Shown here piece by piece: positions 1 to 33,325 of a DNA stretch of 33,325 bases. Every line of letters starts with the position of its first letter. Positions within the stretch are counted from its first letter, which is position 1. Source of the DNA: Flavobacteriales bacterium (lineage in GTDB: Bacteria; Bacteroidota; Bacteroidia; Flavobacteriales_F; PHOS-HE28); assembly GCA_020437805.1 (NCBI GenBank), contig JAGQVV010000075.1, forward strand, positions 6,242 through 39,566, written 5' to 3'. The notes below the pieces were generated by a model, which saw nothing but the letters and a program-made list of their open reading frames with translations, made no database searches and was not told the DNA's origin. Made by a program: the position numbers and the translations under genes.

Positions 1-3000
1 AAGATGCTTACACGATCGGCGGTCAAACCGTTCGCGCACGGTCCGTTGGAGACCGTCCACTCGAAGATGTTCTCCCCTACGCCGAGTCCCGTAACAGGGC
101 TGTTCGGATCGTTCGGATCGACGATGGTACCGCTACCGCTGGCCAAGGTCCACGTGCCCACGGCTGGCACGATCACCGCACTTCCCGCCAGCGTCGTGTT
201 GGTGGTCGGCGTGCACAACTCCTGGTCCGGACCCGCATCGGCATCCAAGTTGTTCTCATCGAACACGAGGATGCTCACCTCATCCGTGGTGATCCCGTTC
301 GTGCAAGGGCCGTTGTTCACGGTCCAAACGAAGGTGTTCACCCCAACACCAAGTGAGGTCACCGTGGTGTTCGGATCGCTTGGGTCGGTGATCGTTCCAC
401 TACCCGCCGTCAAGGTCCAAGTTCCCGTTGCAGGGAAAGTGACCGGACTACCGGAGAGTTGACCATCCACTTCCGGGGTGCACAGTTCCTTATCATCCCC
501 GGCATCAGCAACCGGGTTGTTCTCGTCGTACACGAAGATGCTTACTTCATCGGTGGTCAGCGGATCGGCGCATGGGCCGTTCTCCACGGTCCATCGGAAG
601 ACGTTCTCACCAACGGTCAAACCTGTGACCGCGCTGGTGGGTGAGTTGGGGTTCGTTACGACACCCGATCCGCTTACCAACGACCAGGTACCAACAGCGG
701 GGAAAGTCACAGTGCTCCCAGAAAGTACGGTGGTACTGGAAGGAGTGCACAGGTCCTGATCAGGACCGGCGTCGGCGATCGGATTGGTCCCATCGAACAC
801 GAAGATGCTCACGGCATCCACGGAGGAACCGCATGGCCCATTGTCGATGGTCCAGATGAAGATGTTCTCTCCCACACCCAGTCCGGTGATCGTGGTGTTC
901 GGGTCGTTGGCCGCAGTGATGGTGCCAGCACCTTGTGTGCGGGACCATGTACCGACAGCGGAACCGACCGGTGCATTGCCCACCATGGTCACGCTCACTA
1001 CCGGTGTGCAAACCTCTTGGTCGGGACCTGCATTCGCGTTGGCCGCCGCATCATCGAATACGAAGATGCTCACCAGGTCCTGGGTGATCGGATCGGCACA
1101 AGCACCATTGTTCACTTGCCAGCGGAACACGTTCTCTCCAACGGCCAACCCACTTACACCTGTGCTCGGGGAGGTCGGGTTCGCGATCGTACCCGCACCG
1201 CTCACCAAGGTCCATTGCCCCACCGCCGGTATGATCAGATTGCTTCCCGTCAGGGTGGCGCTGGTGTTCGGTGTGCAGAGGCTCTGATCCGGACCAGCAT
1301 TGGCCACTGGATTGTTCGGGTCGTATACCAGAATAGTGACCTGATCGGTTGTGATCCCGCATGCACCGTTGTCGATGCTCCAGCGTAGGATATTCACACC
1401 GATGCTCAGGCCGCTCACCGTTGCTGACGGTGAGCTGGCATTACTGAAGGTCGCAGTGCCTTGTACCACGCTCCACTGTGCGGTGGCCACACCAGTGGGT
1501 GCGTTCGCCGCCATTGTCGCCGTGGCCGAAGTACCACATAGGCTCTGGTCAGGGCCCGCTTCGGCGGCTTGTGCATCACCGTTGAAGATCACGATGTTCA
1601 CTTGATCGCTCGTGATCGGGTCATTGCACACTCCATTGGTCACGGTCCACACGAATTGATTGGTACCCAGACCGATGTTGGTCACGGTGGTCAACGGGTC
1701 GTTCGGGTCGGTGATCGTACCCGATCCGCTGCTGATGGACCACACGCCCGTCGCCGGGAAGGTCACCGGACTGCCCGCCATGGTGGTGCTGTTCAGCGGT
1801 GTGCAGAAGTTCTGGTCGGGTCCGGCGTTCGCTGGCGGGTTGTTCGGGTCGTAGATGAAGATGCTCATCTGGTCCGTGGTGATCCCGTTGGCGCAGGGTC
1901 CGTTGTTCACGGTCCACTGGAAGATGTTCTGGCCAACACCAAGGCCTGTGACCGAGGTCGTGGGGCTGTTGGGCGAAACGATCGTACCTGTTCCGCTCAC
2001 CAAGGTCCACGTACCTACCGCTGGTACGATGATGGAACTACCTGCCATCGCGGCTGTTCCGTTGGTCGTGCAGAGGGAGATGTCCGGTCCGGCGTTCGCA
2101 TTCGCGTTGGCGGCATCGTACACGAACACACGGACAAGATCGTTGGTCAAGCCGTTCGGACATGGTCCGTTGCTCACCGTCCAACGGAACTCATTGATAC
2201 CCACCGGGAGCCCGGTGATCGTGGTGGTCGGGCTGTTCGGGTCGGTGATGGTTCCACCTCCGCTCACCAGCGTCCACGTTCCAACGGCCGGTGCTATGAC
2301 GGTGCTTGCCGCCATGGTGACAATGCTCGGGGCCACCGGGACACATATGCTTTGGTCAGGACCCGCATTGGCGACGGGATTCGCTGGGTCGAAGCGACGG
2401 ATCGTCACCTCATCCGATGTATTGCCGCACGGTCCGTTGTTCACCGACCAACGCAATACGGTTGTACCGATCGGCAGACCGCTGATGGAGGTGGTCGGAC
2501 TGTTGACGTTGGAGAAGGATGCCGTCCCGCTCACCACGGTCCAGGTACCGACCGCAGGTGCAGCCACGGCGCTTCCGGCAAGAGCGGTGGTGCTTCCTCC
2601 ACAGAGTTCCTGGTCCGGTCCGGCGGCGGCCGCTGCGATGGCCGGATCGAATAGCGTGATCGTGACATTGCTACCGGTGGTCGCTCCTGGACAAGGGCCG
2701 TTGTTGATCGTCCAACGATACACGTTGGCACCCAACGCCATACCGGTGACAGTGGTGGTCGGGCTGCTTGCATCGGCGAAAGTGCCCGTTCCACTTACCA
2801 CGGTCCATGTGCCCGCCGCAGGGACCGTTGCCGCGTTCGCTGCGAGTGTCACACTGGCGACCGGAGCACAAAGATCCTGAGCAGCACCGGCATTAGCGGC
2901 GGCGGCATTGCGATCGAAGACACGAATGACCACATCATCGGAAGAGGTGTTCGGAACACAGGGGCCATTGTTGATCGTCCAACGCAAGGTGGTGGTCCCT

Positions 3001-4217
3001 ACAGGAATGGCTGTCACCGTGGTCGTCGGGGATGTCGGGTTCGTGATCGTGGCCGCACCGTTCACCACCGTCCAGGCACCCGTACCGGGGGCAACTGCTG
3101 CAGTGGCCGCCATCGTCGTGCTCCCGAAGGCGGTTCCGGTCGCGGTGCAGAGGTCGACGTCCGGTCCGGCAGAGGCTGCCGGTGCATTCCCATCGAATCG
3201 GGTGATGGTCACTTGAGAGGTGGTGACCCCGTTGGCACAAGGCCCGTTGTTCAACGTCCATTGGAACACGTTGGCACCCACGGATAGTCCGGTCACCCCT
3301 GTGGTCGGACTGTTGACATTCGAGAATGTGCCGGTACCGTTCACCACGGTCCATGTACCGGTAGCAGGTGGCAAAGGCGCGTTCCCTGCAAGCGTGGCGG
3401 TGGTGCCACACACCTGTTGTGCGGGACCAGCGTTCGCGTTCGGACTGGCCGGGTCGAACACAACGATATCCACTTCATCCGCGGTGCTAGGCGGCGTACA
3501 GGGTCCGTTGTTGATCGTCCAACGTAATCGGTTCAACCCTATACTGAGACCGCTCACGGTGGTATTGCGCACGTTGGCATTGGCGAAGGTTCCGGTGCCG
3601 CTCACCACGGTCCATGTGCCGGTGGCCGGGGCGATCGCCGCATTCGCTGCGAGCGTGGCGCTGGTGTTCGGTGCACAAAGCGTTTGGTCAGGACCAGCGG
3701 CAGCTGCGGGTTGCACATTACTGTAGACTAGAATGGAAACCTGCGAACTCGTGGGTGGTGTGCATGCACCGTTGTCTATGGTCCAACGGAACACGTTCGT
3801 TCCTTGGCCCAGGTTGTTCACCGCACTGGTGGCGCTGTTCGGATCAACCACTGTGCCACTGCCACTTACCAATGTCCATGTACCCACGGCGGGGGCGGTC
3901 GCAGCGTTTCCAGCAAGCGTCGTCGAGTTCGTGGGGAGGCACAAGGACTGGTTCGGCCCTGCGGCAGCGACAGGGTGTCCCGGGTCGTATGCGATGATCG
4001 TGACCTCGTCCGTGGTGGTACCGCATGTCAAGTAGTTCATGGTCCACCGGAACACGTTCGCACCGGGGCTCAAACCGCTCACCGTGGTGTTGCGTCCATT
4101 GGGATCCGCGAATGTTCCGGTACCGCTTACCACGCTCCATGTACCCTGCAACTGAGTGTAGGGTTGCTGCGCCGCCATGGTGGCAGTGAAGCCACAGACG
4201 CTCTGGTCAGGACCGGC
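1..4217 (-). repeat. About 16 tandem Ig-like repeats of roughly 88 codons
   Basis: Each unit begins with AGPDQ-(S/E/D)-LC and continues with PAVGTWTLVSGSGTI, NSPTTTVTGL and a G-N-x-F-x-W-T-V-N-N-G-P-C stretch. It ends in (D/S)xVxIFVFD, followed by an Ala/Asn linker. Two cysteines per unit, one in the LC and one in the NGPC motif, are kept in nearly every copy, which suggests one disulfide per domain after export. Unit length is about 260 bp. The sixteenth copy is cut by the window edge. Units nearest base 1 (with SIFVFDENN-type ends) look more alike than those nearest the N-terminus, as expected from recent tandem duplication. They resemble PKD/Ig-like extracellular repeats. Confidence 0.9.
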
Positions 4218-5459
4218 ACCGGCCGGTGTGAGCGGTGGGGTCACGTTGATCAGGTAACCCACCGTGGCATTGCCGTTCAGTACGCATGCATCGTCCTCTA
4301 CGGATACCGTGAACAGCTGTTGGCCGATGTCCGCGACCGTCGGGCTCCAGCAGAACGTCCCGACCGGCCGTGGACCAGCACTGGTCGTGAAGGTAGCACC
4401 CGGAATGGCCGCGTTCCATGTCATCACCACCGTCTGTGCTGCATCCGCATCGGTGGAGTTGACATCGAAACAGAAGCTGGTCCCGGCGCAGACGTTGTAC
4501 ACATAGCTGGCCGTGCCGTTGATCCCGCTGACATCAGGATTGTTGTTGTTGCATGCGATCACCGCGAATTGGAGGTCCCGCGTATAGCTTCCGATCAACA
4601 CACCATTACGGTACTCCTGTACGAGCACCGTGACCACAGCGAACTGTGCGATGCTCGGAGTGAAGCGGATCGTCCCGGTCTGCGGATCGATCGTCACTGC
4701 ATTCGCACCACCACTTGTCACCACCGGCTGAGTGGCCGAGTAACCCGCGTTGTAAGGGATCAGGCTACCGTTATCTCCGCGGGCCGGAGCCAAGGAGAAC
4801 ACGAGCGAATCCCCGGCGAGGTCGGATACTCCGTGGTTGTATACGACCGGTTGACCGACACAAGCGAAAGGCACCGGATCGTTCAGGAAGCGTGGCGAAC
4901 TGTTGCAAGGTGTGATCGTGTTGTTCAGCGTCGCACTGATGTACAGGTCGCGGTTGCCCGGGTTGTTCAACGAAGTGATGGCATTGTTCCGGCAGCAGAG
5001 CTCCCAGTCGATCACCCAATCCGTTCCACATCCGGCCCATTGGCTCAGATCGATCACGGCGCTGTAGCGATACCGCTCCACACCATACTGACCGGAGGAG
5101 TTGGTGCATCGATCAGGGGCACCATCACAGATCGGCGTTACCACCGTTACGTTCTGCAAGGTGAAACACGCATTGAAGCTGGCTCCACAAGTGGCGGACC
5201 TCACACGGAACTGCAGCCCGTTGTTGCAGTTCGTCGGTGCTGCGATACCGTTGCAATCCCGGAAGAACCCCAAATTGACACGATACTGGTTGTTGCTCAG
5301 GCACTCATAGGTGATATCCCCACCCATGGCGTGGGTAGCGCGTGCCTCGCCTTGCCAAAGCAATAAGGCGGCCGCGGCCGGCAACAGGGTGCGAAGAGTG
5401 GTGAGCGTTACCGTGACCACCTTGCGGGTCACGTCCTTGAGGCGTCGTTGTTCAGCCAT
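1..5459 (-). CDS. Giant secreted protein with tandem Ig-like repeats (C-terminus outside the window)
   Basis: I read this frame from the reverse complement. It stays open from ATG at 5459 to the left edge, giving at least 1819 residues with no stop. An Arg/Lys-rich start and an Ala/Leu-rich hydrophobic stretch (about residues 17-36) ending in ARATHAMGG look like a secretion signal. Residues about 42-340 form a cysteine-rich module with GGDITYEC, FFRDCNG, WELCCRN and FACVGQPVVY. One region follows with FCFDVNSTDAD. From 4217 onward about 16 repeats of roughly 88 residues fill the rest. The N-terminal module recurs in the gene at 13602-15287. The family resembles large Bacteroidota surface proteins exported by T9SS, often adhesins or gliding-associated proteins. 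The sorting domain would lie beyond base 1, so that assignment is inference. The function is unknown; a cell-surface structural or adhesive role is most likely. Confidence 0.9.
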   Translation of the reverse strand, partial: MAEQRRLKDVTRKVVTVTLTTLRTLLPAAAALLLWQGEARATHAMGGDITYECLSNNQYRVNLGFFRDCNGIAAPTNCNNGLQFRVRSATCGASFNACFTLQNVTVVTPICDGAPDRCTNSSGQYGVERYRYSAVIDLSQWAGCGTDWVIDWELCCRNNAITSLNNPGNRDLYISATLNNTITPCNSSPRFLNDPVPFACVGQPVVYNHGVSDLAGDSLVFSLAPARGDNGSLIPYNAGYSATQPVVTSGGANAVTIDPQTGTIRFTPSIAQFAVVTVLVQEYRNGVLIGSYTRDLQFAVIACNNNNPDVSGINGTASYVYNVCAGTSFCFDVNSTDADAAQTVVMTWNAAIPGATFTTSAGPRPVGTFCWSPTVADIGQQLFTVSVEDDACVLNGNATVGYLINVTPPLTPAGAGPDQSVCGFTATMAAQQPYTQLQGTWSVVSGTGTFADPNGRNTTVSGLSPGANVFRWTMNYLTCGTTTDEVTIIAYDPGHPVAAAGPNQSLCLPTNSTTLAGNAATAPAVGTWTLVSGSGTVVDPNSATSAVNNLGQGTNVFRWTIDNGACTPPTSSQVSILVYSNVQPAAAAGPDQTLCAPNTSATLAANAAIAPATGTWTVVSGTGTFANANVRNTTVSGLSIGLNRLRWTINNGPCTPPSTADEVDIVVFDPASPNANAGPAQQVCGTTATLAGNAPLPPATGTWTVVNGTGTFSNVNSPTTGVTGLSVGANVFQWTLNNGPCANGVTTSQVTITRFDGNAPAASAGPDVDLCTATGTAFGSTTMAATAAVAPGTGAWTVVNGAATITNPTSPTTTVTAIPVGTTTLRWTINNGPCVPNTSSDDVVIRVFDRNAAAANAGAAQDLCAPVASVTLAANAATVPAAGTWTVVSGTGTFADASSPTTTVTGMALGANVYRWTINNGPCPGATTGSNVTITLFDPAIAAAAAGPDQELCGGSTTALAGSAVAAPAVGTWTVVSGTASFSNVNSPTTSISGLPIGTTVLRWSVNNGPCGNTSDEVTIRRFDPANPVANAGPDQSICVPVAPSIVTMAASTVIAPAVGTWTLVSGGGTITDPNSPTTTITGLPVGINEFRWTVSNGPCPNGLTNDLVRVFVYDAANANANAGPDISLCTTNGTAAMAGSSIIVPAVGTWTLVSGTGTIVSPNSPTTSVTGLGVGQNIFQWTVNNGPCANGITTDQMSIFIYDPNNPPANAGPDQNFCTPLNSTTMAGSPVTFPATGVWSISSGSGTITDPNDPLTTVTNIGLGTNQFVWTVTNGVCNDPITSDQVNIVIFNGDAQAAEAGPDQSLCGTSATATMAANAPTGVATAQWSVVQGTATFSNASSPSATVSGLSIGVNILRWSIDNGACGITTDQVTILVYDPNNPVANAGPDQSLCTPNTSATLTGSNLIIPAVGQWTLVSGAGTIANPTSPSTGVSGLAVGENVFRWQVNNGACADPITQDLVSIFVFDDAAANANAGPDQEVCTPVVSVTMVGNAPVGSAVGTWSRTQGAGTITAANDPNTTITGLGVGENIFIWTIDNGPCGSSVDAVSIFVFDGTNPIADAGPDQDLCTPSSTTVLSGSTVTFPAVGTWSLVSGSGVVTNPNSPTSAVTGLTVGENVFRWTVENGPCADPLTTDEVSIFVYDENNPVADAGDDKELCTPEVDGQLSGSPVTFPATGTWTLTAGSGTITDPSDPNTTVTSLGVGVNTFVWTVNNGPCTNGITTDEVSILVFDENNLDADAGPDQELCTPTTNTTLAGSAVIVPAVGTWTLASGSGTIVDPNDPNSPVTGLGVGENIFEWTVSNGPCANGLTADRVSI

Positions 5460-5563
5460 GTACCATCCTGTATGGTGGCAGCTTTCGGGAACCGCTGTGG
5501 AACCTCGGCGGGAGCCACGACCATGTGGCCCTTGCTCAGTGCACGTTCCCGGAAGATGCCTGA

Positions 5564-5571
5564 CAAACCTA
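5564..5571 (-). promoter_or_regulatory. Candidate -7 element (TAGGTTTG) for the giant surface protein
   Basis: The minus strand reads TAGGTTTG, an exact match to the Bacteroidota -7 consensus TAnnTTTG. It would give a leader of about 100 bases before the ATG at 5459. No TTG box is visible at the usual 17-20 bp spacing, so this is only a candidate. The gene-free stretch 5460-5720 holds this element and the inverted repeats listed separately, and nothing else I can support. Confidence 0.35.
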
Positions 5572-5604
5572 GACCCGGCCCAAGTCGACCATTCCTGGCG
5601 CATC

Positions 5605-5632
5605 GTTGAATTCTCAACACGGAAATGTTGAG
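5605..5632. repeat. Overlapping inverted repeats with alternative pairings
   Basis: CTCAACA (5613-5619) and TGTTGAG (5626-5632) form a perfect 7-bp inverted repeat around a 6-base spacer. The TCAAC within the first arm can instead pair with GTTGA at 5605-5609. The two hairpins exclude each other. No T-run follows on either strand, so this does not look like an intrinsic terminator. It lies about 35 bp upstream of the candidate promoter at 5564-5571, so an operator role is possible. Confidence 0.4.
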
Positions 5633-5654
5633 CCCAAGGCTTTCGCCTTCAAAG

Positions 5655-5688
5655 CTTTCCGTAGCGATGCTTCAAGCAAAACGGAAAG
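5655..5688 (-). terminator. Inverted repeat downstream of the CHAP-like gene, possible weak terminator
   Basis: CTTTCCGT (5655-5662) and ACGGAAAG (5681-5688) form a perfect 8-bp inverted repeat with an 18-base spacer. It begins about 30 bases past the stop codon of the minus-strand gene ending at 5721. No U-tract follows, so termination is an inference from position alone. Confidence 0.3.
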
Positions 5689-5720
5689 GTCCGGACGGCA
5701 CATGCCCGCCAACAGCGGAC

Positions 5721-6221
5721 TTATTCGCCTTTCGATCGGGACCATCCCTGATCCAGGGGGCGGTAGAATCGGAGCTTTCCGCTGCGGACTTCACTCATCA
5801 ACAAAGGGGCGATTCCCACTTTCTTTCCCACCGGCTTCACGTTCTGATGTGCCAGTACATAGTCCCCCTGTCCTTTCACTTCCACCACAACGGCCGTGTG
5901 CAAGCCGTACTGCTCCCTCATCACCATTCGATCACTTCGGTGCTCCACGAACACGTTCTCGAACTGCACGATATCACCGGGTAACACCTCCTGCTTCCTC
6001 CAATCCACCACGTCGCCGAAACCGTACGCTCCATCCCACTTCGCACCTGCCGTGTTCAACGCTTCGGCCGCAAGGTCCCAGCATTCGCCATGCCCCACCT
6101 TGGTCCCGATCCGGCTGTTCACGAAATCCACCACACGTTGGTTCACCGCAGGCAGTTCCATCCCTTGAGCAGGAACCAGTAACGGCACCATGATGAGCAG
6201 CAGGGTGGATGCCATTCGCAT
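5721..6221 (-). CDS. Secreted CHAP/NlpC-P60-like cysteine peptidase-fold protein
   Basis: The 166-residue product starts with MRMASTLLLIMVPLLVPAQG, a clear signal peptide, so it should act in the periplasm or outside the cell. The frame is open further upstream to 6587, but that extension lies over the divergent gene and lacks a signal peptide, so I start at 6221 (6215 is possible). Cys47 lies in HGECWDLAAEAL, His108 in YGLHTAVVVE and a further polar pair in AHQN at 125-127. This Cys-His order and the PGDIVQFENV motif are typical of CHAP or NlpC/P60 peptidoglycan hydrolases and amidases. It has no extra binding domain. It may trim the cell wall, but some relatives are catalytically inactive. 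The family placement is inferred from motifs only. Confidence 0.75.
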   Translation of the reverse strand: MRMASTLLLIMVPLLVPAQGMELPAVNQRVVDFVNSRIGTKVGHGECWDLAAEALNTAGAKWDGAYGFGDVVDWRKQEVLPGDIVQFENVFVEHRSDRMVMREQYGLHTAVVVEVKGQGDYVLAHQNVKPVGKKVGIAPLLMSEVRSGKLRFYRPLDQGWSRSKGE

Positions 6222-6264
6222 GGTGTTCACTTGTGGGGATGAGGACAATGATCGTTCATGTACC

Positions 6265-6272
6265 GCAAGATA
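6265..6272 (-). promoter_or_regulatory. Candidate -7 element (TATCTTGC) for the CHAP-like gene
   Basis: The minus strand reads TATCTTGC, a near match to TAnnTTTG, about 44 bases upstream of the start at 6221. The same TAnnTTG form appears upstream of genes at 6352, 13013 and 23120. No -33 box is visible. Confidence 0.3.
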
Positions 6273-6337
6273 CGGCCGGAACGCACGGCATGGAATTGGA
6301 ATGCAACACACAGCACTATGCTGGAGGACCCTTGATC

Positions 6338-6345
6338 TATTTTGC
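6338..6345 (+). promoter_or_regulatory. Candidate -7 element (TATTTTGC) close to a start codon
   Basis: TATTTTGC lies 6 bases before the ATG at 6352. If it is a real -7 element, transcription would start within a few bases of the start codon, giving a nearly leaderless mRNA. Confidence 0.3.
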
Positions 6346-6351
6346 CCGACC

Positions 6352-7395
6352 ATGCTTTCGTTCCGTGCCTGCCTGCTTCCACTGCCACTATTCATGGCCA
6401 TGGTCGCATGTGGGCAAACGAACCGGAACAGCGAGATCCGCGTGCTTACCGGCCTGAACGTGGGCGCCAGTCTCGCGCGTTTGGCTGCTGACTCAGCAGG
6501 CTCGTTCAATACCACACCCTGGGTGAGCGTGACCTTGGACCTGGGGGTCTCCCTTACCCATCGGAACAAATGGGGCACCTCGCTCATGGGCTCCTATGCC
6601 ATGAACGGTTACAACTACGTGCGTGAGGACATGGAGTATGATGTTTACCACCTCAATCCAAGGGCCGAAGCCCGGGTATGGTGGTTGTTCCCGTTCAGCC
6701 CGGAGCATGGCACATTCCTTCGTATCGGCACCGGCTTCGGATACAGCTTCATCGGCAATGACGAGCTCCGGTATACCGCGGATCGTTTCACCGCGGTCAG
6801 TACATCCACGGCACGCAATGCACCGTTCATCTCGCCGGAGATCGGCCTGTCCAACACTCCGGGTCGCCATTGTTTCGATATCGGGCTACGCTATGTGCGC
6901 CACTTGCAGCGGGAGCCCGCCTTCACCACAACGCTAACTGCCAATGGTATGACCACGGTGGGTTCCGCAACGAACGACCATCTCGGCCTAGTATTCCGCT
7001 ACCACATCGGTTTCAATGAGAAGGCGAAGCCGACCTTGCGAGTGCCCCCGATCATCCTGACGGAGCGGCGGACCGACACGCTGACCACCTTGAGCACTGC
7101 ACGGCAGCGTATCACCATGCACTTGTGGGACAACGCCGAATACGATGGGGACACCGTCACGGTGCTCTTGAACAACAGACCTGTACTGGTGGGGCATGAG
7201 CTCACGCACAAGAAAAAGAGGATCACCTTGGAGCTGACCAACACGGATAACACCCTCCTTGTGATCGCGCACAATGAAGGGCGAGTAGCACCGAATACCG
7301 CAAGCTGTGTGGTGCGCAAGGTCGGTGGTCAAAAGGAACTATTGATCCGCACATCGCAGGCCACGAACATGGCCATAGTGATCCGCAAGGATTGA
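6352..7395 (+). CDS. Outer-membrane beta-barrel-like protein with a Bacteroidota C-terminal domain
   Basis: I start the 347-residue product at MLSFRACLLPLPLFMAMVAC. This is a signal peptide ending in a possible lipobox (MVAC), so it may be a lipoprotein. Residues about 28-225 alternate polar and hydrophobic residues with aromatic strand ends (WVSVTLDLGVSL, FLRIGTGFGYSFIG, DHLGLVFRYHIGF), as in small porin-like barrels. Residues about 250-347 form a separate domain with WDNAEYDGDTVTVLLNN and LLVIAHNEGRVAPNTA. I recognise it as common at the C-terminus of Bacteroidota OmpA-like and secreted proteins, with acidic residues that could bind calcium. It is transcribed divergently from the CHAP-like gene, and its 3' end faces sucB. 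The upstream in-frame extension to 6190 overlaps that neighbour and is unlikely to be used. Confidence 0.75.
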   Translation: MLSFRACLLPLPLFMAMVACGQTNRNSEIRVLTGLNVGASLARLAADSAGSFNTTPWVSVTLDLGVSLTHRNKWGTSLMGSYAMNGYNYVREDMEYDVYHLNPRAEARVWWLFPFSPEHGTFLRIGTGFGYSFIGNDELRYTADRFTAVSTSTARNAPFISPEIGLSNTPGRHCFDIGLRYVRHLQREPAFTTTLTANGMTTVGSATNDHLGLVFRYHIGFNEKAKPTLRVPPIILTERRTDTLTTLSTARQRITMHLWDNAEYDGDTVTVLLNNRPVLVGHELTHKKKRITLELTNTDNTLLVIAHNEGRVAPNTASCVVRKVGGQKELLIRTSQATNMAIVIRKD

Positions 7396-7472
7396 GCCGG
7401 GGACGCAACGGCGAGCGAACCACTGGTCATTCACCTTCTCGAATACCATGCGGTATGGCTCCCGGACGGGCG

Positions 7473-8702
7473 TCACAACCCCAACAGCACCTCCCCGGGG
7501 TCCTTGCCACCGAAGACCATTTTGCTCGGATCCTCGATCATCTCCTTCACCTTGTACAGGAAGCTCACGCTCTCCTTACCGTCAATGATGCGGTGATCAT
7601 AACTCAGCGCCACGTACATCACAGGACGTATCACCACCTGACCGTTCACGGCGATCGGGCGGTCCACGATGTTGTGCATACCGAGGATAGCGCTTTGCGG
7701 CGGATTGATGATCGGCGTGCTGAGCATGCTGCCGAACACGCCACCATTGGTGATGGTGAACGTACCACCGGTCATTTCGTCGATGCTGAGCTTCCCGTCG
7801 CGCGCCTTGATGGCCAGCGTCTTGATGGCACTCTCGATCTCCGCAAGGCTCAGCCGCTCGGCATTGCGCACCACCGGTACCATCAGGCCTTTGGGGCTGC
7901 TCACGGCGATGCCGATATCGGCATAGTCGTGCATCACCATTTCCTCTCCGTCGATCTGTGCGTTCACGCTCGGGAATTGGCGCAGTGCTTCGGTGACCGC
8001 CTTGGTGAAGAAGCTCATGAAGCCGAGGCTCACACCTTTCTCTTCCTTGAATTTGTCCTTGTATTCGTTCCGCAGTTCCATCACCGCGCTCATGTCCACT
8101 TCATTGAAGGTGGTGAGCATGGCGGTCTGGTTCTTCACCATCACCAAGCGCTCGGCCACTTTCTTGCGGAGCGTGCTCATCTTCTGTCGGCTCTGGTCAC
8201 GCTTGCCACCCCAGCCGTTCATCGCGATCGCACCGGGATCAACGCCACCGGCCACATATGCGGCCACATCGCTCTTGGTGATCCGACCTTTCGGCCCGCT
8301 GCCCTTGACCTTGTCCGCGCTCAGGCCCTTCTCCTCCATCATCTTGGCGGCGACAGGTGTTGCGTGTACAGCGGCAGCAGGCTTCGCGGCCTCCTGAGCA
8401 CTTGCCACCTGCTTCTGCTCCTTCGTCTCCTGCACCTTCACCTCCTTCTTAGCGGCGGGCTTTACCGAAGTGTCCAGCTTCGCCACCACGTCGCCCACGT
8501 TCACCGTGGCATCGGCCTCGGCGAGCAAGGTGATCCTACCGCTTTCCTCAGCGCTCAGTTCAAGCGTGGCCTTGTCGCTATCGATCTCCGCGATCACCTG
8601 GTCCTTCTCGACCACTTCGCCGTCGCTCACCAGCCATTGTGCGATACGTACTTCACTGATGCTCTCCCCGGGGCTGGGCACTTTGATGTCCACGTTGGCC
8701 AT
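7473..8702 (-). CDS. sucB: 2-oxoglutarate dehydrogenase E2, dihydrolipoyl succinyltransferase
   Basis: This 409-residue E2 core enzyme transfers the succinyl group from lipoate to CoA in the TCA cycle. The N-terminal lipoyl domain (1-76) has Lys44 in [11 protein letters not shown] as the lipoylation site. An Ala/Lys/Pro-rich linker follows. The peripheral subunit-binding domain (about 118-150) contains [14 protein letters not shown] and [13 protein letters not shown]. The C-terminal catalytic domain has His370 and Asp374 in [13 protein letters not shown]. Length and architecture match typical SucB. The gene starts 48 bases after the stop of sucA on the same strand, so the two should be co-transcribed. 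The E3 subunit gene is not in the window. Confidence 0.97.
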
Positions 8703-8750
8703 ATCGGTCGGTAAGGATTGTGTGGTGGTTCTTGTTGTTCGTTCGGCTCG

Positions 8751-11528
8751 TCAGGCATCGGCCTTCACCGCGCTTTTCGACTTGGCGAATGCTTGTTCGA
8801 TGATGGCAGCCTGCTGCTTCGCACTTCGCTTGCTACTGCCGGTGGCAGGCGCACCACTTCTGGGGCGACCGATGCACTCCGGACGGATATCCGGGAAGTT
8901 CATGAGGATATAAGGCCACGCGCCCATGTTGATAGGCTCCTCCTGCACCCACAGGTGCCGCTCGGCATTACCGTACTTCTTCAGCACCGCTTGGATCTGC
9001 TCCACCGGCAGCGGATGGATCTGTTCGATACGCACCAAGGCGGTGTCATTGATCCCATTCGACCGCCGGTGCTCCACCAGGTCATAGTGGATCTTGCCTT
9101 GGGTGAAGATCACTGTCCTGACGTCCTTCGCATCAACTTCCGCATCATCGATCAGCGCTTGGAACCCACCGATCGTAAGTTCATCGAGCGGGCTCACGCA
9201 TAGCGGGTGTCGCAGCAGGCTCTTCGGCGTGAAGACGACCAATGGTTTCCGGAAATCCCATGCAAGCTGTCGCCGCAGCACATGGAAGAAATTCGCAGGG
9301 GTCGTGCAATTCACCACCACCAAGTTGGCATCGGCGCAGCTGCTGAGGAACCGTTCCATGCGTGCACTGCTATGCTCCGCACCTTGACCTTCGTATCCAT
9401 GCGGGAGCAGCAGCACGATCCCGTTCTGCGTGTTCCACTTCTCCTCGGCACAACACAGGTACTGGTCCAGGATGATCTGTGCCCCGTTGACGAAATCACC
9501 GAACTGGGCCTCCCAGATCGTGAGCGCTTCCGGTGCGGTGAGTGCATAGCCGTACTCGAAGCCGAGCACCGCATATTCGCTCAACAGCGAATTGTAGATC
9601 TGCAACAAGGCCTGACCATCCTTGATGTGCTTGAGGTGGATGAACTCCTCTTCGCTGTCCTCCACTTTCACTACGGCGTGCCGATGGGAGAATGTGCCTC
9701 GTTCCACATCCTGACCGGTGAAGCGTACGGGATGTCCATCGAGCAACAAGGACCCGTACGCGAGCAGTTCGGCCATGCCCCAATCCAACTCACCTTTGGC
9801 CATCATGTTCTTCCGATCGTTCAGGATCTTCTCCAGCTTGCTGAAGAATTTCTTTCCGTCGGGATGGAGCACGGTCAACTTCTCACCGATCAACTCCAAG
9901 GTCATTCTGTCCACACCGGTATCGGGCGAGCTTAGGATATCGGCGACCGTGCCACGTTTGAATCCCTGCCAGCGGTCGGCCATGAGGTTGGTGACCTTTC
10001 CCACGCGGATCTGCTTGGCCTCGCTCAAACGCGCATCAAGCATCTCGCTGAAGGAGCGTTCCATTTCCTTGGCAAGCTCGCGCGCTCCTTCCACGCCACT
10101 ATCGATCAGCTTCTGCGTATAGATCTCGCGTGGGTTCTTGTGCGCGGCGATCGCCTTGTACAGGAGCGGCTGTGTGAACTTCGGCTCATCACCTTCGTTG
10201 TGTCCGTGCTTTCGGTAGCAAAGGATATCCACCCACACATCCTGTTTGAAGGCTTGGCGGTAATCCATGGCGAGCTTCACGGTGTAGGCCACGGCTTCGG
10301 CATCATCCCCGTTCACGTGGAACACAGGGCACAGCGTGGTCTTCGCGACATCTGTACAGTAGGTGCTCGTCCGTGCATCGATGTAGTTCGTGGTGAACCC
10401 CACCTGGTTGTTCACCACGATGTGTATGGTACCGCCGACCTCATATGCTTTGAGGCCGGCCATCTGCACCGTCTCGTACACAACGCCCTGACCGGCAACG
10501 GCAGCATCACCGTGAATGATGATCGGTGCGGTGACGCCTTGTGCAAAGCCATCGTCGTGTTCAATGATCGCACGCGCCATACCCTGCATCACAGGACCAA
10601 CGCTCTCCAGATGACTGGGGTTCGGGGCCAGGGTCAAGCGCACCTCCTTTCCCGTATTGGTGGTGATCAGGCTGCTGTAGCCCATGTGGTACTTCACATC
10701 GCCTTCCACCAGCGCATCCTCGTAGTCCTTGCCCTCGAACTCACTGAAGATCGCGTCGTAGCTCTTGCGCATGGTGTTGGCCAACACGTTCAAGCGCCCC
10801 CGGTGGGCCATTCCGATAACGTATTCCGTTATGCCCAGTTCCGCACCATGCTCGATCACCGTATCGAGCGCCGGGATCAAGGCCTCGGCCCCTTCGATAC
10901 TGAAGCGTTTCGCGCCGATGAACTTCTTACCAAGGAACTTCTCGAAGACCACTGCTTCGTTCAACTTCTCCAAGATGTCCTTCCGTTGCTCCAAGGTGAA
11001 GTTCGGCGTGTTGCGCACCGACTCCATGCGTTCCGTAAGCCACTTGAGCTTTTCCGGATTACGCACGTAGCGGTACTCCACACCCACACTGGCGCAATAG
11101 GTCTGCTCCAACAGCGCGATGATGTCGCTCAACTTGGCCGGGCCGATTCCAACTTCGTTCCCTGCCGTGAATACGGTGTTCAGGTCGCTCTCCGACAATC
11201 CGAAATTCTCCAATGCCAAGGTCGGCGCATATTTCCTTCGATCACGGACCGGATTGGTATCGGTGAATAAATGTCCCCGGTTGCGGTAGCCACTGATCAG
11301 GCCCAGCACCTTGAATTCCTTCTGGAATCGCTCGTTCCCTTCGCTCGCTTTGGCGGTATCGGCCTCGGTCAATGCCCCGTTGTCACCTTGAAGGTCCTTC
11401 GCGAACTCGAAACCTTCGAAGAAACGCGCCCAGCCTGTCTCGACACTGGCGGGGTCCTTCTTGTATTGTTGGTACAGGTCGTCGAGCCAAGCGCTATCGA
11501 CGTTGCTGAGGTAGGAATACTTGTCCAT
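8751..11528 (-). CDS. sucA: 2-oxoglutarate dehydrogenase E1 component
   Basis: This 925-residue thiamine-diphosphate enzyme decarboxylates 2-oxoglutarate and passes the succinyl group to SucB. The N-terminal segment YSYLSNVDSAWLDDLYQQYK (5-24) is the short E1o recruitment motif. AHRGRLNVL (241-249), GDAAVAGQGVVYE (340-352) and NNQVGF (373-378) are hallmarks of the E1o cofactor-binding region. The C-terminal transketolase-like domain has GHGYEGQGAEHSSAR-like residues (LLPHGYEGQGAEHSSAR). The length is standard. The ATG at 11528 is the only sensible start. A -7-like element at 11552-11559 lies just upstream, so sucAB probably forms its own transcript. Confidence 0.97.
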   Translation of the reverse strand: MDKYSYLSNVDSAWLDDLYQQYKKDPASVETGWARFFEGFEFAKDLQGDNGALTEADTAKASEGNERFQKEFKVLGLISGYRNRGHLFTDTNPVRDRRKYAPTLALENFGLSESDLNTVFTAGNEVGIGPAKLSDIIALLEQTYCASVGVEYRYVRNPEKLKWLTERMESVRNTPNFTLEQRKDILEKLNEAVVFEKFLGKKFIGAKRFSIEGAEALIPALDTVIEHGAELGITEYVIGMAHRGRLNVLANTMRKSYDAIFSEFEGKDYEDALVEGDVKYHMGYSSLITTNTGKEVRLTLAPNPSHLESVGPVMQGMARAIIEHDDGFAQGVTAPIIIHGDAAVAGQGVVYETVQMAGLKAYEVGGTIHIVVNNQVGFTTNYIDARTSTYCTDVAKTTLCPVFHVNGDDAEAVAYTVKLAMDYRQAFKQDVWVDILCYRKHGHNEGDEPKFTQPLLYKAIAAHKNPREIYTQKLIDSGVEGARELAKEMERSFSEMLDARLSEAKQIRVGKVTNLMADRWQGFKRGTVADILSSPDTGVDRMTLELIGEKLTVLHPDGKKFFSKLEKILNDRKNMMAKGELDWGMAELLAYGSLLLDGHPVRFTGQDVERGTFSHRHAVVKVEDSEEEFIHLKHIKDGQALLQIYNSLLSEYAVLGFEYGYALTAPEALTIWEAQFGDFVNGAQIILDQYLCCAEEKWNTQNGIVLLLPHGYEGQGAEHSSARMERFLSSCADANLVVVNCTTPANFFHVLRRQLAWDFRKPLVVFTPKSLLRHPLCVSPLDELTIGGFQALIDDAEVDAKDVRTVIFTQGKIHYDLVEHRRSNGINDTALVRIEQIHPLPVEQIQAVLKKYGNAERHLWVQEEPINMGAWPYILMNFPDIRPECIGRPRSGAPATGSSKRSAKQQAAIIEQAFAKSKSAVKADA

Positions 11529-11551
11529 GCGGGGGTCCTACGGGACTTGCG

Positions 11552-11559
11552 CAAAGGTA
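11552..11559 (-). promoter_or_regulatory. Candidate -7 element (TACCTTTG) for sucAB
   Basis: The minus strand reads TACCTTTG, an exact TAnnTTTG match, 23 bases upstream of the sucA start. This implies a leader of about 20 bases. No convincing TTG -33 box is visible. Confidence 0.45.
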
Positions 11560-11628
11560 GTTCTTCGTTCCAGCGTGCGCCGCACCCTTCAGTGGGTTCT
11601 CCACAGGCGAATTCACAGATCCTGAGGC

Positions 11629-11994
11629 TCAGAATCGCCCGGCATAGCGCAGGCGCGTAAGCACCTTTTGCAACGCACGCAGGACCACCGCGCTGGCCAG
11701 GGCTTGAAGTCCACCATGTGCCATGGTCCTGCGCAAGTGGGCTTCCGGGATGTCCACCCGATACATGGCCACTTGGAGGGCGTGCGCCCCATTGTTCTCA
11801 AGCGCCTCAAGCACGGGAAGAACAGCCTCTCGCAACAGTTCAAAGGCCTCATCGCCAACCGCCGGAATAGGGAGTTGCTCCGCATCCAAGGCCAAGTCCT
11901 TGCGCAACTGTTCCACAGTGGAGCGCAGCACCTCGGCGCGGTCAAGATGCCGTTGGATACCGCTTTCACCGGATTTCGACAATTCGCTGTCCAT
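11629..11994 (-). CDS. Small helical protein of unknown function
   Basis: I do not recognise the 121-residue product. I start at ATG 11994 (MDSELSKSGESGIQ). The longer frame to 12102 covers the divergent promoter region and has an unlikely composition. The sequence is Leu/Ala/Glu-rich and predicted helical, with no signal peptide or membrane segment. An amphipathic central part (EAFELLREAVLPVLEALENN) is followed by VAMYRVDIPE and a basic C-terminal end (LQKVLTRLRYAGRF). Proteins of this size and shape recur in Bacteroidota, but I cannot name a family. It lies 100 bases upstream of sucA on the same strand and is divergent from the secreted protein gene at 12108. A CATCTTTG sequence at 12013-12020 could serve as its -7 element. 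Confidence 0.65.
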   Translation of the reverse strand: MDSELSKSGESGIQRHLDRAEVLRSTVEQLRKDLALDAEQLPIPAVGDEAFELLREAVLPVLEALENNGAHALQVAMYRVDIPEAHLRRTMAHGGLQALASAVVLRALQKVLTRLRYAGRF

Positions 11995-12035
11995 CGCTTT
12001 GGGGAGCCCCGCCAAAGATGGCAAGTGTGTGGCAC

Positions 12036-12043
12036 TATTTTCG
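12036..12043 (+). promoter_or_regulatory. Candidate -7 element (TATTTTCG) for the gene at 12108
   Basis: TATTTTCG differs by one base from TAnnTTTG and lies 64 bases before the ATG at 12108, in the divergent intergenic region 11995-12107. Confidence 0.3.
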
Positions 12044-12107
12044 CCGTTCCTGTATACACTGAACCTGCGGAGGCTCGTCCTACCGCCCCAAGACCCCGGC
12101 ACAGACC

Positions 12108-12983
12108 ATGCGTTCGATCCTCCTTTCCACGATCACCCTGTTCACCATCCATGCCACCGCACAGTATGGCACCTTCGATGCTTCCTCCGTCAAAGAAGGC
12201 AAGGGCACAACGACCATCGTGGTGTTGGACGGTGGCAACACCCCGTACGACCAGCACGTGATGAACGCCATGAAGGCCGGCTGGAAGTACACTGCTTCAT
12301 TCGATCTCATGACAACCGCGGAATTCGCGGCACAGCCGGTCTCTCCTGATCGGACCTATTTACTTAAGACGCGCAAGACCGATCCCGTAAAGTTCGAAGC
12401 CACCTTCATGACCTTGGTGAAGGGCTGGAAGCCGAAGAAGGGCGAGACATTGGAGATGAAGGACGATGCGTTCACGAACATCCCCGTGGAGCACGAACTG
12501 GCCTTCATGCAGATCGACCCGATCGCGATCAACGACAAGGGAATGGGCAGCATGATCGTGCTGTACTTGAAGCATATCCAGGATTACCTCGCGCTGGTGG
12601 AGAAAGGAAAGATCACCGACAAGGCCACAGCAGACCGAACATACTCCGGGCGGACCCGACTGGTGCGCGACACGGAACTCTGGATGGCGCAGGAACATTT
12701 GGACAAGAGCATCCCCGATGCCACCAAGCTGAAGGAGTTCTACACCGCGCCCTGCCAAGTGATGGCGCTTTCGCAACTTCCCGGTGCGATAGGCAAGCAG
12801 GGCAGTGGGATCACCGTGAGCGATGTGATCCTTACCGGCGACCACAAGAACAAGCATTGCTTCAAGCGGGTATTCAATGTCGGCAGCGGCGAACTGATGT
12901 ACCAGAACGATGATGCCGCCATCTATGGCAAGAAAGAAGGCTTCATCGAGGAGGACCTGAAGGCGATGGAGCGGGCACGCTAA
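12108..12983 (+). CDS. Secreted protein of unknown function
   Basis: The product has 291 residues. MRSILLSTITLFTIHATAQ is a signal peptide with a likely cleavage after Ala-Gln, common in Bacteroidota. The mature part is globular, with TTTIVVLDGGNTPYDQHVMN near the front and WKYTASFDLMTTAEF after it. Many charged residues follow, and there are two cysteines (in APCQVMALSQL and KHCFKRVFNVG). I see no membrane segment, repeat or known catalytic motif, and no T9SS sorting domain at the end (EEDLKAMERAR). It is probably a periplasmic or outer-membrane-associated protein. I cannot assign a function. The DinB-like gene follows 29 bases downstream, but that gene may have its own promoter. Confidence 0.8.
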   Translation: MRSILLSTITLFTIHATAQYGTFDASSVKEGKGTTTIVVLDGGNTPYDQHVMNAMKAGWKYTASFDLMTTAEFAAQPVSPDRTYLLKTRKTDPVKFEATFMTLVKGWKPKKGETLEMKDDAFTNIPVEHELAFMQIDPIAINDKGMGSMIVLYLKHIQDYLALVEKGKITDKATADRTYSGRTRLVRDTELWMAQEHLDKSIPDATKLKEFYTAPCQVMALSQLPGAIGKQGSGITVSDVILTGDHKNKHCFKRVFNVGSGELMYQNDDAAIYGKKEGFIEEDLKAMERAR

Positions 12984-13002
12984 GCCCCTTGTCCCCGGGC
13001 CG

Positions 13003-13010
13003 TATCTTGT
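13003..13010 (+). promoter_or_regulatory. Candidate -7 element (TATCTTGT) abutting a start codon
   Basis: TATCTTGT ends 2 bases before the ATG at 13013. A transcript set by this element would start at or next to the ATG, so the mRNA could be leaderless. The upstream gene ends at 12983, so read-through is an alternative. Confidence 0.3.
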
Positions 13011-13012
13011 CA

Positions 13013-13549
13013 ATGATGACCAAGAAGCAGCGGCTGCTCGCCGGTTTCGACCGTATGGAAAGGGATCGCCTTCGGATCGTGGATGAACTGTCCCATATCC
13101 CTCCGGAACGATCGGCTGAACGACCGGCTCCCGACGCATGGTCCGTGGCCCAAGTGATCACCCATCTCGCCATGGCCGAGGAGAAAGCACTGGCCTACTT
13201 GGAAAAGAAACTGGAGGTAAAGAAGCACGGACCGGTAGGGCATGGTGCCCCGCTCCGACTTTGGTTCCTCAACACCGTCATCAGGCTTCCCTTGAAGTAC
13301 AAGGCCCCGGCGATCGTGGCGGACATTCCCTGCACGAGCTATGCGGTGGCCAAGGAACGGTGGGCAGCGATCCGACTACGGACACGTCAGCGCTATCAGG
13401 AACTTGACGAAAAGCTGCTTGGCCACGACCTGTACAAGCACCCGATCCTCGGGAAATTCAACCTGCTGCAAGGACTACGCTTCATGGCCGAACATGTCAA
13501 GCATCACGAACACCAGATCCAACGGATACTTCGCGCCGTGGATCGATGA
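13013..13549 (+). CDS. DinB-like four-helix-bundle protein
   Basis: The product has 178 residues from the ATG at 13013 (the second ATG, three bases later, is equally possible). The pattern is that of the DinB/YfiT-like superfamily, small four-helix bundles that bind a metal ion. WSVAQVITHLAMAEEKAL (about residues 43-60) carries the first His, and FMAEHVKHHEHQIQRI near the C-terminus carries the HxxxH-type pair. Some members are thiol-dependent transferases (bacillithiol or mycothiol S-transferases), but most in Bacteroidota have no known substrate. No signal peptide is present, so it is cytoplasmic. Its neighbours give no functional hint. Confidence 0.8.
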   Translation: MMTKKQRLLAGFDRMERDRLRIVDELSHIPPERSAERPAPDAWSVAQVITHLAMAEEKALAYLEKKLEVKKHGPVGHGAPLRLWFLNTVIRLPLKYKAPAIVADIPCTSYAVAKERWAAIRLRTRQRYQELDEKLLGHDLYKHPILGKFNLLQGLRFMAEHVKHHEHQIQRILRAVDR

Positions 13550-13601
13550 TAGAGCCCAGTTCATCCGCTTCCCCTAATTTCACCTGACCAATCCGGCCTC
13601 C

Positions 13602-15287
13602 ATGGTTCTTCGATACACGGTATTCCTCCTCTTGTTCGCTATGTCCGGAATGCTGCGGGCGGAGCATCTACCGGGTGGGACCATCACCACGCGTTGTGTG
13701 GGAGGGAACTTCCACGAGATCACCTTGAAGTTGTTCCGGGAGTGCAGCGGTTCGCCGATGATCCCCCAGGACCTCAGCTTTTCGAACGATTGTGGGGTGA
13801 ACTTCCAACAAACGGCCATGCAACCGGTCAGCGTGGAGGAGGTCTCACCGTTGTGCCCCGAAGAGCTGCCCAATAGCCGGTGCAATGGCGGCACTCTGCT
13901 CGGTTTCGAGCTGTACACGTACCGCACGACCATATTCCTGAGCCCGTGCAGCCTGTGGCGCATCAGTTGGCGGATCTGTTGCAGGAACCAATCCCTCAAC
14001 GTTTCCGGGACACCCGGGCTCTATCTGGAGACCACCCTGTACAATCTGGACTCCCGATGCAATGATGCGCCCGAATTCGTGGATGACACCGTACCGATGG
14101 TATGCGTGGGTCAGCCAGTGAGCTATGACGGCAGCGCCACCGAAAGCGATGGGAACACCCTTCGTTATCGGCTCATCGATGCCCGTTTTGGCGCACCCAC
14201 CCCCACACCAGTGCAGTATAACCCGCCCTTCTCCGGTGCGGTTCCCTTCACGGGAATGGCGATCGATAGTTTGACCGGGCGCATCGCGTTCCTGCCCACC
14301 GTGATCGGCAATATCGTTGCAGTGATCGAAGTGCGTGAATTCGATTCCATGGGAAATTGGCAGAGCACGGTGATGAAGGACTTCCTCTTCATCGTGAACG
14401 CTTGTGCGAACGATGTGCCTTCCGTGGATGGTGGCCCGTTCATGGAGGCCACGGGAGTCGCCACGATAACCGGTGATCACACATTGCGTGTTTGCGATGA
14501 AGGACCGTTCTGCGCCCAAATGACCTTTGTTGAAAGTGATCCCGAGCAGACCCTGAGCATCGCATCGAACATCGCCGAAGTGCTTCCCGGCACCACCTTG
14601 GAAACCACAGGGACCGATCCGGTGACGGTCCAGCTCTGCGGCAACAGTGAAGGTGTGTCGAACGGCTCGTACCAATTCTCCGTATCGGCCAGTGACGGTG
14701 CCTGTCCGGTACAAGGGGTCCAACACTACCTCTACACCATCGTCATAGGAGCCTTTCCCGATGCGGGTCTGGACACCACGATCCTTTATTGCGCCAGCGA
14801 CGCCGATCTCACATTGATCGATCAGCTGGGTGGCACACCATCGGACGGAGGCACTTGGACCGGACCGGATGGTGAAGCTTTCGGGAGCACCTTCGATCCA
14901 TCCATGGATGTGCCTGGAGCATACACGTACATGCTCTCGGGCGAGGCAGGCTGTACAGGCACGGCGACCTTGACCATGGACCTCCTTCCGCCATCGGACC
15001 CACTTTGTATGAGCGTGGATGTGAACGACCTCGAAGACCGCTCATACCGGATCACGATGGATCTGAGCGTACGTGGTCGAACGAACATCATCGCGGAGCG
15101 GTCCGGAACGGTCGATCTGATCGTACTGGGCAGCGATGGGCGCATGGTACGCACCGAACGCCTGATGATGGCAGCACACACGGCACTTCCGATCGACATG
15201 CCAGAGCTTGCGAGCGGCGTGTACGTATTTCAACTCGTCGATCAAGTGGGTTCCTTGCGTGCTTCGGAACGAATCGTGGTCCCGTGA
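13602..15287 (+). CDS. Secreted protein with the giant protein's N-terminal module and a T9SS type-A-like sorting end
   Basis: The product has 561 residues. A signal peptide (MVLRYTVFLLLFAMSGMLRA) precedes a module matching the N-terminus of the gene at 1-5459. Shared motifs include GGTITTRC against GGDITYEC, LFRECSG against FFRDCNG, WRICCRN against WELCCRN and VPMVCVGQPVSY against VPFACVGQPVVY. The order and spacing are the same. Residues about 285-395 hold a second Ig-like region (FCAQMTFVESDPEQT). One repeat-like unit with DAGLDTTILYC and GGTWTGPDG follows at about 384-460. The last 70 residues (VDLIVLGSDGRMVRTERL, LASGVYVFQLV, ERIVVP) resemble the T9SS type A C-terminal sorting domain, suggesting export across the outer membrane. 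It is likely a minimal paralogue of the giant protein. Function unknown. Confidence 0.88.
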   Translation: MVLRYTVFLLLFAMSGMLRAEHLPGGTITTRCVGGNFHEITLKLFRECSGSPMIPQDLSFSNDCGVNFQQTAMQPVSVEEVSPLCPEELPNSRCNGGTLLGFELYTYRTTIFLSPCSLWRISWRICCRNQSLNVSGTPGLYLETTLYNLDSRCNDAPEFVDDTVPMVCVGQPVSYDGSATESDGNTLRYRLIDARFGAPTPTPVQYNPPFSGAVPFTGMAIDSLTGRIAFLPTVIGNIVAVIEVREFDSMGNWQSTVMKDFLFIVNACANDVPSVDGGPFMEATGVATITGDHTLRVCDEGPFCAQMTFVESDPEQTLSIASNIAEVLPGTTLETTGTDPVTVQLCGNSEGVSNGSYQFSVSASDGACPVQGVQHYLYTIVIGAFPDAGLDTTILYCASDADLTLIDQLGGTPSDGGTWTGPDGEAFGSTFDPSMDVPGAYTYMLSGEAGCTGTATLTMDLLPPSDPLCMSVDVNDLEDRSYRITMDLSVRGRTNIIAERSGTVDLIVLGSDGRMVRTERLMMAAHTALPIDMPELASGVYVFQLVDQVGSLRASERIVVP

Positions 15288-15310
15288 TGGAATGCTTGGA
15301 GTGATGTTCG

Positions 15311-15350
15311 CCTTCGAACCTTTCCGAAAAGGTGGCGTTCCCTTCGAACC
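15311..15350 (+). promoter_or_regulatory. Paired CCTTCGAACC direct repeats with an inner hairpin
   Basis: CCTTCGAACC occurs at 15311-15320 and again at 15341-15350, ending directly before the ATG at 15351. Start-to-start spacing is exactly 30 bp, about three helical turns, so both copies face the same side of the helix. Each contains the palindrome TTCGAA. Between them ACCTTT (15318-15323) pairs with AAAGGT (15328-15333) around a CCGA loop. This looks like a protein-binding pair or a leader structure, but there is no independent evidence of function. Confidence 0.4.
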
Positions 15351-16253
15351 ATGGCGACCATACTGATCACCGGCGGCTCCGGCCTCATCGGCAGCGCACT
15401 GACCGGGTCCTTGCTGGCGAGTGGCCATTCGGTTCGACACCTTGGTCGCGAAGCGAGACATACGGAAGGCGTACACACATTCGTGTGGGACCCACGGATG
15501 GGCCGGATCGATCCTTCTGCGGTGGAAGGTGTGGACCATATCGTGCACTTGGCCGGAGCGGGTATCGCGGACAAACGATGGACGAGCACGCGTGTGAGGG
15601 AACTGATCGATAGTCGGGCAGCAACGTCCCGCCTGTTGATGTCAGCGTTCACGGCGAATGAAGGCACACTCATCAGCTTCGTCAGCGCCGCAGGGATCAA
15701 CTATTACGGCGCGAGAACGGAAGAGCATGTCTTCACGGAATCGGATCCGCCGGGGACGGATACGATCGGGGTCATCAGCAAGGAGTGGGAAGAGGCGGTG
15801 GATGAATGGTCGAGCATCAGCCGAGTGGTCAAACTGCGTACCCCGATCGTCCTGTCTTCCAAAGGCGGTGCACTGCTGAAGTTCGCCGCGCCGGTACGCT
15901 GGGGCCTTGGAGCACCGCTGGGTAGTGGCAAGCAGTGGATGCCCTGGGTACATATCGACGATCTCGTGCGCATGTACGAACATGCACTCTTCCACACGCG
16001 CATGAGCGGAGCATACAACGCCAACGCAACGGATACTGTGCAGAACAGGACGTTCATCAATGAGCTTTCGAAGGCACTGCATCGGCCGTGCTTCCTACCC
16101 GCTGTTCCTGGTGTTGCATTGAAGCTTGCACTCGGCGAGCTGGCGACGCTCCTGCTTGAAGGCAGCCGTGCTTCGAACGAAAAGCTCGTGGCCAGTGGAT
16201 ATGGGTTCCAGCACCCCGAGCTGGCGGGCGCTCTGAAGGACCTACTGCAATAG
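15351..16253 (+). CDS. TIGR01777-type NAD(P)-dependent epimerase/sugar-nucleotide-like protein
   Basis: The 300-residue product belongs to the extended short-chain dehydrogenase group related to YfcH/SDR39U1. The N-terminal Rossmann motif ILITGGSGLIGSAL (4-17) binds NAD(P). HLAGAGIADKRWT and SFVSAAGINYYGAR (with a Tyr in the catalytic region) are characteristic of the family. WVHIDDLVRMYEHAL follows in the middle, and the C-terminal part (PAVPGVALKLALGELATLLL) matches the DUF1731 domain. The physiological substrate of this family is not established. It sits alone on the plus strand, 63 bases after the T9SS cargo gene, with paired repeats in the gap. Its 3' end converges on the isoprenyl synthase gene with only 3 bases between stop codons. 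Confidence 0.9.
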   Translation: MATILITGGSGLIGSALTGSLLASGHSVRHLGREARHTEGVHTFVWDPRMGRIDPSAVEGVDHIVHLAGAGIADKRWTSTRVRELIDSRAATSRLLMSAFTANEGTLISFVSAAGINYYGARTEEHVFTESDPPGTDTIGVISKEWEEAVDEWSSISRVVKLRTPIVLSSKGGALLKFAAPVRWGLGAPLGSGKQWMPWVHIDDLVRMYEHALFHTRMSGAYNANATDTVQNRTFINELSKALHRPCFLPAVPGVALKLALGELATLLLEGSRASNEKLVASGYGFQHPELAGALKDLLQ

Positions 16254-16256
16254 GAA

Positions 16257-17204
16257 CTACGAGGACCGGGCCTGTAGCAAGGCCACCATCGAGAGCAAGG
16301 GTGCCTTCCGTTCGGGGGGAACCTTGATCGCCTCAAGTTGATCGAAAGCACCCTTCTCCAAGCGCTGTACCTCGGCCTCCGCCTCTTGGTCCACGCCCAG
16401 GTCCCTTAGGACCCTTAGCATGACCTGAACGTTCCTTTGCCCAAGCGGCTTCTCCAATTCCATACGAAGCGCGAGGTCGCCCGCCCTATCCGACAGTTCA
16501 AGTCCTCGGATCATAAGCCAGGTCTTCTTGCCATTTCGCAGATCACCGCCCTGCTGCTTCCCGGTCATCTGCGTATCACCGAAGGCATCGAGCAGGTCAT
16601 CGCGCAATTGAAAGGCCAGCCCAAGATTTTCGCCGAATGCTCCGATCCGTTCCTGATCGTCCGCCGAAGCTCCGGCCTTGCAAGCGCCGATCCGCAACGC
16701 ACAGGACAGGAGCACCGCGGTCTTCAGGCGGATCATCTCCTTGTATTCCGCCAATGACACATCCGATCGCTGCTCGAAGTCCATGTCTCGTTGCTGTCCT
16801 TCGCATACCTCCAAGGCATAGCGGTTGAAGATCGCCAGCACGGCCGCATCGGCGCCCATCATTCCGTAGGCCTTCACCAGTAGCGCGTCGCCACTGAGGA
16901 TCGCGATGTTCGTATTCCATTTCTCATGCACCGTCGGACGACCACGGCGCAAGGGCGAGGCGTCCATGATGTCGTCGTGCATCAATGTGAAATTGTGGAA
17001 GAGCTCCACGCCGATGGCTTCGTTCAGCACCTCTTCCGGGCGCCCACCGAACACGTGGCTCCCCATGAGCACGAGAATGGGCCGAACGCGCTTGGCCGGC
17101 AAACCCAACAGGTACGCCATGGGCGCATGGAGTGCATCGTCCGGCAGTCCATCCAACCAACACTTGAGGTGCGCATCCGTCAATGCGCGAAAGCGGTCGA
17201 TCAC
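16257..17204 (-). CDS. Short-chain isoprenyl diphosphate synthase
   Basis: The product has 315 residues. The start is a GTG at 17204 that overlaps the rfbA stop (GTGA). The longer frame to 17408 runs inside rfbA and is not conserved. The enzyme joins isopentenyl diphosphate to an allylic diphosphate. The first Asp-rich motif DDIMD (77-81) in [18 protein letters not shown] and the second in [12 protein letters not shown] are both intact. [12 protein letters not shown] is the usual substrate-binding region near the N-terminus. Phe72, five residues before the first motif, is an aromatic residue known to favour short (C15-C20) products, so a farnesyl or geranylgeranyl diphosphate synthase is likely. 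The exact chain length cannot be read from sequence. It is the last gene of a translationally coupled set with rfbA and the MMPL-type protein. Confidence 0.93.
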
Positions 17205-18064
17205 TTGTCCAACAGCTTCATTAGGTACTCGCCATAGCCGCTCTTGAGCAATGGTTGGGCAAGGGCCGACAGCTGCGCGGCGTCGATGAAGCCTTTCTTG
17301 AAGGCCACCTCCTCGATGCATCCGATCCGTAAGCCTTGCCGTTCTTCGATCACTTGGACGAATTGACCGGCCTGGGTCAACGATGCGAAGGTGCCGGTGT
17401 CCAACCATGCGGTCCCTCGGTCCAGGATCTCAACCTTCAGCTTACCACGTAGGAGGTATTCCTTGTTGACATCCGTGATCTCATACTCGCCGCGTGCACT
17501 GGGCTTCAGATCGCGTGCGATGTCCAACACGTCATTGTCGTAGAAATACAGGCCGGGGACCGCGAAGTTGCTCTTGGGCTTGGCCGGCTTCTCTTCGATG
17601 CTCAGCACGTTGTTGTCGGCGTCGAACTCCACCACACCGTATCGTTCGGGGTCGCTCACATGGTAGGCGAACACCAGTCCACCGTCCGGTGCGATGTGCT
17701 CACTGAGCTTGCGCCCAAGACCGGAACCGTAGAAGATGTTGTCACCGAGTATCAAGGCAACGCTGTCATCACCGATATGGTCTCGACCGATCACGAAGGC
17801 CTGTGCCAGACCGTTCGGCACCTTCTGTTCCGCGTAGGTGAACGAACAGCCGAGGCTCTTCCCGTCCCCAAGCAATTTGCGGAAGTTGGGAAGGTCGTGC
17901 GGGGTGCTGATGATCAGGATCTCACGGATACCCGCGGCCATGAGCGTGCTGAGCGGATAGTAGATCATGGGCTTGTCGTACACGGGCATGAGCTGCTTGC
18001 TCACGGCCAATGTCAACGGGTGCAATCGGGTACCGGAGCCCCCGGCGAGGATGATGCCTTTCAT
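17201..18064 (-). CDS. rfbA: Glucose-1-phosphate thymidylyltransferase
   Basis: The 287-residue product (RfbA/RmlA) makes dTDP-glucose from dTTP and glucose 1-phosphate, the first step towards dTDP-rhamnose and other deoxysugars of surface polysaccharides. [11 protein letters not shown] (8-18) is the nucleotide-binding signature, and Lys23 in [17 protein letters not shown] contacts phosphates. LGDNIFYG (about 106-113), [18 protein letters not shown] and GTAWLDTGT are all conserved in the family. The length is standard. The start at 18064 overlaps the stop of the MMPL-type gene (ATGA), and the stop overlaps the isoprenyl synthase start. The other rhamnose pathway genes (rfbBCD) are absent here, so it does not sit in a typical polysaccharide cluster. 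Confidence 0.96.
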
Positions 18065-20484
18065 GGTTCGTCGATGATGTCCTTGACCGCGGGATGTCCT
18101 CCATTTCCACGTTCCACGCGAAGCTCGTCGAGGTCGATGTCCTCGTCCTCGTCCATGATGTCGAGCAAGGGTTCTTCGAAGGACCTGGTGGTCATCATGT
18201 GTTCGAAGCTCAGGAGCAGCGACGGGAGGATGAGCAGGTTGGTGAGCATGGCCACGAGCAAGGTGAAGGAGACCAACAGGCCGAGCGCTTGCGTGCCGCC
18301 GAAATCGGAGAACACGAAGAGGCTGAAGCCGCAGAAGAGCACGATCGAGGTGTAGATCATACTGACCCCGGCCTCTCGAATGGCCTGGATCACCGAACCC
18401 CGGATCTGATGACCGGTGAGCTTGAGCTCCTGCCGGTACTTGGAGAGGTAGTGGATCGCATCGTCCACCGCGATACCGAATGCGATGCTGAAGACCAGGA
18501 TGGTGCTCGGCTTGATCGGGATATCGAGGTAGCCCATCAACCCTGCCGTGGTGATCATGGGGATCAGGTTCGGCACCAAGGAAACGAGCACCATGCGCGC
18601 CGAATTGAAGAGCAGCGCCATCAGGATCGAGATCAATGCCACCGCGAGCATCAGCGAAATGATCAGGTTGGAGACCATGTACTTGCTTCCTTCCAGGAAG
18701 AGCACACTGGCGCCCGTCAAGGTCACATCGTACTTCGCGGGGTCGAAGATCGAATCCACCTGGGTGCGCAAGCGGCCCATCAGTTGATCCATTCGGGCGG
18801 TGCCCACATCCGCCATTTGCGCCGTGATCCTTGTTGTCCGCCGTTCCTCATCGATGAACCCGAGCGCAACCCCACCCTTGTCCCGCATCCCTTCCAGATA
18901 CGGGGCGATGAATTGGTCCGGACCGCTGCTTCGGATCAACTGGTACTTCTCCGGGTTCCCGCCATAGAACGCCTGTTTGGTGAACTTGACCGCATCGGCC
19001 ACGGAGATCGAACGCGAGATCTCGGGGTAGGTGGCCAACGAATCCTGCAGACGGGAAATGCGTCGAAGGTTCACTTCCTTCAACACCATCCCATCCTTTC
19101 GGGTATCCACCATCACTTCCAATGGCATTACGCCATGGAACTCGGCCTCGAAGAAGCGCAGGTCCTTCATCACCTCATCCTCATGCGGCAGATCGTCAAC
19201 CACGCGGCTTTCGTTCTTGAGCCTGCTCGCGCCGAACAACCCCACCACCAACAACAGGATCGTAACGGCATAGACCATGGGACGTTGGTGCTGTACGATG
19301 TGGATCAAACGTGCCGTGCTGCGATCGACCCACTTGCGCTCCAAATGCGCCAAGTGACGGTCCTTGGGCCCCCCCTGCATGCTGAACAGGATGGGGACCA
19401 AGAGCACACTGAGCACGAACACGGCCATGATGTTCAAGGAGGCGATCACGCCGAACTGCTTCAACACATCGCTGTAGGTGAGCGCGAACGTCGCGAAGCC
19501 CACTGCCGTGGTGGCGTTCGTGGTGAACGAGGCCTTGCCCACACGGTAGATCACGCGTGTGAGGGCCTTCACCTTGTTCCTGTGCTGTGCGTACTCGTAA
19601 TGGTACTTGTTGATCAGGAAGATGCAGTTCGGTATCCCGATCACGATGATGAGCGGAGGGATGATCGCCATCACACTGGTCAACTTGTACCCGAGGAGAC
19701 CGATGGAGCCGACGGCCCACACCACACCTACGCTCACCACCAAGAGGCAGATGAGCATGACACGCCAAGACCTGAAGAACAGCAGGATCAATACGGCCAC
19801 CACCAGGACCATGAGCCCCACGAACATGCGCATCTCACTTTTCGTGCGTTCCGTAACGACCGTGCGAATGAACGGCAAGCCACTGCGGTAGACCTTGGAA
19901 CGGCCCTCCTCGAACTCCGCTACCCGGTCATCGATGATATCGACCATGTCGCCACGGTCCTCACTGTTGAAGCGCTCAGCGTTCACGAAGACCATCATCA
20001 GGCTCGCACCGGACGCTTCGTTGTACAAGGACCCCCTGTAGAACGGAAGGGAACGCACCTGCCGCACGACCGAATCAAGTTCAGCTTGGGAGGTTGGTGG
20101 TCGCGCCATCACCCGTTGGAGGTTGAAGCGCTTCAGGCTGTCGTCCCGAACAAGTTGGAACAGATGGGCCTCGGAAAAGACCGAATCCACACCGGGCTGT
20201 TGCGCGAGGTCCCTTCCCAGTTCCCACCAAGCCTTGAAGTTGTCCACCTCGTACAACGAAGGATCCTGCACCCCGAGCACGATCACGTTCCCGTCCTCGG
20301 AGAACTTGGCCAGGAACCGCTGATAGTCCAAGAAAGCACTGTCCTGCTTCGGCAACAGACCGCCGAACTTGTAGCTCACTTCCACTTTCGTGGCCTGGTA
20401 GGCGAAGAAGACGGTGAGGATCCCGAGGACCACAAGGATCCCGGTACGGTTCCGGAGTATTCTACTGGACAGCCAGGCCCACAT
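18061..20484 (-). CDS. MMPL/RND-superfamily inner-membrane transporter
   Basis: The product has 807 residues in the duplicated RND layout. There is one membrane helix at about 12-32, a periplasmic loop, then a block of helices ([57 protein letters not shown]). The pattern repeats after a second large loop ([56 protein letters not shown]). The paired Asp of [10 protein letters not shown] is in the position used for proton coupling. It lacks the length of AcrB-type drug pumps and has no adaptor or TolC gene beside it. It fits the MMPL or sterol-sensing-like exporters, which move lipids or hopanoid-like molecules. Linkage to rfbA and an isoprenyl synthase suggests an envelope role, which is inference. 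Confidence 0.9.
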
Positions 20485-20502
20485 GCGCGAGGGGGAGGGA
20501 AT

Positions 20503-20520
20503 CTGCGGAAGATCCCGCAG
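20503..20520. repeat. Short hairpin in the leader of the MMPL-rfbA-synthase set
   Basis: CTGCGG (20503-20508) and CCGCAG (20515-20520) form a perfect 6-bp inverted repeat around AAGATC. It lies between the DUF5686 gene and the start at 20484. TTCCTTTG on the minus strand at 20531-20538 (one mismatch to TAnnTTTG) could be the promoter that places this hairpin in the leader. Both are weak calls. Confidence 0.25.
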
Positions 20521-20560
20521 GCCATGTGGGCAAAGGAACGAGATCCGGAAGGAAACCCTG

Positions 20561-22993
20561 CTAAAAGGCGAAGGTGAGCGTCATTTTCAAGGCCAGGTTG
20601 TCCATCGCTTCCGGTAGTGCGTATGGTCCAAGGCGATAGAACGCCCCCACCCCGAAGCCCGTCATGCCCATTTTGAGCACCTGATCGATCTGCAGGCCGG
20701 CCTCGTAATATCCATCGTTCAGCGGCCTGAAGGTGTAGCCGCGATGCGATCCCGGATCGCTCATCCCGCCCCATACCGCACTGCCAACGACCACTGGTAC
20801 AGGCCTGAATTTCTTCCCCTTGAACAACAGGTTGCCGAAGCTGTGTCGCACATGAAGGCTCAGGTAATGGTCCGCAAGGAACTCGTTCGGGTGCATGGTC
20901 TCGAAGGTGTTCTGCGTGGCCAGAAGGAGTCCGGAACCATTGGTACCGCGCAAGTTGAACAAGAACGGATACGGGGCTTTGGTATCGGCGACCCCACCGA
21001 GCACACGCACCGAGAGGTCGCCCAATTGGCGAACACGGAAGGTCTTTTCCACCTGTGCCGAAGCACGCCACGTGGCCAGGTCACCTTCCCAGATCCCCTC
21101 GAACGACCGCCAGACCTGGGCTTGAAGGATCGGCCAACGCGTGCCCAGGTTCATCTGGCGATCCGGCAAGCGAACGATCCGCTCCCGGAAGGCGAAACGG
21201 AAACCGGCCGTCACGCCACCGGTCAGGAACCGATCCTGAAGCACGGTGACCCCTTCCGCGGCCGGCTTCGCATATTCGTATCCGATCACGTTCAAGCGAT
21301 CGGTGCGATCGGTCCCGAACCATAGTTTCAGCGAATTGTTGACCCGGAAGGCCAACTGTGCACTGAAGCGCTCGATACGGTCCATGCGATCCATGTAGAA
21401 CAAGCGATAGCTTTCGGTGCTGAAGGTGGCCGGACGACCAGGGAATGCCACGCCTCCACTCTCTTCCACATCGTTCGCATAAGCAAAGGTCAGTTCGAGC
21501 TCCCGCCCGGGCCGCGGGGTGATGGTTAGGTCGCCACCGTACTTCCACGCTTCGTCCTGAAAGCCGTATGCGAAGTAGCCACCGAGCGAGGCATAGCGGC
21601 TCACCTTGGCGTTGGTCGCGGCACCCGCTCCCAAACGCAGGCCTTCGTACCCGTTGAAGGCGATCAGACGGTCGATCCGCAGGTCGATCGGCCCGATGGG
21701 TGCTCTGCCCGTGGTCAATCGATCCAACCATTTCAGCTTGGTCTCCAAGCCCTCGGCCTCGCTCACGCTATCCACCACGTGGTATGTGCGGAGGTCCTTT
21801 TCCTGCAAGGTGTCCGTTCTCAGCGCAGCCCAATAATGGTCGTCGCGACGTGCGGCCAACTTGTCCATCACAAGGTCCGGGCCGCGCACGTCCTTCTTGG
21901 CGATCGATGCGTCCAGTTCGATGTCCTTCAGGTACGCGCGCCCGATGCCCATCACCTTCCACGAGTTCACCTGCATGAAATCGAAGTAGAGGAATGTATT
22001 GAGCTGCACCGGGAACCAACCCGACGTACCGTTGCTTCGGATGCGCTTGAACTGCTGCTGCAGTTTGATGCCGGTCCCTCCCTCCCGTTCCACCGGTTCG
22101 GCGATCACGTTCTGCAGGGCATAGCCATCCGTGTTCACCCAGAGCACACCTTTCAGCCCCGTGAAATTCTTGCCGCTTCGTGGTTGATAGCTGATCACGA
22201 AGACACTGTCCGCGGCCTCGTACAAGGTGTCCTGCAGCACGAAGAGATAATGGTCCGTGCTGTTCGGACCGATCGGGCTCAAGAAGGCCTTGTCGTTCAC
22301 AATGATCTGCGGTTGGTAGATGGAGAAGGTCTTGGTGGAGGCCACCATGGCGAGCAACGACGGGTCCTTCAAGCCACTGACACGCATGGCGAGGACTTCC
22401 TCTTTCTCGGAAGCCGGTGGGATGAATTGTTTCGATGTAGCGCTTTCGATGAGCAGGAGATGGTGTTTCTCCAACCAATCCACGGCCTCACGATCGCTGG
22501 TATCTAGGCTCGCCAGTCGCGTGGAGTCGCCCAACAACGCACTGTCCATGGCCGCCGTGAAGACCGTCTTGCTGTAGCTGGTGTAGCGGTGCGCCCGGTT
22601 GCGCATGTTGTCATTCACTTTCCGACCGGCATGCACACGTTCGATTATCCGGTGCGCCGGATTGTCCGTCGGGGTGATGTCCACTTCGCGGAGTTCCACG
22701 GCACCCCGCCTCATACGCACCAGATGCGGACCTGCATCGTTCACCGAAAGGTCCAGGCCCGCGTAGCCCACGTAACTGAACCGCAGTAGCACCGGTAACG
22801 CCGACACCTCGATCCGGAAGCGACCATCGATGTCCGTGGTGGCGCCATCGCGTTCACCTACGGGCAAGAGATGCACGAATGCCAAAGGTTCGCCCGTACG
22901 TTCGTCCAGCACGCGCCCGGTAACGGCCACTTGGGCCTGCATCACAGCGGTCGAAACAACGTGCAGGATGATCAGGGCAAAGAGATGACGCAT
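20561..22993 (-). CDS. DUF5686 outer-membrane protein with carboxypeptidase-regulatory-like domain
   Basis: The product has 810 residues. A signal peptide (MRHLFALIILHVVSTAVMQAQ) is followed by a carboxypeptidase regulatory-like domain (about 23-100: VTGRVLDERTGEPLAFVHLL, TTDIDGRFRIEV, RFSYVGYAGLDL). This is the fold found at the front of many Bacteroidota TonB-dependent proteins. The middle (about 110-450) has YTSYSKTVF and YQPRSGKNFTGLKGVLWV, typical of DUF5686. The last 350 residues show barrel-like strands ending in MTLTFAF, with the terminal Phe expected for BAM insertion. There is no plug domain or TonB box, so it is not a classical SusC. The family has no proven function, though related proteins have been linked to surface or stress phenotypes. 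It is divergent from the radical SAM gene and precedes the MMPL-type gene by 76 bases. Confidence 0.92.
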   Translation of the reverse strand: MRHLFALIILHVVSTAVMQAQVAVTGRVLDERTGEPLAFVHLLPVGERDGATTDIDGRFRIEVSALPVLLRFSYVGYAGLDLSVNDAGPHLVRMRRGAVELREVDITPTDNPAHRIIERVHAGRKVNDNMRNRAHRYTSYSKTVFTAAMDSALLGDSTRLASLDTSDREAVDWLEKHHLLLIESATSKQFIPPASEKEEVLAMRVSGLKDPSLLAMVASTKTFSIYQPQIIVNDKAFLSPIGPNSTDHYLFVLQDTLYEAADSVFVISYQPRSGKNFTGLKGVLWVNTDGYALQNVIAEPVEREGGTGIKLQQQFKRIRSNGTSGWFPVQLNTFLYFDFMQVNSWKVMGIGRAYLKDIELDASIAKKDVRGPDLVMDKLAARRDDHYWAALRTDTLQEKDLRTYHVVDSVSEAEGLETKLKWLDRLTTGRAPIGPIDLRIDRLIAFNGYEGLRLGAGAATNAKVSRYASLGGYFAYGFQDEAWKYGGDLTITPRPGRELELTFAYANDVEESGGVAFPGRPATFSTESYRLFYMDRMDRIERFSAQLAFRVNNSLKLWFGTDRTDRLNVIGYEYAKPAAEGVTVLQDRFLTGGVTAGFRFAFRERIVRLPDRQMNLGTRWPILQAQVWRSFEGIWEGDLATWRASAQVEKTFRVRQLGDLSVRVLGGVADTKAPYPFLFNLRGTNGSGLLLATQNTFETMHPNEFLADHYLSLHVRHSFGNLLFKGKKFRPVPVVVGSAVWGGMSDPGSHRGYTFRPLNDGYYEAGLQIDQVLKMGMTGFGVGAFYRLGPYALPEAMDNLALKMTLTFAF

Positions 22994-23107
22994 GGTGGTG
23001 GTTCCGTCCGTGGGACGTGGTAGCGGCCGGGAAAGTAACAGGTGGAACCGTTGTTCATGCGGAACGGCCCGGTCCAGTGCAGTGGAATACGCCAGGGATC
23101 GAGCCCG

Positions 23108-23115
23108 TACCTTGC
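23108..23115 (+). promoter_or_regulatory. Candidate -7 element (TACCTTGC) close to the radical SAM start
   Basis: TACCTTGC ends 4 bases before the ATG at 23120, the same arrangement seen at 6338 and 13003. It would produce a leaderless or nearly leaderless mRNA. Its presence supports 23120 as the start over the upstream in-frame codons. Confidence 0.3.
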
Positions 23116-23119
23116 AGCC

Positions 23120-24142
23120 ATGCTCGCCCGCAGCCGTGATGCCTTTGAATGGGCGACCAAAGCAACACCCCGCCGACTGCGCAATGCGGCCGGGCTTTGG
23201 ACCAGCTACCAGCGGGCCAAGTGGAGCAAGGAACCGCGGATCGGTGGCCTGCCGTTCAGTATCAGCTTCGAGCCCACCACGGCCTGCAACTTGCGCTGCC
23301 CGGAATGTCCGAGCGGCTTACGGAGTTTCACCCGCCCCATTGGCAACCTGAAACAGGACCTGTTCACCCGAGTGATCGATGAACTGGCGCCGGACCTGTG
23401 GGCGCTCACCTTCTACTTCCAAGGCGAGCCGTACATCAATCCCGGTTTCCTCGACATGGTGCACTACGCCCATGGAAAGGGCTTATACACCGCCACCAGC
23501 ACCAACGCACATTTTCTGGATGACGCCAAGGCCGAGGCCACCGTGCGCAGCGGACTATCGCGGCTGATCATCTCGCTGGACGGCACCACGCAGGAGACCT
23601 ATTCCGCGTACCGCAAGGAAGGTGAACTGGCCAAGGTGATCGAAGGGACCGAACGCATCGTGGAATGGAAGCGCAGGCTGAAGAGCTGCACGCCGCACGT
23701 GGTGTTCCAGTTCCTGGTGGTGAGACCGAACGAGCACCAGATCCCCGACGCACGGAAGCTTGCGAAAGAGCTGGGCGTCGATGAACTCTGGCTGAAGACC
23801 GCGCAGATCTACGACCCGCAAGACGACCATGCGCTGATCCCCACGCAGGACAAGTACGCCCGCTACCGGCGCAATGAGAGCGGGGTGTGGGAGGTGAAGA
23901 ACAAGTTGCAGGACAACTGCTGGAAAATGTGGCACAGCTGCGTGATCACCTGGGATGGTCGTGTGGTGCCCTGTTGCTTCGACAAGGACGCCCACCATGT
24001 GCTCGGTGACCTAAGCACCCAAAGCTTCAAGGGGCTATGGCACAGCAATGGCTACCACGACTTCCGGCGCTCGCTGCTTCATTCTCGCAGCAGTATCGAG
24101 ATGTGCCGGAATTGTAGTGAGGGGAGCCCTGTTTGGGCCTGA
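23120..24142 (+). CDS. Radical SAM/SPASM-domain protein
   Basis: The product has 340 residues from the ATG at 23120 (the frame is open to 23042). Cys56, Cys60 and Cys63 form the CxxxCxxC cluster in TTACNLRCPECPSG, which binds the SAM-cleaving 4Fe-4S cluster. FYFQGEPYINP and IISLDGTTQETYSAYR are standard radical SAM barrel motifs. The C-terminal SPASM region contains Cys267, Cys274, Cys285, Cys286, Cys329 and Cys332, enough for an auxiliary cluster. SPASM enzymes often mature peptides or modify enzymes, but no short precursor peptide gene is visible beside it. The protein may act on a lipid, sugar or a distantly encoded peptide. The stop codon TGA is embedded in a hairpin shared with the facing frr gene. 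Confidence 0.92.
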   Translation: MLARSRDAFEWATKATPRRLRNAAGLWTSYQRAKWSKEPRIGGLPFSISFEPTTACNLRCPECPSGLRSFTRPIGNLKQDLFTRVIDELAPDLWALTFYFQGEPYINPGFLDMVHYAHGKGLYTATSTNAHFLDDAKAEATVRSGLSRLIISLDGTTQETYSAYRKEGELAKVIEGTERIVEWKRRLKSCTPHVVFQFLVVRPNEHQIPDARKLAKELGVDELWLKTAQIYDPQDDHALIPTQDKYARYRRNESGVWEVKNKLQDNCWKMWHSCVITWDGRVVPCCFDKDAHHVLGDLSTQSFKGLWHSNGYHDFRRSLLHSRSSIEMCRNCSEGSPVWA

Positions 24143-24172
24143 GGCCTCGGCTTCGCTCGGCCTGACAGGCCC
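24135..24172 (+). repeat. REP-like palindromic element (left copy) containing the radical SAM stop codon
   Basis: GGGCCT (24135-24140) pairs with AGGCCC (24167-24172), and AGGCC (24142-24146) pairs with GGCCT (24059-equivalent inner arm at 24159-24163). The 12-base loop TCGGCTTCGCTC spans 24147-24158. The radical SAM stop TGA (24140-24142) sits in the 5' arm. The right copy at 24592-24625 has almost the same loop in opposite orientation. The element resembles the abundant intergenic palindromes of Bacteroidota with a CTTCGCTCGG core, a comparison made from memory. Confidence 0.7.
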
Positions 24173-24222
24173 ACGCGCACTTTTCCAAACAGAACTTCAC
24201 GATCTCCACCATACTGTACCAC

Positions 24223-24234
24223 CGGTTGCAACCG
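24223..24234. promoter_or_regulatory. Perfect 12-bp palindrome upstream of the GIY-YIG gene
   Basis: CGGTTGCAACCG is a perfect dyad 28 bases before the ATG at 24262. GAGATTTG at 24243-24250 (one mismatch to TAnnTTTG) lies between it and the start. The position suits an operator, but no binding protein is known. Confidence 0.3.
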
Positions 24235-24261
24235 AACTGAACGAGATTTGCATTGATCGGC

Positions 24262-24582
24262 ATGCATATCCACTTCGTTCATATCATCGAATGCTGTGAT
24301 GCCACCCTGTACGTGGGTGTGACAAACAATGTGGAACGTAGGTTCCAAGAGCACTGCGAAGGGGTATCTCCTCGCTCGTACACAGCAAAGAGACGGCCAC
24401 TGAAACTCGTTCATGTAGAGCACTTCCGATGGATACAAGTCGCCATTGCTCGGGTAAAGCAACTTAAGGGATGGTCCGCCCAGAAGAAACGTGCCTTGAT
24501 AATGGCGCAAGAGGAAGTTCTACATCTCCTCGCTTCGTGTCGAAACTCCAGTTCACATCTGTACGGGAAGAACAGCACTTGA
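24262..24582 (+). CDS. Small GIY-YIG nuclease-family protein
   Basis: The product has 106 residues from the ATG at 24262 (a TTG at 24253 is an alternative). The fold markers are in order. FVHIIECCDATLYVGVTNN stands for the GIY...YIG strands (here VHI and YVG). VERRFQEHCEG supplies the catalytic Arg and His region. YTAKRRPLKLVHVEHF follows, then a Lys/Arg-rich helix with KQLKGWSAQKKRALI. This is the UvrC-N/YhbQ-like single-domain type, usually about 80-100 residues. The C-terminal tail (SCRNSSSHLYGKNST) is not part of the domain. It sits alone between the convergent radical SAM and frr genes, framed by two related hairpins. It looks less GC-rich than its neighbours, which hints at transfer. 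Many stand-alone family members have no known role. Confidence 0.82.
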   Translation: MHIHFVHIIECCDATLYVGVTNNVERRFQEHCEGVSPRSYTAKRRPLKLVHVEHFRWIQVAIARVKQLKGWSAQKKRALIMAQEEVLHLLASCRNSSSHLYGKNST

Positions 24583-24591
24583 CAACTTGAA

Positions 24592-24625
24592 GGTGTCACT
24601 CCGGGCGAAGCCGAGGAGTCACACC
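24592..24625 (-). repeat. REP-like palindromic element (right copy) containing the frr stop codon
   Basis: On the minus strand GGTGTGACTCC and GGAGTGACACC pair over 10 of 11 positions around the 12-base loop TCGGCTTCGCCC. The frr stop TGA (24621-24619) lies in the 5' arm at the same place, relative to the loop, as the radical SAM stop in the left copy. CCTCGGCTTCGC at 24145-24156 is matched exactly by its reverse complement at 24605-24616. It may also act as a transcription terminator for frr, but it has no long U-tract. Confidence 0.7.
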
Positions 24626-25179
24626 TTCATGATGTCCTTCTCCTTGGCGTCCACCAGAGCATCGACCTTCTTGTTGTAGATGCCGGTGAGCTTCTCCACC
24701 TCGGCATCCAGGCTCTTGGCGGTGTCCTCGGGAAGTCCGTCCTTCTTGGCGGTCTTGATGGCTTCCATGGCCTTCTGGCGGCTGCTGCGGATGCCCACGC
24801 GGGCATGTTCACCTTCAGCGTGGGCGTTCTTGGACAGGGCCTTCCGTCGATCCTCGGTCAGCATGGGCACGTGTATGATCACGCTTTCCCCATTGTTGCT
24901 CGGGTTGAACCCAAGGTTGGCGCCAATGATGGCCTTCTCGATGGGGTCGATCATGCTCTTCTCCCAAGGCTTCACGAACAGGGTGCGTGCATCGCCTGTG
25001 TTCACCGCTGCCACCTGGCCCAAGGGCACCATCTGTCCGTAGTAATCGACGTGCACGGTCTCGAGCATGCCCGGGTTCGCAGCGCCTGCACGGATCTTGG
25101 TGAGTTCGTGATCAAGGTGATCCACGGCTTTGCGCATGTGCTCTTCGCACTCGGAAATAACGGCGTCGGTATCGATCAT
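24619..25179 (-). CDS. frr: Ribosome recycling factor
   Basis: The 186-residue product releases the post-termination ribosome from mRNA together with EF-G. The whole length matches the family, with LDHELTKIRAGAANPGML (the conserved KIRxGRA-like region, here KIRAGAA), VDYYGQMVPLGQVA, KPWEKSMIDPIEKAI, NLGFNPSNNGESVIIHVPML and TEDRRKALSK. The Arg of the usual KIRTGRA motif is replaced by Ala-Ala, a mild variation. The gene follows pyrH by 45 bases, the common bacterial order, so they are probably one transcript. Its stop codon is inside a palindromic element. Confidence 0.97.
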   Translation of the reverse strand: MIDTDAVISECEEHMRKAVDHLDHELTKIRAGAANPGMLETVHVDYYGQMVPLGQVAAVNTGDARTLFVKPWEKSMIDPIEKAIIGANLGFNPSNNGESVIIHVPMLTEDRRKALSKNAHAEGEHARVGIRSSRQKAMEAIKTAKKDGLPEDTAKSLDAEVEKLTGIYNKKVDALVDAKEKDIMKV

Positions 25180-25224
25180 GGTCTCGTTCTATGGGATGGT
25201 AAAAATAGCAGGCACCACCGAGGC

Positions 25225-25938
25225 TCACACCTCCACCAGGGTCCCCACTTGCTCTCCGCTCACCAAACGCCCCAGGTTGCCGGGTTTGTTCATATCGAAC
25301 ACGATGATGGGCAGGTTGTTCTCCTTGCACAACGTGAAGGCCGTCATGTCCATCACGTTCAGCCCTTTGTCATACACTTCGGCGAAGGAGATGCGCTCGT
25401 ACTTCGTGGCGCTCTTGTCCTTTTCGGGGTCGGCGGTGTAGATGCCGTCCACGCGGGTGCCCTTCAGGATCACATCGGCCTCGATCTCGATGGCACGCAA
25501 GCTGGCTGCCGTATCGGTGGTGAAGTACGGGTTGCCGGTACCCGCACCGAAGATCACGATACGTCCTTTCTCCAAGTGCCTTACAGCGCGACGACGGATG
25601 AAAGGCTCAGCGATCTGCTCCATCTTGATGGCACTGAGCAAGCGTGTCTTGTGGCCCTTCGCCTCCAAAGCGCTCTGCAAGGCCAAACTATTGATCACCG
25701 TGGCGAGCATGCCCATGTGGTCCCCCTGCACGCGATCGATCCCGTTCCCATCGGCCTGCATGCCCCGGTAGATGTTACCGCCACCGATCACCACGGCCAC
25801 TTCAACGCCCTGCTTGGCGATCGCGATGATCTCCTCCGCGTACGAGCTCAAGCGTTCGCTGTCGATGCCGTAGGATTGATCACCCATCAGGCTTTCGCCG
25901 GAGAGCTTCAGGAGGATGCGCTTGTAGGTCTTTGGCAT
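25225..25938 (-). CDS. pyrH: UMP kinase
   Basis: The 237-residue product phosphorylates UMP to UDP with ATP in pyrimidine synthesis. [17 protein letters not shown] (5-21) is the N-terminal nucleotide-binding motif. [45 protein letters not shown] and [11 protein letters not shown] are diagnostic of bacterial PyrH. I start at 25938 ([10 protein letters not shown]). The longer frame to 26001 runs through the terminator and is not conserved. The gene lies downstream of that terminator, so it probably has its own promoter. TACTTTCA at 25956-25963 on the minus strand (near TAnnTTTG) overlaps the terminator end. Confidence 0.97.
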
Positions 25939-25962
25939 GGTGTTCGGTTGGCCGGTGAAAGT

Positions 25963-25992
25963 AAAAAAAGAGGGAGGCCAAAGCCTCCCTCT
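25963..25992 (-). terminator. Intrinsic terminator after tsf
   Basis: On the minus strand AGAGGGAGGC and GCCTCCCTCT form a perfect 10-bp stem with a TTTG loop, followed directly by a run of seven T. It starts 21 bases after the tsf stop and ends 25 bases before the pyrH start. It should end the rplM-rpsI-rpsB-tsf transcript, with partial read-through to pyrH possible. Confidence 0.93.
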
Positions 25993-26013
25993 CCTATGCA
26001 ATTCGGATGGACA

Positions 26014-26853
26014 TCAGACGGTCAGTGAGTGCCGCTTGAAGTCCGTTGCGGTCAGTTCCTTGTCCTGCGACTTCAGGTACTGCTCCACGCTCAGCTTGTT
26101 GTCCTTGATGAACTCCTGTGCGAGCAAGGTGCTCTCCTTGAAGAACTTGTTCAGTCGGCCGGCGGCGATCTTCTCAGCCATCTCGGCGGGCTTGCCCTCC
26201 TGGATCGCGAGTTCCTTGCCGATCTCCAGCTCCTTGTCGATCACGCTTTGGGGAACGCTCTCCTTGTTCAAGGCCACCGGTCCCATGGCAGCGATCTGCA
26301 TGGCCACATCCTTGGCCGCACCTTCGAAACCGGCCTTGTTCAGCCCAACGATGCTGGCCACCTTGTTCCCAGGGTGGTTGTATGCATACACGAACGGTGC
26401 GGAAACGGCAGCGCATGCACTGATATCGATCTTCTCGCCGATCACACCGGTCTGCTCGATGAGCTTTTCGGCGATGGTCATGCCATTGCTATCGAAGGCA
26501 GCAGCCTTCAGCGCCTCCACGCTATCGAGCCCTTTCTCCAAGGCGATCGCAGCGAGCTTCTCGGCCATGGCGGTGAAGTCGGCGTTCTTGGCCACGAAGT
26601 CGGTCTCGCAGTTCACGCACACCAGCACACCCTTGGTGCCATCGGCCGTGGTCTGTGCGATCACCAAGCCTTCCGTGGCATCGCGATCGGCGCGTTTGGC
26701 GGCCACCTTCTGGCCTTGTTTGCGCAATACATCGATGGCGGCTTCGAAGTCGCCGTTGGCCTCGGTGAGGGCCTTCTTGCAATCCATCATACCTGCGCCG
26801 GTCTGCTGGCGCAGCTTGTTCACGTCCGCAGCGGTAATAGCCATGGTGCTCAT
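26014..26853 (-). CDS. tsf: Elongation factor Ts
   Basis: EF-Ts reloads EF-Tu with GTP during translation. The N-terminal UBA-like part contains the signature DVNKLRQQTGAGMMDCKKAL, followed by DFEAAIDVLRKQG. The core has CVNCETDFVAKN, the conserved EF-Tu-contacting TDFV motif. The total is 279 residues from 26853. Family members usually begin MAITAADV, so the second ATG at 26844 may be the real start. The stop is 21 bases ahead of a strong terminator. It follows rpsB by 48 bases, the standard bacterial pairing. Confidence 0.97.
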   Translation of the reverse strand: MSTMAITAADVNKLRQQTGAGMMDCKKALTEANGDFEAAIDVLRKQGQKVAAKRADRDATEGLVIAQTTADGTKGVLVCVNCETDFVAKNADFTAMAEKLAAIALEKGLDSVEALKAAAFDSNGMTIAEKLIEQTGVIGEKIDISACAAVSAPFVYAYNHPGNKVASIVGLNKAGFEGAAKDVAMQIAAMGPVALNKESVPQSVIDKELEIGKELAIQEGKPAEMAEKIAAGRLNKFFKESTLLAQEFIKDNKLSVEQYLKSQDKELTATDFKRHSLTV

Positions 26854-26901
26854 GTTCTGTTAGGGCACAGGATCCCGCGCCCGTAAGTATTGGTGAATGA
26901 T

Positions 26902-27678
26902 CTAGTTCTCGTCCGCGCCTTCCTCGGCCTCCACTTCGGCGGTCGCACCTTCTTCGGTGTCAGCGGCCTCGTCCACAGCGGCTTTGTCGTTCTTGCGCTC
27001 CTCGACCCCTTCCAGGATCGCCTGTACCATCACGTCCACGATCAGCTCGATGCTCTTGGTGGCATCGTCGTTCGCGGGGATGGGGAAATCCACTTTGCTC
27101 GGGTCGCTGTTGGTATCGACCATGGCGAAGGTGGGGATGTTCAGCTTGCGGGCCTCGGCCACGGCGATATGCTCCTTCACGATGTCCACGATGAACAGCG
27201 CGCTGGGCAGTCGGGTGAGGTCGGCGATCGACCCGAGGTTCTTCTCCATCTTCTCCCGCTGGCGGCTCACTTGAAGGCGCTCACGCTTGCTCATGTTCTC
27301 GAATGTGCCATCGGTCTTCATGCGATCGATGGTGCTCATCTTCTTGATGGTCCGGCGGATGGTGCCGAAGTTGGTGAGCATGCCCCCGCTCCAACGCTCG
27401 GTGACGTACGGCATCCCGGTGGCCTTCACCTTCTCGGTAACGATGTCCTTCGCCTGCTTCTTGGTGGCGACGAAGAGCACCTTCTTCCCGCTCCGTGCGA
27501 TGCTCTTCATGGCCGCAGCAGCCTCTTCCAGCTTCACTGCGGTCTTGTTCAGGTCGATGATGTGGATGCCCTTCTTCTCGTCGAAGATGTAGGGTGCCAT
27601 GTTGGGGTTCCACTTCCGGCGCAGGTGGCCGAAGTGTACGCCCGCATCGAGCAATTGCTTGAATTCCAAACGTGCCAT
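26902..27678 (-). CDS. rpsB: 30S ribosomal protein S2
   Basis: The 258-residue product carries the S2 hallmarks LLDAGVHFGHLRRKWNPNMAPYIF, IHIIDLNKT, KKVLFVATKKQAKDI and ERWSGGMLTNFGTI. LPSALFIVDIVKEHIAVAEA and PTFAMVDTNSDPSKVDFPIPANDDATKSI follow. The acidic tail (EEGATAEVEAEEGADEN) is common in Bacteroidota S2. S2 joins the 30S subunit late and often represses its own mRNA. The 111-base gap upstream holds a strong hairpin that could serve such control. Confidence 0.98.
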   Translation of the reverse strand: MARLEFKQLLDAGVHFGHLRRKWNPNMAPYIFDEKKGIHIIDLNKTAVKLEEAAAAMKSIARSGKKVLFVATKKQAKDIVTEKVKATGMPYVTERWSGGMLTNFGTIRRTIKKMSTIDRMKTDGTFENMSKRERLQVSRQREKMEKNLGSIADLTRLPSALFIVDIVKEHIAVAEARKLNIPTFAMVDTNSDPSKVDFPIPANDDATKSIELIVDVMVQAILEGVEERKNDKAAVDEAADTEEGATAEVEAEEGADEN

Positions 27679-27725
27679 GCTTTCCTCTTGTTTAGTTCAC
27701 TTTCCTTGTTCCCGTTATTACAGGC

Positions 27726-27764
27726 ATCCCGCTGGTAGCCTTCCGAAGAAGAGTCCAGCGGGAT
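27726..27764 (-). ncRNA. Structured leader hairpin of rpsB (candidate autoregulatory element)
   Basis: On the minus strand ATCCCGCTGG (27764-27755) pairs perfectly with CCAGCGGGAT (27735-27726). Inside lies CTTC-TTCG-GAAG (27751-27740), a 4-bp stem closed on the stable UUCG tetraloop, separated from the outer stem by a small internal loop. No U-run follows, so it is not a standard terminator. It sits 47 bases before the rpsB start and 25 bases after the rpsI stop. Leaders bound by S2 are known in other bacteria; that this is one is inference. Confidence 0.5.
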
Positions 27765-27789
27765 TGGATCCTGAACAAGCGTAGGGACC

Positions 27790-28176
27790 TTAACGCTTGC
27801 TGAACTGGAAGCGCTTACGCGCCTTCTTCTGTCCGAATTTCTTGCGCTCCACCTCGCGTGGGTCGCGGGTCATGAGCTCCTCGGCCTTGAGCTTCGGCTT
27901 GTGCTCGGGGTCGATCTTCACCAATCCGCGGGCGATGCCCAAGCGAACGGCATCCACCTGACCGGTGATCCCGCCACCGTCCACCGTAGCGATCACATCG
28001 TACTTGCCCACCGTATCGGTGAGCTTGAACGGCTGCTGCAGCTTGAACTGCTGCATGGTGATCGGGAAGTACTCCTTGCCATCACGTCCGTTGACGGTGA
28101 TGTTCCCTTTGCCTTCGCTCAGGATGATGCGTGCGACCGCTGCTTTGCGACGGCCCAGGCTGTTGATCGGTTCCAT
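27790..28176 (-). CDS. rpsI: 30S ribosomal protein S9
   Basis: The 128-residue product has the S9 signatures INSLGRRKAAVARIIL, GNITVNGRDGKEYF, VDGGGITGQVDAVRLGIARGL and the terminal RDPREVERKKFGQKKARKRFQFSKR-type basic tail. The tail ends in SKR, whose last Arg contacts P-site tRNA in the 30S subunit. The gene starts 1 base after the rplM stop, so the two are translated from one mRNA, as usual. Confidence 0.98.
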   Translation of the reverse strand: MEPINSLGRRKAAVARIILSEGKGNITVNGRDGKEYFPITMQQFKLQQPFKLTDTVGKYDVIATVDGGGITGQVDAVRLGIARGLVKIDPEHKPKLKAEELMTRDPREVERKKFGQKKARKRFQFSKR

Positions 28177-28177
28177 A

Positions 28178-28633
28178 TTACTTGATCGTGTTCAGGTCGA
28201 ACGTACGGGGCTTCTGTGCTTCGTGCTTGTGCTCGGTCCCTGCCACCACATGCAGGTTGCTGAACAGGCGACGGCCGAGGCGGTTCTTCGGGAGCATACC
28301 GCGAACGGCGTTCTCCACGAGGGCTTCCGGCTTGCGGGCGATGAGGTTCTTGGCCAGCTCGCGGGTCTGCCCCCCGGGATGCAGGCTGTACCGCTGGTAC
28401 TCCTTCTCCTCCATCTTCTTCCCCGTCAGTCGAACCTTGTCGGCGTTGATCACCACGACGTGGTCACCGCAGTTCACATGGGGGGTGAAGGTGCTCTTGT
28501 GCTTGCCACGGACGATCTTGGCCACTTTACTGGCGAGCCGTCCGAGTACTTCGTTCTCAGCATCCACGAGCAGCCATTCCTGCTGCACGGTGGCCGCGTT
28601 GGCCATGCTGGTGGTGTATGATGTCGATGCCAC
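28178..28633 (-). CDS. rplM: 50S ribosomal protein L13
   Basis: The product contains EWLLVDAENEVLGRLASKVA, FTPHVNCGDHVVVINADKV, LHPGGQT and VRGMLPKNRLGRRLFSNLHV, the L13 core. The first ATG is at 28606, but Bacteroidota L13 carries an N-terminal extension of the form SYKTVSANKATV before this core. Here SYTTSMANAATV aligns to it without gaps and continues upstream to a GTG at 28633. Starting there gives the same N-terminal length as in relatives, so I choose it (151 residues). The open frame continues to 28708 without similarity. A TATCTTCG element at 28676-28683 could be the promoter of the rplM-rpsI-rpsB-tsf set. Confidence 0.95.
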   Translation of the reverse strand: MASTSYTTSMANAATVQQEWLLVDAENEVLGRLASKVAKIVRGKHKSTFTPHVNCGDHVVVINADKVRLTGKKMEEKEYQRYSLHPGGQTRELAKNLIARKPEALVENAVRGMLPKNRLGRRLFSNLHVVAGTEHKHEAQKPRTFDLNTIK

Positions 28634-28675
28634 TTGAAGGTGGGTATTTGGGGATTGATCCCGGAAAACGGGGTG

Positions 28676-28683
28676 CGAAGATA
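28676..28683 (-). promoter_or_regulatory. Candidate -7 element (TATCTTCG) for the rplM operon
   Basis: The minus strand reads TATCTTCG, one base off TAnnTTTG, 42 bases before the proposed GTG start. It lies back-to-back with the element for the SulP gene in the 235-base divergent region 28634-28868. Confidence 0.35.
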
Positions 28684-28775
28684 GATCCTTCTTCCGGAAA
28701 ACCAACAAGCAGCTGTGGACAGATCGGCGGGAACCCTGCGACAGTGCCGGATCCAGCCGCCTTTTCCAAGGGGCT

Positions 28776-28783
28776 TACATTCG
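28776..28783 (+). promoter_or_regulatory. Candidate -7 element (TACATTCG) for the SulP gene
   Basis: TACATTCG differs by one base from TAnnTTTG and lies 85 bases before the ATG at 28869. No -33 box is visible. Confidence 0.3.
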
Positions 28784-28868
28784 CCGCCGCTTTGGCCGAC
28801 CCGCGGTCCACGGCCCTTCCATCCTTCCGGATCATCCATCCGGCCAAGTCCTCCCGATCGAAGCTCCC

Positions 28869-30401
28869 ATGCGACCCACCATCAAATTGTTCGACCTCAG
28901 CCAACGGGTGGACCACCGGACCGAAGTGCTCTCGGGACTGACCGTGGCCCTCGCCTTGATCCCCGAAGCGGTCGCCTTCGCACTGATCGCGGGCCTCTCT
29001 CCGCTCACCGGCTTGTATGCGGCCTTCGTGGTGGGGCTCGTCACCAGCATCTTCGGCGGTCGCCCGGGTATGATCTCCGGTGCCACCGGGGCCATCGCCG
29101 TGGTGATCGTGGCCCTGGCCGCTCGGCACGGGGTGGAGTATGTCTTTGCCACCGTGGTGCTAGCCGGTATCATCCAGATCCTTGCCGGGGTGCTGCGCCT
29201 CGGGAAATTCATCCGCTTGGTACCACACCCCGTGATGTTCGGCTTCGTGAACGGCTTGGCCATTGTGATCTTCATGGCCCAGCTCGACCAGTTCAAAACG
29301 GCCGATGGCACATGGCTTTCCGGTTTGCCGTTGGGCACCATGCTCGGCTTGGTGATCCTTACCATGTTGATCATCTGGGGCCTTCCGAAGCTTACCAAGG
29401 CGATACCGGCCTCCTTGGCGGCCATCCTGGTCATCACCGGACTGGTACTCGGCCTCAACATCGATACGCGCTCCGTGGGCGATATCGCCTCCGTCAGTGG
29501 CGGCTTCCCTCCTTTCCACATCGCTGCGGTCCCCTTCAGCTTGGAGACTTTGACGATCATTCTTCCTTACGCGGTGATCGTTGCCGGCGTGGGCCTGATC
29601 GAGAGCCTGTTGACCTTGAACCTCTTGGACGAGATCACCGGAACGCGTGGACGGAGCAATAAGGAATGCGTGGCACAGGGCACGGCGAACATCCTCAGCG
29701 GCTTGTTCAGCGGCATGGGTGGTTGCGCCATGATCGGCCAAAGCCTGATCAACGTGAGCAGTGGTGCCCGTGCACGACTGAGCGGTATCGTGGCCGCGGT
29801 GATGCTCCTGGTCTTCGTCATGTTCGCTGCGCCCATGATCGAGCAACTGCCGATGGCGGCCTTGGTCGGTGTGATGTTCATGGTGGCGATCGGCACCTTC
29901 GAGTGGGCCAGCCTGAAGAGCTTCGGGCGAATGCCCTTGCACGATGTGATCGTGATGGTGGTGGTGGCCGGGATCACCGTGCTCTTCCACAACCTCGCCA
30001 TCGCAGTGTTGGTGGGCGTGATCATTTCTGCGCTCGTCTTCGCCTGGGAGAATGCCAAACGCATCCGTGCCCGGAAATATGTCGACGAGGCCGGCATCAA
30101 ACACTACGAGATCTTCGGGCCGCTTTTCTTCGGCAGCGTGCAGGCCTTCAATGAGAAGTTCGAGCCTTCGCAGGACCCGGATGAGGTGATCATCGATTTC
30201 GCGGAAAGCCGCGTGGCGGACATGAGCGGGATCGAGGCGCTGAACCGGATCACCGAGCGTTACCGCGGCGCAGGTAAGAAGCTGCACCTGCGCCACCTGA
30301 GCGCCGACTGTCGGGAATTGCTTCGCAACGCCGGGGATGTCATCGACGTCAACATCATCGAGGACCCTTCCTACAAGGTGGTGGTGGACAAGCTGGACTG
30401 A
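28869..30401 (+). CDS. SulP-family anion transporter with STAS domain
   Basis: The 510-residue product belongs to the SLC26/SulP family, which moves sulfate, bicarbonate or other anions across the inner membrane. The transport domain (about 1-390) opens with [33 protein letters not shown], the SulP signature region. Further motifs are [32 protein letters not shown] and [26 protein letters not shown]. The C-terminal cytoplasmic STAS domain (about 408-510) has [16 protein letters not shown], with Ser453 at the usual regulatory serine position. No carbonic anhydrase or sulfate-assimilation gene is adjacent, so the substrate cannot be named; bicarbonate and sulfate are both possible. It is divergent from rplM and converges on kbl. 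Confidence 0.94.
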
Positions 30402-30428
30402 GCTTCGATCCTAACGAAGGACTTTTTA

Positions 30429-30449
30429 CGCCGCGAGTGCCAGGCGGCG
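30429..30449. terminator. GC-rich hairpin between convergent SulP and kbl genes
   Basis: CGCCGC (30429-30434) and GCGGCG (30444-30449) form a perfect 6-bp stem with a 9-base loop in the 101-base gap between two convergent stop codons. There is no T-run at the 3' side on either strand, so the terminator call rests mainly on position. Confidence 0.3.
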
Positions 30450-30502
30450 CCCGACGCAAGCATTCCAATTCGAACTACGCAACAGGGTTCATTGAGCTTT
30501 GA

Positions 30503-31693
30503 TCAGATCACCCCGAGCTCCTTCCCCACCTTGGCAAAGGCAGCGAGGGCAGCGTCGATGTGCGCGTCGGTATGCCCCGCGCTCAGCTGCACGCGAATGC
30601 GGGCCGTGTCCTTCGGCACCACTGGATAGAAGAAGCCGATCACATAGATGCCTTCATCCAAGAGTGCATCGGCCATCATCTGGCTCAGCTTGGCATCGCC
30701 GAGCATCACGGGTACGATAGCAGCGCCTGCCCCACGGGTCTTGAACCCGAGGGCTTCGATCCCGCTCCGGAAACGGTCCACGTTCTTTTCCAAGCGATCA
30801 CGCAGTTCCGTGGAAGCACTGAGCAGGTCGATCACTTTGATGGAGGCACCGACGATGGACGGTGCCAAGGAATTGCTGAAGAGATAAGGACGCGAGCGTT
30901 GACGGAGCAACTCGACGATCTCCTTACGCGCACTGGTGTACCCGCCCATCGCACCGCCAAGGGCCTTGCCCAAAGTGCCGGTGATGATGTCCACCCGACC
31001 GGTGACGCCGCAGTGCTCAACACTCCCGCGGCCGGTCTTTCCAATGAAGCCCGCCGCATGGCACTCGTCAACCATCACAAGGGCCTCATACTTGTCGGCG
31101 AGGTCACAGACGCCTTTCAGGTCGGCAACGATACCGTCCATACTGAAGACCCCGTCGGTCACGATCAGGATGTGACGCGCACCATCCTTCTGGGCCGTCT
31201 TCAGCTGCAGCTCCAGATCGGCCATATCATTGTTGGCATAGCGATAACGCATCGCTTTGCACAAGCGCACCCCGTCAATGATGCTCGCATGGTTGAGCGA
31301 ATCGCTGATGATGGCGTCCAACTCGGTAAACAAGGGCTCGAACACGCCACCGTTCGCATCGAAGCAGGCGGCGTACAGGATCGTATCATCGGTGCTGTGG
31401 AAGGCGGAGAGCTTCGCCTCCAACTCCTTATGGATGTCCTGTGTTCCACAAATGAAGCGCACACTGCTCATCCCAAAGCCGTGCGAATCCAGTGTGTCAT
31501 GGGCGGCTTGGATCACATCCGGGTGCGAGGAGAGCCCGAGGTAGTTGTTGGCACAGAAGTTCAGAACGGTACGTCCGTTCACAGTGATCTCCGCCCCTTG
31601 CTCGCTGGTGATGATGCGCTCCCGTTTGAAGAGCCCGGCCTCTTGGATGCTGGAGATCTCGTTCTTGAGGTGCTGTTGGATCTTGTCGTACAT
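30503..31693 (-). CDS. kbl: Glycine C-acetyltransferase (2-amino-3-ketobutyrate CoA ligase)
   Basis: The 396-residue PLP enzyme splits 2-amino-3-oxobutyrate with CoA into glycine and acetyl-CoA, the second step of threonine breakdown. Lys243 in [16 protein letters not shown] is the PLP Schiff-base lysine. Asp209 and His212 in [11 protein letters not shown] are the standard cofactor residues. [14 protein letters not shown] and [20 protein letters not shown] near the N-terminus match Kbl more closely than the related serine palmitoyltransferase or AONS enzymes. I start at 31693 ([10 protein letters not shown]). The frame open to 31753 is not conserved. A CACCTTTG sequence at 31713-31720 could be the -7 element. 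The partner threonine dehydrogenase gene is not in the window. Confidence 0.96.
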
Positions 31694-31712
31694 GATCGGT
31701 CTTCGTGGAAGG

Positions 31713-31720
31713 CAAAGGTG
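31713..31720 (-). promoter_or_regulatory. Candidate -7 element (CACCTTTG) for kbl
   Basis: The minus strand reads CACCTTTG, one base off TAnnTTTG, 20 bases before the kbl start, in the 56-base gap after the multicopper oxidase gene. Confidence 0.3.
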
Positions 31721-31749
31721 CGAAGCAGCATCGGAACAGACCGCCCGCC

Positions 31750-33325
31750 TCAATAACTCACCATCACCCCCACTCCCAGCCCCATGTCGCTGTCGTAGTG
31801 GGTGGAGAGCGCCCAGGTCTTGTCCAGCACGTAGCGGAAGCGGCCCATGTACTCCAGGTCGCTGTTGCCCATCAGGTCAAGGCGCAGGCGGGGCGTGAGG
31901 GGGATGTCCTCGCGCATCAGTTGGGAACGCAGCTGGCCATCGGTATCGATGCGCAGGTCGAGGACCAGGAGCATGGGCAGGGTGTATTGGAATCCGATGT
32001 GCCCCACGCTCCGGCTGTTCTTGGTGTTGACCTGCCCGAAGAGGTTGTCCTGGGGAGCACCTCCCTCGTGTCCTTCTCGCGTGCGCCAGTCCAGTCCCAC
32101 GTTCACGAACAGCCATTGCATCTTGCCCAAGTAGCGGCCGAAGTGGGTCTCCACCTCCTGGCCATGTTCCGGCATGTAGCCCAGGCGCCATTCGCTCTGC
32201 AGGTTCCAGCGCTTGTTCATGTACATCGCTTCGCCGTCGTTGCCATTGGTGGCGAAGTCGTTCTGCACCATGAAGTGCCATTCCTTGTCGTCGCGGGCGA
32301 AGATGCGCGCGGCCTTCTTCGCATCGGGTAATGCCGGGTTGGGGGCCGTCCCGTCGTAGGTGAATACGCGGCCCATGCCGCTCATCATGTGGTAGAGGAT
32401 GTGGCAGTGGAAGAACCAGTCACCCGTTTCGGTGGCGGCGAACTCGATCGTGTCGGTCTCCATGGGCATGATGTCCAGCACGTTCTTCAGCGGGGCATGG
32501 TCGCCCTGGCCGTTCACCACCCGGAAGAAGTGGCCGTGCAGGTGCATGGGGTGGCGCATCATGCTGTTGTTGTACAGGATGATGCGCACGTTCTCGCCCT
32601 TGCGGATCAGGATGCGGTCGGTCTCTGAAACCGTCTTGTTGTCGATGGCCCAGAGGTAGCGGTTCATGTTGCCGGTCAGTTCGAAGCGCAACTCCGTCAC
32701 CGGACCCTGCGGCAGCGCGGTGCTCGTCGGCGACCGCAGCATGGCGTAGTTCAACGTGACGATATCCGACATCGCATTGCTCTTGTACATACTACCCATA
32801 TCTCCCGAACCATGGTCCATCCCCATATGGCCGTCATGCTCACCTGCTTTCTTCTCTTCCTTTTCCTCCATCGCTTTCATACCCTCTTTCACCTTCTTCA
32901 CTTTCACACCCTTTCTCTCCTTCTTACTCTTCGTCTCCCCCGTGATCTCCGGATACATCACCACGTTCATGTCCATCTGCTGAAGGCTCATGTTCATGCC
33001 CATATCGTCGAGGTCGCCGTTCATCTTCATCATGCCGTTCATCATCTTCATCCCGGCGAAGTACTTGAGCGCACCCAGCGGCATGGCCAGTTGCTTGATG
33101 CCCTTCCCCAGCCACACCGACGCCGAGCGCGTGCGGTCCTCCGATGTCGCCAGGAATTCGAAGGCCGTGCTGTCGGCCGGAATGGTCACGATCACGTCGT
33201 AGGTCTCGGCGATGCCGATGATGAAGCGGTCCACGTCCACGGGTTCCACATCGGCGCCGTCGCTGGCGATCACGGTCATCTTACCACCGGCGTAGGTGAG
33301 CCAGAAGTAGGTGCTCGCGCTGCCG
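31750..33325 (-). CDS. CopA-like multicopper oxidase, 3' part, with Met-rich linker and C-terminal barrel-like extension
   Basis: The frame is open to the right edge; 15 more codons ([15 protein letters not shown]) precede the Met at 33279, so the 5' part is missing. The visible 524 residues begin in a middle cupredoxin domain ([20 protein letters not shown]). A linker at 32788-33051 has 18 Met in 88 residues, plus His and a Lys/Glu-rich run. The last cupredoxin domain holds [10 protein letters not shown] and [12 protein letters not shown], which supply the type 1, 2 and 3 copper ligands including the axial Met. About 200 further residues follow, with alternating strands ([31 protein letters not shown]) resembling CopB-type outer-membrane barrels. 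The protein probably oxidises Cu(I) outside the cytoplasm and so protects against copper. Cognate export genes are not visible. Confidence 0.92.

Follow-up and report, generated by a model that had tools for sequence, protein, structure and literature searches.

Small GIY-YIG nuclease genes flanked by YGTCA-tagged palindromes, and an inverted-duplication footprint of the palindromes in a Flavobacteriales genus

How does a small nuclease gene come to lie between two related palindromes that each contain the stop codon of a neighboring gene? This question is raised by a short cassette in the stretch of 33,325 nucleotides of Flavobacteriales DNA that we analyzed as a whole (the window). On one side lies a radical-SAM/SPASM protein gene on the plus strand (23042 to 24142, where its open reading frame ends; Pfam PF04055 and PF13186), and on the other, on the minus strand, lies frr, encoding ribosome recycling factor (24619 to 25179; TIGR00496, E=1.1e-53). 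A sequence-only reading of the window had described the cassette as filling the space between two convergent stop codons, and it does occupy 24143 to 24618, from the radical-SAM stop to the frr stop. The same reading correctly placed a hairpin on each side of the GIY-YIG gene (24134 to 24173 and 24589 to 24628) and reported that the 12-mer CCTCGGCTTCGC at 24145 to 24156 has its exact reverse complement at 24605 to 24616. The neighbor's stop codon also takes the same position in both palindromes, as had been claimed (radical-SAM TGA at 24140 to 24142; frr stop, TCA on the plus strand, at 24619 to 24621).

The two palindromes, which we call S1 and S2, each contain a 28-nt core whose tag, TGTCA, faces the GIY-YIG gene. 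S1 (24134 to 24173, minus strand) is made up of a host outer arm, TGGGCC (24134 to 24139), a core (24140 to 24167, minus strand) of the form TGTCA-GGCC-GAGCGAAGCCGA-GGCC-TCA, and an inner inverted copy, GGCCCA (24168 to 24173). The tail of this core overlaps the radical-SAM stop, and the last codons of that gene, TGGGCC TGA, constitute the outer arm. S2 (24589 to 24628, plus strand) has GAAGG on its inner side, where frr codons are repeated in inverted orientation, then a core (24594 to 24621, plus strand) of the form TGTCA-CTCC-GGGCGAAGCCGA-GGAG-TCA whose tail reads as the frr stop codon in reverse complement, and an outer host arm identical with the last 16 nt of frr. The inverted frr 3' end can be followed further, in decayed form, at 24581 to 24596 on the plus strand (GACAACTTGAAGGTGT against frr GACATCATGAAGGTGT). 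The sequence-only reading had stressed that the loops (TCGGCTTCGCTC and TCGGCTTCGCCC) are alike while the stems differ and remain paired; this holds, except that the likeness extends beyond the loop to a common element, TGTCA-N4-(12-nt loop)-N4'-TCA. Its "covarying stem" is likewise paired, but mere covariation does not describe it, the outer arm being the end of the neighboring gene, which the inner arm repeats in inverted form. Both hairpins are stable, with RNA-fold z-scores of -3.0 (S1) and -4.9 (S2) against dinucleotide shuffles, none of 200 of which was equally stable. We rejected S1 and S2 as intrinsic terminators, a terminator scan having found no T run at either hairpin. Their makeup resembles that of tagged REPs in the CGTC/TGTC superfamily.

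The gene between them (24262 to 24582, plus strand) encodes a 106-amino-acid protein that matches Pfam PF01541 (E=1.8e-12; 47.8 bits against a cut-off of 22.6), and from this match its membership in the GIY-YIG fold is not in doubt. In a profile comparison it was similar to PDB 1zg2 and 1ywl and to entries for SLX1, a structure-specific GIY-YIG nuclease. When aligned with its orthologues, the window protein keeps the Arg, has a first-motif Tyr replaced by His, and carries Val (ARVKQLK) in place of the Glu of the conserved segment REKQLK, which we take to be the catalytic residue on the basis of the alignment. The orthologue in genome G009 keeps the active-site Tyr, Arg, and Glu, that of G016 is without the second-motif Tyr, and that of G002 is frameshifted. 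The dN between the window's copy (genome G000) and its orthologues is 0.34 to 0.38, compared with 0.12 between G009 and G016 (dS 1.14). Because Glu and the first Tyr are lost and dN is high, the window's copy is probably dead as a nuclease. Such inactivity agrees with how few REPs its genome holds: in the 3.2-Mb draft (356 contigs) we found four copies in total, and since only two lie beyond S1 and S2, both at contig C295, the repeat is rare there.

We compared this locus across 41 genomes with frr, covering the frr end at 39 loci. In the 15 genomes in which the gap between frr and the radical-SAM gene holds no GIY-YIG gene, it measures 0 to 79 nt, and the radical-SAM gene end is kept in relatives without the cassette. 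Orthologous cassettes with the loop family of S1 and S2 occupy the gap in G000, G002, G009, and G016, while in G007, G064, and G066 it contains GIY-YIG genes from other subfamilies, flanked by a different tagged family (TGTCAYTCCGGGCYTGACCCGGARTCGC). The gap is a hotspot for GIY-YIG cassettes. We also considered inversion of the cassette between its inverted palindromes and rejected it; the GIY-YIG gene has the orientation of the radical-SAM gene in G000, G002, G009, G016, and G066.

Comparison with relatives revealed where the arms of the palindromes come from. In relatives without the palindrome, frr typically ends in GACATCATGAAGGTGTGA and is followed by unrelated DNA, whereas in those with it, frr is followed by the loop and tag and then by an inverted copy, ACACCTTCATGATGTC; this copy is exact in G009 (16/16 nt), and the window retains it in partly decayed form. 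The frr gene of G002 ends differently (ATGACCGT), and the inner arm there matches the change (ACGGTCAT). For the radical-SAM gene end, TGGGCC in G000 goes with the inner arm GGCCCA, and GGGCG in G016 with CGCCC. Empty relatives exist at six sites: frr, the radical-SAM gene, dnaE, methylmalonyl-CoA mutase (filled in G010, G066, and G065, with many empty relatives), a restriction-type gene, and another gene end, where the names dnaE, methylmalonyl-CoA mutase, and restriction-type were read from translations with no database match behind them. At each, the filled form carries loop and tag together with a new arm measuring 8 to 20 nt, and we saw no intermediates; exact arms of 14 to 16 nt occur in G009 and G030. 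Across 58 non-redundant copies matching a stem-free pattern, the outer stem score averages 7.5, versus 3.0 when right flanks are exchanged. Since the outer arm is host sequence that is present in empty relatives, insertion brings in the loop and tag together with the 5' flank copied in inverted orientation, and the duplication that it makes is therefore inverted, not direct. A pre-existing palindrome as the insertion target was rejected, as only the outer host arm is present in empty relatives. This footprint narrows the possible insertion mechanisms. The in-frame REP insertion in the dnaE-like gene of G005 (L049, L310) duplicates the conserved GAIRRY codons in inverted orientation.

The repeat is dispersed through the genus. 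A stem-free search pattern, with reversed-pattern controls near zero, found the S1/S2 loop family in 31 of 45 genus genomes at 0 to 29 copies each, and a covariance-model search, which the sequence-only reading had proposed, matched the family in 37 of the 45; the palindrome is not unique to this locus. Some copies lie at gene ends, roughly twelve of them right at a stop codon, and others lie inside long reading frames. TGACA, the reverse complement of TGTCA, shows little or no variation among 24 aligned genus copies, which were picked with a pattern that includes the tag and allows up to 2 mismatches. Copies are numerous in G013 and G022, where no adjacent GIY-YIG gene was found, and in G065, which lay outside the GIY-YIG search. 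Within precisely this loop family, a neighboring GIY-YIG gene is seen at the frr locus alone (G000, G002, G009, and G016); GIY-YIG genes elsewhere are accompanied by different families belonging to the same tagged class. G065 and G002 (L172-L180, L154-L165) also have sub-families whose long-armed hairpin has multiplied as a whole, arms as well as core, across many sites.

Is the pairing of nuclease gene and tagged palindrome particular to this locus? We scanned 80 GIY-YIG loci in GTDB genomes that span several phyla, with Bacteroidota in the majority; four of the loci (L230-L233, Flavobacteriales) also belong to our genus/class set. Within 250 nt of these genes there were 91 YGTCA hairpins in 39.2 kb (2.32 per kb; 75 once overlapping detections are removed), compared to 68 in 688 kb (0.10 per kb) beyond 600 nt, an enrichment of about 24-fold (Poisson p about 5e-89) that returns to background within about 500 nt. 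Among relatives, the corresponding counts were 32 in 20.8 kb near GIY-YIG genes and 3 in 69.6 kb farther away. Altered tags occurred at 0.10 to 0.19 per kb near GIY-YIG genes (0.13 to 0.18 near the GTDB ones), and tagged hairpins occurred at 0.10 per kb near RAYT genes, 0.17 near DUF559 genes, 0.27 near four-helix genes, and 0 near frr. The stems of S1 and S2 are too short to be counted in these scans, so the association test is independent of what was found in the window. A word of at least 13 nt is shared from flank to flank by 56/74 GTDB GIY-YIG genes but by only 16/259 other small ORFs at the same loci (Fisher p about 5e-33), and, in a set of 43 GIY-YIG genes from the genus and class, by 28 of the 40 testable versus 1 of 37 frr genes. 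The palindromes are thus statistically linked to GIY-YIG genes, an association on which the sequence-only reading had made its proposal depend, and the analogy that it drew with REPs and RAYT genes is strongly supported as an association, with the enrichment near GIY-YIG genes and none near RAYT, DUF559, four-helix, or frr genes.

These REPs have a regular layout. Their spacing has a median of 33 nt before the GIY-YIG gene hit and 12 nt after its stop, the tags point outward in 15 of 20 two-sided loci (which makes the window's inward layout the minority), and the tail starts with C in all 75 tagged REPs near GIY-YIG genes, reading CTN, CGC, or CCN. In 16 genomes, GIY-adjacent REPs are scattered genome-wide in 5 to 98 copies (reversed control, zero), many of them in close opposed pairs that may descend from the REP-GIY-REP unit but lack its gene. 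The similarity of GIY-YIG proteins was weakly related to that of their REPs (Mantel rho 0.19, 8/2000; different-phyla pairs, 113/2000), and with so weak a correlation we set co-diversification aside. We found no host-derived outer arm at tagged REPs near GIY-YIG genes of other lineages (stem score 2.2, versus 2.4 in the null), so this arm is specific to the genus or to the S1/S2 loop family and may be a local feature. One GIY-YIG gene, in G006 (L016), adjoins three copies of another palindrome, GTGGTTCGACGGGCTCACCA, that has no YGTCA tag. Small stand-alone GIY-YIG genes flanked by YGTCA-tagged palindromes, like the inverted-duplication footprint in this genus, are new observations; a literature search covering openly accessible journal papers found nothing linking GIY-YIG genes, or the UPF0213/SLX1-like group, to REPs or mobile repeats.

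How, then, did the gene and its palindromes come together? We put about even chances on the cassette being a decayed REP-nuclease-REP unit, the autonomous form of CGTC/TGTC REPs, with fold-back copying in this genus. In its favor are the tag-specific enrichment, the shared flank words, the regular layout, the dispersal of GIY-adjacent REPs, the several GIY-YIG subfamilies found in one gap, the host-derived arms, and the profile similarity to SLX1. Weighing against it are the weak Mantel correlation, the many genus copies in genomes where no adjacent GIY-YIG gene turned up, the single locus that joins a GIY-YIG gene to this loop family, the inward tags of the window, and the lack of a host-derived arm in other lineages. 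The main rival, which we regard as rather unlikely, sees in the GIY-YIG gene a selfish, homing-type passenger with the tagged REP pairs as its landing sites, the REPs themselves being ancient or having spread otherwise. Homing endonucleases classically include GIY-YIG enzymes (PMC1564403), REPs are known targets for the insertion of IS elements (PMC1525189), and the genus does hold REP families without an adjacent GIY-YIG gene. Moreover, CGTC REPs are mostly paired with their tags outside (PMC3733652), and insertion between the halves of such a pair would give the layout that we observed. A passenger of this kind fits less well with the tight REP spacing on both sides of GIY-YIG genes, and no other enzyme is linked to tagged REPs, RAYT and DUF559 genes in the same genomes carrying repeats of their own.

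Two further explanations strike us as improbable, and each leaves the nuclease without a role. If the palindromes were selected 3'-end hairpins (terminators or mRNA stabilizers) of convergent genes, beside which the nuclease gene is incidental, one could account for both hairpins beginning at a stop codon and being stable, for the dozen or so genus copies exactly at a gene stop, and for stem pairing that persists while gene ends change. However, the T run of a terminator is absent at S1 and S2, the element also occurs inside the dnaE and methylmalonyl-CoA mutase reading frames, conservation of the tag, tail, and loop exceeds what a terminator needs, copy number varies from 0 to 29 between species, and the GIY-YIG link recurs across phyla. 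S1 and S2 may still serve secondarily as 3' hairpins. Template switching during replication is an established mutational process that corrects imperfect palindromes, and the host-specific arms could be its later product; the way in which the arms in G000, G016, and G002 track the local gene end is what continued correction would give. Against this, at every filled site with an empty relative the loop and tag are already accompanied by an 8- to 20-nt new arm, with no intermediate seen, the 14- to 16-nt arms in G009 and G030 are exact, and both the dispersal of loop plus tag and the GIY-YIG link are left unexplained.

Under the REP-nuclease-REP reading, the GIY-YIG nuclease would recognize the tagged hairpin and make a nick or break, and repair would copy the REP onto the broken end. 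In this genus, the new 3' end (...TGACA) would then fold back and copy its own 5' flank, so that every copy would acquire an outer stem specific to its host site and the target flank would be duplicated in inverted orientation. At the window, two convergent gene ends would each have been treated in this manner, leaving a cassette that fills the gap between the stops, and S1 and S2 would now be relics, perhaps also acting as 3'-end hairpins. We infer the cleavage, the copying of the REP, the fold-back step, and mobilization by the nuclease from patterns in the sequences. The broader proposal, that stand-alone GIY-YIG nucleases mobilize CGTC/TGTC REPs across bacteria and that insertion here proceeds by fold-back synthesis that duplicates the flank in inverted form, we advance tentatively, at somewhat less than even chances. 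If true, it would describe an insertion mode unlike either direct target-site duplication or the single-strand transposition of RAYT. The tag-specific GIY-YIG link would also suggest a function for a common, uncharacterized small gene.

Several known systems can be set beside this one. UPF0213/SLX1-like stand-alone nucleases have the same fold and size as the window's protein. Rickettsia RPE-4 and RPE-6, which we compare with S1 and S2 by description, are CGTC-type palindromes found in frame inside genes, but have no GIY-YIG link in the account of them (PMC3733652). DUF559 genes also have flanking repeats of their own (flanks of L372, L376, L377, and L382; e.g., CCCTCTCTATTGCATAGAGAGGGGG), and DUF559 domains occur in frame within large genes, apparently of methylmalonyl-CoA mutase and restriction-modification types (L373, L384, L386), where they adjoin repeats that translate as LTPTLSEGEG; DUF559 and its repeats may be a parallel nuclease-repeat pair. 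Genes for four-helix proteins (23S rRNA IVP) are abundant throughout the genus and class, and short tandem-like repeats often flank them (e.g., TTAGGTGTTAGGTATTAGGA; L343, L344, L361, L369).

RAYT REPtrons (TnpA-REP, a Y1 HUH transposase with GTAG REPs) resemble the GIY-YIG units in having a small nuclease gene between REPs and gene-less copies scattered elsewhere, and they differ in that the fold here is GIY-YIG, not HUH, the tag is TGTC, not GTAG, and no RAYT is at the locus. We found no Y1_Tnp (PF01797) at the locus, and the draft genome has only a broken fragment. RAYT was rejected as the mobilizer: present in 33 of 45 genus genomes, it is flanked by its own repeat and does not lie beside palindromes of the S1/S2 type (one copy is 1.4 kb off in G066). 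The palindrome that flanks genus RAYT genes (L210-L229) is distinct (GACCCCGAAGGGGTCGCA), with a common flank word in 15 of 19. By analogy, REP-GIY-REP is most likely the autonomous unit of YGTC-tagged REPs, the counterpart of the RAYT REPtron among GTAG REPs.

The closest relatives of S1 and S2 are the CGTC REPs, described by Di Nocera, De Gregorio & Rocco in 2013 as a superfamily without an associated transposase (PMC3733652). These occur in many phyla, including Bacteroidetes, at gene 3' ends and inside genes, dnaE among them, and are defined by a CGTC, TGTC, or CCTC tag, a stem of 8 to 9 bp with A-T at positions 1 and 2, and a short unpaired tail that is mostly CCA (PMC3733652). S1 and S2 likewise have a YGTC tag (TGTC) at one end and a dispersed distribution. 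In stem and tail they agree in part: the first pair is A-T and the second is not, and the tail is short but reads CA, with the host arm directly after it. Tagged REPs near GIY-YIG genes elsewhere have tag-adjacent stems, most of which start with AT. The stem of the genus loop family also differs in length, with 5 bp and a small hairpin inside it (3 inner pairs) instead of 8 to 9 bp. A host-derived outer arm is absent from the 2013 description, its nearest counterpart being REPs inside longer palindromes in three species (PMC3733652). Finally, the association with a GIY-YIG gene stands apart from a survey that gave no transposase. Given that this was a survey negative and not a defining trait, the GIY-YIG link extends membership in the superfamily rather than excluding it, and it provides a named candidate for the missing enzyme behind the spread of a large class of bacterial repeats.
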